In this document: piece after piece, positions 1 through 54,356 of the stretch
Layout of the letters: each line of letters begins with the position of its first letter
Numbering within the stretch: the stretch's first letter is position 1
Source of the DNA: an uncultured Pseudomonadota bacterium
GTDB lineage: Bacteria; Pseudomonadota; Gammaproteobacteria; Burkholderiales; CAIKXV01
NCBI GenBank assembly: GCA_903831455.1
Contig: CAIKXV010000008.1
Coordinates: forward strand, 1-54,356
Direction of reading: 5' to 3'
DNA: 54,356 bases
Made by a program: the position numbers and the translations under genes
The notes under the pieces: generated by a model
The model's database searches: none
What the model was told of the DNA's origin: nothing
Seen by the model: only the letters and a program-made list of their open reading frames with translations

Positions 1-628
1 AGGGCACGTGCAGCAGGCGGATGCCCGCGCGCGACTCGAGCAGCAACATGGCCAGATGCTGTACGCCACCGGTGCCAGAGGTGGCATAGGACAGCTTGCC
101 GGGGTGCCGTCGCGCGAGCGCCACGAACTCCTGCAGGCTGCGCGCCGGCAGTGCCGGGTGCACGCTCAGCACGAGGCTGGAGGTGGTGAGCAACGACACC
201 GGCGCGAGATCGCGCTCGAACTCGAACAGCAACTGGCGGCGCAGGTGAGGATAGGCCGTGATCGGCCCGCTGTTGGTCACGAGCAGCGTGTAGCCATCCG
301 GCGCCGCGCGGGCGACCTGCGAGGCGCCCAGCGCGCCGCCGCTGCCGCCGCGGTTGTCCACGACCACCTGCTGGCCCCACGCCGAAGCGAGCCCGGTGGC
401 CAGCGATCGCGCGACCGTGTCCACCGGTCCGCCGGCGGCATAGGGCACGACGACGCGCACCGGTTTGGCGGGAAACGATTGCGCAACCGCACCACCGACC
501 GCCGTGACCATCGCCAGGCCCACGAGGCCGGCACGCACGCCCTGCCACCGCGCCGCCGGGCGCTGGCCGACCTCCACGGGCCCGCGGCGCACCGCGGGGT
601 TGCCGGTCCGCGCCTCCCCGGGCGCCAT
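1..628 (-). CDS. Bug/TctC-family extracytoplasmic solute receptor, C-terminus cut by window edge
   Basis: Periplasmic binding protein of the Bug (TctC) family, which captures small carboxylated compounds. The ATG at 628 gives a 50-residue N-terminus ending in a hydrophobic stretch and AVAQSF, which looks like a signal peptide. The family signatures follow in order: PAKPVRVVVPYAAGGPVDT, then a DNRGGSGG element, then APDGYTLL. About 209 residues are present and the C-terminal third lies outside the window. It is the second gene of a minus-strand pair behind the AhpD-like gene. No clear Shine-Dalgarno precedes 628, so the start is the least certain part. Ligand unknown. Confidence 0.88.
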   Translation of the reverse strand, partial: MAPGEARTGNPAVRRGPVEVGQRPAARWQGVRAGLVGLAMVTAVGGAVAQSFPAKPVRVVVPYAAGGPVDTVARSLATGLASAWGQQVVVDNRGGSGGALGASQVARAAPDGYTLLVTNSGPITAYPHLRRQLLFEFERDLAPVSLLTTSSLVLSVHPALPARSLQEFVALARRHPGKLSYATSGTGGVQHLAMLLLESRAGIRLLHVP

Positions 629-671
629 CGCGGGCTGCCCTGGCGCGGAGCCGCCGGCACGTCCCCGGCCC

Positions 672-707
672 GCGACCCGGGCTGCGACCCGGGCCGAGAC
701 CCGGGCC
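672..707. repeat. Three tandem 12-bp units with CCCGGG cores
   Basis: Three near-identical 12-base units (672-683, 684-695, 696-707) each contain GACCCGGGC. They lie in the leader between the AhpD-like gene and the Bug receptor on the minus strand. The CCCGGG core is palindromic, so the array could form alternative hairpins or be a minor slippage product. No function is evident. Confidence 0.6.
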
Positions 708-797
708 GAGAGGCGCAGCCCGAGGTGCGCCGCGACCGCGCGCGGACCCGCGCGCCGGCGCGAGGCGGCGAGGGTGCGATCCGGGCGCGCGGCGGGA

Positions 798-1361
798 TCA
801 GCCACGCTCGGCCTCGGCGGGTTCCTTGGCGAGGTTGTTGACGAAATTGGTCAGCAGGTTCATCGCCACCAGCGCCGCGACGTCCACCATCGCCGCGTCA
901 CCCAGGCCCGCCGCACGCATGGCCGCGAAGTCGTCGGCCGTCAGGTGGCCATCGGTCTCGCGCACCCGCCGCGCGAAGTCCAGGGCCGCCTGCGCGAGCG
1001 GATCCTCGGAGCGAGCGTCCTGCGCCGCGGCAAGTTCCGCGTCGGACAGCCCCGCCTCGCGCCCGAATCGGGTGTGCGCCGACACGCACTGTCCGCAACC
1101 GCTTCCCGCGGACACCGCGATGGAGATCTGCTCGCGCAAGCTCGCCGGCAGGCCCAGGCCGGCCGCCGCCGCGTGCCACGACAGGTAAGTGGACATCACC
1201 ACCGGCGAGTGCGCCATCGCCTGGAACAGCGGCGAGACGCTGCCCCGCTTGCGCCGAATCCCCTCGAGCAGCTCGCGGGCACGACCCTCGGTCTGCTCGA
1301 TGTCCAGCCGCGCCAGTTGAACCGGCCCCTTGCCCTCCGCCTGCCGCCGCTGCGCGCCCAT
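798..1361 (-). CDS. Carboxymuconolactone decarboxylase / AhpD-like protein
   Basis: A 187-residue all-helical protein of the carboxymuconolactone decarboxylase/AhpD family. Glu77, Cys89, Cys92 and His96 fit the AhpD peroxidase pattern E-x11-C-x2-C-x3-H exactly, with CGQC as the redox pair. It is therefore more likely a thiol peroxidase or reductase-like enzyme than a true decarboxylase, which lacks the CxxC. The start at 1361 is preceded by GGAGG about 7 bases away. It is the first gene of a minus-strand pair with a Bug receptor and is divergent from the aldolase gene at 1563. The substrate cannot be inferred from sequence. Confidence 0.88.
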   Translation of the reverse strand: MGAQRRQAEGKGPVQLARLDIEQTEGRARELLEGIRRKRGSVSPLFQAMAHSPVVMSTYLSWHAAAAGLGLPASLREQISIAVSAGSGCGQCVSAHTRFGREAGLSDAELAAAQDARSEDPLAQAALDFARRVRETDGHLTADDFAAMRAAGLGDAAMVDVAALVAMNLLTNFVNNLAKEPAEAERG

Positions 1362-1478
1362 GCGTCGCCTCCGTTTCGATTCCGTCACGGTCCCGCGCTT
1401 TCCCGCGGGCGAGGCTGGTGAGCTTAGCGAAGGTCGGCGCATTCCTGCCAGCGCCCTTCCTGCGGGTCGGACCCGGCG

Positions 1479-1507
1479 TTGCACGCGCCCGGGCGACGGC
1501 GGACAAT
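1479..1507 (+). promoter_or_regulatory. Candidate sigma70 promoter for the aldolase-receptor operon
   Basis: TTGCAC at 1479-1484 and GACAAT at 1502-1507 are separated by exactly 17 bases and lie about 55 bases before the aldolase ATG. This is one of the best -35/-10 pairs I can see in the window. It sits in the 201-base divergent space between the AhpD-like gene and the aldolase gene. Confidence 0.5.
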
Positions 1508-1562
1508 GCCGGATCGACCCAGACGCCTGGCCACCGCACGGATCCGGCGCACCGGAGGAGCC

Positions 1563-2354
1563 ATGAACGACCTGACCGACGTCCCCCCGCCGCTGCCCAT
1601 CGTGCCCGGCGTTCGCGAACGGGTGAGCGCGGAGGAGTGGGCGATGCGGGTGGACCTCGCCGCCTGCTATCGCTGCGCCGCGCTCTACCGGATGACCGAC
1701 CTGGTCTACACCCACATCTCGGCTCGGGTGCCCGGACCGGAGCACCACTTCCTGATCAACGCCTTCGGTCTCACCTGGGACGAGATCACCGCCTCCTCGC
1801 TGGTAAAGGTGACGCTCGAAGGCGAGATCGTCGACGATCCCACCGGGCGCGGCATCAACCGTGCCGGCTACGTGATCCACAGCGCGGTGCACCGGGCCCG
1901 CCCGGAAATCCACTGCGTGATGCACACGCACACCGCCACCGGCATCGCCGTCTCCGCCCAGGAGCAGGGCCTGCTGCCGATCTCGCAGCACGCGATGCGA
2001 TTCACCGGACGGCTGGCCTACCACGACTACGAGGGACTCGCGCTCGACCTCGACGAGCAGCGGCGGCTGGTGGCCGATCTCGGAGCGCACAAGGCGATGA
2101 TCCTGCGCAACCACGGCCTGCTCACCGCCGGCGAGACCGTGGCCGAAGCCTTCGACCTGATGTACTACCTCGAGCGCGCCTGCTCGGCACAGATCTCCGC
2201 GCTGGCAGGCGGCTCTCGCCTTCGCATCCCGGCCCCGGAGGTCGCGCGAAAGGTGGCCGACCAGTTCGCCGGGCTGCCTTACAAGAAGACGCAGACCGAG
2301 TGGAAGGCGCTGCGGCGGGCACTCGACCGGTCGGATCCGTCCTACCGCAGCTGA
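1563..2354 (+). CDS. Class II aldolase/adducin-family protein
   Basis: A 263-residue protein of the fuculose-1-phosphate aldolase/adducin fold. Zinc ligands are visible as His121 and His123 in MHTHTA and His184 in RNHGLLT. The family catalyses retro-aldol cleavage or decarboxylation of hydroxy-acid or sugar-phosphate substrates using Zn2+. The start at 1563 has a strong GGAGGAG just upstream. A promoter-like pair lies 55 bases before it, and a Bug receptor gene follows after 123 bases, probably in the same transcript. A second class II aldolase-family gene at 22905-23669 is likewise followed by a Bug receptor. Exact substrate unknown. Confidence 0.9.
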   Translation: MNDLTDVPPPLPIVPGVRERVSAEEWAMRVDLAACYRCAALYRMTDLVYTHISARVPGPEHHFLINAFGLTWDEITASSLVKVTLEGEIVDDPTGRGINRAGYVIHSAVHRARPEIHCVMHTHTATGIAVSAQEQGLLPISQHAMRFTGRLAYHDYEGLALDLDEQRRLVADLGAHKAMILRNHGLLTAGETVAEAFDLMYYLERACSAQISALAGGSRLRIPAPEVARKVADQFAGLPYKKTQTEWKALRRALDRSDPSYRS

Positions 2355-2477
2355 GTCGGGCCCCGACGACCGCGCCGTGTGATCACGACGTGCGCCGGCC
2401 TGCCCGCCGCGCCGCGCCGCTGCTACACTGAGGGCAATCGAACGGGCGGCCACAGCCCGAACCCAGGAGGAGTCGTC

Positions 2478-3467
2478 ATGCGTTCCAGCGTCCGTTCCCC
2501 GTCGTACGCCCTCGCCCTTGCGAGCGCCGCAGGCGCGATCGCCGCGAGTCCCGTCCCCGCGCTCGCGCAGGGCGCCTGGCCCGAGCGGCCGATCCGCATC
2601 ATCATCGCCTTCGCCCCGGGTGGAGGCACCGACGTGGTCGCCCGACTGCTCGCCCCCCGCATGAGCGAGGATCTCGGCCAGCCGATCGTGCTCGAGAACC
2701 GCGCCGGCGCCGGCGGCACCATCGGCTCGGAGGTCGCGATCCGCTCGGCGCCCGACGGCTACACCCAGCTGTTCATCCCGTCGAGCTACGCGAGCAGTGC
2801 CGCACTCTACAAGCTGTCCTTCGATCCGATCCGCAGCATCACCCCGATCGGGCTGGTGGGCATCGCGCCCCTGGTGCTGCTGGTCAATTCCACCTCGAAG
2901 ATCACCAACGTGCGCGAGCTGGTCGACTTCGCGCGCGCCAATCCGGGCAAGGTCACCTTCGGATCCTCGGGCATCGGCGGCACGCCGCACCTCTCGGGCG
3001 AACTGCTCCAGCAGATGACCGGCGTGCGCATGTCGCACGTGCCCTACAAGGGCGACGGCCCGGCAATGGCCGACCTGATGGGAGGCCACATCATGGCCGC
3101 GTTCGCCTCGGGCGCCTCGGCCATCCCGATGGCGCGCTCCGGCAAGCTCCGCGCGCTGGCGGTCACGCTCGACAAGCGCTCGTCGGCCGCTGCCGATGTC
3201 CCGGCGATGGCCGAGACCGTCACGGGCTTCTCCTCGAGCACCTGGTATGGCCTGGTGGGCCCTGCCGGCATGCCCAAGCCGGTCGTCGACCGGCTGAGCA
3301 CGATGCTCTCGCGGGTCCTCCGGAATCCGCAGGTGCAGGAGCGCCTGCGCGGCGATGTGGTCGAGGCCACGCCCGAGGCCACGCAGCAGGACTTCGTGAA
3401 GTTCATGGAAGCCGAGATCGCGCTGTGGACCCGCGTGATCAAGGCCGGGAAGATCACGCTCGAATAG
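2478..3467 (+). CDS. Bug/TctC-family solute receptor
   Basis: A 329-residue periplasmic receptor. The signal peptide is hydrophobic and ends PALAQG, placing maturation near residue 31. It has the textbook Bug signatures PERPIRIIIAFAPGGGTD, ENRAGAGGTIG and APDGYT, plus SHVPYKGDGPAMADL in the second lobe. The start is set by AGGAGG at 2465-2470. Its stop is only 8 bases before the CoA-transferase start, so the two are almost certainly co-transcribed and coupled. The ligand may be the acid activated by that enzyme (inference). Confidence 0.93.
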   Translation: MRSSVRSPSYALALASAAGAIAASPVPALAQGAWPERPIRIIIAFAPGGGTDVVARLLAPRMSEDLGQPIVLENRAGAGGTIGSEVAIRSAPDGYTQLFIPSSYASSAALYKLSFDPIRSITPIGLVGIAPLVLLVNSTSKITNVRELVDFARANPGKVTFGSSGIGGTPHLSGELLQQMTGVRMSHVPYKGDGPAMADLMGGHIMAAFASGASAIPMARSGKLRALAVTLDKRSSAAADVPAMAETVTGFSSSTWYGLVGPAGMPKPVVDRLSTMLSRVLRNPQVQERLRGDVVEATPEATQQDFVKFMEAEIALWTRVIKAGKITLE

Positions 3468-3475
3468 AGTCGCCG

Positions 3476-4867
3476 ATGGACAAGGTCGTTGCCTCTCCGG
3501 CGGCCGCGCTCGCCGACCTGCCCGACGGGGCCACGGTCGCCATCGGCGGCTTCAGCGTCGGACACCGCTTCGCGCTGGGTCTGATCACCGCGCTGCGCGA
3601 TCGCGGCACGAAGGATCTGTGCGTGGTGTGCAACTCGCTGGGCTCTCCGGGCGAGCTGCGCGGGCAGATCCTCGCCGAGAACCGGCAGATCCGCCGGCTG
3701 GTGGCCGCCTTCTCGGTCCGCACCGGGCTGGTGACCGCCGCCGAGGAGCAGATCGCCGCAGGCGAACTCGAGATCGAACTGGTGCCCCAGGGCATCCTGG
3801 TCGAACGCTGCCGCGCGGGTGCCGCTGGCATCCCGGCGTTCTATTCCCCGACCGGCGCGGACACCGCACTCGCCGAGGGCCGAGAGATCCGGATGTTCGA
3901 CGGACGCCCGCACGTGCTGGAGACCGCGATCCGGGTCGACTACGCGCTGGTACGCGCGTGGCGTGCCGATCGCGCCGGCAACGTGCAGTTCCGTGGCGGG
4001 AGCCAGAACCTCAACCCCGCGTTTGCCAAGGCCGCGCGCATCGCGGTGGTGGAAGTCGACGAGGTGCTCGAGGTCGGCGAACTGCCGCCCGACCAGGTGC
4101 ATCTGCCCGGCATCTTCGTCGACCGGGTGGTGAAGACCACCCACCCCTTCGACGCCACCCAGGTGCCCCAGACCCGCCGCCGACCGGCCGACCGGCCGCG
4201 CGAGTATCTCGGCAAGCCCGCCCTCACCCGCGAGGGCATCGCCCGACGCGCGGCCGCGCTGCTGCGCACCGGCTCCTACGTGAATCTCGGGCTGGGCATC
4301 CCGACGCTCGTCTCCAACTACACCGCGGGCCGCGACATCGTGCTGCACGCCGAGAACGGCGTTCTGGGCTACGGCGGGTTGGTCACCGGCGACGCGGTGG
4401 ATCCCGACGTCTACAACGCCGGTGGCCAGTATGTCGCGCTCGAACCCGGGGCCTCGTTCTTCGACTCCGTGACCTCGTTCGAGATGGCGCGCGGCGGCCA
4501 CATCGACACCGTGGTGCTGGGCGCCTACGAGGTCGACCAGCAGGGCAGCGTCTCGAACTGGAGCACCCAGGGCGTGAGGCTCGGCGGCATCGGCGGGGCG
4601 ATGGACCTGGTCTCCGGCGGATCGGAACTGATGATCCTGATGGAGCATTGCGACAGCAAGGGGCGCCCGAAGCTGCGCCGCGAATGCCGCTTCCCGCTGA
4701 CCGGCCAGGCCTGCGTCGACTGGGTGGTCACCGACCTCGCCCTGCTTCGCCGCGAGAACGGCCGCTTCACGCTGAGGGAGGTGGCGCCCGGGTTCACCGC
4801 CGAGGAGGTGGCCTCGCTCACCGAAATGGACATGGCGATCGCGACCCCGGTCGGCACGATGGGCTGA
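3476..4867 (+). CDS. CoA-transferase family I, alpha and beta domains fused in one chain
   Basis: A 463-residue enzyme that moves CoA from a donor acyl-CoA to a free carboxylate. The first half carries the alpha signature (IGGFSVGH near residue 24). The second half carries the beta signature NLGLGIPTLVSN and HAENGVLGYGG, in which Glu293 is the expected catalytic glutamate that forms the gamma-glutamyl-CoA intermediate. Bacterial scoAB/atoDA-type enzymes usually have two separate subunits, so this single chain resembles the eukaryotic SCOT layout. The ATG at 3476 was preferred over an upstream in-frame start because it lies just after the receptor stop. It could act on succinate, acetoacetate, oxoadipate or another acid. 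Confidence 0.9.
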   Translation: MDKVVASPAAALADLPDGATVAIGGFSVGHRFALGLITALRDRGTKDLCVVCNSLGSPGELRGQILAENRQIRRLVAAFSVRTGLVTAAEEQIAAGELEIELVPQGILVERCRAGAAGIPAFYSPTGADTALAEGREIRMFDGRPHVLETAIRVDYALVRAWRADRAGNVQFRGGSQNLNPAFAKAARIAVVEVDEVLEVGELPPDQVHLPGIFVDRVVKTTHPFDATQVPQTRRRPADRPREYLGKPALTREGIARRAAALLRTGSYVNLGLGIPTLVSNYTAGRDIVLHAENGVLGYGGLVTGDAVDPDVYNAGGQYVALEPGASFFDSVTSFEMARGGHIDTVVLGAYEVDQQGSVSNWSTQGVRLGGIGGAMDLVSGGSELMILMEHCDSKGRPKLRRECRFPLTGQACVDWVVTDLALLRRENGRFTLREVAPGFTAEEVASLTEMDMAIATPVGTMG

Positions 4868-4953
4868 GCCGGCGGGCGCACGCGGGTACCGACGGGGAGG
4901 TCGCCGCCGCGGACCGGGGCGGCGGATATGGAACGGCAACCAGGGAGATCCGC

Positions 4954-5955
4954 ATGAGATTCGGCCTGTTCGGCGGCGCAAAGGTCGGTGGCAGCAACCC
5001 GTTGGGCGACAGCTACGGCTATCGGGATTTCATCGACTACATCTGCGCCGCCGAGGACGTGGGTGCCGATGGCGCGTTCCTCGTCGAGCACCACTTCACC
5101 GGCGCGGGGCAACTCTCCGCTTCGCTCAACCTGCTCACCTACCTCGCCGCGAAGACCCGGCGCATCCGGCTGGGGACGGCGGTGGTGGTCCTGCCCTGGC
5201 ACAACCCGGTGCTCCTCGCCGAGCAGGTGGCCACGGTGGACGTGCTCTCCGAGGGGCGGCTGGACCTCGGCGTCGGACGCGGCTATCGCAGCGAGGAGTT
5301 CGCGGCCTTCTGCATCCCGATGTCCGAAGCGCAGGAGCGCTACCAGGAGTGCCTCGAACTGCTGCTGCGCTCGCTCACCTCGCGCGAGCGCTTCTCCCAT
5401 CATGGACCCCGGTGGAACTTCGAGAACATCGTGGTCGAGCCGCCGCCGGTGCAGCGCCCGCATCCCCCGGTATGGATGGCCGCGGGAACCCCGGGCGGGA
5501 TCGCCTACGTGGCGTCGAAGGGCTACAACGTGCTGTTCGACCAGCTCGGCACCGTCGACGAGACGATCGAGCGCGTGCGCATCTACCTCGATGCCCGCGA
5601 GAAGGCGGGACTCTCCCGCGATGGGCGCTGCGCGGGCGTGACCCGCGCCTTGCACATCGTGGGCAGCCGTGCCGAGCGCGAGCGCGCCTATGCGCGACGC
5701 CGCGAGACGCTGTCCCGGATCGGCGAACTCTCGAAGCGGCCGCAGCCCGCCACCTTCGCCGAGACCGACATCGCCAACGACGACGCGGCGCTGATCGGCA
5801 CGCCGGAGGAGATTGCCGAGCGCCTGCAGCGGCTGGCCGACGGCGGCGTGGAGTACGTGCTGTTCACCAACGCCACCGCCGACCGCAGGACGCTCGAGAC
5901 GATCGCCACGCGGATCATGCCGCTGGTGAAGTCGCCGGCCGTCGCCGAGGCCTGA
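4954..5955 (+). CDS. LLM-class flavin-dependent oxidoreductase (bacterial luciferase-like)
   Basis: A 333-residue TIM-barrel of the luciferase-like monooxygenase superfamily. The N-terminus RFGLFGGAK, the motif FLVEHHF near residue 44, RLGTAVVVLPWHNPV and EGRLDLGVGRGY are all typical of FMN/F420-dependent members. Such enzymes oxidise or desulfonate organic substrates with reduced flavin supplied by a partner reductase, and none is encoded nearby. The start at 4954 follows AGGGAG. It lies 86 bases downstream of the CoA-transferase gene and 36 bases before the alpha/beta hydrolase. Substrate not identifiable. Confidence 0.88.
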   Translation: MRFGLFGGAKVGGSNPLGDSYGYRDFIDYICAAEDVGADGAFLVEHHFTGAGQLSASLNLLTYLAAKTRRIRLGTAVVVLPWHNPVLLAEQVATVDVLSEGRLDLGVGRGYRSEEFAAFCIPMSEAQERYQECLELLLRSLTSRERFSHHGPRWNFENIVVEPPPVQRPHPPVWMAAGTPGGIAYVASKGYNVLFDQLGTVDETIERVRIYLDAREKAGLSRDGRCAGVTRALHIVGSRAERERAYARRRETLSRIGELSKRPQPATFAETDIANDDAALIGTPEEIAERLQRLADGGVEYVLFTNATADRRTLETIATRIMPLVKSPAVAEA

Positions 5956-5991
5956 GCGCCCCCGTCATCCCTTCCCGCGAGGAGCCCCCCG

Positions 5992-6783
5992 ATGAGCCAG
6001 ACCCCCGACAGCACCGCCTGCGACGGCTACGTGCGCACCACAGGCCACGGACGCATGCACTACCGGGAGCAGGGCCGCGGCGACCCGCTGATCCTGATCC
6101 ACACCAACGGTGGCTCGGCCTGGCAGTATGCCGCCTGCTCGCCCCTGCTCGCCCGGCGCTTCCGGGTAATTGCCTGGGACATGCCCGGCCAGGGCGACTC
6201 CGATCCCCTTGCGCGGCATTACGGCATCGAGGACTACTGCGATGCGCTGGCGGCCTTCATGGATGCGCTCGCCATCGACCGTGCGCACGTGTCCGGCTGC
6301 TCGTGCGGTGGCACCATCACCGGCGCCTTCGGCGTGCGTCACGCCGCGCGCACGCGCAGCGCGGTCGTGGTGGAAACCCCCTTCCGGACCGCAGCCGAAT
6401 GGGCTGCACGCTGGGATCACACCGAGGGCAACTTCGGCATCCCGACCCAGTCGATCGATGACGTGAAGTCGCGCGTGGCGCGTGTGGACGAGCATGTGCT
6501 CGAACGCTGGAACGTCGACCGCAACAAGGCGGGCGCGAAGACGATGGTGAGCGTGATGTGGGCGATGCGCGACTTCGACATCGCCGCCGCGATCGCCGCC
6601 GCCACCCGCCCGACGATGGTGCTCTACGGCGCACGCGGACCCACCGTCGCGTTGCGCGACCGGGTCAAGGCGGCCAATGCCGCCGTTCCGGTCGAGACGC
6701 TCGCAGGTTCCGGGCACTTCCCGATGCTCGACGAACCCGAGGCCTTCGCCGAGGTGCACACCCGCTTCTGCACGGCTGCCTGA
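5992..6783 (+). CDS. Alpha/beta hydrolase
   Basis: A 263-residue alpha/beta hydrolase. The nucleophile elbow is GCSCG with Ser104, and the catalytic His242 is in GSGHFPMLDEP. The HTNGGSAW segment near residue 37 would form the oxyanion hole, and the overall layout resembles C-C bond hydrolases, haloalkane-type enzymes and esterases. The start at 5992 is preceded by GAGGAG. Being in the operon after a flavin monooxygenase suggests it hydrolyses an oxidised intermediate (inference). No signal peptide, so cytoplasmic. Confidence 0.88.
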   Translation: MSQTPDSTACDGYVRTTGHGRMHYREQGRGDPLILIHTNGGSAWQYAACSPLLARRFRVIAWDMPGQGDSDPLARHYGIEDYCDALAAFMDALAIDRAHVSGCSCGGTITGAFGVRHAARTRSAVVVETPFRTAAEWAARWDHTEGNFGIPTQSIDDVKSRVARVDEHVLERWNVDRNKAGAKTMVSVMWAMRDFDIAAAIAAATRPTMVLYGARGPTVALRDRVKAANAAVPVETLAGSGHFPMLDEPEAFAEVHTRFCTAA

Positions 6784-6902
6784 ACCCGCCCCGCCCCCCG
6801 CCCGCGCATCGCGGGACAGGGACGAGGGCATCGGCGACGCCCGCGTCGCCCCCGTTCGATGACCGGGTGCAGCCAGGCCCGGCACACCAGGAGGAGACCC
6901 CG

Positions 6903-7907
6903 ATGCACGCCCCACGCTTCGATCGCCCGCGCACGCCGTCGCTCCGATCCCTCGCCACGCTGGCGACCCTCTTGCTGCTACCGGCCACGGCGGTCGCACA
7001 GGCGCAATGGCCGTCGCGGCCGATCACCGTCGTCAACGGCAACGCCGCCGGCGGCACCCCGGACATCCTCGTTCGCACGCTGGTCGAGGAACTGCGTCCT
7101 GCCTTCCCGCAGGGCATCGTCGTGGTCAACCGCACCGGCGCGAACGGCACGATCGCCGCCGAGTCGGTGCGGCGCGCCAGCCCCGACGGCCACACGCTGC
7201 TGTTCGCCACCATGACCACGATGGCGGTGAATCCCCACCTGCAGAAGGACGCCCGCTACCACGGTGCGCGCGACTTCGAGCCGATCGCCACCCAGGTGCT
7301 GCAGCCCCTGATCTGGGCCACCTCGAAGCACGAGTCCTTCCGCACGCTCAACGACGTGGTCGAGCAGGCACGCAAGAATCCCGGCCGCATCAACGCCTCG
7401 CGCCAGGGCTTCGGCGCCTCCTCGCACCTCACGGTCGCGGCGCTGACCGCACGCAACCAGGTCGACTTCAACCTGATCGGTTTCACCGGCTCGAGCGATA
7501 CCTTCGCCGCCCTGCGTCGCGGAGACGTGCAGTTGATGGTCGACCTTCCGCAGTCGATGCTCCCGCGGATCGCCTCGGGCGAGGTCGTGCCGCTAGCCAT
7601 CACGAGCGCGCAGCGCATCCGTGCGCTGCCCAACCTGCCCACGTGGATCGAGCAGGGCGTGATGGAGAACGAACTGACCGCCTGGTACGTGTACCTCGCG
7701 CCCAAAGGCACGCCGGCGGCGATCGTCACGCGGCTCAACGCCGAGATCAACCGCGTGCTGGAGCAGCCGGCCTTCCGCCAGCGGCTCGAGGATGTCGGCG
7801 GCATCGTGCGCACGCTCTCCCCCGCCCAGCTCCGGACCTTCATGGAGGAGGAGCACGAGCGCTGGGGCAGGATCCTGCGCAGCGCGGAGATCCGCCCGCA
7901 GAACTGA
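6903..7907 (+). CDS. Bug/TctC-family solute receptor, divergent ligand loop
   Basis: A 334-residue periplasmic receptor with a signal peptide ending TAVAQAQW. The usual first-lobe VVPfapGG loop is replaced by VVNGNAAGGTPDILVR, and the second-lobe HVPYKG is replaced by NLIGFTGSSD. It still has VNRTGANGTIAAES and SPDGHTLLF. The altered ligand loops suggest a ligand different from its neighbours. The start at 6903 follows AGGAGGAG. It lies between an alpha/beta hydrolase and a cysteine hydrolase on the same strand. Confidence 0.9.
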   Translation: MHAPRFDRPRTPSLRSLATLATLLLLPATAVAQAQWPSRPITVVNGNAAGGTPDILVRTLVEELRPAFPQGIVVVNRTGANGTIAAESVRRASPDGHTLLFATMTTMAVNPHLQKDARYHGARDFEPIATQVLQPLIWATSKHESFRTLNDVVEQARKNPGRINASRQGFGASSHLTVAALTARNQVDFNLIGFTGSSDTFAALRRGDVQLMVDLPQSMLPRIASGEVVPLAITSAQRIRALPNLPTWIEQGVMENELTAWYVYLAPKGTPAAIVTRLNAEINRVLEQPAFRQRLEDVGGIVRTLSPAQLRTFMEEEHERWGRILRSAEIRPQN

Positions 7908-8047
7908 ATCCGTCGCGCGGCCCGTCACCGAGTCCGGTCGGCTCGCGCGCAAGTCCCCCCGGCGTCATCGACCTTGCCGTCGGCGGCCCAGCCGTCCTCT
8001 CCCTGTTCGTCATCCCCGATCACGTCATCCCCTTCCCGCACGCCCCC

Positions 8048-8758
8048 ATGTCGGACACACCTGCACGCGACTATCTTGCTGCCGCGCGGCGGCTGACGCA
8101 CCAGCCGCTGCTCGAGACCCTTCCGGACAAGGTCGCGCCCGCGCACACCGCGCTGCTGGTCGTCGACATGCAGAACGACTTCTGCGCCGACGGCGGACTG
8201 GTGTCGCGCGATGGTCGGGACGTGACGCCCGCGCAGGCGCTCGCCGGGCGCCTGCCGCGGCTGATCGAGGCGGCACGGCGCGCCGGCGTACTGCCGGTGT
8301 TCATCCGCTCCGAGTACACCTGCGACGGCAATCCGTGGCTGTCGGACGTCTGGCTCGAGCAGGCCGTACGCGAGCGGCATGGCGGATACACCACGATCCC
8401 GGTCTGCGAGCCCGGGCGCTGGTCGGCCGACTGGTATGGCGCGATCCGACCGCAGGCGGGCGACACGGTCGTGACCAAGCACCGCTACGATGCCTTCCAG
8501 GGCACCGAACTCGACCTGATGCTGCGCTCGCGCGGCATCCGCACGCTGGTGATGACCGGCGTGGTCACCAACGTGTGCGTGGAGAGCACGGCGCGCGCGG
8601 GCTTCATGCGCGACTACTACATCGTCCTCGCCGACGACGGCTGCGCCGCCTACGTGGCCGAGGACCACGCGCACACGCTGCGCAACATCCGCCGCTTCTT
8701 CGGGGTGGTGTCGACGATCGACGAGCTCTGTTCGCTCTGGGCTGACGCCCCGGGTTGA
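8048..8758 (+). CDS. Isochorismatase-family cysteine hydrolase, RutB-like
   Basis: A 236-residue cysteine hydrolase. The catalytic triad is plain: Asp40 in LVVDMQNDF, Lys144 in VTKHRYDAF and Cys177 in TNVCVEST. The stretch from PQAGDTVVTK to the cysteine strongly recalls ureidoacrylate amidohydrolase RutB and related carbamoyl/ureido amidases, so C-N bond hydrolysis releasing ammonia or carbamate is the best guess. No Shine-Dalgarno is visible before the ATG at 8048, so the start rests on length and on alignment to the family. It lies between a Bug receptor and a CocE-type hydrolase. Without rut neighbours I give no gene symbol. Confidence 0.88.
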   Translation: MSDTPARDYLAAARRLTHQPLLETLPDKVAPAHTALLVVDMQNDFCADGGLVSRDGRDVTPAQALAGRLPRLIEAARRAGVLPVFIRSEYTCDGNPWLSDVWLEQAVRERHGGYTTIPVCEPGRWSADWYGAIRPQAGDTVVTKHRYDAFQGTELDLMLRSRGIRTLVMTGVVTNVCVESTARAGFMRDYYIVLADDGCAAYVAEDHAHTLRNIRRFFGVVSTIDELCSLWADAPG

Positions 8759-8893
8759 TCGCGCCCAGGCGTATCGAGCCTCGCATCACCGCGCCCACAC
8801 CGATCCCGATCCTCCGAACACCCCACGACTCCTTCTCCTGCCCTGCGCGCACGCGGTGCCGGGGCCGCCCATCACGAGACGAAGAGCCTGCCC

Positions 8894-10645
8894 ATGCTGC
8901 CCCCCGACCCCCTGCAACGCGAAGACGTGCGCGACGGCATGCGCGTCCTCTGGGACGCACCGATCCCGATGGACGATGGCGTGGTGCTGCGCGCCGACGT
9001 GTTCATGCCGACCGAAGCGGGCCGCTATCCGGTCATCCTGTCCATGGGGCCGTACGGCAAGGGGCTGGCCTTCCAGGACGGCAACAAGGCCGCCTGGGAT
9101 CGGCTGGTCAAGGCCCACCCCGAGGTGGAGCAGGGTTCCTCCTGCCTCTACCAGACCTGGGAACTGGTCGACCCGGAGAAATGGGTACCCGACGGGTATG
9201 CGGTGGTCCGCGTCGACAGCCGCGGCACCGGTCGCTCGCCCGGATTCGTCGATCCGTGGTCGCCGCGCGAGACGCGGGACTTCCACGACTGCATCGAGTG
9301 GGCGGGCGTGCAGCCCTGGAGCAGCGGCAAGGTGGGGCTGAACGGCATCTCGTACTACGCGATGAACGCGTGGCAGGTGGCATGCCTGAAACCGCCCCAC
9401 CTGACCGCCATGTGCACCTGGGAGGGTTCGTCGGACTACTACCGCGAGGCCACGCGGCACGGGGGCCTCTTCTCCCGCTTCCTCACCAACTGGTTCCCTC
9501 GAGCGGTGCACCGCTCGCAGCACGGACTGGGCGAACGTGGCTTTCGCAGCCGCGTGACCGGTGACTGGGTCTGTGGCCCGGAGACCCTGGACGAGGCGAC
9601 GCTCGCCAGCCTTCGCATCGATTTCGAGCGCTGGATCCTCGAGCACCCGCTCGACGACGAGGCCCACCGCGCGCGCAGCCCCGACCTCGCGCAGGTCGAG
9701 GTGCCGTTCCTCACGGCTGCGAACTGGGGCGGACAGGGACTGCACACCCGCGGCAACTTCGAGGCCTGGGCTCGAGCCTCCTCGCGCCAGAAGTGGCTCG
9801 AGGCACACGGCGGCGCCCACTGGGAGAGCTTCTACACCGCGCGCGGCGAGCGCCTGCAGAAGCGCTTCTTCGGGCATTTCCTCAAGGGCGAGGATACCGG
9901 CTGGGATCGGCAGCCTCCGGTGCAGCTGCAGGTGCGCCATGTCGACCGCTTCGTCGAGCGCGACGAGCAGGAGTGGCCGCTCGCGCGCACCCGCTGGACG
10001 CGCTACTACCCCGACCCGCTGACCCTGACGCTCGCCACCGAGCCGCCCGCGGGGAACGCCACGCTCGGCTATGACACCCAGGGCGAGGGCCTGCTGTTCA
10101 GCACCCCGCCGCTGGCCGAACCGATGGAGATCACCGGCCCGGTGGCCGCACGCCTGAGACTGTCGTCCGACACCCCGGACGCCGACGTCTTCCTGGTGCT
10201 GCGCGTGTTCGCGCCCGACGGCGCGGAGGTCACGTTCCAGGGCTCCAACGATCCCCGCACGCCGGTGGGCCTGGGCTGGCTGCGCGCCTCTCAGCGCAAG
10301 ACCGACCCCTCGCGCTCGCTGCCCTGGCGCCCCTGGCACACGCATGACGAAGTGCAGCCCCTCACGCCCGGGGTGCCGGTCGACCTGGATGTCGAGATCT
10401 GGCCCACCTGCATCGTCATCCCGGCCGGCTACCGCCTCGCGCTTGCCGTGCGTGGCCGCGACTACGTGCATCCGGGGCCGGCGCTCAGCATTCCGGGCGT
10501 GCACTACACGCTCACCGGCGTCGGTCCGTTCCTGCACGACCACCCGCAGGATCGACCGATGTCGGTCTTCGGCGGGCGAAACACCCTGCACTTCGCCCCC
10601 GATGCCCCCCCCCATGTACTGCTGCCGGTCATCCCGGCCAACTGA
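8894..10645 (+). CDS. CocE/NonD-family serine hydrolase (X-Pro dipeptidyl-peptidase S15-like)
   Basis: A 583-residue hydrolase with two parts: an alpha/beta hydrolase domain with VRVDSRGTGRSPG and the elbow GISYYA (Ser153), and a C-terminal jelly-roll domain beginning near the PADVFLVL-like segment, typical of cocaine esterase and X-Pro peptidases. Family members cleave esters, amides or beta-lactams. The elbow has GISYY rather than the usual GxSxxG, a mild departure that still keeps the serine. No signal peptide. The start at 8894 has only a weak GAAGAG upstream. A Bug receptor follows after 20 bases, so co-expression is likely. Confidence 0.87.
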   Translation: MLPPDPLQREDVRDGMRVLWDAPIPMDDGVVLRADVFMPTEAGRYPVILSMGPYGKGLAFQDGNKAAWDRLVKAHPEVEQGSSCLYQTWELVDPEKWVPDGYAVVRVDSRGTGRSPGFVDPWSPRETRDFHDCIEWAGVQPWSSGKVGLNGISYYAMNAWQVACLKPPHLTAMCTWEGSSDYYREATRHGGLFSRFLTNWFPRAVHRSQHGLGERGFRSRVTGDWVCGPETLDEATLASLRIDFERWILEHPLDDEAHRARSPDLAQVEVPFLTAANWGGQGLHTRGNFEAWARASSRQKWLEAHGGAHWESFYTARGERLQKRFFGHFLKGEDTGWDRQPPVQLQVRHVDRFVERDEQEWPLARTRWTRYYPDPLTLTLATEPPAGNATLGYDTQGEGLLFSTPPLAEPMEITGPVAARLRLSSDTPDADVFLVLRVFAPDGAEVTFQGSNDPRTPVGLGWLRASQRKTDPSRSLPWRPWHTHDEVQPLTPGVPVDLDVEIWPTCIVIPAGYRLALAVRGRDYVHPGPALSIPGVHYTLTGVGPFLHDHPQDRPMSVFGGRNTLHFAPDAPPHVLLPVIPAN

Positions 10646-10665
10646 CCGAACCGGAGGACCGCACG

Positions 10666-11715
10666 ATGGTCATCTCACCCCTTGCCCCGACACCGACTCG
10701 CCGCCCCACCCCTGCTGGACCCGCCTCACCGCTCGCACGGCGGACGGTCGGCGTCGCGGCAGGCGGCGGGCGCCTGCTCGCGGCCGCGATGCTCGCGGCC
10801 ATCGTCGCCCCGGTGGCTGCACAGACCTGGCCCGCGCGCCCGGTCCGCGTGATCGTGCCCTTCCCGCCGGGCAGCGCGCCCGACACCATCATGCGCGTGG
10901 TCACGCAGCCGATGGCCCAGGCCGCGGGGCAGCCCTTCGTGATGGACAACCGGCCGGGGGCCAACGGCAACATCGGCGTCGAGGTCGCCGCGCGCGCGAC
11001 GCCGGACGGCTACACGCTGGTCAGCGCGAACAACACCACCTTCGCCGGCAACGCGAGCCTCTACCGCAAGCTGCCCTTCGACATCGAGCGCGACTTCGCG
11101 CCGGTGGCCCGGTTCATCACCACCGGCCTGGTGCTGGTGGTCCGCAACGACCTTCCGGCGAAGGACGTGCGCGAGTTCGTCGCCCTGGCCAGGGCGCGGC
11201 CGGGCAAGCTCACCGCGGCGCAGGCCTCGGCCGGCATGCGGGTGTCGATCGGCATGATGCGCTCGCTCGCAAGTGCCGAACTGCTCGAGGTGGCCTACAA
11301 GGGTACGCCGCAGGCGGTGGCCGACCTGATGGGGGGGCAGATCGACAGCACCTTCACCGACTTCGCGGCCGGTCTCTCGCTGATCCGCGCGGGCAAGATG
11401 CGCGCGCTGGGCGTGACCACCGCCCGACGCAGCGCGGCGCTGCCCGACGTGCCGTCGATCGGCGAGGCGATTCCCGGCTACGACCTCACCGTCTGGGCTG
11501 GACTCGCGGCACCGGCCGCAGTGCCGCGGCCAGTGATCGACCGCCTGTGGGAACTCGCCTCGCGCTCGCTGGCCCTGCCCGAAGTGCGCAAGGCCCTGGG
11601 CGAGATGAGCTTCGCGACCGAGCCGCTCGATCCGACCCAGTTCCGCGACTACATCCGCAGCGAGACCCGCCGCTGGGCGAAGATGGTGAAGGACGCGGGG
11701 ATCGAGCCGGAGTGA
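10666..11715 (+). CDS. Bug/TctC-family solute receptor
   Basis: A 349-residue periplasmic receptor. The N-terminus is long: about 35 polar residues precede the hydrophobic LLAAAMLAAIVAPVAAQ core, so a later start is possible, but GGAGG sits correctly ahead of 10666. Signatures are PVRVIVPFPPGSAPDTIM, DNRPGANGNIG, ATPDGYTL and EVAYKGTPQAVADLMGGQI. It starts 20 bases after the CocE-type hydrolase stop and is followed by a bicupin gene 105 bases on. Confidence 0.92.
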   Translation: MVISPLAPTPTRRPTPAGPASPLARRTVGVAAGGGRLLAAAMLAAIVAPVAAQTWPARPVRVIVPFPPGSAPDTIMRVVTQPMAQAAGQPFVMDNRPGANGNIGVEVAARATPDGYTLVSANNTTFAGNASLYRKLPFDIERDFAPVARFITTGLVLVVRNDLPAKDVREFVALARARPGKLTAAQASAGMRVSIGMMRSLASAELLEVAYKGTPQAVADLMGGQIDSTFTDFAAGLSLIRAGKMRALGVTTARRSAALPDVPSIGEAIPGYDLTVWAGLAAPAAVPRPVIDRLWELASRSLALPEVRKALGEMSFATEPLDPTQFRDYIRSETRRWAKMVKDAGIEPE

Positions 11716-11820
11716 TGGCGGCGGATGATCCGATCACCCTCGAGCGCCGATCGTTTGCGCGTTCGCCGGGTCTGAGGTAGCGTGCCCACGGCGTCCCTGT
11801 GCATCGACGAGGAGTCCCTG

Positions 11821-12657
11821 ATGCAGGTCATCCCGATCGAAACCCGCTCGCTCACCACCAGCGCCACCCAGCTGCGGCAGGGCGTGATCAAGGCCTACCG
11901 ACTGGTCGAAGGCGAGCCCGGCAGTCCCGGCAACTTCGCGCTCAGGCTGGTGAACATCGCGGGTGATTTCCTCTCGCCGCGACACCGTCACAATTTCGAC
12001 CAGTTCCGCATCCAGCTGGAGGGCACCTACGACTACGGGCCCGACGGCAAGTTCACGCCAGGATCGGTCGGCTACTTTCCCGAAGGCGTCCATTACGGCC
12101 CGCAGACCTCCAGCGGAGACACCTGGAACCTGCTGCTGCAGTTCGCCGGAGCCAGTGGCTCCGGCTATACGTCGGAGGCCGAGGGCAACCGTGCGGCCGA
12201 CGAACTGAAGCGGACCGGTCGTTTCGAGGGGGGCGTCTACACCTGGCGCCGCGAGGATGGCACCAAGGTCAACCAGGACGCCTACGAGGCGGTCTGGGAG
12301 CATGTGCACAAGCGCCCGCTCGAATACCCGAAGCCGCGCTACGAGCGCCCGGTATTCATGCGGGCAGACCGCTTCGACTGGGTGGCCATCCCCGGGCTTC
12401 CGGGCGTCGAGCACAAGCCGGTCGGTGTATTCACCGAGCGCGAATCGCGGATCGTCCTCTACCGCATGGCGGCCGGAGCAAGGCTCCCCCTCGAGGGCCC
12501 CGCCCTCTATTTCGTGCTCGATGGGCACGGCAGCGCAGGCAGCCAGCCGGTGGGGCGACACACCACCTGCTACCTGAAGGCAGGTGAAGCCGACTCGCTG
12601 ACCGCTGGCGATACCCTCGAGCTGGTGATGCTTGGGCTGCCACGGCTGGAGGCGTGA
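11821..12657 (+). CDS. Cupin-fold protein (two cupin-like halves)
   Basis: A 278-residue cytoplasmic protein with a clear cupin metal-binding segment, RHRHNFDQFRIQLEGTYDYG (His55 and His57), and another histidine at 91 in PEGVHYGP. The second half (about residues 190-270) has a further jelly-roll pattern with FVLDGHGSAG but lacks a full metal motif. Cupins include dioxygenases and isomerases; which activity applies here cannot be told. The ATG at 11821 has GAGGAG upstream and was chosen over a GTG 39 bases earlier. Its stop overlaps the next receptor start by one base. Confidence 0.75.
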   Translation: MQVIPIETRSLTTSATQLRQGVIKAYRLVEGEPGSPGNFALRLVNIAGDFLSPRHRHNFDQFRIQLEGTYDYGPDGKFTPGSVGYFPEGVHYGPQTSSGDTWNLLLQFAGASGSGYTSEAEGNRAADELKRTGRFEGGVYTWRREDGTKVNQDAYEAVWEHVHKRPLEYPKPRYERPVFMRADRFDWVAIPGLPGVEHKPVGVFTERESRIVLYRMAAGARLPLEGPALYFVLDGHGSAGSQPVGRHTTCYLKAGEADSLTAGDTLELVMLGLPRLEA

Positions 12658-13658
12658 TGCGCACGCGGCGCAGGCTGCTCGCGCGCCTGGCAGGGTCGGT
12701 CGCACTCGGCTTTCCGGCCGCAGGCTCCATCGCGCAGACCGCGCAGGGTGCCTTTCCGGCTCGCCCGGTTCGCGTGCTGACCTCGGGCGTGGTGGGGGGA
12801 CTCACCGACAGCACCGCGCGAATCGCGGCCGAGCGGCTTGCCAGCTCCACGGAGAGTCGGGGCCAGCCCTTCGTGATCGACAACCGGCCGGGAGCCGGGG
12901 GCGTCATCAGCATGCTGGGGCTGCTGAAGTCGGTCGCCGATGGCTACACGGTGAAGTTCGCCGATGCGGGCGCCACGTCGATCGCCCCTGCGCTGCATTC
13001 GAAGCCGCCCTACCAGACGCTGCGTGACTTCACCCCGCTCTGCCTCGTAGGCACCACCCCGCTGTTCTTCGCGGTCAGCAGTTCGCTCAATGTGTCGACC
13101 TTCGAGGACTTCGTCACGCTGCTGCGATCGCGGCCGGGCAGCGTGTCCTACGGTTCATCCGGAGTCGGCAGCATCCATCACCTGGCTACCGAGACGATCG
13201 CGCAGCAGCTCGGCCTGTCGATGGTGCACGTGGCCTACAAGGGCAGTAGCCAGTCCACGCCCGCGCTGGTCGCCGGCGAGATCCAGGCCCTGTTCGGCAC
13301 GATCGCCCAGCTCGCTCCGCACGCGCGCACCGGTCGGGTGCGTCTGCTGGCCGTCGCAAGCCCGGAGCGCACGCCCCAGGCGCGGGACGTGCCGAGTTTC
13401 GTGGAACTCGGCTGGAAGGGCTTCGTGTTCGTACCCACGGTCGGCGTGCTCGCGCCCGCCGGACTGCCGCGCCCGCTGGTCGACTGGTGGGGGGCTGCGC
13501 TGCAGAAAGCCCTTCGCCATCCGGAATCGATCGCCCGCTACGAGCGGATCGGCATCGACGTGGTCGCCTCCAGCCCGGCGCAGTACCGCCAGTGGCTGGA
13601 GGCCGACCTTGCAACGTATGCGAAGGCGGTCAGGCTCTCGGGAGCGAAGGTCGATTGA
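12657..13658 (+). CDS. Bug/TctC-family solute receptor with twin-arginine-like N-terminus
   Basis: A 333-residue receptor whose ATG shares its A with the bicupin stop (TGATG), indicating translational coupling; GGAGG lies inside the cupin gene end. The N-terminus MRTRRRLLARLAG is arginine-rich and could be read as a Tat-like or plain Sec signal. The first-lobe loop is unusual, VRVLTSGVVGGLTDSTAR, lacking the VVPxxPGG consensus. DNRPGAGGVI and MVHVAYKGSSQSTPAL are standard. Ligand unknown, but coupling suggests it delivers the substrate of the cupin protein (inference). Confidence 0.9.
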   Translation: MRTRRRLLARLAGSVALGFPAAGSIAQTAQGAFPARPVRVLTSGVVGGLTDSTARIAAERLASSTESRGQPFVIDNRPGAGGVISMLGLLKSVADGYTVKFADAGATSIAPALHSKPPYQTLRDFTPLCLVGTTPLFFAVSSSLNVSTFEDFVTLLRSRPGSVSYGSSGVGSIHHLATETIAQQLGLSMVHVAYKGSSQSTPALVAGEIQALFGTIAQLAPHARTGRVRLLAVASPERTPQARDVPSFVELGWKGFVFVPTVGVLAPAGLPRPLVDWWGAALQKALRHPESIARYERIGIDVVASSPAQYRQWLEADLATYAKAVRLSGAKVD

Positions 13659-13782
13659 CATGCGCCAGCCGCCTGACATGCCCGGGCATGCGTCCTGCTT
13701 GTCCTCGCTGCGGGCGATCTTCGCCGTGCCTTCACCCTCCGACATCGCGAGTGCCGTTGCCAGCGCAGAGCAGGAGCCGACC

Positions 13783-14826
13783 ATGAACGTCCCCAGACGC
13801 CTTCGCAGCACGTCCATGCGCACCCGCGGAGCGGGCCCAGGTCTCGCCGCAGCGGCCGTGCCCGCCACAGCGATCGTTTGCATGGCCGGGGCGTTCGCGC
13901 CGGCTGCCACCGCACAGTCGGCAGAGCCCTACCCGTCGCGGGTGGTGCGCCTGATCGTGCCGCGCGCGCCCGGTGGGCTGGTCGATGTCGTCGCGCGCGT
14001 CTATGCGCAGAACCTGGCCGAGCGACTCGGGCAGTCGGTGGTCGTCGACAACCGGCCCGGCGCTGGCGGCACCCTCGCCGGGGAGGCGGCAATGCGCGCC
14101 ACCCCGGATGGCCATACCCTGTTCGTCGCCACGCAGGACAGCCAGGTGCTCACGCCGCTGCTGCGTGCACGCCCGCCGTACGACGCGCTGCGCGACTTCA
14201 CGCAGATCTCGCTGCTGTTCACCACGCCCCTCTATCTCTTCGTGCATCCGTCGATACCCGCGCAGAACGTGAGGGAACTCGTGGCACTCGCCCGCGCGCG
14301 ACCCGGCAAGCTCACCTATGCATCGCTGGGCGTGGGCTCCACCCAGCATCTGGCGGCCGAGCTGTTCAAGAGCCGGCTTGGACTCGACATCGTGCACATC
14401 CCGTACAAGTCCACCTCGCAGGCGCTGGTCGAGCAGCAGACCGGACAGGTCGATCTGAACTTCACGGGCGGCACCAGCCATTTCCCGTTCGTCGCGACCG
14501 GCAAGCTGCGGGTGCTCGCCTCCACCGGACTCAAGCGCAGCCAGTTGCATCCCGGCGTACCGACGCTCGACGAGTCGGGCGTGCCGGGATTCGACATGGA
14601 GCCCTGGTACGGCCTGTCCGGACCCGCGCGGCTGCCGGCGGCGATCATCGCACGGCTCAACCGCGAGACCACCGCAATCCTGCAAATGCCCTCGGTCCGC
14701 GACCGTTTCGCCGCCGACGGGCTGGAGCCTCGTCCCACCACGCCGCCACAATTCGACGCGCGCATCCGCGCCGACCTTCCGCTGTGGTCGAAGACCATGC
14801 GCGAAGCCGGCTTCAAACCCGAGTAG
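13783..14826 (+). CDS. Bug/TctC-family solute receptor
   Basis: A 347-residue periplasmic receptor with a signal peptide ending APAATAQSAE. Signatures: VVRLIVPRAPGGLVDVVAR, DNRPGAGGTLAGE, ATPDGHTLF and IVHIPYKSTSQALVEQ. It is the second of two receptors in a row, 124 bases after the previous one, and the start at 13783 follows CAGGAG. The next gene is convergent, with a strong hairpin between them that should end this transcript. Confidence 0.92.
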   Translation: MNVPRRLRSTSMRTRGAGPGLAAAAVPATAIVCMAGAFAPAATAQSAEPYPSRVVRLIVPRAPGGLVDVVARVYAQNLAERLGQSVVVDNRPGAGGTLAGEAAMRATPDGHTLFVATQDSQVLTPLLRARPPYDALRDFTQISLLFTTPLYLFVHPSIPAQNVRELVALARARPGKLTYASLGVGSTQHLAAELFKSRLGLDIVHIPYKSTSQALVEQQTGQVDLNFTGGTSHFPFVATGKLRVLASTGLKRSQLHPGVPTLDESGVPGFDMEPWYGLSGPARLPAAIIARLNRETTAILQMPSVRDRFAADGLEPRPTTPPQFDARIRADLPLWSKTMREAGFKPE

Positions 14827-14947
14827 CGCTCATCCTGCACGAGCCGTGGCGTGAACCCCGTCGGCTCGGGCGAAGGGGCGGGAGGCCCCGCTCTGGCGTG
14901 AGACCCACCGCAGCAGCCGCCACGGCCGGCGCATGGAGGCGCGGTCA

Positions 14948-14988
14948 TCCGGTCGCGCCTGGCGGGTCACCCGATCCGCGCGACCGGA
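14948..14988. terminator. Bidirectional terminator-like hairpin between convergent genes
   Basis: An 11-bp perfect inverted repeat, TCCGGTCGCGC at 14948-14958 and GCGCGACCGGA at 14978-14988, encloses a smaller CGGGT/ACCCG hairpin. It lies between the Bug receptor stop (14826) and the glutathione transferase stop (14997), and no T-tract follows. Placement between convergent stops supports a terminator role. Confidence 0.5.
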
Positions 14989-14996
14989 CGCGCGCC

Positions 14997-15623
14997 TCAG
15001 GCGAGCCCGACCATCACCCGCTCGCGAAACGCAGCCCGCTCGCGCAACCGCCGGTACCAGTCCTCCAGCGCCGGCAACGAATCGCGCGCGATGCCCTCGA
15101 ACGCGTACCAGCGGTAGGCATAGATGCCCAGGGGGATATCGGCGACGCCGAACGCGTCGCCGGCCACCCAGGCCGAGCGCTGCAGATGCCGGTCGAGCAT
15201 CGCCAGGTGGCGCTGGGTCGCCTCGCGCGATCGTTCGATCGCCGCCGCATCGCGCTCCTGGGGGCCCTGGCGGACCAGCCCGTGGAAGATCGGGGTGAAA
15301 GCGACGTTCAGGCTGTTGGTCTGCCAGTCCATCCACTGGTCGGCGATCGCCGCCTCGCGCGCCTGCTGCGGCCAGAACCCGGCCGGCCCTCGGGTACGCG
15401 CAAGGTAGCGCAGGATCGCGTTCGACTCCCACAGCACGAAGCCGTCCTCCTCGACCAGGGTAGGCACGAGCCCGTTGGGATTCAGTGCGAGGTACGGGGC
15501 CTCGCGGTTGCCGCCGAACTCGCGCCCCATGTCGATGCGCTCGAAGACGAGGCCCAGTTCGTCACAGCACCACAGCACCTTCTGGACGTTCGACGAGTTC
15601 TTCCGACCGTAGATTCTCAGCAT
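14997..15623 (-). CDS. Glutathione S-transferase family protein
   Basis: A 208-residue cytoplasmic protein with an N-terminal thioredoxin-like GSH-binding domain and a helical C-terminal domain. Visible marks are RKNSSNVQKVLWCCDELGL at the active site, NPNGLVPTLVE with the cis-proline, and ESNAILRYLA, which contacts the gamma-glutamyl group. The C-terminal WVAGDAFGVADIPLG motif is the GST N-capping box. The start at 15623 has GGAGGGGG. The catalytic residue is probably one of the serines near the N-terminus (SSN). It conjugates or isomerises a substrate with glutathione; which one is unknown. Confidence 0.92.
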   Translation of the reverse strand: MLRIYGRKNSSNVQKVLWCCDELGLVFERIDMGREFGGNREAPYLALNPNGLVPTLVEEDGFVLWESNAILRYLARTRGPAGFWPQQAREAAIADQWMDWQTNSLNVAFTPIFHGLVRQGPQERDAAAIERSREATQRHLAMLDRHLQRSAWVAGDAFGVADIPLGIYAYRWYAFEGIARDSLPALEDWYRRLRERAAFRERVMVGLA

Positions 15624-15662
15624 CGCACCCCCTCCGCCCGAACGACCCTGCGATCGCCCGCT

Positions 15663-16670
15663 TCAACCGTTGACGGCCCTGATCAGCGCCAGGGCTGCCT
15701 CGCGCTCGGCTGCCGTGGAACCCACGTTGATCAGCAGCTCGTCGATGCCGGCGGCGAAGAACGCCTCCGCGCGCTCGCCACAGCGCTTCAGGCTGCCCGC
15801 GACGGCAAACGCCTCCACGGCCTCGTCGGGCACCCGCCTGGCGGCGCCATCCAGATCGCGTCTCGACACGCAGTCGATGATCGCCGCCTGGTCGATGGCC
15901 AACCCCGAGAGCGCGAGGTTCTCGGCCATCAGCTTGTTGCGCAGCAAGTAGGCCAGCTTGCGGCGTACCCCTTCGAAGGACTCCGGAGCATCGGTGCCGA
16001 AGTAGGCGAACGCCGCGCGGGGCCGGGCCGCCACCGCCGCGGCCGACGTACCGGCCGCGAGTGCCGCCGCTTCGTAGGCCTGGACGCAGCGCGCCGCGAA
16101 CCCGGGGAAGAAACCTGCCGACAACTGCAGCCCGGCCCCGGTGCTCCCTGCCCGCCCGGCCAGCGAGGGCTGCAGCGCGGTGACGAACAGCGGTACCGGC
16201 GCGGGCAACGCGACGGTAAGCTTCGCGCCCTCCAGGCGAAACGTGACGCCCTGCAGGTGCACGGGCTCGCGGGCGAACAATCGCTCCAGTGCGGCGACGA
16301 AATCGCACACCGCGACCTCCGCATCGCGCGTGGCGATGCCCGACTGCGAGAGATCGAGCTGATTGCCGATGCCCACCGAGGCGGCCACCCGGCCCGGCAC
16401 CCCCTCGGCCAGGGTTGCCAGCGCCATCGCCGTGGTCGTGGGGTGCGCGATGAAGGGCGAGAGGTTGGACGGGACGACCCGGATCGAGCGCGTGGCCCCG
16501 GCAATGACACCGGCGAGCGTCAACGCGTCGCGCCCGCCCAGATGCTGCGTCATCCACACGCTGGAGGCACCCGCAGCCTCGGCTGCCGCCGCGATCGAGC
16601 GCGCCTCCTCGAGTGTCTCGAACCCCTCGAAACGGATGCCGATGCGACCCCGCCGGGCGGCCTGGCTCAT
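15663..16670 (-). CDS. LLM-class flavin oxidoreductase, downstream member of tandem pair
   Basis: A 335-residue luciferase-like TIM-barrel protein. Residues include VWMTQHLGGRDALTLAG near position 40, PSNLSPFIAHPTTTAMALAT and GRVAASVGIGNQ, resembling F420- or FMN-dependent methylene-tetrahydromethanopterin-reductase-like members. Its ATG overlaps the stop of the upstream paralogue in a 4-base ATGA, and AGGAGAGG precedes it, so the two are co-translated. The pair aligns along its length and is probably an old tandem duplication; the two chains could form a heterodimer as luxA and luxB do (inference). Confidence 0.88.
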   Translation of the reverse strand: MSQAARRGRIGIRFEGFETLEEARSIAAAAEAAGASSVWMTQHLGGRDALTLAGVIAGATRSIRVVPSNLSPFIAHPTTTAMALATLAEGVPGRVAASVGIGNQLDLSQSGIATRDAEVAVCDFVAALERLFAREPVHLQGVTFRLEGAKLTVALPAPVPLFVTALQPSLAGRAGSTGAGLQLSAGFFPGFAARCVQAYEAAALAAGTSAAAVAARPRAAFAYFGTDAPESFEGVRRKLAYLLRNKLMAENLALSGLAIDQAAIIDCVSRRDLDGAARRVPDEAVEAFAVAGSLKRCGERAEAFFAAGIDELLINVGSTAAEREAALALIRAVNG

Positions 16671-17668
16671 GCCCCTCTCCTTCCGCCGGTCACATCGGCT
16701 ATCACCTCCAGCGCCAAGTGGCGCTGTCGCTGCGTACCGGTCACCTCGATGATGGGCTCGTCCATTCCGGCCGCGAGGTAGGCGGCGAGCTGATCGCGAC
16801 ATTCGCCGGGCGTGCCGGCCACCGCGAAGCGGGTCGCTGCCGCCTCGGGCAGGTAGTTCAACGCCGCCTCGGGGTCGTGCCGCGCATAGCACGCCATGAT
16901 CGCCGCGTGATCGATCGCAAGGTCGGGGGCGGAGGCAATGTTGGTCGCGTGGCCACGGCTGCGGAACAGGAAGGCGAGCTTGCGCAGCATCTCCGCGCGC
17001 GCGACCGCGCCATCCTCGGCGATGGACATCAGGATGAAGCCGGCCTTGCGCACCGAGCCGGGCGCGCGTGCGCCCTGCGCCATGCCTTCGTCGACGTGGG
17101 CGAGCATCGAGCGACACGAGGCCAGCGTCAGCGCACCCGAGAGCAGTATCCCGTCCCCGACTTCGCCGGCGAGTCGAAGCACCTGCGGTCCGGTGGAGGC
17201 TACGTAGAGGGGACAGCCCTGCCCGAACGCCATCTTCGCGCCGCGCAACCGGTAGATCTCCGCATCGGCCTGTACCGGCGCGCCCGCCCACAGGGCACGC
17301 AGGTCGCGCACGTACTCGCGCATCACGCGCACCGGCTTGACGGCTTCGACGCCGGACTCCGACAGGTTCAGCAGGTTGCCCACCGACACCGCCAGCGCCA
17401 CTCGGGGGCCTGCGTACTCGGCGAGCGTGGCCATCGACATCGCGACCGGAAGCGGCGGCCACAGATAGGGGCTGATGGCGGTCGGGACCAGACGGATGTC
17501 GCGGGTGACCGATACCGCAGCCGTCGCCCAGACCATGGCTTCCCGAAATCCCATGTGCTGGGCGAACCAGAGGCTGTCGGCACCCGCCGCCTCCGCCCCG
17601 CGTGCCACCTCCAGCATCTCGGCCGTGGAGCTGAAGCCGTCGAAATAGACTCCGAGAGTGGGTGCCAC
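16667..17668 (-). CDS. LLM-class flavin oxidoreductase, upstream member of tandem pair
   Basis: A 333-residue luciferase-like oxidoreductase paralogous to the next gene. Shared elements are SLWFAQHMGFREA near residue 33, VPTAISPYLWPP, MATLAEYAGPRVALAVSVGN and a C-terminal AGMDEPIIEV. A GTG start at 17668 is chosen because GGAGG lies 5 bases upstream; the longer in-frame extension has no family similarity. It is divergent from the M16 peptidase gene, with 124 bases between the two starts. Substrate unknown. Confidence 0.87.
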   Translation of the reverse strand: MAPTLGVYFDGFSSTAEMLEVARGAEAAGADSLWFAQHMGFREAMVWATAAVSVTRDIRLVPTAISPYLWPPLPVAMSMATLAEYAGPRVALAVSVGNLLNLSESGVEAVKPVRVMREYVRDLRALWAGAPVQADAEIYRLRGAKMAFGQGCPLYVASTGPQVLRLAGEVGDGILLSGALTLASCRSMLAHVDEGMAQGARAPGSVRKAGFILMSIAEDGAVARAEMLRKLAFLFRSRGHATNIASAPDLAIDHAAIMACYARHDPEAALNYLPEAAATRFAVAGTPGECRDQLAAYLAAGMDEPIIEVTGTQRQRHLALEVIADVTGGRRGA

Positions 17669-17792
17669 GATATCCTCCTGCGCGTGCGCATGCCTGGGCC
17701 GCCCCAAGATAGCACAGCGCGACACCCCGCCCGGCGGACCCAACGCGGGGCGCGATCCTGCGTCGGCCCCGGCCCCGTGCCATCATCGGCCC

Positions 17793-19061
17793 ATGATGAC
17801 GAAAGCCCGGATCGACACGCTGGACAACGGCGTGAGGGTGCTCACGCTACCCGACCCCACCCTGCGCACCGCCACGGTGAGCGTGTTCGTGCGCAGCGGC
17901 AGCGTCCACGAGGAGGCCCGCGACGGGGGCATCAGCCACTTCGTCGAACACATGGCCTTCAAGGGCACGCGCACGCGAAGCGCGCGACGCATCAATCTCG
18001 ATGCCGAGCGGCTGGGTGCCGACGTCAACGCCCACACCGACAAGGACCATACCGCCTTCTACATGCACGGGCTGGGCGTGCACGCGACCGCATTCGTCAC
18101 GATGCTGGGCGACATCGTGCTCGGCTCGACGTTCCCCGCGACGGAACTGGAGCGCGAACGCCAGGTCATCCTCGCCGAATTCACCGACGACGAGGACGAC
18201 CCGCTGTCGGCCGCCTACCGGATGGTCGACCTCGCGAGCTTCGGCACGCACCCGGCGGCACGTGCGGTCATCGGCTCGCGCCGCACGATCGAGGCGGTCG
18301 ATCGGGCACGCCTGATGGCCTACGTGCGGCGACGCTACACCGGCCCCAACGTCGTGATCGGCGCATCGGGTGCCATCGATCCCGCGGCGGTTCGCCGGGC
18401 GGCACGCGAGGCCTTCAGCGCCCTGCCCGCGGGCAGCGCCAACCGCGTCCTGCCCCCCGAATGGGTGGGTGGCCTGCGCACGCGCCGCATGGCCGGCACG
18501 CGCCAGGCGCACGCGCTGCTCGCCTTCCCGTTGCCCGGGCGCGAGTCCGACGACCCGGTGCTGCCCGTCGCGGCGGCCGCGCTGGGCGAGGGCATGAGCG
18601 CGCCCCTGCTGCACGAACTGCGCGAGCGCAGGGGCCTCGTCTACCACGCGCACGCGGCCGCCGACCTCATGGACGGGTGGGGCCAGTTCGTGGTCGAACT
18701 GACCACCGCGCCCGAGCATCTCGAGGAGGCGGTGCTGACCGTGCTGCGCCTGCTGCGTCGGCACGCGCGTGCACTGCGCGCGCAGGATCTCGAGCGGGCA
18801 CGCAACCAGGTGCTGCTGCGACGGTTGCGCGCGCACGAGCGGCCGGGGCGCAGGCTGGAGGATGCCGCACTCGCGCTGCTCACCTGCGAACGGCTGCCCG
18901 ACGATGCCCACTGGGCTCGCCGCGTCGCCCGCGTGCGCTCGGCACAGGTCGCGCACCGGGTGGCGCGCATGCTGGAGGCCACGCCTGCCTTCGCGCTCAC
19001 CGGATGCCTGCCCCCCGGTACACGGGGACGGGCCCGCGACTGGCTGGGCACGCTGCGCTAG
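17793..19061 (+). CDS. M16-family zinc metallopeptidase (single-chain, pitrilysin/PqqF-like)
   Basis: A 422-residue inverzincin. The inverted zinc motif HFVEH gives His49, Glu52 and His53, and the distal ligand is Glu129 in RQVILAEF, 76 residues after His53 as in the family. The C-terminal half keeps RERRGLVYH, the substrate-binding pair. With both the active and regulatory-type domains in one 420-residue chain it matches processing-peptidase-like bacterial M16B proteins. No signal peptide, so cytoplasmic. Two ATG codons stand in a row and I use the first. No partner non-catalytic M16 subunit is adjacent. Confidence 0.93.
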   Translation: MMTKARIDTLDNGVRVLTLPDPTLRTATVSVFVRSGSVHEEARDGGISHFVEHMAFKGTRTRSARRINLDAERLGADVNAHTDKDHTAFYMHGLGVHATAFVTMLGDIVLGSTFPATELERERQVILAEFTDDEDDPLSAAYRMVDLASFGTHPAARAVIGSRRTIEAVDRARLMAYVRRRYTGPNVVIGASGAIDPAAVRRAAREAFSALPAGSANRVLPPEWVGGLRTRRMAGTRQAHALLAFPLPGRESDDPVLPVAAAALGEGMSAPLLHELRERRGLVYHAHAAADLMDGWGQFVVELTTAPEHLEEAVLTVLRLLRRHARALRAQDLERARNQVLLRRLRAHERPGRRLEDAALALLTCERLPDDAHWARRVARVRSAQVAHRVARMLEATPAFALTGCLPPGTRGRARDWLGTLR

Positions 19062-19128
19062 ACTCGGGCCGCAGCCGGATGCGACCGGCGTGATCACAGC
19101 CTGCCCCGTCGGCACCCCGGAGTCCGCC

Positions 19129-20097
19129 ATGTCCCATCCGCCCGTCTACCTCACCGCCTCGCAATGTCGTGACCTGCTCGGCCCGCAGGACGTGATCGAC
19201 CAGATCGCGCAGGTCGTCGCCTGGGACGCCGAGGGCAAGGTCAGGTGGCCCTCGCCGCGCAACATGAACATGCGCGACGTGCACGAGAACCACTACCACC
19301 TCAAGGCGTGCATCCTCGATCCGCTCGCCATCGCGGGTTTCCGTGTCGTGGCCCATCTGGCCACCGACGAGAACTCGGCGCGCGCCACCCGCTACGTGGT
19401 GGTGGTCGATGCGGAGTCCTCGCGCACGCTCGCCTTCGTCGACGAGACCTGGAGCTATGCGCAGCGCACCGTCGCCTCGATCGTGATGGCTGCGCACCGG
19501 CTCGCCCGCCGCGACGCCGGCGTACTGGCCCTGGTGGGCGCCGGCAACCTCGCCACCACCGCGCTCGAGTACTACTCGCGGCTGTTCGGCCTTCGCGAAC
19601 TGCGGGTGGTCTCCCGGCGTCCGCAGACCCGCGAGGCCCTGGCCACGCTCGCCCGCGAGCGCCACGGGCTCGCGGCCACCGCCACCGACTCGATCGAGCA
19701 GGCCGTGCGCGGCGCCGATCTGGTGCTCACCGCCACCAACAGCGCACGCGCGCTGCTCGAAGCCGACTGGATCGCCCCCGGCGCGGTCGTGGCGACGCTG
19801 GACACCTCCGAGCCCGGCCGCGACTTCGCGGCCCAGGCCGACCTGTTCGTGGTCGACAGCCGCGAGCAGCTGCATCGCGAGCTGGTCGAACTCTTCGGCG
19901 AGGAGGCACCCGGCTGGGTGGATGCGACCGTGGCCGACGTCGTCGGCGGGCGTCATCCCGGCCGCACCAGCGACGCGCAGCGCGCGCTGATCGTCACCCA
20001 GGGCATGGCGAGCCAGGACGTGGCGCTGGCCTACCTCGCCTACACCCGCGCGCGTGAGCGCGGCCTGGGGCTGGTCATGCCCGAAGGGGGCGCCTGA
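19129..20097 (+). CDS. Ornithine cyclodeaminase / mu-crystallin family protein
   Basis: A 322-residue NAD(P)-dependent enzyme. The Rossmann motif LVGAGNLATTALEY is near residue 135. HENHYHLKACILDP carries the substrate-contacting lysine, and LDTSEPGRDFAAQADLFVVDSREQ is typical of the family. Members deaminate ornithine, reduce cyclic imines (ketimine reductase) or dehydrogenate alanine, and the sequence does not separate these. It starts 67 bases after the M16 peptidase gene. A TAGACT -10-like hexamer overlaps the peptidase stop. Confidence 0.9.
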   Translation: MSHPPVYLTASQCRDLLGPQDVIDQIAQVVAWDAEGKVRWPSPRNMNMRDVHENHYHLKACILDPLAIAGFRVVAHLATDENSARATRYVVVVDAESSRTLAFVDETWSYAQRTVASIVMAAHRLARRDAGVLALVGAGNLATTALEYYSRLFGLRELRVVSRRPQTREALATLARERHGLAATATDSIEQAVRGADLVLTATNSARALLEADWIAPGAVVATLDTSEPGRDFAAQADLFVVDSREQLHRELVELFGEEAPGWVDATVADVVGGRHPGRTSDAQRALIVTQGMASQDVALAYLAYTRARERGLGLVMPEGGA

Positions 20098-20117
20098 CAC
20101 CCCGCCGACGGCCAACC

Positions 20118-20129
20118 GCAGGCGCCTGC
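20118..20129. promoter_or_regulatory. 12-bp perfect palindrome between -35 and -10 regions of the peroxiredoxin gene
   Basis: GCAGGCGCCTGC reads identically on both strands and ends 6 bases before a TAGCAT hexamer (20136-20141) that would be the -10 of the peroxiredoxin promoter. Its position is that of a repressor operator. In such GC-rich DNA a chance palindrome is possible. Confidence 0.3.
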
Positions 20130-20185
20130 CTGCGCTAGCATGACCGGCGGTGCACTTTCGCACCGACCCTGGACAGGAGCCCAGC

Positions 20186-20647
20186 ATGGCTGCTCTGCAA
20201 CCCGGTGCCGCCGCACCGGACTTCACGCTCGCCGCGCACAGCGGCAGCTCGTTCAGCCTCGCGACCTACCGCGGGCGCAGGACCCTCGTCACCTTCCTTC
20301 CCTTCGCCTTCACCGGTGGATGAAAGAACCAGGTGAGCGGGTTCCGTGAGAACTACGCACAATTCCAGGCGCTGGGTGTCGAGATCCTGCAGATCAGCGC
20401 CGACCCCGTTCCCAGCCTCAAGGCCTGGGCGGACCAGTTGGGTGGCCTGCCGTTTCCCCTGCTGTCGGATTTCTGGCCGCACGGCGCCGTCGGCAAGGCC
20501 TATGGTGTGTTCAACGACGAGCGCGGCATGGACGCGCGCGCGGTGTTCCTGATCGACGCGGCCGGCGTGGTGAGTCACAGCCATGTGTACGCGCCGGGCA
20601 CCGTACCCGAGAGCGCCGACCTGCTGGCTCGCTTCGCGGCGATCTAG
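20186..20647 (+). CDS. Peroxiredoxin (AhpC/TSA, AhpE-like) with selenocysteine encoded by in-frame TGA
   Basis: Reads as one 153-residue peroxiredoxin through TGA at codon 46. The thioredoxin-fold N-terminus (PGAAAPDFTLAAHSG, FLPFAFTGG) runs up to the TGA, and the remainder (FRENYAQFQALGVEILQISAD, PFPLLSDFWPHG, ARAVFLID) continues in the same frame to TAG at 20645. The TGA falls exactly on the peroxidatic position of the conserved TxxC motif (T-G-G-U). No cysteine occurs elsewhere, so this would be a 1-Sec peroxiredoxin needing an external reductant. AGGAG at 20175-20179 sets the ATG. A stem-loop starts 11 bases after the TGA. Alternatives: a nonsense mutation or a TGC misread. Role: reduction of peroxides in the cytoplasm. 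Confidence 0.85.
20321..20323 (+). other. Recoded UGA (Sec) codon at the peroxidatic site
   Basis: The in-frame TGA is codon 46 of the peroxiredoxin. Reading frame, codon use and protein family similarity are continuous on both sides, and the codon replaces the single catalytic cysteine rather than a random residue. That coincidence is what favours selenocysteine over a random stop. Confidence 0.82.
20334..20361 (+). promoter_or_regulatory. Candidate bacterial SECIS hairpin
   Basis: Downstream of the UGA the RNA can pair bases 20334-20344 with 20350-20361. The upper stem is GGUUC/GAACU. A bulged A follows at 20355, then GCG/CGC, an A/A mismatch and UG/CA. The apical loop is CGUGA at 20345-20349, with a G in its first two bases. 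The loop begins 21 bases after the UGA, inside the range known for bacterial SECIS elements, and the element lies within the coding frame, as bacterial ones do. SelB recognition cannot be proven by eye. Confidence 0.6.
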
Positions 20648-20656
20648 CGGCACTCC

Positions 20657-20685
20657 GGTCCGGCCCGCAAGGGTCGGGCCGGACC
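20657..20685 (+). terminator. Terminator hairpin after the peroxiredoxin
   Basis: An 11-bp perfect stem, GGTCCGGCCCG at 20657-20667 with CGGGCCGGACC at 20675-20685 and a 7-base loop, begins 10 bases after the peroxiredoxin stop. No clear T-tract follows. It makes the peroxiredoxin a probable single-gene transcript. The remainder of the 242-base gap shows only a TATGAT -10-like hexamer (about 20834) before the next gene. Confidence 0.6.
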
Positions 20686-20889
20686 TCAGGGCGCCAGCCC
20701 TCCCAGCCGTACGCGCGCGCGGGGGCGGGTTGCGCACCGGCGCGAACTTCGTCGCGAAGGGTCTGCCGCCCTCCCGCGAGGCCGTCCCGGGGCCGGGCTG
20801 GCTGCGAGGCTCCCTCGCGCGCGGCGCTCGCCGTATGATCGGCCGTGGCGCGGGCATGCATGCGCCATGTCCGAAGGAGGAGCACGCCG

Positions 20890-21759
20890 ATGACGCCCTA
20901 CGACCCCAGCGCCGACTATCCGATCGAGGTCGAGGAGGTCGAGTTCCGGCGCACGCCGCAGCGTACGTTGCTCGCCCGGATCTATCGCCCATCCCCCCCC
21001 TCGGGCCGCGGCGGTCCGTGGCCCGGCGTGCTCGACCTGCATGGCGGCGCCTGGAACAACAAGGATCGGCTCGCCAACGAACCGATGGATCGCGCGCTCG
21101 CCGCCAGCGGGGTGGTGGTCGTCGCCATCGACCTCAGGCTCGCCGGCGAGGCGCCCTATCCGGCCGCCGTGCAGGATGCGCACTACGGCCTGCGGTGGCT
21201 GAAGGCCCGGACCGCACGCTGGAATGTCGATCCCGCCCGCGTCGGCCTGCTCGGAAGCTCCAGCGGGGGGCATGTCGCGCAACTGATCGGCATGCGACCG
21301 AACGATCCGCGCTATGCCGCCCTGCCGCTCGAGGGGGCAGGCAGCATCGACGCGAGCGTGCGGTTCGTGGCCACCCGTTCGCCGATCAGCGATCCGCTCG
21401 CGCGCTTCGAGAATGCGCAGCGCCGCGGCCGCAGCGAGATGATGCAGAAATCGCGCACCTTCTTCAGTCCCTGGGACAGCATCACCGAAGGCAATCCGCA
21501 GGCCATCCTCGATCGCGGAGAGCCGGTCACCCTGCCGCCGATGCTGATCATGCAGGGTGGTGAAGACGACAACGTGCTGCCCGCCTTCCAGCAGCGTTTC
21601 GCCGAGGCCTACCGCGCCGCCGGGGGAGACTGCGAACTCACGGTCTACGAAGGCTGCGGCCACATCTGGATCGAGAACCCCGGCCCGCAGACCGATCGCG
21701 CCCACGCCCAGCTCAAGGCCTTCGTCGCGCGGGTACTCGGCAAGGGCAGCGCGGGCTGA
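20890..21759 (+). CDS. Alpha/beta hydrolase, HSL/BD-FAE-type esterase
   Basis: A 289-residue esterase/lipase-like hydrolase. The oxyanion-hole motif LDLHGGAWNNKDR is at residue 48, the nucleophile elbow GSSSG places Ser124, the acid is in QGGEDDNVLP and the base is His in GCGHIWIE. The HGG motif puts it in the hormone-sensitive-lipase/carboxylesterase group, which hydrolyses short acyl or aryl esters. Start 20890 follows GGAGGAG; an upstream in-frame ATG was rejected. No signal peptide. It is convergent with the Bug receptor on the other strand, with a terminator hairpin between. Confidence 0.9.
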   Translation: MTPYDPSADYPIEVEEVEFRRTPQRTLLARIYRPSPPSGRGGPWPGVLDLHGGAWNNKDRLANEPMDRALAASGVVVVAIDLRLAGEAPYPAAVQDAHYGLRWLKARTARWNVDPARVGLLGSSSGGHVAQLIGMRPNDPRYAALPLEGAGSIDASVRFVATRSPISDPLARFENAQRRGRSEMMQKSRTFFSPWDSITEGNPQAILDRGEPVTLPPMLIMQGGEDDNVLPAFQQRFAEAYRAAGGDCELTVYEGCGHIWIENPGPQTDRAHAQLKAFVARVLGKGSAG

Positions 21760-21770
21760 GCGCCGGCGAA

Positions 21771-21791
21771 GGCACCCTGCCTCAGGGTGCC
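21771..21791. terminator. Bidirectional terminator hairpin
   Basis: A perfect 9-bp inverted repeat, GGCACCCTG and CAGGGTGCC, with a 3-base loop sits between the convergent hydrolase (stop 21759) and Bug receptor (stop 21814). The tight stem and its placement support termination in both directions, although no T-tract follows. Confidence 0.65.
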
Positions 21792-21813
21792 CTGCCCCGA
21801 CCGGCGCGGCGCT

Positions 21814-22908
21814 TCAGTCCTGGCGCAGGTCGAGCGCGCGGGCCACGCGCCCCCAGCGCTCGATGTCGGCGCGGGTCTGAGCCGTGAACTCGGCCGGCGT
21901 CGAGAGCACCGGTTCGACCCCGAAGCCGGCAAGGTCGCCGCGTCCGGCCTCGGTGCCGAACCCGCGCACGAGTTCCGCGCGCACGCGCTCGACCACGGTC
22001 GAAGGCAGGCCCGCAGGACCGACCACGCCGTACCAGAAGACCGGATCGAAGCCCTTCAGGCCGGCATCGATCAGCGTGGGCACGCCCGGCAAGGCGGGCA
22101 GCGGACGGCTGACCGCGAGCGCGCGAACCTTGCCCGCCCGCACCAGCGAGGTGGAGGCGCCCGGATTGTCGAAGAACAGCGTGACCCGATCGGCCATCAG
22201 TTCGGGATAGACCGGTCCGGCTCCCTTGAACGGCACGTGGGTCATCCTGACCTTGAGTTCACCGAGCATCGCCTCGGTGATCAGGTGCCCCAGCGTGCCG
22301 GTGCCGGACGAGGCGTAGTTGAGCTTGCCCGACTGCGACCTCAACCAGTCGACTCCCTCGCGCAGGGTCTTCGCGGGGAAGTTCGCCGGCGCGAGCAGCA
22401 GATAGGGCGCGTTGCCCACGATGGTGATGTGGGTGAAATCGCGCTGGGCATCGAAGCGCGGTTTCGCCAGCAGCAGCGGCGCGACCGCATGCGTGCTGGT
22501 GGTGACCGTGGCCAGCGTGTAGCCGTCGGGCGTGGCGCGGGCGACGAGTTCGCCGGCGATGGCGCCGCTGGCCCCGGGCCGGTTGTCGACGATGACCGGC
22601 TGCCCCAGGCCGTCGGACAGGCGCATCGCGCTCGCGCGCGCCATGAGGTCGGTCGTCCCGCCGGGCGGCAGCCCGACCAGCATGCGGACCGGCCGCTGTG
22701 GCCATGCCGCCGGACCCTGTGCCGCAGCCGGCGCGATCGGTTGCGCGACCACTGCAAGCACCGCGGCCACCCCGGCCGCCACGTGGCTGCGGCCGGCGCG
22801 TCCGCGCGTGGAAGGCATCCCCTCCCTCGTGCCGATCCGCTCGCGCAGCCGGGTCGCATCCACGCCACGCCACCCGTTGCGGTTACCCATTCGTCGTGCC
22901 GCGTTCAT
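21814..22908 (-). CDS. Bug/TctC-family solute receptor
   Basis: A 364-residue receptor whose ATG overlaps the upstream aldolase stop in a 4-base ATGA. The N-terminus is about 65 residues long before QGPAAWPQRPVRML; the hydrophobic core is AAGVAAVLAVVAQPIAPAAAQ. A later in-frame ATG at 22890 would shorten the polar lead, but coupling favours 22908. Signatures: RMLVGLPPGGTTDLMAR, DNRPGASGAIAGE, ATPDGYTL and MTHVPFKGAGPVYPEL. It is co-translated with the class II aldolase-family gene, mirroring the pair at 1563-3467. Confidence 0.92.
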   Translation of the reverse strand: MNAARRMGNRNGWRGVDATRLRERIGTREGMPSTRGRAGRSHVAAGVAAVLAVVAQPIAPAAAQGPAAWPQRPVRMLVGLPPGGTTDLMARASAMRLSDGLGQPVIVDNRPGASGAIAGELVARATPDGYTLATVTTSTHAVAPLLLAKPRFDAQRDFTHITIVGNAPYLLLAPANFPAKTLREGVDWLRSQSGKLNYASSGTGTLGHLITEAMLGELKVRMTHVPFKGAGPVYPELMADRVTLFFDNPGASTSLVRAGKVRALAVSRPLPALPGVPTLIDAGLKGFDPVFWYGVVGPAGLPSTVVERVRAELVRGFGTEAGRGDLAGFGVEPVLSTPAEFTAQTRADIERWGRVARALDLRQD

Positions 22909-23669
22909 TGTGCGCCCCCCCGCTTCGCTTCCGGATACACCACCGCGTCGCCCCGCTCGAACATCCACTGCATGTCCGCGCGCGACAGGTACTCCGCACG
23001 CGTGCCGCGCACGGCGCTCAAGGTCTCGACGATGATGTTGCGCTTCACCTCGGAGACCAGCACGTTCGTGCGGTGGTAGGCCTCGGAGACCGTGCGGCCC
23101 AGCACCGTGAACCCGTGGCGGCGCATGATCACGCAGTTCGTGTCCTGGATGAAGGTCTTGATCGGATCGACATCCTCCTCGACGTTGAGGTGCGCCGGGA
23201 GGTAGTGCGCCGGTTTCTGCATCAGGTAGGAGAAGGTGAGCGAGGTCGAGCGGATCTCCTCGAACCCGGCGGCGAGGAAGGCGATGGTCTCGTCGTGGTG
23301 CAGGTGGATCACGCAGCCCACGTCCGGTCTCAGGCGAAGGATCTCGCGGTTCATCTGGTGGCCCACCGTGGTCGCGCGATCGCCGTGCAGCAGTTCGCCG
23401 TGGGGCACGTCGGTGATCACCAGGTCGTCGACGCACGCCTCCTCCAGCGACAGGCCCTGGGGCTTCACGTAGCACAGGCCCTCGGGATACTTCGGGTGGG
23501 GCACCCGGATCACCATGTTGCCCAGCGAACTCTGCACGTAGCCGCGCTGGTTGAGCATCTGCGCGTACCGGATGTAGGTCTCCCCGACCGAGCGGTCGAA
23601 CACGACATCGGGATCGGGGGCCACCCGGTTGAGTCGGCTGCCGGCGATGCCGGGCGTCGGTGTATCCAC
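22905..23669 (-). CDS. Class II aldolase/adducin-family protein
   Basis: A 254-residue zinc-dependent protein. Metal ligands are His122 and His124 in CVIHLHHDE and His185 in MRRHGFTVLG. GNMVIRVPHPKYPEG near residue 50 corresponds to the conserved serine/glycine substrate loop. The start is GTG at 23669, preceded by AGGAG; no ATG fits. It differs considerably from the aldolase at 1563, so the two are not a recent duplication. The overlap with the downstream receptor implies the enzyme acts on the compound that the receptor binds (inference). Confidence 0.87.
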   Translation of the reverse strand: MDTPTPGIAGSRLNRVAPDPDVVFDRSVGETYIRYAQMLNQRGYVQSSLGNMVIRVPHPKYPEGLCYVKPQGLSLEEACVDDLVITDVPHGELLHGDRATTVGHQMNREILRLRPDVGCVIHLHHDETIAFLAAGFEEIRSTSLTFSYLMQKPAHYLPAHLNVEEDVDPIKTFIQDTNCVIMRRHGFTVLGRTVSEAYHRTNVLVSEVKRNIIVETLSAVRGTRAEYLSRADMQWMFERGDAVVYPEAKRGGAQ

Positions 23670-23808
23670 GATGCGGCGCTCCTGGGGGATCGGTGCCGGC
23701 AACGATACCGCGCCCGGGGGGCGGCACGCCACCGGGCGCAGGAACGGGCCCCGCGGCCGCGCACGCGACGCCGACGTCGCGCGGCCCGGCGCGCCGATCA
23801 GGCCAGCC

Positions 23809-23849
23809 CGCGGGGAGATCTCGGGTTGTCCCCGCGCCGCAGGTGCGGC
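23809..23849 (-). terminator. Two hairpins just after the PLP-enzyme gene
   Basis: In the minus direction, GCCGCA/TGCGGC with a 2-base loop (23836-23849) begins 5 bases after the PLP-enzyme stop. It is followed by CGCGGGG/CCCCGCG (23809-23815 with 23830-23836). They share one base and would be alternatives or nearly stacked. They likely end that transcript before the aldolase gene. Confidence 0.45.
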
Positions 23850-23854
23850 GTGCG

Positions 23855-24985
23855 TCACCAGCCGCCGAAGCGGGGCCAGCGATCGACCACGGCAGCATCC
23901 TCGATCACGTGGTACGCATCGAACTGCGCCGCGGTCGCGCACGCATGGTTGGGCAGGATCCGCACCCGGCTGCCGATCGGCAGCTGCTGCGCGAGCTCCG
24001 GCAGGCAGCTGCCGTCGCGGCGGGCGATGATGCCGTGCTCCTGGTTGGCCGCGCGCATGATGAGCCCCGGCATCGGCTGGCCCTCCGGCTCGCAGACCAG
24101 GCCGTAGCCCTGGTCCACCCGCTGCGAAGCGGTGCCTCGGTCCCGGCTCATCGCCATCCAGCCCGCATCCACGATCACCCAGCCCCGATCGGCCCGGTGT
24201 CCGATCACGGTGGCGAGCACCGAGAGCGCGATGTCCTCGACCGAGCACACCCCGATGCCGGCCATCACCAGGTCGAAGAACACGTAGACGCCGGCCCGCA
24301 CCTCGGTCACTCCGCGCAGATCGGTCGCCGACAGCGCGGTGGGCGTGGATCCCACGCTGACGCGCTCGCATGGCAGACCCGCCTCGCGCAGCGTGCGAGC
24401 GCACCGGAGGACCGCATCGCGCTCCTGCACCGCCATCGCGGCGAGCGCCTCCGGCGTGTCGAGGTCGTATGAACTGCCGGCGTGGGTCATCACGCCCGCG
24501 AGCAGGCCCGCCTCGGCGAGGCGCCGGCCGATCGCCACCAGCAGCGGGTCGCCCGGACGAACCCCGGAGCGATGGCCGTCGCTGTCGATCTCGACCAGCA
24601 CCGGCATCGGGGTGCCGGCCTCCGCGCAGGCGACCGCCAGCGCATCGGCCACCGCCAGCGAGTCGACGACCACCGACAACTCGCAGCCCTGCGCGCGCAG
24701 CGCGAGCGCCTGCCCGATGCGCCCGGGCGCGAGCGCCACCGCGTACAGGATGTCGCGGATGCCGCCGGCGTGGAACCGGGCCGCCTCCTTGAGCGTGGAC
24801 ACGGTGATCGACTGCGCGCCGGCCGCGAACTGCGCCTGCACCACGGGCAGGCATTTGCTCGTCTTCGCGTGCGGGCGCAAGCGGCAGCCGAGGCGATCGA
24901 CCTGCCCCTGCATGCGCGCGATATTGGCAGCCATGCGGGGGCGATCGAGCAGCAGCGCGGGTGTTTCGAGGGCATCGAGATGCAT
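23855..24985 (-). CDS. PLP-dependent D-threonine aldolase / D-serine dehydratase-like protein (alanine racemase fold)
   Basis: A 376-residue fold-type III PLP enzyme. Lys41 in RPHAKTSK is the Schiff-base lysine. The C-terminal metal site LPNHACAT provides His347 and Cys349, as in DSD1-type D-serine dehydratases and metal-activated D-threonine aldolases. TPALLLDRPRMAANIARMQ starts the barrel, and GVYVFFDLVMAGIGVC is typical of the group. It would split or deaminate a D-hydroxy-amino acid using PLP and Zn2+ or Mn2+. No strong Shine-Dalgarno is visible at 24985. It is divergent from the Bug receptor at 25176. Confidence 0.9.
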   Translation of the reverse strand: MHLDALETPALLLDRPRMAANIARMQGQVDRLGCRLRPHAKTSKCLPVVQAQFAAGAQSITVSTLKEAARFHAGGIRDILYAVALAPGRIGQALALRAQGCELSVVVDSLAVADALAVACAEAGTPMPVLVEIDSDGHRSGVRPGDPLLVAIGRRLAEAGLLAGVMTHAGSSYDLDTPEALAAMAVQERDAVLRCARTLREAGLPCERVSVGSTPTALSATDLRGVTEVRAGVYVFFDLVMAGIGVCSVEDIALSVLATVIGHRADRGWVIVDAGWMAMSRDRGTASQRVDQGYGLVCEPEGQPMPGLIMRAANQEHGIIARRDGSCLPELAQQLPIGSRVRILPNHACATAAQFDAYHVIEDAAVVDRWPRFGGW

Positions 24986-25175
24986 CGCGTGGCGTCCGGA
25001 ATGCGGGAGCCCCGATGATGCCTGTGGTCGCGCCGCGATGCGGATCGGACACGGGCCCCTCGTTGACGAGCGCCGGCGAGGCCGCCACCATCGCCTTCGC
25101 GGCGCACGCCCGACCCGTTCCGATCCTCAGGTCGGCGGGGACGGGCACCCGGCGCCAGGCACCGGAGGAGACCTC

Positions 25176-26255
25176 GTGCAGACGATGACCATCCCCAGCG
25201 CATCGGCCGCGCCCGTCCGGCGGCGGGAAACCGCTCGACTGCGCCGGGACTCGCGCGGCCGGACGGGGTGCGCAGCGCCTCGCCCCGCGCAGGTGGGCCG
25301 TGCACTCGCGCTGGCGGGCCTTGCCCTGTTCATGCAGGCTGCGGCGGTCGTCGCCCAGGCCTGGCCCGCGCGACCGGTGCGGGTGATCATCCCGTGGGCA
25401 CCCGGGGGCTCGAACGACGGCGTCGGACGCATCGTGTTCCAGCGCATCGCCGAACAGTACTCGCAGCCCTTCGTCGTCGAGAACCGTGGCGGCGCGGCCG
25501 GCACGCTGGGCGCGGCCGTGGTCGCCCGCGCGCCCGCCGACGGCCACACCCTGATGGTCCACTCCGCCTCGCACGTGGGCAACGCGCATCTGTACAAGTC
25601 GCTGCCCTACGACACGCTCAAGGATTTCACCGGCATCGCGAATCTCGCCTCGCAACCGGGCGTCCTCGTGGTGCACCCCTCGTTTCCGGCGAAGAGCCTG
25701 CAGGACTTCCTGCGACTGGCGAAGGCCCGGCCCAGGGAGATCCAGTACGCCACCCCTGGCAACGGCAGCGCCCCGCACCTGTTCATGGCGATGCTCACCT
25801 CGATGACCGGCGTGGACCTTCAGCACATTCCGTACAAGGGCGGCCCCCAGTCGACCACCTCGGTGCTCCAGGGCGAGACCCAGGCCACGTTCTCGACGCT
25901 GCCCAACGCGCTCGCGCACGTGCAGAGCGGACGACTGCGCCCGCTGGCGGTCTCCACGCCGCAGCGACTCGGGGTCCTGCCCAGGGTGCCCACGGTCGCC
26001 GAGGCGGGCGTGCCCGCGTACGAGTGGAACCCCTGGATCGGCGTGCTCGCGCCTGCCGGCACGCCCCGCGAGGTAGGCGAGCGGTTGCACGCGGACGTGC
26101 AGCAGGTGCTGGGCCGGGAGGAGACCCGCCGCGGCTTCGAGGCGCTGGGCGTGGAGCCCATCGGCGAGAGCCAGGACGCGTTCCGCACGCGCATCGCGCG
26201 CGACTTCGAACGCTACCGCAAGCTCTACTCGCTGATCGAGATCCGCATCGAATGA
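25176..26255 (+). CDS. Bug/TctC-family solute receptor
   Basis: A 359-residue receptor. GTG at 25176 is chosen because GGAGGAG lies 5 bases upstream; an ATG 9 bases later is the alternative. A polar arginine-rich lead of about 45 residues precedes the hydrophobic ALALAGLALFMQAAAVVAQ signal core. Signatures: RVIIPWAPGGSNDGVGR, ENRGGAAGTLGAAV, APADGHTLM and LQHIPYKGGPQSTTSV. It is followed after 76 bases by a large alpha/beta hydrolase on the same strand, probably an operon. Confidence 0.9.
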   Translation: MQTMTIPSASAAPVRRRETARLRRDSRGRTGCAAPRPAQVGRALALAGLALFMQAAAVVAQAWPARPVRVIIPWAPGGSNDGVGRIVFQRIAEQYSQPFVVENRGGAAGTLGAAVVARAPADGHTLMVHSASHVGNAHLYKSLPYDTLKDFTGIANLASQPGVLVVHPSFPAKSLQDFLRLAKARPREIQYATPGNGSAPHLFMAMLTSMTGVDLQHIPYKGGPQSTTSVLQGETQATFSTLPNALAHVQSGRLRPLAVSTPQRLGVLPRVPTVAEAGVPAYEWNPWIGVLAPAGTPREVGERLHADVQQVLGREETRRGFEALGVEPIGESQDAFRTRIARDFERYRKLYSLIEIRIE

Positions 26256-26331
26256 CCGCCCTGCAGGGGATTGCCGCCGCGCTTATCATGCATGCCTGGC
26301 GCAGGAACACACTCAACCGGAGGAGAGTTTC

Positions 26332-27537
26332 ATGACGAAAGGAAAGGTCGACAGGGCCGCACAGATGGCCCGGCTGCCGGTTCGCGGGGACGAGGATCCG
26401 TACGTGGTGGCGGTCGGTGGCTTCTATCGCCGCTGGTTGAACCTGGTCGACGACCTCGATCCGATGATCGAGGCGGTGGCGAAACTCAAGGGTACCGAGG
26501 ACGAGGACTGGGTCCCGGTGTGGAACGAGGTGGCACGGCGCTACGAGGGCGAGGCCGAGGCCGCGCTCGCCGCCGGCGACCGCGCCGGGGCGCGCTCCGC
26601 GTTCCTCAACGCGAAGACCTACTACAGCATCGCGCGCTTTCCCTCGCCCTACTGGTCGGGATCGACCATCTGCCCACCGGACATGGGGCCGCTCAAGACC
26701 AAGGCCTACGAGGACTACCTGCGCTGCTTCGAGCGCGCGGCCGCGCTGGGCGAGTACCCGCCCGAGGTCGTTCGCGTGAGCCGCGACGGCATGCACGCCA
26801 CCGGCCACCTGCGCCTGCCCAGGCACGCCAGCGCGACGAACAAGGTGCCTGCCGTGCTGGTGATGTGCGGCGCCGACATGTACAAGGAAGACCGCGAGAA
26901 GTACGCCGACGGCGCGATGGTCGAGGGCATCGCCTCGCTGGTGGTCGATGCGCCCGGCACGGGCCAGACGACCTTCCCGCACGCGCCCGAATCCATCGTG
27001 GCCTGGCAGGCGGCCATCGACCTGCTCGCCTCGCGGCCGGAGATCGACGCCGGGCGCATCGGCGCCTTCGGGGTCAGCCGCGGCGGTCTGTGGGTCATCC
27101 GGCTGGCGGCGCACGAGCCGCGGATCAAGGCCGTGATCTCGTGCGCGCCCGGAGGGGCAGGCTACTGGGGTACGCCCGAGGAGCGTGCCGAGTGGCGACG
27201 CGCCGCCGAAGAACGCGCGAAGACCAACTGGTTCGGTCCGCGCGGCACCAAGCCGGCTCCCAAGCCGATGACCGAGGAGGACCAGCGGCGCGAGTTCCTG
27301 CGCTGGTCGCTGAAGGACCAGGGCCTGCTCGACCGCCTCACCATGCCCATGTACCTGGTCAACGGCAAGATCGACCACCTCACCCCGATCGGCAACATCT
27401 ACCTGCTGCTCGAAAGCGGCCCGCCCACCGGCCGCGTGGCGCGCGTCTACGACGACGACGGCCACATCGCGGCGAAGAACGAGCGCATCTGGGCACCGGC
27501 CGCATGGTCCTGGATGCGCGAGCAACTCCAGCGCTGA
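26332..27537 (+). CDS. Alpha/beta hydrolase of the FrsA / 2,6-dihydropseudooxynicotine hydrolase type
   Basis: A 401-residue hydrolase with a helical N-terminal cap (residues 1-150) and a C-terminal catalytic core. The triad is Ser249 in FGVSRGGLW, Asp348 in GKIDHLTP and His378 in DDDGHIAAK. A long cap ahead of the core is characteristic of dihydropseudooxynicotine hydrolase and related C-C bond hydrolases, and FrsA-like proteins share it. The start follows GGAGGAG. Cytoplasmic. It could cleave a beta-diketone or ester; the exact substrate cannot be given. Confidence 0.85.
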   Translation: MTKGKVDRAAQMARLPVRGDEDPYVVAVGGFYRRWLNLVDDLDPMIEAVAKLKGTEDEDWVPVWNEVARRYEGEAEAALAAGDRAGARSAFLNAKTYYSIARFPSPYWSGSTICPPDMGPLKTKAYEDYLRCFERAAALGEYPPEVVRVSRDGMHATGHLRLPRHASATNKVPAVLVMCGADMYKEDREKYADGAMVEGIASLVVDAPGTGQTTFPHAPESIVAWQAAIDLLASRPEIDAGRIGAFGVSRGGLWVIRLAAHEPRIKAVISCAPGGAGYWGTPEERAEWRRAAEERAKTNWFGPRGTKPAPKPMTEEDQRREFLRWSLKDQGLLDRLTMPMYLVNGKIDHLTPIGNIYLLLESGPPTGRVARVYDDDGHIAAKNERIWAPAAWSWMREQLQR

Positions 27538-27545
27538 ACCCGGCC

Positions 27546-27574
27546 GCGGCGCGGGGCTGGCAGCCCCACGCCGC
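27546..27574. terminator. Strong hairpin between convergent genes
   Basis: GCGGCG-C-GGGGCT, loop GGC, AGCCCC-A-CGCCGC forms a 12-bp stem with one C/A mismatch, 8 bases after the hydrolase stop. The opposing gene ends at 27667. It is probably the terminator of the receptor-hydrolase operon. Confidence 0.6.
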
Positions 27575-27666
27575 GACGACGGCGCGCGCAGCCGCGTGCG
27601 CCCCGGGTCTGCGCCTCGCCCGCGGTCGCGAGAACGCAGGGGCGAGATGCGGATGACCCGGCGTCC

Positions 27667-28608
27667 TCAGGACACCAGCGCCGGGAGCAGCATGAGCAGC
27701 AGCGCGCCGACCAGCACGCGACGCTGCAACCGGGCCGCTGCATCGAGGCGAGCCACCGCGTGCGCGCACGCCTCGCCGACGGATTCGGTGGCCGTCCCGA
27801 TCGCCGCCAGCGCGCAGGCGGCGACGAGATCAGCCGAGCCCGCGATCCGCTCCCGACCGGGCGCCGCCGGTGTCGCCCGCCAGGCCTCGGCGGTCGCGCC
27901 CGTGTCCCCGCACACCGCGATCAGCGCGGCGACGAGTCGCGCGGGCAGGACCTCGAGCCCCTCGCGGGCGAGCAGGGCCCACCGGCCGACGGTCTCGCGC
28001 ACCGCGGGTTCAGGGGCTTCGGACCAGCGGATCGCCACCGCGTCGGCCACCCGGACCAGCACCGCACCGGCGCCCCCGGGCAGCAGCGCGAACCAGAACA
28101 GGGGCGAGTAGACCGTGCGCAGCGCGTCGGCGGCGGCACGCGAGATCGCCGCATCGGCGATCTGCATGGCCGTGAGCGCCTCGCCATCCTCGCCGGGCGC
28201 CTGCGTGATGGCATCGGGCATGCCCGCGCTGCCATCGACACGAGCGCCCCAGTCGGCCAGCGCCTCCCGAGCGAGATCGACCTGCCCCTCGAGCAGCGCC
28301 CAGCGCACGCGCGACCACGCACGGGCGCTCGGCTGCCACCGCAGCGCATGCCAGAGCAGGAACACCGACAGCAGCCCGGCGAGCAGCCCTGTCACGCCCG
28401 CCAGTACGTGCCCGGCCAGCATGGCAGCGACCGCGAGGCCTGCCGCCAGCAGGCCCCAGGCGAGCGCGGCGTGCGCGGGGTTCCCGCCGTTGAAGCGGAC
28501 CTCGGCCCCATCGGCCAGGCGAGCGAGTTCACGCGCGACGTCGGCCGCGCCGGGTGCCTCTCGCCGCGCGGAGAGCAGCAGGGCGACCCCGGCCGCGATC
28601 ACGCTCAT
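27667..28608 (-). CDS. CobD/CbiB-like (AmpE-like) integral membrane protein
   Basis: A 313-residue membrane protein with an N-terminal hydrophobic segment, two helices near residues 45-90 (LAWGLLAAGLAVAAMLAGHVL, split here by family pattern), a segment at YSPLFWFALLPGGAGAVLVR and a C-terminal helix LLMLLPALVS. The PLFWFALLPGGAGAV segment with the following VRVADAV resembles adenosylcobinamide-phosphate synthase CbiB/CobD, and Burkholderiales carry such CobD-like proteins outside cobalamin operons. No cobalamin genes are adjacent. It is last in a minus-strand run after the VWA gene, with 132 bases between. Function uncertain. Confidence 0.6.
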   Translation of the reverse strand: MSVIAAGVALLLSARREAPGAADVARELARLADGAEVRFNGGNPAHAALAWGLLAAGLAVAAMLAGHVLAGVTGLLAGLLSVFLLWHALRWQPSARAWSRVRWALLEGQVDLAREALADWGARVDGSAGMPDAITQAPGEDGEALTAMQIADAAISRAAADALRTVYSPLFWFALLPGGAGAVLVRVADAVAIRWSEAPEPAVRETVGRWALLAREGLEVLPARLVAALIAVCGDTGATAEAWRATPAAPGRERIAGSADLVAACALAAIGTATESVGEACAHAVARLDAAARLQRRVLVGALLLMLLPALVS

Positions 28609-28740
28609 CTCCGCCCCCGGACACCGACCGGATCGACGCGGGGCGCGGTGGTCGACGACCCGCCTCCGCGGCAGGCGCCACCGTCACCCGCCGGGGGCCT
28701 CGGGCGGGACGCCACAGGTCGGCTGGGGACTCGCATCGGT

Positions 28741-31326
28741 TCAGCGACGCAGGCGCAGGTAGATCTCCGGCAGCTTGGCGGGCAGGCTGCCGATCTGGTC
28801 GAGCACGAGGTAGTGCCCGCGGCCGAAGATCTGCGGCAGGTACTGGTTCGCCAGCGTATCCACCGTGATGCAGAACGGATGCACGCCCGCGTTCACCGCC
28901 TCCTTCACGGCCATCCGCGTGTCCTCGTGCAGGTAGCGGCGATCCCCGCCGTCGTCGTAGTCCTCGGGGCGCCCGTCCGAGAGCAGCAGCAGCAGGCGGC
29001 GCGGCGTCTGCACGCCCTCGAACCGGTGTACCGCGTGGCGGATCGCCGCTCCCATGCGCGTGGCAAGGCGTCCGGAGAGCCCGCCGACGGTCGACCGCAC
29101 CGACTCGTTGAACGGCTGGTCGAAATCCTTGATCCGGTAGTAGTTGACGTTGTCGCGGTACTTCGAGCAGAAACCCGCGATGCTGTACGGATCGCCGACC
29201 TCCTCCATGCTCTCGGCGAAGAGCAGTACGCCCGCGCGCACCGTGTCGACCAGCCGTCCGCTGCCGTCGGCAACCGTCTGCATGATCGAGGTCGACAGGT
29301 CCGCCAGCAGCGTGACCGCGACGTCGCGGTTGCGGATCGCCCGACGCTTGTAGACCCGCGGCTCCGGCGAGCGTCCGGCCGCGCGCTCGGTGACGTAGCG
29401 CACGGTCGCCTCGAGATCGAGGTCATCGCCGTCCATCTGGCGGGTGAGCGGCGCGGGACGGGTGGGCTTCTGGGCCTGGATCGCCTTCTTCAGGCGCTTG
29501 AGCGTGCCGGCGTGACGATCGGCCAGGCGCTGCGCTTCGAGCGGATTGGACTCGGCCAGCACCTTCTCCGCAACCCAGGCCCAGTCGGCCTTGTAGCGGT
29601 TCTCGCGGTAGTCCCACTCGGGATACGGAATCCCCCGATCCGGCCCCTGCCCCTTCCCGGGGGCCTGCGGCGAGCGTTCGCCCGAGCGCATTTCCCCGGC
29701 GCCCTTGCGCGCGGACGCCGATTGCGCGTGGGCGGCCGCAGCCGATTCGTCGGCCTCGGCCTCCTGGGCGCCGGTCTCCTGCTCGACCGACTCGCCCTCC
29801 TCGTCCGGGTCGCCCTCGCCCTCGCTCGACTGCGAGTCGCCCTGCTCCTCGCTGCGCTCGCTGCGGCTGCCCGGTCCCTCGGCCGCCTTCACCTCGTGGC
29901 CGAGATTGGGCGAGCGGCCCGGCAGATAGGCCGCCTGGGCATCCTCGGCCGTGTAGACCGCCGGCAGCGCGCACAGCGGCAACAGCGCGCAGGCGACGGC
30001 ATGCGCGTCGGCGACCGTCGCATCGGGTTCGAGCAGGCGCGCCAGCAGCCGCGCCTGTGCGTCGTCCAGGCCGTGCGTGCGCCCCTGCGCCAGGCGCAGC
30101 GTGGCCATCGCGTAGTCGCACCAGGCCCGCGCCGGTCCCTCGGCCGGGCCCGACAACGCGGCCAGTCGCAGCAGCCGGGAGAGGTGCGTGGGCGCGATGC
30201 AACCGATCGCATGGTCGATGCGCAGGTCTTCGCACAGGTCGAACAGCAGGCGGAAGCGCTCGGCATCCTCGCCGTGGAACGCGATCAGCGGCTCCCAGGA
30301 GATCGCGAGTGCTTCGGCCACCGCGCCCTCCAGCCCGAACTGCGCGAACAGTCGACGCAGCGGCGCGACCGCGTAGGTCCCGAACGCCAGGTGCCCTGCC
30401 ACGTGGAGCGTACCCAGCACCGCGTGCTCGCGGTCGGGCAGTGCCACCGGCATCAGCAGCGAACGCCCGTCGGTCTCGACGAACGCCCGGCCGCGGTCGG
30501 GCGACCACCCGCTCTCGCCGATCTCGCACGGCTGCCCGTACCACGCGGTGAGCAGCATCTTCAGGAAGCGCTCGTGGTCCTTCGGTCGGAAGCCGGGCAA
30601 CTCGTCGAGCAGCAGGCGCAGGCTCTCGTCGGACTCGAGGCGGAAGTAGGCCTCGCCGCGGAAGCGGTCGGCCGTCAGCAGGTCGATGCCGCGCCGCGCC
30701 CACGGCCCGATCGCTCCCGCGCCCAGCAGCGTGCGTACGCGCAGCGCCCCGGGCAGGAAGTTGCCCAGCGACAGGCGGCGATGGGCAAACAGTTCCTCGG
30801 CGGGCGTGCAGACCTGCTCGATGCCGGCCACGCCCTGCCGACCGGCCAGCTCGCGCACCGGGATCGCGAAGTACGCGGCCCCGCTGTCGGCATGCCGTCC
30901 GCACCAGGCGAGTCCGATGTCCGCCCAGCGCGCCGCTCCGATCGGCCCGAGCGTGGCGAGGGCCGACGGCAGGTTGCCCATGAATCCGTCGATCGACTTC
31001 CACGAGCCCGGCACGTCGACGAAGCGCAGCGCCTGGGCGATCCAGCGGCCCTCGGGGCCTGCAGCCATCGCATCGGGGGTACCCCGGACGAAGGCGCGGC
31101 CGGCGTCGCGATCGAAATCGAACAGCCGCCGCGCCGCGCCGACCCACTCCAGCGCGAACGCCTCGCCGCGCGCGGCCACCACCGCGGGCAGCACGGCCTG
31201 CACCTCGCGATGCGCGACGAAGCTCGCGCGCCCGAGGGCGGCAAGCGCCTCGGGCAGCGCGCCCGGCTCCGCGGCCTCGACCTGCGCCGGCTCGGCCGGC
31301 CCCTGCTGTTGATCATCCTGCCCCAT
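28741..31326 (-). CDS. CbbO/NorD-type protein with C-terminal von Willebrand A domain
   Basis: An 861-residue cytoplasmic protein. The N-terminal 470 residues are helical and poorly conserved. An acidic, low-complexity hinge (about 490-560, rich in E, S, Q and G) follows, then a VWA domain with the MIDAS motif DLSTS (Asp676, Ser678, Ser680) and LLSDGRPED. This layout is that of CbbO, NorD and GvpO-associated partners, which work with a MoxR/CbbQ-type AAA+ ATPase to remodel a metalloenzyme. Start 31326 has GAGGAG. The ATPase partner is two genes upstream, with a DedA gene between. The client enzyme is not in the window. Confidence 0.85.
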   Translation of the reverse strand: MGQDDQQQGPAEPAQVEAAEPGALPEALAALGRASFVAHREVQAVLPAVVAARGEAFALEWVGAARRLFDFDRDAGRAFVRGTPDAMAAGPEGRWIAQALRFVDVPGSWKSIDGFMGNLPSALATLGPIGAARWADIGLAWCGRHADSGAAYFAIPVRELAGRQGVAGIEQVCTPAEELFAHRRLSLGNFLPGALRVRTLLGAGAIGPWARRGIDLLTADRFRGEAYFRLESDESLRLLLDELPGFRPKDHERFLKMLLTAWYGQPCEIGESGWSPDRGRAFVETDGRSLLMPVALPDREHAVLGTLHVAGHLAFGTYAVAPLRRLFAQFGLEGAVAEALAISWEPLIAFHGEDAERFRLLFDLCEDLRIDHAIGCIAPTHLSRLLRLAALSGPAEGPARAWCDYAMATLRLAQGRTHGLDDAQARLLARLLEPDATVADAHAVACALLPLCALPAVYTAEDAQAAYLPGRSPNLGHEVKAAEGPGSRSERSEEQGDSQSSEGEGDPDEEGESVEQETGAQEAEADESAAAAHAQSASARKGAGEMRSGERSPQAPGKGQGPDRGIPYPEWDYRENRYKADWAWVAEKVLAESNPLEAQRLADRHAGTLKRLKKAIQAQKPTRPAPLTRQMDGDDLDLEATVRYVTERAAGRSPEPRVYKRRAIRNRDVAVTLLADLSTSIMQTVADGSGRLVDTVRAGVLLFAESMEEVGDPYSIAGFCSKYRDNVNYYRIKDFDQPFNESVRSTVGGLSGRLATRMGAAIRHAVHRFEGVQTPRRLLLLLSDGRPEDYDDGGDRRYLHEDTRMAVKEAVNAGVHPFCITVDTLANQYLPQIFGRGHYLVLDQIGSLPAKLPEIYLRLRR

Positions 31327-31337
31327 GACCGCGCTCC

Positions 31338-31931
31338 TCAGCCTCCGTTTCGCGTGAGCCGCCGGGCGATCCATCGACCCGAGAGCAGCGTGGCGATCAG
31401 CAGCACCACGGCGGCCATCAGCAGTTCGTCGTGCATCCGGGCGTCCTGCAGCAGCGACTCGATCGCGGTACCGAACAGGTAGCCGGCCACCCCGATGGCC
31501 GCCGTCCAGATCGCGACGCCCGCCACGTTGAACACCACGAACCGCCAGGCCGGCACCGCACTCATGCCGAGCGCGATGGGCGCGGCGATGCGAAATCCGT
31601 ACAGGAAGCGGTTGGCGAGGATGATCGCGATATCGTAGCGCTTCACCCAGCCGCTGATGCGCGATACCCGCCCGGCCACGCGCGGGAAGCGCGCGAGGAA
31701 GGGGAGCGCGTAGCGGATGCCGATCACGTAGTAGGCGAGATCACCGAGGTAGGTGCCGACGAAGGCCACCAGTGCCACGCCCAGCGGATCGAGCAGGCCC
31801 TGGCTCGCGGCGACCATGCCCACCACCAGCGTGGCTTCGCCCTCGAGGAAGGTTCCGGCGAACACGAACCAGTAGCCGTACTCGCGGGTGAGCGCCGCCA
31901 GGTCCAGTCCCAGCCAGTCGAGGAGTCCCAC
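31338..31931 (-). CDS. DedA-family inner membrane protein
   Basis: A 197-residue membrane protein of the DedA/SNARE-associated (VTT domain) family. TFLEGEATLVVGMVA near residue 27 carries the conserved acidic re-entrant motif, and ANRFLYGFRIAAPIALGMS corresponds to the conserved RFxxGxR segment, which contains the functional arginines. A C-terminal helix (LLMAAVVLLIATLLSG) follows. DedA proteins act in lipid flipping (undecaprenyl phosphate or phosphatidylethanolamine), proton-motive force and resistance to cationic compounds. It sits between the CbbQ- and CbbO-like genes, 39 bases and 11 bases apart, so it is in their operon. Confidence 0.92.
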   Translation of the reverse strand: MGLLDWLGLDLAALTREYGYWFVFAGTFLEGEATLVVGMVAASQGLLDPLGVALVAFVGTYLGDLAYYVIGIRYALPFLARFPRVAGRVSRISGWVKRYDIAIILANRFLYGFRIAAPIALGMSAVPAWRFVVFNVAGVAIWTAAIGVAGYLFGTAIESLLQDARMHDELLMAAVVLLIATLLSGRWIARRLTRNGG

Positions 31932-31970
31932 GGCGAAGGGCGGCGTGCCGGAAGGCCGGCCCGCGCGGGG

Positions 31971-32834
31971 CTACTCGAAGTGCGCCCGAACGATCTCGAG
32001 CAGCGCGGCGGCCAGCTCGAGGTCGTCGGTCATCGGGTTGATCAGCGCGACCTGGCAGGCCTCGACCGGGGGCAGGCCCGCCACGATCATGCTGGCGGCA
32101 TAGACCAGCGCCCGCGTCGACGTGACCTCGTCGAGGCCGTGGTCCTTGAGCGCACGGGCCTTGCGCGCGACGGCCACCAGCCGCGCCGCCGCATCGGCCT
32201 CGAGCCCGGGCACTTCGTTGACCAGGATGCGGCGTTCGGTCTCCTCGGCCGGGAAGTCGAAATTGAGCGCGACGAAGCGCTGCTTGGTGGACGGCTTGAG
32301 GTCCTTCAGCACCGTCTGGTAGCCCGGGTTGTACGAGATGACCAGCAGGAAGTCGGGATGCGCGGCGACCTCCCGCCCGGTCTTCTCGAGGGGCAGGCGT
32401 CGGCGATGGTCGGTGAGCGGATGGATGATGACGGTCGAGTCGGTGCGGGCCTCGACGATCTCGTCGAGGTAGCAGATGGCTCCCGCCTTCACCGCGCGCG
32501 TGAGCGGGCCGTCCTGCCAGACCGTCTCGCTGCCCTCGAGCAGGAACCGCCCCACCAGGTCGGAGGAGGTGAGGTCCTCGTGGCAGGACACCGTGACCAG
32601 CGGGCGATCGAGCCGCCAGGCCATGTGTTCGAGGAAACGGGTCTTGCCGCAGCCGGTGGGTCCCTTCAGCATGACCGGCAGGCGCCGCCGGTACGCGGCC
32701 TCGAAGATCTCCACTTCGCGGCCCTGCGGCTCGTAGTACGGCGCCTCGGGCGTCGGACGCGCGGGCGGAACGATGTCGTGCGTCCCCTCGCCGGCTCCGT
32801 TGGCTGCGGCGGGCTGTCGGTCGGGCTGGTTCAT
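31971..32834 (-). CDS. CbbQ/NorQ-type AAA+ ATPase (MoxR family)
   Basis: A 287-residue MoxR-family ATPase. Walker A GPTGCGKT includes Lys64, and Walker B is [19 protein letters not shown] is the sensor-1 region, and [15 protein letters not shown] is CbbQ/NorQ-like. The C-terminal DUF of the CbbQ family is present. It is expected to form a hexamer and, with a CbbO/NorD-like VWA partner (here 28741-31326), to insert metal or activate a target enzyme by ATP-driven remodelling. No cbbLS or norCB are nearby. The ATG at 32834 is 37 bases after the pbpC stop, with AGGA upstream. Confidence 0.9.
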
Positions 32835-32871
32835 GCGGTCATCCTGCGGGTGAGCCGGTGAGAATATCACG

Positions 32872-35083
32872 CTACCCGCCGCGTCCCGCCCCGGACAGCC
32901 GCCCACGCACCTCGAAGCCGACCTCGTCGACCACCCTGCCGCCGGCGTCGACGAGTTGCAGCCGGTGGACCCCCGGGCGGGGTGCCCAGCTCCAGGGGCG
33001 CTCGGCCGGCCCCAGCACCTCTCCGCCCAGCACCCATCGCTCGCCCGCCCGCGCCATCCGCGCCGAGAACAGCACGCGCTGCCGCTCGGGCGGGATGTCC
33101 GGGTCGAGCGCGAGGACAACCCCGTCGCCGGGATAGCCGATCCGCGCCCCGCCCGGCGGCGCGGCAACCCCGACCCCGGACTGCTCGGAGCCCGCGACGA
33201 ACCACTCGAGTCGCGGCGGCTCGCCCGCGGAGGACCGGGCGGCTGCGTCGAACCGTACTGCCGCTCGCACGAGGCCCGGCGGCGGGATCGGCGCGGGCGC
33301 GGGGTCGTCGCGATGCAGCCGCTCCATCGTCGCCTGCCACAGGGGCGCGGCGCCGGACACGCCCGAGACGTCCCGCATCGGCGAGCCGTCGAAGTTGCCG
33401 ACCCATGCGCCGACCGTGTAGCGGCTGGAAAAGCCGATGCACCAGTTGTCGCGCATGTCCTTGCTGGTGCCGGTCTTGACGCCGGTCCACACGCGGGTGG
33501 CCAGCGCGCTGGTGAACCCGAAGGTGGCGCTCGCGGCGTCGCGATCGGCGAGGATGTCGGCCACGATGAACGCCGTGGCCGCGTCCATCACGCGGCGCCC
33601 CCTGCACCGCGACGCCGGCGGGCAGCGGCGTCCAGCGCAGCGGCGAGGCGAGTCCGCCATTGGCGATCGTGCGGTAGGCATTGACCAGCTGCTCGAGGCG
33701 GACCTCCGCGCTGCCCAGCGCAAGCGAATAGCCGTAGTGCTCGCCCTCGCGCGAGACGTCCGAGAACCCGAGCTGCCGCAGGCGATCGGCGAAGGCGTCG
33801 GGCCCCACCAGCACGAGCGTGCGCACCGCGGGGACGTTGAGCGACGAGGCGAGCGCCGAGCGCAGGCTGACCCACCCCGCATATCGCCGGTCGTAGTTGC
33901 GCGGGACGTAGAGCCCGCCCGGCGCGGGAAGATCGAGAGGCGCGTCGTCGAGGAGGGACGCGGCGGTCAGCTGCCCGCGCTCCATCGCCATCTGGTAGAG
34001 CAGCGGCTTGAGCGTGGAGCCGGCCTGCCGCGGCGCTCGCACGCCATCGACATGCCGTGCGCTGGATCGGTCGCCCCCGTTGCCCACCCATGCCAGCACC
34101 TCGCCCGAGCGGTTGTCGACCACCAGCAAGGCGGCATCGGCCACATGGCGGCCGGCGAGACGCTCGAGCTGGTCGGCGACCGCCTCGACCGCCCAGGCCT
34201 GCAGCCCCCGATCGAGCGAGGAGACCCGCGAGGCGCCATCCACGCCCAGCAAGGCCCGCGCCGCATGCGGCGCCAGCGCCACGGCCGGTGCGATGCGCGG
34301 GGCGGCGCGCAGCCTGTGGTGTGCCACTGCCTGCAGGCGATCGCACGCGACCGCGGGCGACCCACCCTGCGCGAGCCGACAGGCGCGGCGGGCGACCTGC
34401 TCGGCGGTGGCGTTCGGGCGCGCGAGCAGGGCAGCGACCAGCCACGCCTCGGCTGCGTCCAGCGCCGAAGGATCGCGCCCGAAGAGGCCCTGCGCCGCAG
34501 CGCCGATCCCGACCAGTTCGCCGCGCAGCGGAGCCAGGTTGAGGTAGGCCTCCAGGATCTGCTCGGGGCGCCAGCGAACGGTGAGCGCGACGGCAGCGAC
34601 GGCCTGGCGCAGCTTCTGCCCGAGGCTGCGCCGCGCCCCGCCAGCGGCCAAGCGCGGGTCGATCAGCGAAGCCACCTGCATGGCCAGCGTGCTGGCACCG
34701 CGGGGCGGCCCCGAGCCCTGCGACAGCCGGGCCTGCAGGGCGGTGGCGACCGCGACCGGGTCGACGCCCGGATGCCGCCCGAAGCGTCGGTCCTCCACCG
34801 CAATCACGGCCGCGACCACTGCCGGCGAGACCCGATCGAGCGGCACCCACTCCAGGCGGCGGATCCTCGGATCGACCCGCAGCGAATGCAGCGGCTCGCC
34901 GTGGCGATCGAGCAGCCACGCGTCGCTCGCCGCCGCGCCGGTGCGCACCGTGGCGAAGGACGGTATCCACCAGACCGCCAGGCCCCAGCCCGCCGCGAGC
35001 GCGAGCAGTCCACCGGCGACCATCGCCCCGCCCGTCGCCCGCCAGCCGCGCGCGCGGGCACGTTCGCGCACCGCCGGGTTCAT
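32872..35083 (-). pseudogene. pbpC: Penicillin-binding protein 1C with single-base frameshift
   Basis: Bifunctional class A PBP. A short cytoplasmic tail and one TM helix (about 20-40) precede a GT51 glycosyltransferase domain with Glu97 in AVEDRRFGRHPGVD. A transpeptidase domain follows with Ser356-Lys359 (GSTLKPL) and SLN (Ser414). The KTG motif lies in the -1 frame near 33477. The two frames join at a run of five C on the plus strand (33598-33602). Removing one base gives a continuous 736-residue protein close to E. coli PbpC in length, ending with the biPBP_C-like domain. As it stands translation would end without KTG. It may be a sequencing error or a real inactivation. The preceding gene is an alpha-2-macroglobulin, the usual partner. 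Confidence 0.88.
33598..33602. other. C5 homopolymer at the pbpC frameshift
   Basis: Five consecutive C on the plus strand (G on the coding strand, in GTGCAGGGGGCGCC). With four instead of five the reading runs on as [18 protein letters not shown] and into the KTG half. Homopolymer length is the simplest explanation of the break. Confidence 0.8.
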
Positions 35084-35201
35084 CGCGCACGCTCCGTGGC
35101 GAGGCCCGATCGCCGGGTACCGCAGGCGCCGCGCCCTGCCGGGCGAGGCGCGGCCGATGCGCGCCGGCCGCTTGCCACGCCGGGCGGGAGGACGGTCGCG
35201 C

Positions 35202-38200
35202 TCAGGGCGCGACCTCGAGCGTGCTGGCCGGCAGTTCGCCGTACATGTCGGGCGCGTACATCGCCTCGACGCGGCTCGAGGGCAGGCCGAAGCGACCGGC
35301 CTGGTTCAGGCGCATCACGTACTCGACGACGAAGCGCCCCTGCGGCACCTGCCGGAAATAGGCTCGGTAGGCCGCCGCGGCGCGCTCCTCGAAGTCCGGC
35401 GCGAGTGGCCTGGGCGGGCGTGCGCCCTGCGTCGAGCCACCCGCCGCCGCGGCGGCAACCACCGGCGAGGCGCCCGCGAGCAGCGCGGCACCCGCGGGCA
35501 CCGGATCGGCGACCACCACCCACGACATCGGGGTCTGTGCCTCGATGCTGAGCCGTACGCGGACCTGGTCGCCGACCGACCAGCGTCCCGGTTCGCGCTG
35601 CACCACGGCACTGAGCGTCCGCTCGAGCCGGAAGCCGGCCGCCACCGGCTCGCGCAGGCGCAGCGCAGCATGGGTCTGCACCGTGATCCACGGCTGGCCG
35701 GCCCCGACATGCGAGACCCGCAGCGTGCCACCGGTGGGCGGAACATCGAACCGCTCGGCGGCGGAGTCGCCCGGACGTCCGGCCGAAGGGGCCCAGGCCA
35801 GCGCGCGCGGCTCGCCGGCGAATTCGAGCCGCGTGCTGCCGCCGACCGCGGCCGCCTCGCGCCGGGCAGCAAAGCGGGCAAGCGCCACGCTTGCCCAGGC
35901 ATTCGCCACCGTGGTGTCCCAGCGGCCTTCGCGCTGGCGATCCAGCAGGCCCCGCGCCAGCCGCGCGAGGTCGTCCTGCCAGGCCGGGTCGTCCACCGCC
36001 GCGAGCAGCAGCCGGGCCGCCGAGGCATCCGGCGAACCGAGCAACCAACCCATCCGCTCGGAGGGCTCGCGCACCAGACCGAGCGTCGTGCCCTGCAGCA
36101 CCACGCGCGCCCGCAGCACCGACGCCGCCTCTTCCCGCCACGCATCGCGTCGGCGCGCCGGCACCGCATCGAGCACCGACATCCAGTCGAGCAGCGTGGC
36201 CAGCGGCCATCGCTGCGGCTCGACCGCGAGCGACTCCAGCCACGCCGGCTCGAGCGCCTGGCCCTGGCGGGCGAGCGCGGCGAGCGCCGCGACGCGGCGC
36301 AGCGAATGGTCGGCCGCATTCGCGTCGGACCGGCGCGCGATCCCGCCCTGCGCGAAACGCTGCAGCCCGGCCAGCATGGCCCGACGCGCATCGGCGGGGA
36401 GCGGCCAGCCCTGCCGGGCGGAGATCGACAGGAGATACGCGGTCAGCACGTCGCTGCCTTCGCGCATCGTGGGGAAGTAGCGTGCCAGCCCGTCGCGGTC
36501 CAGCGCGGCAGGCAGCCCCGCCATCAGCGCATCCCACGCCGCGCGATCGCCGGCCACGACCGCGCGCGAGACTCTCTGCTCGAGGCAGGTGTACGGATAG
36601 GCCGCCATCCAGTCGCGCATCGCGCGCAGATCTCCCGCCATGCTGGCGCTGGCGCTCACGCGCAGGAAGGTGCTGCCAGGCTCGGCATTCGCCGGCGGTG
36701 TCACCGGCAGTTCGACCGTCGCGCCGGGTGCCGCCTGCACGAGCGTTGCCTGCACCGGCCGCGGCACGAGCAGGGGCTCGACGCGCTGGACGATGCGCAA
36801 CCGGTCCGCGACGCCCGCGGCCTCGGCCTCGAACAGCCAGTGCAGCGCGCCGCGAGCGACCGGCACCTCGTGCGGCCAGGCGAGCAACCGGGCCTCGCCG
36901 GGCGCGAGCCGTACCACCTGCTCCGGCATCGCCGTGGCCGCAGCCTCCTCGTGCTGCGCTTCGCGTACCCGGGCGCGCACGCGCGCCTCCAGCGGCTCGC
37001 CGGTGGTATTGCGCACCGTGGCCTGGGCCGGATAGCGGTCACCGGGCCGGACCAGCGACGGCAGCCCGGAGATCAGCATCAGGGGTTGCGTGGATCGCAC
37101 GGTCGAGGCGCCGGTGCCGAACAGCGCGCTGCCGGCGCTGGCGACGGCGACGATGCGAAACCGGGTGAGCGAATCGTTGAGCGGCACCCGCACCCGCGCC
37201 TCGCCCTGCGCATCGAGCCGTACCCTCGGCTGCCAGGACAGGAGGGTGTCGAACAGTTCCCGGGTGGCGCCCGCTCCCCCACCCCCACCGGGCACCAGGG
37301 CCTTGCGGCCGAAATGCCGACGCCCGATGACGTGCAGTTGGGCCGTGGCCGTGTTCACCTCCAGGCCTCGCAAGCCCATCATGCGGGCGAGCAGCGGCCA
37401 GCTGTCGTTGTCGGCGATCTCGAGCAGCGCCTCGTCGACCGCCGCCAGCGCGACCTCCGCGCCGGCTGGCGGCGGCGAGCCGTCGGCCCGTCGCACCCTC
37501 ACGCGCACGTCCGCCGTCTCGCGGACCCGCAGCACGTCGCGCTCGGGCAGAACCTGCACCTGGAGCTCATGAGCGCGCCAACCCACCTCGATCCTCGCCA
37601 CGCCCATGCGCAGGGACGGACGACCGAGGTCGACCGTCGCCGTGGGTTGCACCTCGGTCGCACGCCCTCGCACCGCGAGCACCGACACGAACACGTTGGG
37701 TGCGTGCGAGCCGGCCACCGGCACCTCGACCACGGGCGCGCGTCCCGACAGCGTCTGCACGCGCGCGTCGATCACGCCCTCGCGCTCGACGGTGACCAGC
37801 GCAGTGGCCTCGCGAAACGGCATCCGGACCTGGAAGCGGGCGCGCGTGCCGGGCTCGTAGCGGGGCGCCTCCGCGATCACGTCCATGCGGTCGCTGTCGC
37901 CCATGTCGAACCAGGCCTCCTCGCGGCCGACCACCCACACCTCGCGATGGGCGGATGCGGGCCGCCCCTGGGCATCGCTTGCGCGCGCGCGCAGCAGCAC
38001 GTTGCCTTCGGTGCCCACGGCGCCCTCGCAGGCGAGGCGTCCGCGCGCGTCGGTTCGGCCACTGCACAGCGAGCCTATGCGCCGGACGTCGGTATGGCTC
38101 TCGAACGCATAGAAGCCACCGATCAGGCGACGCCGGTGGGAATAGTCGCGGCTGCGGAACACGTCCACGCTCACGGAGGAGTCGGCGACGGGGCGACCGG

Positions 38201-41200
38201 AGGGATCGAGCACCACCACTTCGGCCCGTAGCCGGTCGCGCTGCGCGACCCAGCCGTCGGTACGCAGGCCCACCACCACGCCCGAGGGCCACCAGGTCGA
38301 TCGGGTCGCCGCGGTGAGCGTCTCGCCGCCGGGGTCGCGGTATTCGAGTTCGACCAGCAGGTCCTGCGGCTGCGTCGCACGCGGGATCGGGTCGATCGGG
38401 ATCCGCGCGCCCCCCTGGGCATCCAGAAGCGCGCTGCGCGCGGGCAGCGGGCGCGGTCCATCGCCGGGGGCCGCGGTCCGCGCGCGATCGGCATCCTGCC
38501 CGTCATCGTCGACCTCATCGAGCCGCCCGCCGCGCATGCCCCGTACGCGCAAGCCCTCGACGACGTCGCCGTTGGCGAACACGAACCCCTCGTGCCCCGC
38601 GAAGGACACCACCCGCGGCGAAGTGGCCGCGCGCAACCGCACCGGCAGCCCCGAGGCCGGCCCACCGGAGAGATAGGACACCTGCACGTCGACCGCGGTC
38701 TGGCTGCTCCCGACGAGCGGCTGTCCCGGCGCGGCGATCCGCGCGCGCATCGCCGGCAGCCGGAACGCCTCGACGCGAAAGCGCGCCACCGCGCGCGCGC
38801 GAACGCCCGGCGAGGCCTCGTCGAAGCCACCCGGACCCGGGGCATCCGCGCCGCGCCCCGTGCTGCCCGCCGGCGCCAGCCGGTCGAGCGTGCGCACCTC
38901 GTATTCGCCCAACCTTGCATCGGCGGGTATCGCCCATTGCGTGACCGCGCTGCCGTCGGGCTGCCAGGCCACCGGTGCCTCGAACCGTCGGCCGCTGCCC
39001 AGGTGCTCGATGACCACGCGCCCGGCAAGGCGCGCGAGCGGCGGCACGGCTAGCCCGGTGCGCACGCGCTCGCGCGCGAAGAGCTTCATGTGCACCGTCT
39101 CGCCGGTGCGCAGCAGCGTGCGGTCGAGCACCGCGCGCAACGAATACGGGCCGTCGTGATCGCCCGCGGGCAGGTTGAAGCGCCAGGGCGCGAGTCCCTC
39201 GCTCCACCCCGACAGGGTGAAACTGAAGTCATCGCCCCGCGTCACCGTCACCACGAGTTGCCGATCGCCGCGTTGCACGCACGGGGGCAGGGCCTCGTCG
39301 GCCGGCAGCGCGCGCTCGATGCGCACCAGGCCCGCGCGGTCGGAGACCGCGTCGTGGTGCACCGTGCCTGCGCAGTCGAGCACCCTCACGCGGGCGCCGG
39401 CGACCGGCTCGCCCCGATCGAGGGAAGTGACCCAGACCAGCGAGGACTCGCGTCCGCGCTTGAAGTGGGCGACGAGATTGGTGACCAGGGCGGTCGCAGG
39501 CACGTGGTAGGCATCCGCCGGTCGCGCGGGCGGCTCGGGCGGACGCGGCGGGGGCTTGCGACCGGCGGCCTTCGCCTCGCCGACCGCCTCCTGCCACTGG
39601 CGCTCGATGCGGGCCGCGTCGCTCTCGAGCAGCGCCGCGCCGAGGCGCCGGCTCGCCAGCTCGACCACGTAGAAGCCGGGCCCCCCGAGCGGGATGCCGA
39701 TCACTTCGAAGTCGCGCGCGGGGGTCGACCGGGGTAGTTCGAAGGCGCGCACGCCCGCGCCCTCGCGCAGCAGCGGCTCGCGTCTCGCCTGGCCATCGCC
39801 CCAGGCCTCCTCGGTGCGACGGATCCACGCGACCAGCTCGCGCGGGGTGGGGGCTTCGAGCCGCAGCATCCGCCCACGCGCGCCGCCGGCCGCCTCCGCG
39901 CCGTCGAGATTGCGCACGGTCACCGGCAGCAGCGCGCCGGCCTGCGCCTCGATCACCCCGAAACGCGCGGCAAAGCGCACCAGCGGCGGGTCCTCTCCGG
40001 TGCGCACGGCAAGCGGGAAGCGCTCGGCGTTCTCCAGCCCGCGGCCCGCGTCGTCGCGCAGGCCCGGGGGCAGTTCGAGCGTGTAGGCGGTGTTCGGCTC
40101 GAACGGCCCCCGGAACAGCAGCCATTGCGCGGTGCGCGTCTGCGGGGCGCGTCCGAACCAGGCGAGGATCCTCGCCCACCAGCGCCGCCACCACGCGGGC
40201 TGCGGCTCGTCGGCGGCCGCCTCCCCGTCGACCGCGCCGGGGATCACCCGTCCGTCCGGCGCGCGCAGACGCACCTGCGCGAGCCACGCGCGATCCGCGG
40301 GCGCCGAGAAATCGACGCGCATCGGCAGCACCGGCACGCAATCCCCGCCGGCCTGGGTGCGCGTGCAGGAGAAACGCGCGCGGAACAGGGGCCGGGTCCG
40401 ATAGCCGAGACGCACCGCGGGATGCCCCTGTTCGCCGGAGGGGGTGGCGACCCCGCTGCCCCACACGAGATCGACCGCCGCGTCCGGGGGCAGGGTGCGG
40501 GCGCAGCGCACGACCAGCCGGCGCGATTCCCGATCGGCCCGGATCGCGGCGGCCGGCTCCGCCTCGCCGGGCCATCGGCGCACCGCGCGCCCGGCGAGGA
40601 TCGCCCGCCGCTCGTCGCCCTCGATCACCTGCAACGGGATCGTCTCGTTCACGCCCTCGGCGGCGCAGTGCGCATGCGCGAGTACGCTCGGCGTGGATAC
40701 CGGCGCGTCGAGCGCGAGCACGAACGCCTGGCGCTCGTCGATCCCGTGCATGCCGACGGGCGGGTCGGTGGCGATCACCGCGGGGCCGCCAGTGTGCAGT
40801 TCGAAGCGCCGCGCCCCGTCGAGCGCATCGCCGGCGAGGCTGCGCCAGGGGTCGATCCGCTCGAAGCGGCAGCGGACGCCGCCGGGCAACGGGCGGTCGA
40901 AGTCGTAGACCCACTGGCGCGCATCGAGCCAGCGCCCGCGGCCGGGCACCGGGCAGTCGACGCGCACCGGGTCCGGTGCGTAGGGCTCGCCCAGCGCGAC
41001 CAGGTCCGCGGACGCCCGCAGCGAGAACTGCGCCGCACCCGGGGCGAGGCCGATCGGCGCCCCGATCACGGCGGCGCGCGGACCGGCGGTGGCGGTTGGC
41101 GCCCCTGCGGGGCTCGGACGCGCGCTGGCGGTCGTGACGCAGCCGGTCGCACCGAGCACGACGCCCGCGAGCAGAATACCGAAGAGCGCCCTCCCCGGCC

Positions 41201-41291
41201 CGCGCCGGAGGCGATCCTGACATCCGGTGCGTCGCACCCGCAAGGCCGCGAGGCCGGTCCGTGCCGGCGCGAGTGTCGTCCCCTCCCCCAT
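35202..41291 (-). CDS. Alpha-2-macroglobulin-family lipoprotein with CLEQ thioester (YfhM-like)
   Basis: A protease-trapping periplasmic protein of about 2,029 residues. A hydrophobic segment ends LGATGC with a lipobox-like cysteine (Cys51 if translation starts at 41291), so it should be lipid-anchored. The thioester motif TCLEQ is at Cys1569, and the C-terminus ends VEAMYAPDMYGELP, as bacterial type I A2M proteins do. MG-type repeats and MG2/bait regions lie between. It is considerably longer than E. coli YfhM (about 1,650 residues), with extra sequence in the N-terminal third. pbpC follows by 118 bases, the conserved partner that repairs peptidoglycan while A2M traps invading proteases. No clear Shine-Dalgarno was found; start uncertain (41402 to about 41200). 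Confidence 0.88.
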   Translation of the reverse strand: MGEGTTLAPARTGLAALRVRRTGCQDRLRRGPGRALFGILLAGVVLGATGCVTTASARPSPAGAPTATAGPRAAVIGAPIGLAPGAAQFSLRASADLVALGEPYAPDPVRVDCPVPGRGRWLDARQWVYDFDRPLPGGVRCRFERIDPWRSLAGDALDGARRFELHTGGPAVIATDPPVGMHGIDERQAFVLALDAPVSTPSVLAHAHCAAEGVNETIPLQVIEGDERRAILAGRAVRRWPGEAEPAAAIRADRESRRLVVRCARTLPPDAAVDLVWGSGVATPSGEQGHPAVRLGYRTRPLFRARFSCTRTQAGGDCVPVLPMRVDFSAPADRAWLAQVRLRAPDGRVIPGAVDGEAAADEPQPAWWRRWWARILAWFGRAPQTRTAQWLLFRGPFEPNTAYTLELPPGLRDDAGRGLENAERFPLAVRTGEDPPLVRFAARFGVIEAQAGALLPVTVRNLDGAEAAGGARGRMLRLEAPTPRELVAWIRRTEEAWGDGQARREPLLREGAGVRAFELPRSTPARDFEVIGIPLGGPGFYVVELASRRLGAALLESDAARIERQWQEAVGEAKAAGRKPPPRPPEPPARPADAYHVPATALVTNLVAHFKRGRESSLVWVTSLDRGEPVAGARVRVLDCAGTVHHDAVSDRAGLVRIERALPADEALPPCVQRGDRQLVVTVTRGDDFSFTLSGWSEGLAPWRFNLPAGDHDGPYSLRAVLDRTLLRTGETVHMKLFARERVRTGLAVPPLARLAGRVVIEHLGSGRRFEAPVAWQPDGSAVTQWAIPADARLGEYEVRTLDRLAPAGSTGRGADAPGPGGFDEASPGVRARAVARFRVEAFRLPAMRARIAAPGQPLVGSSQTAVDVQVSYLSGGPASGLPVRLRAATSPRVVSFAGHEGFVFANGDVVEGLRVRGMRGGRLDEVDDDGQDADRARTAAPGDGPRPLPARSALLDAQGGARIPIDPIPRATQPQDLLVELEYRDPGGETLTAATRSTWWPSGVVVGLRTDGWVAQRDRLRAEVVVLDPSGRPVADSSVSVDVFRSRDYSHRRRLIGGFYAFESHTDVRRIGSLCSGRTDARGRLACEGAVGTEGNVLLRARASDAQGRPASAHREVWVVGREEAWFDMGDSDRMDVIAEAPRYEPGTRARFQVRMPFREATALVTVEREGVIDARVQTLSGRAPVVEVPVAGSHAPNVFVSVLAVRGRATEVQPTATVDLGRPSLRMGVARIEVGWRAHELQVQVLPERDVLRVRETADVRVRVRRADGSPPPAGAEVALAAVDEALLEIADNDSWPLLARMMGLRGLEVNTATAQLHVIGRRHFGRKALVPGGGGGAGATRELFDTLLSWQPRVRLDAQGEARVRVPLNDSLTRFRIVAVASAGSALFGTGASTVRSTQPLMLISGLPSLVRPGDRYPAQATVRNTTGEPLEARVRARVREAQHEEAAATAMPEQVVRLAPGEARLLAWPHEVPVARGALHWLFEAEAAGVADRLRIVQRVEPLLVPRPVQATLVQAAPGATVELPVTPPANAEPGSTFLRVSASASMAGDLRAMRDWMAAYPYTCLEQRVSRAVVAGDRAAWDALMAGLPAALDRDGLARYFPTMREGSDVLTAYLLSISARQGWPLPADARRAMLAGLQRFAQGGIARRSDANAADHSLRRVAALAALARQGQALEPAWLESLAVEPQRWPLATLLDWMSVLDAVPARRRDAWREEAASVLRARVVLQGTTLGLVREPSERMGWLLGSPDASAARLLLAAVDDPAWQDDLARLARGLLDRQREGRWDTTVANAWASVALARFAARREAAAVGGSTRLEFAGEPRALAWAPSAGRPGDSAAERFDVPPTGGTLRVSHVGAGQPWITVQTHAALRLREPVAAGFRLERTLSAVVQREPGRWSVGDQVRVRLSIEAQTPMSWVVVADPVPAGAALLAGASPVVAAAAAGGSTQGARPPRPLAPDFEERAAAAYRAYFRQVPQGRFVVEYVMRLNQAGRFGLPSSRVEAMYAPDMYGELPASTLEVAP

Positions 41292-41444
41292 GGCCGGAGT
41301 GTGCCTTCGGATCGGTCGCGGGAAAAGGGCGACTGCCCGCCCGGTCGCGTCGACCTGCCCTTCGGGATGCAGGACGCGTTCGTGCGCGACCGTCCGCCAC
41401 AAGCCTCACGCTAGACTGCGCCCCTGACTGCCTGGAGCCGCCCG

Positions 41445-42767
41445 ATGATCCGACTGCCGCCGGACCTGCCCGACCGATTCCTGGCGGCCAACGAGGTGCA
41501 CGCGCGCCCGTTCGACCCTGCGGCCACCCCCTCCCGGGCCTCCTACCTCGCGGTGCTTGTCGATGCCCCCCAGCGGGCGGCCGAACTCGCCCACCTGGGG
41601 CGCCTGTGCGAGCGCTACGGCGAGGTCCCACCGGCCGAGGGCATCACCCAGTTCGCGCTCCGCTTCGGCACGAACCAGCTGAAGTGGGAGCGCCACGGCG
41701 AGTTCTCGACCTACATCGTCTCCACGCCCGGCGAAGGCACGCGTCCGTTCTCGGAACCCGCGATCGAACAGTTGCCGCAGGAGTGGCTGGCCGCCGTCCC
41801 CGGCCAGACGATCATCGCGGCCAATGCCGCGCTGGTCCCCGCACCGGCAGGCGGACTCGACCGCGACCTCGACGCGCTGCTCGCCACCTGCTTCGGCGAT
41901 GCCACGGTGGTCGGATCGGCGATCGGCGACGGCGCGGGCGCCGCCTTCACCGACTTCCGGCTGCAGCCCGACGGGTTCCAGCGCTTCCTGCTGATCGACG
42001 GGCAACTCACCGCCTCGCAGTCCGGGCGCATGCTGCAGCGCCTGTTCGAGATCGAGGCCTACCGCGTGCTCGCACTGCTGTCGCTGCCCATCGCGCGCCG
42101 GGTGTCGCCGGGCGTGGTGCGAATCGAACAGGAACTGGTCACCCTCACCGAGGAAATCGCCCGCGAGGAGCGCGCGGACGAAACCCTGCTCGGCGAACTC
42201 ACCGCGCTTGCCGCTCGAGTGGAGAACGCGCTCGCCGCCACCCAGTTCCGGTTCGGCGCGAGCCGCGCCTATTTCGACCTCGTGCGCTCGCGCATCGCGG
42301 AGTTGCGCGAGCAGCGCCTGCCCGGCCTGCAGACGATCGACGAGTTCATGGCACGGCGCCTGAGCCCCGCGATGGCCACCTGCGCGTCGCTCACCAGCCG
42401 GCTGCAGGAACTCTCGCAGCGCGTGAACCGCACGAGCAACCTGCTGTCGACCCGGGTCAACATCGTGCGCGAGCGCCAGAACCAGGCGCTGCTCGCCTCG
42501 ATGGACCGGCGAGCGCGGCTGCAACTGCGACTGCAGCAGACCGTCGAGGGCCTGTCGGTGGTGGCCATCAGCTACTACATGGTCGGCCTCGTCCACTATC
42601 TCGCGCTGGGGGTGACCACGGCGGGCCTGCCGGTCAGGCCTGAACTGCTCACCGGCCTTGCCGTGCCCGTGGTTGCGCTGGGCGTCGCCCTGACCGTGCG
42701 CTGGGTCCGCGTGAAGGCGGTAGGCCATGCACCGACGCGCGACGAGCCCCGCCCCGGCGCCGGCTGA
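41445..42767 (+). CDS. DUF3422-family membrane-anchored protein
   Basis: A 440-residue protein opening with NEVHARPFDP, the family hallmark, and containing a coiled-coil stretch (about residues 230-365, heptad-rich with SRLQELSQRVNRTSNLL) before two C-terminal hydrophobic segments near 370-410 that should span the membrane. The function of DUF3422 proteins is not established; the family is widespread in alpha- and betaproteobacteria. The start at 41445 lies about 30 bases after a TAGACT hexamer that could be its -10. It is divergent from the alpha-2-macroglobulin gene and convergent with uracil-DNA glycosylase. Confidence 0.85.
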   Translation: MIRLPPDLPDRFLAANEVHARPFDPAATPSRASYLAVLVDAPQRAAELAHLGRLCERYGEVPPAEGITQFALRFGTNQLKWERHGEFSTYIVSTPGEGTRPFSEPAIEQLPQEWLAAVPGQTIIAANAALVPAPAGGLDRDLDALLATCFGDATVVGSAIGDGAGAAFTDFRLQPDGFQRFLLIDGQLTASQSGRMLQRLFEIEAYRVLALLSLPIARRVSPGVVRIEQELVTLTEEIAREERADETLLGELTALAARVENALAATQFRFGASRAYFDLVRSRIAELREQRLPGLQTIDEFMARRLSPAMATCASLTSRLQELSQRVNRTSNLLSTRVNIVRERQNQALLASMDRRARLQLRLQQTVEGLSVVAISYYMVGLVHYLALGVTTAGLPVRPELLTGLAVPVVALGVALTVRWVRVKAVGHAPTRDEPRPGAG

Positions 42768-42986
42768 GCGGGATTTCAACCGACCGCACGGCCACGCGTG
42801 CCGGCCGGATCGATGCGACACGGTCAACCCGCCTCGCGCCGCAGGCCCGAGGGTCGACCGGCCATCGGATCGATCGGGGCGCGGGGGTGGCGCTGCCGGT
42901 TCGAGCGCCGACGGCAAGGGGCGCAGTCGAGCGCATCCGTCGCGCGAGCGGCGGGATCCCCGCCGCGGGCCGCGACGCCGAGGGGT

Positions 42987-44123
42987 TCAGCCGCCCGTCG
43001 GCGCGGCCCCCTGCGTGTCCGTGTCCTGCGCCGCGCCGCGCACCAGCGAGCGGGCAAAGCAGAGGTCTTCCCAGGACTTGGCCTTCTCCGGAAGATTGCG
43101 CAGCAGGTAGGCCGGGTGGTAGGTGACCACCAGCGGCGTGTCGCGGTAGCGGTAGACCTGACCGCGCATGCTGGCGATCGACTGCTCGCGACCGAGCAGC
43201 GTGACCGCCGCGGTCTTGCCGAGCGCGATGATCAGCGCGGGCTGCACCAGCGCGATCTGGCGATGCAGGAAAGGCTCGCAGGCCGCGACCTCGTCGGCCG
43301 TCGGCACGCGGTTGCCGGGCGGTCGGCACTTCACGATGTTGGCGATGAAGACGTCGCGATCGCGGGCGAGGCCGAGTGCGGCGAGCATGCTGTCGAGCAG
43401 TCGACCGGCCTGGCCGACGAACGGCAAGCCGGTCGCGTCCTCCTCGGCCCCCGGCCCCTCGCCCACGAACATCCAGCGGGCACGTCGATCACCGATGCCG
43501 AAGACCGTGCATCGGCGAGTGCGGGCGAGCGAGCAGGCGGTACAGCCCGAGACCGCATCGGCCAGCGGCTCCCAGTCGAGCGCGAGGATGTCCGCGGCGC
43601 GCGGCGACGGGGGCTCCGGATCACCGCCTGCGGGCGCCGACCCCGATGACGTCGCGACCGAAGCCATCGACCCGCGCGCGCGATCGGTGCGCGGCAGGGC
43701 GACGGCCGCGGCGGGCGCATCCCCGGCCGACCGACGCGCATCGGCCGCGCCCTGCGCCCGTCCGTCGGCCGGGGGCCGCGGGGGCATGACGGCGGGGGGA
43801 TCGACCGGCATCGACCCTGCGGGGTCCGGGTCGCTCGCCGCGCGATCGTCCTGCGAGGGACCGGAGACGGCCGACCGCGACGCCGCCACGTCGCCGGCGG
43901 ACGCCGCGGCCGCGCGCGACATCGCGGTCGTTCGGTCGCCGCCGCTCCCCGGCCCGGGGTTCGCACGGCCAGCGGGCGTGGCCGCCCCGGCCGGCGGCAT
44001 GAGGTCCCCCGCCTGCGGCCGCGCGGAGGCGACCGGATCGACCCCCACGCCGGGGCGCAATTGCCACTGCACCCCGAGTCCCATCTCCTCGAGCATCGCC
44101 CGACGCCGTGCCGCCCGATCCAT
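42987..44123 (-). CDS. Family 4 uracil-DNA glycosylase with HolD-like N-terminal peptide
   Basis: A 378-residue 4Fe-4S uracil-DNA glycosylase that excises uracil from deaminated DNA. The catalytic domain (about 180-370) has Cys194, Cys197, Cys266 and Cys282 for the cluster, motif A GEGPGAEED near residue 215, LPFVGQAG and HPAYLLR. Residues 30-170 are a low-complexity, proline/alanine/aspartate-rich linker. The first 25 residues (RRRAMLEEMGLGVQWQLRPG) look like a separate binding peptide, resembling the N-terminus of E. coli HolD. The ATG at 44123 was preferred over a GTG one codon earlier; GGGAGGGG precedes it. Downstream of rimI with 33 bases between, so likely one operon. Confidence 0.9.
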   Translation of the reverse strand: MDRAARRRAMLEEMGLGVQWQLRPGVGVDPVASARPQAGDLMPPAGAATPAGRANPGPGSGGDRTTAMSRAAAASAGDVAASRSAVSGPSQDDRAASDPDPAGSMPVDPPAVMPPRPPADGRAQGAADARRSAGDAPAAAVALPRTDRARGSMASVATSSGSAPAGGDPEPPSPRAADILALDWEPLADAVSGCTACSLARTRRCTVFGIGDRRARWMFVGEGPGAEEDATGLPFVGQAGRLLDSMLAALGLARDRDVFIANIVKCRPPGNRVPTADEVAACEPFLHRQIALVQPALIIALGKTAAVTLLGREQSIASMRGQVYRYRDTPLVVTYHPAYLLRNLPEKAKSWEDLCFARSLVRGAAQDTDTQGAAPTGG

Positions 44124-44156
44124 CACCCCTCCCGTGCTCAGCCTGCGGCCGGTTGC

Positions 44157-44618
44157 TCAGAGCGTGACCGACATCACGCGCGCATCCTCGCGCCCGCCCG
44201 AGGCGGGATAGTAGCCGCGCCGCGTCCCGAGAACCCGGAATCCGGCCGACGCGTAGAGCGCGATCGCGGCCTCGTTCGACGGCCGGACCTCGAGCAGCAT
44301 CACGCGCGCACCCGAGCGCTGCGCGTCGAGCATCGTCGCCAGCAGCAGCTGGCGCCCGTATCCTCGCCGCTGCCACGCCCCCGCCACCGACAGGTTGAGC
44401 AGGTGGGCCTCGTCCGCCGCGAGCAGCATCACCCGGTAGCCGAGCAGATGCCCGCCGAACTCCAGCAGTGCGGCGTCGTAGCCCGCGGCAAGGGAGTCGA
44501 GGAAATTGCCCTCGGTCCAAGGGAACGGGTAGATCTCCCGCTCGACCGCCATCACCGCCGGCAGGTCGTCGCGGTTCATCGTGCGCAGCCGCGGCTGCTC
44601 GTCCCAGCGGGCGCTCAT
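44157..44618 (-). CDS. rimI: Ribosomal-protein-S18-alanine N-acetyltransferase
   Basis: A 153-residue GNAT acetyltransferase. The acetyl-CoA-binding motif QRRGYGRQLL is at about 88-97, with VERE and EVRPSNEAAIALYASAGF typical of RimI. RimI acetylates the N-terminal alanine of ribosomal protein S18. It lies immediately after tsaB (142 bases) and before uracil-DNA glycosylase, the usual betaproteobacterial order. The start at 44618 is chosen from RimI length; no strong Shine-Dalgarno is present. Confidence 0.9.
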   Translation of the reverse strand: MSARWDEQPRLRTMNRDDLPAVMAVEREIYPFPWTEGNFLDSLAAGYDAALLEFGGHLLGYRVMLLAADEAHLLNLSVAGAWQRRGYGRQLLLATMLDAQRSGARVMLLEVRPSNEAAIALYASAGFRVLGTRRGYYPASGGREDARVMSVTL

Positions 44619-44760
44619 CGCCACCGTTCCCCGCGGCGCGAGCGGGCCGGTGCATCCGCCGACGCTTCGAAGGCCCGCCCCCGCCCACCCTGCCGCCGGC
44701 CGCGGCGGGGCACCTCGCCGCGCACCGATCCGCGGGCCCGAACGGATGCGGGCCGCGGGT

Positions 44761-45480
44761 TCATCGCGCACCCTCCGCCTGCCGCGCCCGCAGCGCCGCC
44801 TGTTCGCCGACGTCGAGCGCGACCTTGTTGCGCACGTAGAGCGGGGCGGCCCGCTCGGGCGCGATCGCCTGGCCCGCCGCGAGGGCGCGCAGGCCGAGCC
44901 TCGCCACCGAGCGGGCGTGTGGACGGCAGTCGGCCGCCACCGCCCGCAGCGGCGTGGCGGCGAGACGCTCGCGCAGCACCTCGGCGTGCACGCGGAACCC
45001 GTCGCCTGCCCCGATCCATTGCACGCCCTGCGGGTCTGGCACGGGCAGTTCGGAGGGCGCGCAGACCGCAGGGGCCGTCTTCGGCTCGCAGTCCCCATCG
45101 CCCGTCACGCGGAACGTGGCGTGGTAGACCTCGCCCATGCGCGCGTCCAGACAGGCCAGCACCCAGCCCTCCCCTGCCTCGAGCGCCAGCGAGGCCAGCG
45201 ACCCCACGGGCACCACGGGCAGGCCCGCGGCGAAGGCCATGCCCTGGGCCACCCCGCAGGCGATCCGGACGCCGGTGAAGGCGCCCGGGCCGCAGGCGAA
45301 AGCCACGGCGTCGAGGTCGTGCGGGCGCATCCCCGCGGCCGCGAGCAGTTCCCCGGCCATGGGCAGTACGCGAGCGGCATGCCCCTCGCCCTCGCCGGCC
45401 TCCAGCCATGCGATGTCCCCCCCCGCGGCGAGGGCCACCGAGCAGGTCCGGCACGTGGTGTCGATGGCAAGCAGTCGCAT
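44761..45480 (-). CDS. tsaB: tRNA threonylcarbamoyladenosine biosynthesis protein TsaB
   Basis: A 239-residue ASKHA-fold protein. MRLLAIDTTCRTCSVAL opens it and GPGAFTGVRI is the TsaB hallmark loop. With TsaD and TsaE it forms the complex that adds threonylcarbamoyl to A37 of ANN-reading tRNAs. TsaB lacks the catalytic metal motif of TsaD, as expected. A TAGAAT -10-like hexamer lies about 12 bases upstream of the start (45492-45497, minus strand), so the mRNA would have a very short or no leader. It heads the tsaB-rimI-udg run. Confidence 0.93.
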   Translation of the reverse strand: MRLLAIDTTCRTCSVALAAGGDIAWLEAGEGEGHAARVLPMAGELLAAAGMRPHDLDAVAFACGPGAFTGVRIACGVAQGMAFAAGLPVVPVGSLASLALEAGEGWVLACLDARMGEVYHATFRVTGDGDCEPKTAPAVCAPSELPVPDPQGVQWIGAGDGFRVHAEVLRERLAATPLRAVAADCRPHARSVARLGLRALAAGQAIAPERAAPLYVRNKVALDVGEQAALRARQAEGAR

Positions 45481-45607
45481 GGGGTCGGCGGATTCTACCG
45501 GAGCGCGAACGGCCTACCCGCGGGGACAGGGGACGTGCAGCCGCGCGCGACCTCAGGGCACCGCTCGCGGCCGACGCGGGATCCCGCCGGCGCCGCCGGT
45601 GCGGCGA

Positions 45608-45967
45608 TCAGGGGCGGTACAGGTCGCGATTGGCGTCGTGGAGATCGCGCCGCAAGCCGCGACGCTCCTCGGGCGTCATGCGCTCGCGACGCTCCCAGGC
45701 CTCGCGCCGGCGACGCATGTGTTCCTCGTGCTGCGCCTCGCGACGCTCCATGCGCTCGCGCCCGCCTTCGCGGCGGCCGTAGCCCTGTCCACCCTCGGCC
45801 ACCCACGCTGCGCGCAGCTGCGGCGCGCCGAGCGACATCGGCGGGGGCGCGACGTCCGGCCCCGCGGCTCGCAGCGGGCACAACGGGCACGCCAGCGCGA
45901 GCACGAGTGCGATCCGCGCACGCCGCGCTCCGCCTGCTCGCCCCCACAGCCTGCCGCCGATCGCCAT
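45608..45967 (-). CDS. Small secreted, highly charged protein
   Basis: A 119-residue protein. An N-terminal arginine-rich lead plus ALVLALACPLCPLRAAG gives a likely signal peptide (mature from about residue 35). The mature part is rich in R, E and M, with a helical RREGGRERMERREAQHEEHM stretch and ends MTPEERRGLRRDLHDANR. The ending resembles a group of Burkholderiales periplasmic small proteins without known function (recollection, not a search). ATG at 45967 with GGGAG upstream. It is divergent from the OmpR-type gene. Confidence 0.65.
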   Translation of the reverse strand: MAIGGRLWGRAGGARRARIALVLALACPLCPLRAAGPDVAPPPMSLGAPQLRAAWVAEGGQGYGRREGGRERMERREAQHEEHMRRRREAWERRERMTPEERRGLRRDLHDANRDLYRP

Positions 45968-46081
45968 CCGGTGTTCTCCCGCCCTTCGCGTGCCGCCGCG
46001 CCCCGAACGGCGGCCATCCCCGCGAGCATGGCCGATCGTACGACGGCCACGCCCGCCACGCGACGCGAGCGCCTGCGCAGT

Positions 46082-46129
46082 CTGTAACAAACCGTATCGT
46101 GGGCCTCGCCTGGCAGCACCCTGTTACAG
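46082..46129. promoter_or_regulatory. TGTAACA/TGTTACA inverted half-sites upstream of the OmpR-type gene
   Basis: CTGTAACA at 46082-46089 and TGTTACAG at 46122-46129 are perfect inverted repeats with centres 40 bases apart, about four helical turns. They are the most AT-rich words in the neighbourhood and resemble the GTnAC core of OmpR boxes. They lie in the intergenic region before the response-regulator gene and behind the divergent small secreted protein. Autoregulation is the obvious hypothesis. Confidence 0.45.
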
Positions 46130-46171
46130 CGCGGCCTCGCCGCCAGGGCTCGCCGCGTTTACGATGCGCGC

Positions 46172-46900
46172 ATGGACCGCACCCTCAAGACCCGCATCCT
46201 CGTGGTCGACGACGACCCTCGCCTGCGTGAACTGCTCACCCGCTACCTCGGCGAACAGGGCTTCCAGGTCGTCGGCGCCGCCGACGCGGCGGCGATGGAC
46301 CGCGCGCTCGCGCGCACCGGCGCCGACCTGCTGGTGCTCGACCTGATGCTGCCGGGCGAAGATGGCCTGTCCATCTGTCGCCGACTGCGCGCCGCGAGCC
46401 CGGAGCTGCCGATCGTGATGCTCACCGCGCGAGGCGACGAGGTCGACCGGATCGTCGGTCTCGAGCTGGGCGCCGACGACTACCTGCCCAAGCCGTTCAA
46501 CCCGCGCGAACTCGTCGCGCGCATCCATGCCGTCCTGCGTCGCCGTGGCCCGCTCGTGCCACCGGGCGCGCCGGACGCCGCCACCGGCCTCGTGCGCTTC
46601 GGGCCCTACACGCTCGACGCCACCACCCGCAGCCTCACCCGCGATGGGCAGCCGGTGCCGATGACCACCGGCGAATTCTCGCTGCTGCGCGTGCTCGCGG
46701 CCCATCCCCGCACGCCGATGTCGCGCGACCGCCTGATGGAACTGGCTCGCGGGCGCGGGCTGGAACCCTTCGATCGCAGCATCGACGTGCAGATCTCCCG
46801 CCTGCGCAAGCTGATCGAGGACGATCCGGCCAGCCCGCGGTTCATCCAGACCGTCTGGGGTTTCGGCTACGTGTTCGTCCCCGAGGCGGCCGCGGGCTGA
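46172..46900 (+). CDS. ompR: OmpR-family response regulator
   Basis: A 242-residue response regulator. The receiver domain has acidic pocket residues near Asp13-Asp15, phospho-acceptor Asp57 in LVLDLMLPG and Lys in DDYLPKPFNP. The winged-helix DNA-binding domain carries DRSIDVQISRLRKLIEDDP and ends FIQTVWGFGYVF. High similarity to OmpR/RisA of betaproteobacteria. It is followed by its EnvZ/RisS-like sensor kinase after 36 bases. The start at 46172 lies about 15 bases after a TTTACGAT stretch that may hold the -10. Confidence 0.93.
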   Translation: MDRTLKTRILVVDDDPRLRELLTRYLGEQGFQVVGAADAAAMDRALARTGADLLVLDLMLPGEDGLSICRRLRAASPELPIVMLTARGDEVDRIVGLELGADDYLPKPFNPRELVARIHAVLRRRGPLVPPGAPDAATGLVRFGPYTLDATTRSLTRDGQPVPMTTGEFSLLRVLAAHPRTPMSRDRLMELARGRGLEPFDRSIDVQISRLRKLIEDDPASPRFIQTVWGFGYVFVPEAAAG

Positions 46901-46936
46901 GTCCCGCCGCCTTCGCGCTGCGCGCCGGACGACCAC

Positions 46937-48268
46937 GTGAGACTCCCGCTGCCGTCGAGCCTGCTCTGGCGCACGGTGCTGCTGCTGGTGCCGCTGCTCG
47001 TGGCCTCGCAGCTGGCCTGGTTCACGCTCACCGAGTATGCCTCGCGCGAGCCGCGTGCCCGCCAGATCGCCGAGCGCGCGGCCACGGTGGTCAATCTCAC
47101 GCGCGCCGCCCTGGTCGGCTCCCAGCCTGAAAGGCGACGCGCGCTGCTCGCCGAACTCGACGCTGCCGAAGGCATCCGGGTGTACCCCGACGACGCGGTG
47201 CTGCCGGAGGGCGAACTCGCCAGTCGACCCGTGGTGGGCATCGTGGTCGACGAACTGCAGCGCAGGCTGGGCCCCGACACCGTCGTCTACACCGCGCGCG
47301 GCGACGAACCGGGGCTCTGGGTGAGCTTCGCGATCGATGGCGACCGGTTCTGGGTCGAACTGCCCGCGCCGCGCGAGCGCAGCCCCTTCCCGTGGCGATG
47401 GTTCGCCTGGGGCCTCGCCGTGCTGGCGCTGTCGATCGTCGGTGCGTGGCTGATCATGCTGCGGACCACCCGCGGGCTGCGCGCGGCCGTCCCGGCGGCC
47501 GAGGCGCTCGGTCGGGGCGAGCAGCCGCCCGCGCTGCCCGAGACCGGACCGGCCGAGGTGGCGGCCCTCGGGCGGGCTTTCAATGGAATGGCGAGCGGCC
47601 TGCGCCAGCTCGCCGCCGATCGCCAGCTGCTGCTCGCGGGCGTGTCGCACGATCTTCGTACCCCGCTCGCGCGGTTGCGGCTGGCCATCGAGATGCTGCC
47701 CGGGGACGACACCCGGCTGGCATCGGGAATGGCCGAGGACATCGCGGACATGGACGCGATCATCGACCAGTTCCTCGCCTACGCGCGCGAGGACATCGAG
47801 GCGCAGCCGCTGGTCGAGATGCGGCTCGACGACCTCTGCGCGCAGTCGGTCGAGCGCGCCCGCCGCGCGGGTGCCGCGGTCGACTTCATGGCCGGGGCGA
47901 CCGCGCCGATCCGGTTGCGCGCGCTGTCGATGCGCCGGCTGGTCGACAACCTGCTCGACAATGCACAGCGTCACGGCGCACCACCCGTGGAGCTTCGCAC
48001 CAGCGCATCGGGCGAGGGTTGGCTCCGGCTGCAGGTGCTCGATCGTGGACCGGGGATCGCCGCCGGGGACCGTACCCGCGCATTCGTGCCCTTCGAACGC
48101 CTCGATCCGGCACGCGGCGGGCGAGGCAGCGGGCTCGGGCTCGCGGTCGTCGAGCGGATCGCCCGCGCCCATGGCGGTCGCGTCAGCCTGTCGGCGCGCG
48201 ATGGCGGCGGACTCGCCGTCACGGTCGACCTGCCGATCGATCCCGGGGCAGTCCCACCGCCTCCCTGA
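46937..48268 (+). CDS. envZ: EnvZ/RisS-type sensor histidine kinase
   Basis: A 443-residue membrane kinase. TM1 (LLWRTVLLLVPLLVASQLAW, residues 9-28), a short periplasmic region of about 125 residues, TM2 (WFAWGLAVLALSIVGAWLIM, about 155-174), HAMP, DHp with phospho-acceptor His238 in GVSHDLRTPL, and HATPase_c with DNLLDNAQRHG, DRGPGI and GSGLGLAV. GTG start at 46937. Senses an unknown envelope or osmotic signal and phosphorylates the OmpR-type regulator. Confidence 0.92.
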   Translation: MRLPLPSSLLWRTVLLLVPLLVASQLAWFTLTEYASREPRARQIAERAATVVNLTRAALVGSQPERRRALLAELDAAEGIRVYPDDAVLPEGELASRPVVGIVVDELQRRLGPDTVVYTARGDEPGLWVSFAIDGDRFWVELPAPRERSPFPWRWFAWGLAVLALSIVGAWLIMLRTTRGLRAAVPAAEALGRGEQPPALPETGPAEVAALGRAFNGMASGLRQLAADRQLLLAGVSHDLRTPLARLRLAIEMLPGDDTRLASGMAEDIADMDAIIDQFLAYAREDIEAQPLVEMRLDDLCAQSVERARRAGAAVDFMAGATAPIRLRALSMRRLVDNLLDNAQRHGAPPVELRTSASGEGWLRLQVLDRGPGIAAGDRTRAFVPFERLDPARGGRGSGLGLAVVERIARAHGGRVSLSARDGGGLAVTVDLPIDPGAVPPPP

Positions 48269-48344
48269 GGCGCTACCGCGGTGCGGCATCCCCTGCGCCC
48301 CGGCGCACGGCCGACGGAGGGATGGACCGGCAGGCCGGGATCGG

Positions 48345-48372
48345 TTGCGCCAGACCGCGACCGGCGCATAAT
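48345..48372 (+). promoter_or_regulatory. Candidate sigma70 promoter before the host-attachment gene
   Basis: TTGCGC (48345-48350), 16-base spacer and CATAAT (48367-48372), ending 31 bases before the ATG. It would start the host-attachment gene independently of the kinase gene upstream. Confidence 0.45.
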
Positions 48373-48403
48373 GGACTCGCGGTCAACCTGAGGAGGGCAC
48401 GTG

Positions 48404-48844
48404 ATGAGCGTCACCTGGGTTCTGGTTGCCAATTCAAGCTCTGCCTGCCTGTACGAGAACGGGGGCCCGGGCAAGGGGCTGCGCGAGGTTCGATGGTTCG
48501 ACCACGCAGCCAGCCGCGCCAAGCGGGCCGAGCTCGTCGTCGATACGGTCGGCCACGGACGATCGGGTGCCGTACGCGGCATCGGCCACGAGCGCGCGAC
48601 CGACCCGCGCCGGCACGAGGCCGATCGCTTCGCCGAGGAACTCGTCGGGGAACTCGAGCACGCGCGCCGGACCCGCAGCTTCGACCGGTTGGTGCTGGCC
48701 GCCTCCCCGGCGTTCATGGGCCGCCTGCGGCGGCAGCTGCCGGCCCCGCTCGCCCGCTCGCTGGTGCTGTCCGTGGAGAAGGACTACACGAAGGCCGAAC
48801 CACGGCGGCTTCGACGCACGCTGGAGCAGAACCTCTTCCTCTGA
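48404..48844 (+). CDS. Host attachment family protein
   Basis: A 146-residue protein beginning WVLVANSSSACLYEN, typical of the host-attachment family (PF10116), with RHEADRFAEELVGELE and LVLAASPAFMGRLRRQL in the middle. The fold is eRF1/Pelota-like. Despite its name, the family role is not well established; it is often beside stress or envelope genes. An in-frame GTG stands directly before the ATG; AGGAGGG makes the ATG at 48404 the better start. Convergent with ispF. Confidence 0.85.
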   Translation: MSVTWVLVANSSSACLYENGGPGKGLREVRWFDHAASRAKRAELVVDTVGHGRSGAVRGIGHERATDPRRHEADRFAEELVGELEHARRTRSFDRLVLAASPAFMGRLRRQLPAPLARSLVLSVEKDYTKAEPRRLRRTLEQNLFL

Positions 48845-48907
48845 GGCGGCCGCTCGCCGCTGCGGGCAGGCATCGTCGCGGTCTGCGCTCGCGGGGGGCG
48901 CACGCGC

Positions 48908-48934
48908 GCCTGCTTCGGCGGGCCGACGGCAGGC
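48908..48934. terminator. Hairpin between host-attachment gene and ispF
   Basis: GCCTGC (48908-48913) pairs with GCAGGC (48929-48934), enclosing TCGGC-GG-GCCGA. It lies between convergent stops at 48844 and 48966 and may terminate either transcript. Confidence 0.45.
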
Positions 48935-48965
48935 GAGGCGAGCCGGACCGGCGCGAACCCGTGGA

Positions 48966-49463
48966 TCAGGCCCGCAAGAGCAGTGCGACCGCCTCGGCCG
49001 CGATCCCTTCGCCGCGGCCGGTGAAGCCCAGGCGTTCGGTGGTGGTGGCCTTCACGTTCACGCTGCCGGCCTCCACCTGCAGGTCGGCCGCGATGTGCGC
49101 GACCATCTGCGTGACATGGGGTGCCATCCGCGGCGCCTGCGCGATGATCGTCGCATCGACGTTGCCCACTCGCCAGCCCGCCTCGCCGACCAGCGTTCGC
49201 ACGTGCCGCAGCAGGCGGCGGCTGTCGGCGCCTTTCCACCGCGGATCGCTGTCGGGGAAGTGCCGACCGATGTCGCCCAGCGCCGCGGCGCCCAGCAGCG
49301 AATCGCAGATCGCATGCAGCAGCACGTCGGCATCGGAGTGGCCTTCCAGCCCCAGCGGATGCTCGATGCGCACGCCACCGATGATCAGGGCGCGCCCGGG
49401 AACCAGGGCGTGCACGTCGAAGCCGCTGCCGATGCGGCAGGGGGGGCGGTCGTGATCGCTCAT
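48966..49463 (-). CDS. ispF: 2-C-methyl-D-erythritol 2,4-cyclodiphosphate synthase
   Basis: A 165-residue enzyme of the MEP isoprenoid pathway that cyclises CDP-ME 2-phosphate to MEcPP. Metal ligands Asp16 and His18 in GSGFDVHAL and His50 in [11 protein letters not shown] are visible, as are [14 protein letters not shown] and the C-terminal [18 protein letters not shown]. Its ATG overlaps the ispD stop by 4 bases (ATGA). Homotrimeric family. Confidence 0.96.
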
Positions 49464-50221
49464 CGCTTCGCACTCTCCAGGAACAGGGCTGCCAGCGCAA
49501 GGTCCGCCGGCCATGTGACCTTGAGGTTGGCCGGGTCGCCGCGAACCAGCAGCGGGCGCATGCCGAGCGTCTCCATCGCCTGGGCTTCGTCGGTCACCCC
49601 GGGGCCCGCGCGGCGCAGCGCGCGCACCAGCGCCTCCAGGCGGAACATCTGCGGCGTCTGGGCAGCCCAGAGCCGCTCGCGCGAGGGTGTCGACTCCACC
49701 CGATCGCCCGCATCGGCCCGCTTGAGCGTATCGGCGACCGGCAGGGCGAGCAGGCCGCCCTCGCCGTCGGCCAGTACCCGATCGATCAGCCGGGCGAGGG
49801 CCTCGACCGGCAGGCAGGGGCGCGCGGCATCGTGTACCAGCATCCAGTCGCCGGCGGCCGGACCGTCCTCGCGTTGCGCAAGATGCGCGAGCGCCTGGCC
49901 CACGCTGAGCGCGCGGGTCTCGCCGCCACAGCGCAGCACGGCGACCCGCTCGCCCAGCGCCTGTATCCGCTGCTGCGCGCCGCTGCGGGCGTAGTCCTCG
50001 TCGTCGGCGGCCAGGACCAGCCACACGCGCGCGATGCGCGGCTCGGCCAGCAGCGCCCGCACCGTGTGCACGATGAGGGGCTCCCCGAGCAGCGGTGCGT
50101 ACTGCTTGGCGACTGCCGTGCCGAACCGCGCCCCGCGGCCGGCAGCCGGGACCACCGCATGCAGGGCAGCGGTCGATACGGGTGAATCCGGACGGGTCGA
50201 CGAACGGGCGGTCATGGTCAT
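49460..50221 (-). CDS. ispD: 2-C-methyl-D-erythritol 4-phosphate cytidylyltransferase
   Basis: A 253-residue MEP-pathway enzyme that transfers CMP to [20 protein letters not shown] is the CTP-binding loop, [11 protein letters not shown] the metal/substrate region and [10 protein letters not shown] the C-terminal mark. Two ATG codons six bases apart (50221 and 50215) can start it and neither has a clear Shine-Dalgarno. It is coupled to ispF downstream and divergent from mfd. Confidence 0.95.
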
Positions 50222-50251
50222 CCACGCGCGGGGGTGGCGGGCACGGCAGGG

Positions 50252-50257
50252 AGTGTA
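50252..50257 (-). promoter_or_regulatory. Probable -10 of ispD
   Basis: TACACT on the minus strand, about 30 bases upstream of the ispD start. No convincing -35 partner. The matching -10 for mfd is on the other side of the same 295-base space. Confidence 0.35.
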
Positions 50258-50485
50258 GCGATCCGCGCTCCCGAGCGGCGCCGGTACGCCGGCCGCGCGG
50301 GCGAGCGCCCGCTCCGGCATCCGGGCATGCGCAGGGTCGCAGGGGCCCCGCCGCGTACTGCGTCGGGTCGCCGCCCGCCGGCCTGCGGCGCGGTGCCGGC
50401 GTGACGAGCCCGCCCCCGCGCACCGTCGATCGACGGCAGGTCTGCGGACGAGAACGACCGTCCGACCACGGACGTGCCTCGTCGC

Positions 50486-50491
50486 TACAAT
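50486..50491 (+). promoter_or_regulatory. Probable -10 of mfd
   Basis: TACAAT at 50486-50491, 25 bases before the GTG start of mfd. A recognisable -35 is missing. The rest of the ispD-mfd gap (50222-50516) shows no gene. Confidence 0.4.
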
Positions 50492-50516
50492 CCGGCTCCC
50501 TTCGAGCGCCGATCAC

Positions 50517-53500
50517 GTGTTCCCACCCTTTCCCCGACCTGTCCGTGGCCAGCGACACCGCGCGAGCGCGCTCGCGCCGTCGGCCGATGCCCTCGTGATC
50601 GCCCGCTGGGCGCGCGAGGCGGGGCCGGTGGCCGTGATCACGGCCGACGCACCGGACAGCGCGCGCCTGCGCGAGGAGATCGCGTGGTTCGATCCCGGCC
50701 TCAGGGTGCACCAGCTGCCCGACTGGGAAACGTTGCCCTACGACGCGTTCTCGCCGCACCAGGACCTCGTGTCCGAGCGGCTGGAGACCCTCTGGCAGAT
50801 GAGCCAGGGCGACTACGACGTGGTGATCCTGCCGGTCACCACCGCGCTCTACCGGATCGCGCCTCCCGAGTTCCTGGCCGCCCATACCTTCTTCTTCCGG
50901 CGCGGCGATCGCATCGACGTCGAACGCTTCCGCCAGCGGCTGGCGTTCGCCGGCTACGCGCATGTCTCCCAGGTGGTCTCGCCCGGCGAGTTCAGTTTTC
51001 GCGGCGGCGTCATCGACCTGTTCCCGATGGGCAGCGCGCTGCCCTACCGCATCGACCTGTTCGACGATGGCATCGAGACGCTGCGCACGTTCGACGTCGA
51101 CACCCAGCGCAGCATCTACCCGGTGCAGGAGGTGCGCCTGCTGCCGGCGCGCGAATTCCCGCTCGACGAGGCCGGCATCACCCGCTTCCGGCAGAACTTC
51201 CGGGCGGCCTTCGAGGGTGACCCGTCGCGGCGCAGGCTCTACCGGGACGTGAGCAACCGGGTGACGCCGGCGGGCATCGAGTACTACCTGCCGCTGTTCT
51301 TCGACCGGACCGCCACGGTGTTCGACTACCTCACCGCCGAGGCCACGGTCATCACCCACGGCGAACCGGGCGCGGCCGTCGAGCAGTTCTGGCGCGACAC
51401 CCGGGGACGGCACGACCTGTTGCGGGGCGATGCCGACCGCCCGCTGCTGCCGCCAGCCCAGCTCTTCCTCGGCGCCGAGGACTTCTTCGGCGCGCTGTCG
51501 GGGCATGCGCGGATCGACCTGCCGTCGGTCGCGGCGCCGGTCGTGGCGGTCGCCTCGCCCGGCGCGGATGCCGGGTCCGACCCTGCGCCAGACGCAGCGG
51601 GACCCGTCGCCTCGCCGTGGGCGCTGCCGCTGCCACCACTCATGGTCGATCGCCGCGCCGAACGGCCGCTTGGCGCACTGCTCGACTTCGCCGCCGCCGC
51701 TCGCGCCGCGGGCACCCGGGTGCTGCTGCTCGCCGAGAGCGCGGGACGCCGCGAGACCCTGGCCCAGCTGCTCTCCGAACACGGCGTACGGCTGCCGCAG
51801 GCCGCCGACTTCGCCGCGTTCGTCGCCGCCGAGGATGCCTGGATGCTCGGCACCGGGCCGCTCGGGGCGGGCTTTCGCCTGCCCGCAGCCGGCATGGCGG
51901 TGGTCACCGAGTCGGAACTCTATGCGCAGCAGGCGCGTAGCCGCGGCGGACGCGGTTCGCGCAAGGCGTCGGCCGAGAACATGCTGCGCGACCTGTCGGA
52001 GGTGCGCATCGGCGACCCGGTGGTGCACGAGCAGCACGGCATCGGCCGCTACGCGGGTCTGGTGAGCCTCGACCAGGGCGAGGGCATCACCGAATTCCTG
52101 CAGCTCGATTACGCGGGTGGCGACAAGCTGTACGTGCCGGTCGCGCAACTGCACCTCATCGGCCGCTACACCGGGGGCCCGCCCGAGACCGCGACGCTGC
52201 ACCAGCTGGGCAGCGGCCAGTGGGAGAAGGCACGCCGGCGCGCCGCGCGCAAGGCACGCGATACCGCCGCGGAGCTGCTCAACCTCTATGCCCAGCGCGC
52301 CGCACGCCGCGGGCATGCCTTCCGCCTGAAGCCGCTCGACTACGAGGCCTTCGCCGAAGGCTTCCCCTTCGAGGAGACGCCCGACCAGGCGGCCGCCATC
52401 GACGCGGTGGTCGCCGACCTCACCGCCGGACGCCCGATGGACCGGCTGGTCTGCGGCGACGTGGGCTTCGGCAAGACCGAGGTTGCGCTGCGCGCGGCCT
52501 TCGTCGCGGTAAGCGAGGGCCGGCAGGTCGCCGTGCTGGTCCCCACCACGCTGCTGGCCGAGCAGCACCTGCAGACCTTCTCCGACCGCTTCGCCGACTG
52601 GCCGGTGCGGATCGCCGAACTGTCGCGCTTCCGCTCCGCGAAGGAGCAGGCGGCCGCGCTGGCGGGGCTTGCGTCCGGACAGGTGGACATCGTGATCGGC
52701 ACCCACCGCCTGGTGCAGCCCGACGTGCACTTCCGCGACCTGGGGCTGGTGATCATCGACGAGGAGCACCGCTTCGGGGTGCGCCACAAGGAGCGCCTGA
52801 AGTCGCTGCGGGCCGAGGTCGACGTGCTCACGCTCACCGCCACGCCCATCCCGCGCTCGCTCGCGATGTCGCTGGAGGGCCTGCGCGACTTCTCGGTGAT
52901 CGCCACCGCACCGGAGAAGCGACTGGCGATCCGGACCTTCGTCTCGCGCCGCTCCGACGGACTGATCCGCGAGGCCTGCCAGCGCGAGCTGCGGCGCGGT
53001 GGCCAGATCTATTTCGTGCACAACGACATCGGCACCATCGAGCGCGAACGCGAGCGCCTGGAAGCCCTGCTGCCCGAGGCCCGCGTGCGCGTGGCGCACG
53101 GCCAGATGCGCGAGCGCGAACTCGAGTACGTGATGCGCGACTTCCACCAGCAGCGGTTCAACCTGCTGCTGTGCACGACCATCATCGAGACCGGCATCGA
53201 CGTGCCGCAGGCCAACACCATCGTCATCGACCGGGCCGACCGCTTCGGTCTCGCGCAGTTGCACCAGCTGCGCGGACGGGTCGGCCGATCGCACCACCAG
53301 GCCTACGCCTACCTGCTCACCGACGACGAGGCCCCGGTCTCGACCGATGCCCGAAAGCGGCTCGAAGCCATCCAGATGATGGAGGAGCTGGGTTCCGGTT
53401 TCTACCTCGCGATGCACGACCTCGAGATCCGCGGCGCGGGCGAGGTGCTGGGCGAGAACCAGTCGGGCGAGATGCAGGAGGTCGGCTTCGGGATGTACAA

Positions 53501-54251
53501 CGAGATGCTCGCGCAGGCAGTGAAGTCGCTGCGCGCCGGACGCGAGCCCGACCTCGACGCACCGCTCGCGGCGACCACCGAGATCAACCTGCACGAGAGC
53601 GCGCTGCTGCCCGAGGACTACTGCGCGGACGTGCACGAGCGCCTCGTGATCTACAAGCGCCTGGCGAACTGCGACACCGAGCCCGCGCTCGAGGCGCTGG
53701 CCGAGGAACTCGTCGACCGCTTCGGCGTCCTGCCCGACCCTGCCCGGCTGCTGGTCGATACCCACCGCCTGCGCATCCTGTCGAGGCCACTGGGCGTCGC
53801 GCGCATCGACGCGGGGGTGACCGCCGTCCAGCTGCAGTTCGGCCCCGCCGCGAACGTCGATCCGCAGCGCGTGATCGCGCTGGTACGCAGCCGCGCGGGG
53901 CATCGGCTGGTCGGCTCGGACCGGCTGCGCATCGAGGCCCCGACCGGTTCGACCGCCGAGCGCGTTGCGCTGTTGCGGCGCACGCTGGAGGCGCTCTCCG
54001 GCCCGACGCCCCCGCCCGTGGCCTCCGCCGCGGACCCGTCGGCGCCGCGCCCGACCGCGCGCCCGGGATCCCGCCTGCCCGCCCCCGGCGCGGCGGCGGC
54101 CGACCCGAGCGTGCCGGATCGATCGCCCCCGGCCGCATCCGGCGCGAAGCGCCCCGGCGGCACCGCATCGCCGGGCGCAGGCTCCACGACCGCCGCGACC
54201 TCGGCCGCACGCCATGCCGCATCGCGACTGAAGCGAGGAGTGCGCCCGTGA
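50517..54251 (+). CDS. mfd: Transcription-repair coupling factor
   Basis: A 1,244-residue translocase that removes stalled RNA polymerase and recruits UvrA. Domains in order: UvrB-like module (1-330) with GVIDLFP, a linker, RNA-polymerase-interacting domain (about 490-560, [15 protein letters not shown]), SF2 helicase motif [10 protein letters not shown] at residue 648, DEEH near 748, the TRG motif and a C-terminal D7 domain. The last 85 residues are a proline/alanine-rich tail ([16 protein letters not shown] and on) absent from typical Mfd. GTG start is weakly supported. The stop overlaps the next gene start (GTGA). Confidence 0.95.
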
Positions 54252-54356
54252 ACACGCGCCCCAGCCGCCCCCCCGAAAGCCCGGACGACCCGGCGCTGGT
54301 GGTGCAGGGGCCGGACATCCAGACCCGTACGCTCAAGGAGCTGGCCCGGCTCACCG
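54248..54356 (+). CDS. serB: Phosphoserine phosphatase-like SerB, N-terminal fragment
   Basis: GTG at 54248 overlaps the mfd stop in GTGA, with GAGGAG 7 bases upstream. The visible 36 residues contain [19 protein letters not shown], similar to the N-terminal segment of betaproteobacterial SerB, and serB commonly follows mfd in this group. The catalytic DxDxT domain lies beyond the window, so the identity rests on a short stretch and gene order. Confidence 0.6.

Follow-up and report, generated by a model that had tools for sequence, protein, structure and literature searches.

A predicted selenocysteine-containing AhpE-like peroxiredoxin in uncultured Burkholderiales bacteria

Peroxiredoxin frame with an in-frame TGA

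The window is a 54,356-nt stretch of DNA (contig CAIKXV010000008.1) from the genome of an uncultured bacterium of the order Burkholderiales. It contains a peroxiredoxin-like frame interrupted by a single TGA, and this raises the question of whether the codon terminates the gene or is read as selenocysteine (Sec). The features concerned are:

20175..20179, + strand: AGGAG, a Shine–Dalgarno-like sequence 6 nt before the ATG, recognised by eye
20186..20647, + strand: predicted Sec-containing AhpE-like peroxiredoxin (1-Sec), with an ATG start, a TAG stop and 153 aa when UGA is read as Sec
20321..20323, + strand: in-frame TGA, codon 46, at the peroxidatic position of PxxxTxxU, seen in the sequence and present in all 38 distinct coding sequences
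20333..20647, + strand: GTG ORF of 104 aa given by plain ORF calling, an artefact of taking the TGA as a stop

The TGA at 20321–20323 is the sole internal stop of the frame at 20186–20647. The motif around it is PFAFTGGU, which corresponds to PxxxTxxU, and the 153-aa protein lacks any Cys residue. The match to the PF00578 (AhpC-TSA) profile (117.8 bits, cut-off 26) runs in one unbroken stretch, aligning residues 7–131 of the protein with positions 2–123 of the 124 in the profile. PF00578 is found at nine places in the genome, and an internal stop is present only in the copy at 20186–20647. These results confirm a sequence-only reading of the locus, which had described a peroxiredoxin frame with one TGA at the position of the catalytic Cys, no other Cys and a similarity that continues unshifted across the TGA. 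That reading had also predicted that annotation would yield a C-terminal fragment starting near the GTG at 20333, and a plain ORF caller does report 20333–20647. Since such calling yields a truncated fragment, Sec peroxiredoxin genes are easily missed.

Elsewhere in the window, at 14092–14826, 22704–26255 and other places, the translations read as tripartite tricarboxylate transporter substrate-binding-like proteins.

Protein family and predicted fold

The closest PDB entries by sequence are all M. tuberculosis AhpE (120 bits); the next other protein scores 64.6. The AlphaFold2 model of the protein has a pLDDT of 94.1 and a pTM of 0.90, and the first 12 matches in a Foldseek comparison with the PDB are likewise all M. 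tuberculosis AhpE (TM 0.93–0.95, 40–41% identity). In 19 aligned rows, position 46 (Sec or Cys) and R118 are invariant, and P39 and T43 are nearly invariant. The best NCBIfam match is NF040737 (PrxU), at 89.7 bits; this is far below the curated cut-off of 270, and assignment as a PrxU equivalog was rejected. Because AhpE is the best match in both sequence and fold and the PrxU model stays under its cut-off, the comparisons support a predicted AhpE-like 1-Sec peroxiredoxin and not a PrxU equivalog, which fits the ‘AhpE-like 1-Sec’ form named in the sequence-only reading. In the aligned part of the 38 distinct coding sequences, another Cys is absent from 23, 14 have one and one has two, so that the absence of a further Cys is not universal.

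Conservation of the TGA among relatives

TGA occupies codon 46 in 38 of 38 distinct coding sequences, the window's own included (47 loci, 41–99% identity); the loci were chosen by match strength, and the statement ‘all TGA’ applies to these sets. The recurrence agrees with the earlier contention that the position of the TGA is not a matter of chance, and in the translations examined the close relatives share this TGA and are free of further internal stops. In a search of 60 related genomes, every match at E 3e-25 or better contains a single TGA; these strong matches come from nine of the 11 genomes of the genus, again including the window's own, and from two genomes of other families. Weaker matches in these 60 genomes, for example L030 (41%), are Cys proteins. 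A scan of the genome_contigs set yielded 29 loci, with TGA at the column in 22 and TGC or TGT in seven (32–37% identity).

A draw of 399 genomes from the order contains the gene in 26 genomes; at a threshold of E 1e-22 these give 27 matches, of which 26 have the TGA. The 27th, L092, begins past the TGA codon at a contig end; it and L095, which has the TGA, are two contig-end pieces in genome G138 that lie outside the set of 38. The TGA is likewise present in all 33 distinct coding sequences of the core, which represent three or more families of the order. In a draw of 398 genomes from the phylum, two have a match at 1e-20: the window's own and G164, the latter with a Cys protein.

Within the genus, the G007 copy is truncated at the end of a contig. 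G004 (84% complete) has tRNA-Sec, and the gene was not found there at E 1e-22; neither the gene nor tRNA-Sec was found in G008 (83% complete). Contamination is an unlikely source of the gene, since nine of the 11 genus genomes have it. Two public bins titled Bordetella parapertussis (L052, L068) also carry it; they look mislabelled, because their copies group with environmental betaproteobacterial bins.

Six flanking regions were compared. The genus loci L108 and L109 share M16-peptidase-like and alpha/beta-hydrolase-like genes with the window, and the ornithine-cyclodeaminase-like gene of the window is also found in the flank of one of the two (names from translations). None of these three neighbours occurs in the four flanks from other families. 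The gene neighbourhood was set aside as a clue to the reductant.

RNA constraint downstream of the TGA

Two features inside the coding sequence lie at the distance from the UGA at which a bacterial SECIS element would be expected:

20337..20358, + strand: predicted SECIS hairpin with an 8-bp stem, one bulged A and the loop CGUGA at 20345–20349 (MFE −7.9 kcal/mol)
20339..20365, + strand: SECIS region, codons 52–60, with near-frozen synonymous sites in 33 coding sequences

The weightiest evidence for a SECIS element is the freeze of synonymous sites rather than the fold energy. In the 33 coding sequences (>60% identity), the mean synonymous difference is 0.016 for codons 52–60 and 0.41 over 141 codons. 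This stretch, 16–42 nt after the TGA, has the lowest value of all nine-codon windows, and within codons 52–56 there are zero differences between sequences sharing the amino acid. The GGG and CGT codons in the frozen stretch are fixed in 33 of 33 sequences, and neither is a favoured codon: in six genes of the window, GGG accounts for 33 of 173 Gly codons and CGT for 12 of 207 Arg codons. Since the freeze extends to non-favoured codons, it points to a constraint at the RNA level 16–42 nt after the UGA, a hallmark of SECIS elements.

The available passages of PMC13188914 describe bSECIS elements as having a loop of 3–9 nt, an upper stem of 4–16 bp, a distance of 16–37 nt from the UGA, a G in the first two loop positions and an MFE of at most −7.5. 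Checked by hand, the hairpin at 20337–20358 falls within all these bounds, with G second in the loop CGUGA, 8 bp, a loop 21 nt after the UGA and −7.9 kcal/mol. The sequence-only reading had claimed a good stem-loop at SECIS distance, a claim that holds only in part. For 20335–20360 the fold energy has a modest z of −1.63, with 14 of 200 shuffles as good, whereas the fold is no better than shuffles for the 50 nt from the TGA (z −0.43) or for 20339–20365 (z −0.03). Several 45-nt folds of relatives are weaker than −7.5 (L027, −6.9; L084, −4.5), and the short hairpin is the minimum-energy fold in nine of 17 core sequences, the other eight folding otherwise. For the first 45 nt downstream of codon 46, the mean z is −0.51 in 36 Sec homologues and −0.44 in 16 Cys homologues (p 0.49). 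With the 50-nt fold not significant and Sec and Cys homologues alike, folding energy was dropped as proof of a SECIS element. An Rfam search gave no match in 20100–20750 at E up to 5, and none in the window at the gathering threshold.

Two pairings were considered for this region. The inner five pairs of the short hairpin are kept in 100 of 100 cells (20 distinct rows), and four of them are invariant. RNAalifold favours another pairing, of columns 34–38 with 56–60 and 40–43 with 49–52, which is kept in 98.9% of cells and is broken in L061 and once at 38–56. Within the clade, covariation in the form of a both-sided change was found in neither pairing. In L093, L094 and L126, the loop CGUGC is carried on a seven-pair stem of different sequence (45-nt folds; the 54-nt fold of L094 differs), and because of this recurrence the short hairpin is favoured over the RNAalifold pairing.

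Selenocysteine machinery and the reading of codon 46

A search of the same genome for selA, selB, selC (tRNA-Sec) and selD, put forward in the sequence-only reading as a check, found all four. The tRNA-Sec is located on contig C282 (79 bits; anticodon tca according to ARAGORN), just after SelB (TIGR00475, 434.9 bits against a cut-off of 242.25); SelA is on contig C223 (574.9 bits). SelD (415.6 bits; L078, G000:C142:18877-19818) has an in-frame TGA of its own, in GGG-U-GCK. Among the fdh genes near SelB and tRNA-Sec, one matches the Form-deh_trans and Fe-S domains, and a frame near SelB, read by eye as FdhA, has an in-frame TGA in ARI-U-HAPT. The TGA positions in the frames read as FdhA and SelD are presumably Sec sites. 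As SelD itself has an in-frame TGA, the genome seems to possess at least three or four selenoprotein genes.

Within the 399 genomes drawn from the order, tRNA-Sec was found in 26 of the 26 that carry the gene, compared with 80 of the 373 that do not (Fisher p 8.7e-17, kinship ignored); here the two draws of 399 genomes, one for the gene and one for tRNA-Sec, were taken as the same set, their size and handles being in agreement. Four of four further carriers tested, one of them from Chloroflexota, also have tRNA-Sec.

The gene very probably encodes an AhpE-like 1-Sec peroxiredoxin in which the UGA of codon 46 is decoded as Sec via SelB, tRNA-Sec and a SECIS element in the coding sequence. Translation would proceed through codon 46 with the aid of the SECIS hairpin 14–35 nt downstream. 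A suppressor tRNA that inserts an amino acid other than Sec (Trp or Cys) at the UGA is very unlikely: no specific point speaks for it, and it is opposed by the presence of SelB and tRNA-Sec, by the TGA at the assumed Sec sites of the frames read as FdhA and SelD, by the location of the codon at the catalytic position and by the RNA constraint at SECIS distance. It is extremely unlikely that the gene is a pseudogene in which a chance nonsense mutation struck an ordinary Cys peroxiredoxin. The TGA is one base from TGC and TGT, and a plain reading gives a truncated ORF; however, the same codon recurs throughout the 38 distinct coding sequences at 41–99% identity, the window frame has no further internal stop, the protein is conserved on either side of the TGA and tRNA-Sec accompanies the gene in all 26 carriers. 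A programmed stop followed by a new start at GTG 20333, by which the frozen stretch would serve the initiation of a separate 104-aa product, can practically be dismissed: the GTG of the window does start 10 nt after the TGA, but codon 50 is not conserved as a start codon (GTC in 20, GTG in eight, GTA in four and GTT in one of 33), and the conservation of the upstream protein and the link with tRNA-Sec would be left unexplained.

Sec and Cys forms in wider relatives

In wider relatives, U and C alternate at the TGA column, an alternation that the sequence-only reading had suggested looking for. Among 25 Chloroflexota loci fetched (L119–L143), 15 have U and 10 have C (TGC or TGT) at this column. 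AhpE-like matches at 1e-20 were found in 98 of 301 Chloroflexota genomes, including Cys forms with up to 48% identity to the window protein. On a tree of 52 rows (33 Sec), the Sec/Cys label needs five changes; two sufficed on a previous tree with fewer relatives (53 rows, 25 Sec), and L106 is in neither tree. Because the label needs five changes on the 52-row tree, Sec and Cys have replaced each other in the wider AhpE-like group. The 14 core rows of that tree form a Sec-only group (support 100/99). Nearest to the core are L093 and L094, from the same order, and L126 and L143, from Chloroflexota, with weak support for the fork (80/81); transfer between Chloroflexota and Burkholderiales, in either direction, is plausible.

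Two more distant peroxiredoxin paralogues, from other families of the order, carry one TGA each: L105 (G015:C13:112459-112917) and L106 (G055:C2:139785-140249). Their motifs at the TGA are AFTNA-U and AFTDT-U, respectively. By eye, both frames start with a signal-like hydrophobic stretch, and their products are for this reason perhaps periplasmic Sec peroxiredoxins.

Proposed catalysis and a candidate partner

The selenolate of Sec46, placed in the usual peroxiredoxin pocket (P39, T43, R118), would attack peroxide and be converted to a selenenic acid. Since the protein has no resolving Cys, an outside thiol would be needed as the reductant; the selenenic acid may be reduced by glutathione with glutaredoxin, or by thioredoxin. 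Five places in the genome match PF00462 (glutaredoxin). One further frame deserves mention:

G000:C223 2158-2931, + strand: candidate Sec-glutaredoxin–DinB_2 fusion (L146), with PF00462 and DinB_2 matches and an in-frame TGA

The TGA in L146 replaces the first Cys of the glutaredoxin CxxC (KPG-U-TSC), and the frame ends about 50 nt upstream of the selA match (C223:2987-4348). The homologues examined, on Caballeronia and Variovorax plasmids (two among 14 matching records), have Cys at the place of the TGA, as CSSC. A hairpin of seven pairs with a GUU loop, the loop lying 23 nt after the TGA, has a z of −0.22, too weak to serve as proof. L146 is a candidate selenoprotein, possibly the second redox one of this genome and possibly a partner of the peroxiredoxin. 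A peroxide relay from Se to Se, with the 1-Sec AhpE-like protein reduced by the UxxC glutaredoxin–DinB protein, in a clade passed between Chloroflexota and Burkholderiales, is a speculative extension and, as a whole, unlikely.

Comparison with known systems

According to the available passages of selenoproteome surveys, Sec peroxiredoxins are an established family, termed ‘Prx, TxxU’ (PMC1794560, PMC2398784, PMC5029168, PMC9312934, PMC13188914). The motif PxxxTxxU and the Pfam family given in these passages are common to the window protein, and an AhpE-like clade is not split off there. The counts of TxxU peroxiredoxins that they give are 12 in a 2006 table, 253 GOS sequences in 2008 and 91 proteins from 78 organisms in 2016. 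In 2006, fdhA was described as the only selenoprotein gene of the Sec-decoding Betaproteobacteria then known (PMC1794560). Among the papers listed by literature searches, which covered few subscription papers and no bioRxiv preprints, neither an earlier report of an AhpE-like Sec clade in Burkholderiales or Betaproteobacteria nor on-topic literature on a glutaredoxin–DinB selenoprotein was found.

Since selenium peroxiredoxins are an established family, the AhpE-like Sec gene is an addition to it, a betaproteobacterial branch of an already known kind of selenoenzyme. A genus of uncultured bacteria, with relatives titled Betaproteobacteria or Burkholderiales, would thereby have a Sec peroxiredoxin on top of fdhA. 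With Sec as the only chalcogen catalytic residue and Cys forms in wider relatives, the protein offers a clean system for studying why Sec is kept, as well as how peroxiredoxins of the 1-Sec type are reduced.

M. tuberculosis AhpE, a 1-Cys peroxiredoxin (PDB 1xxu, 4x0x, 5id2), resembles the window protein in its single catalytic residue, sequence and fold. It differs in having a catalytic Cys where the window protein has Sec. AhpE of M. tuberculosis is also linked to mycothiol, as the title of entry 5id2 hints, and such a link is not expected in the window protein. The PrxU of Peptoclostridium (Eubacterium) acidaminophilum is a Sec peroxiredoxin reportedly described in 2001. It is of the PF00578 type, and its TGA falls in the same column of the alignment (L145); its identity to the window protein is 39%, and the window protein is nearer to AhpE in both sequence and fold.
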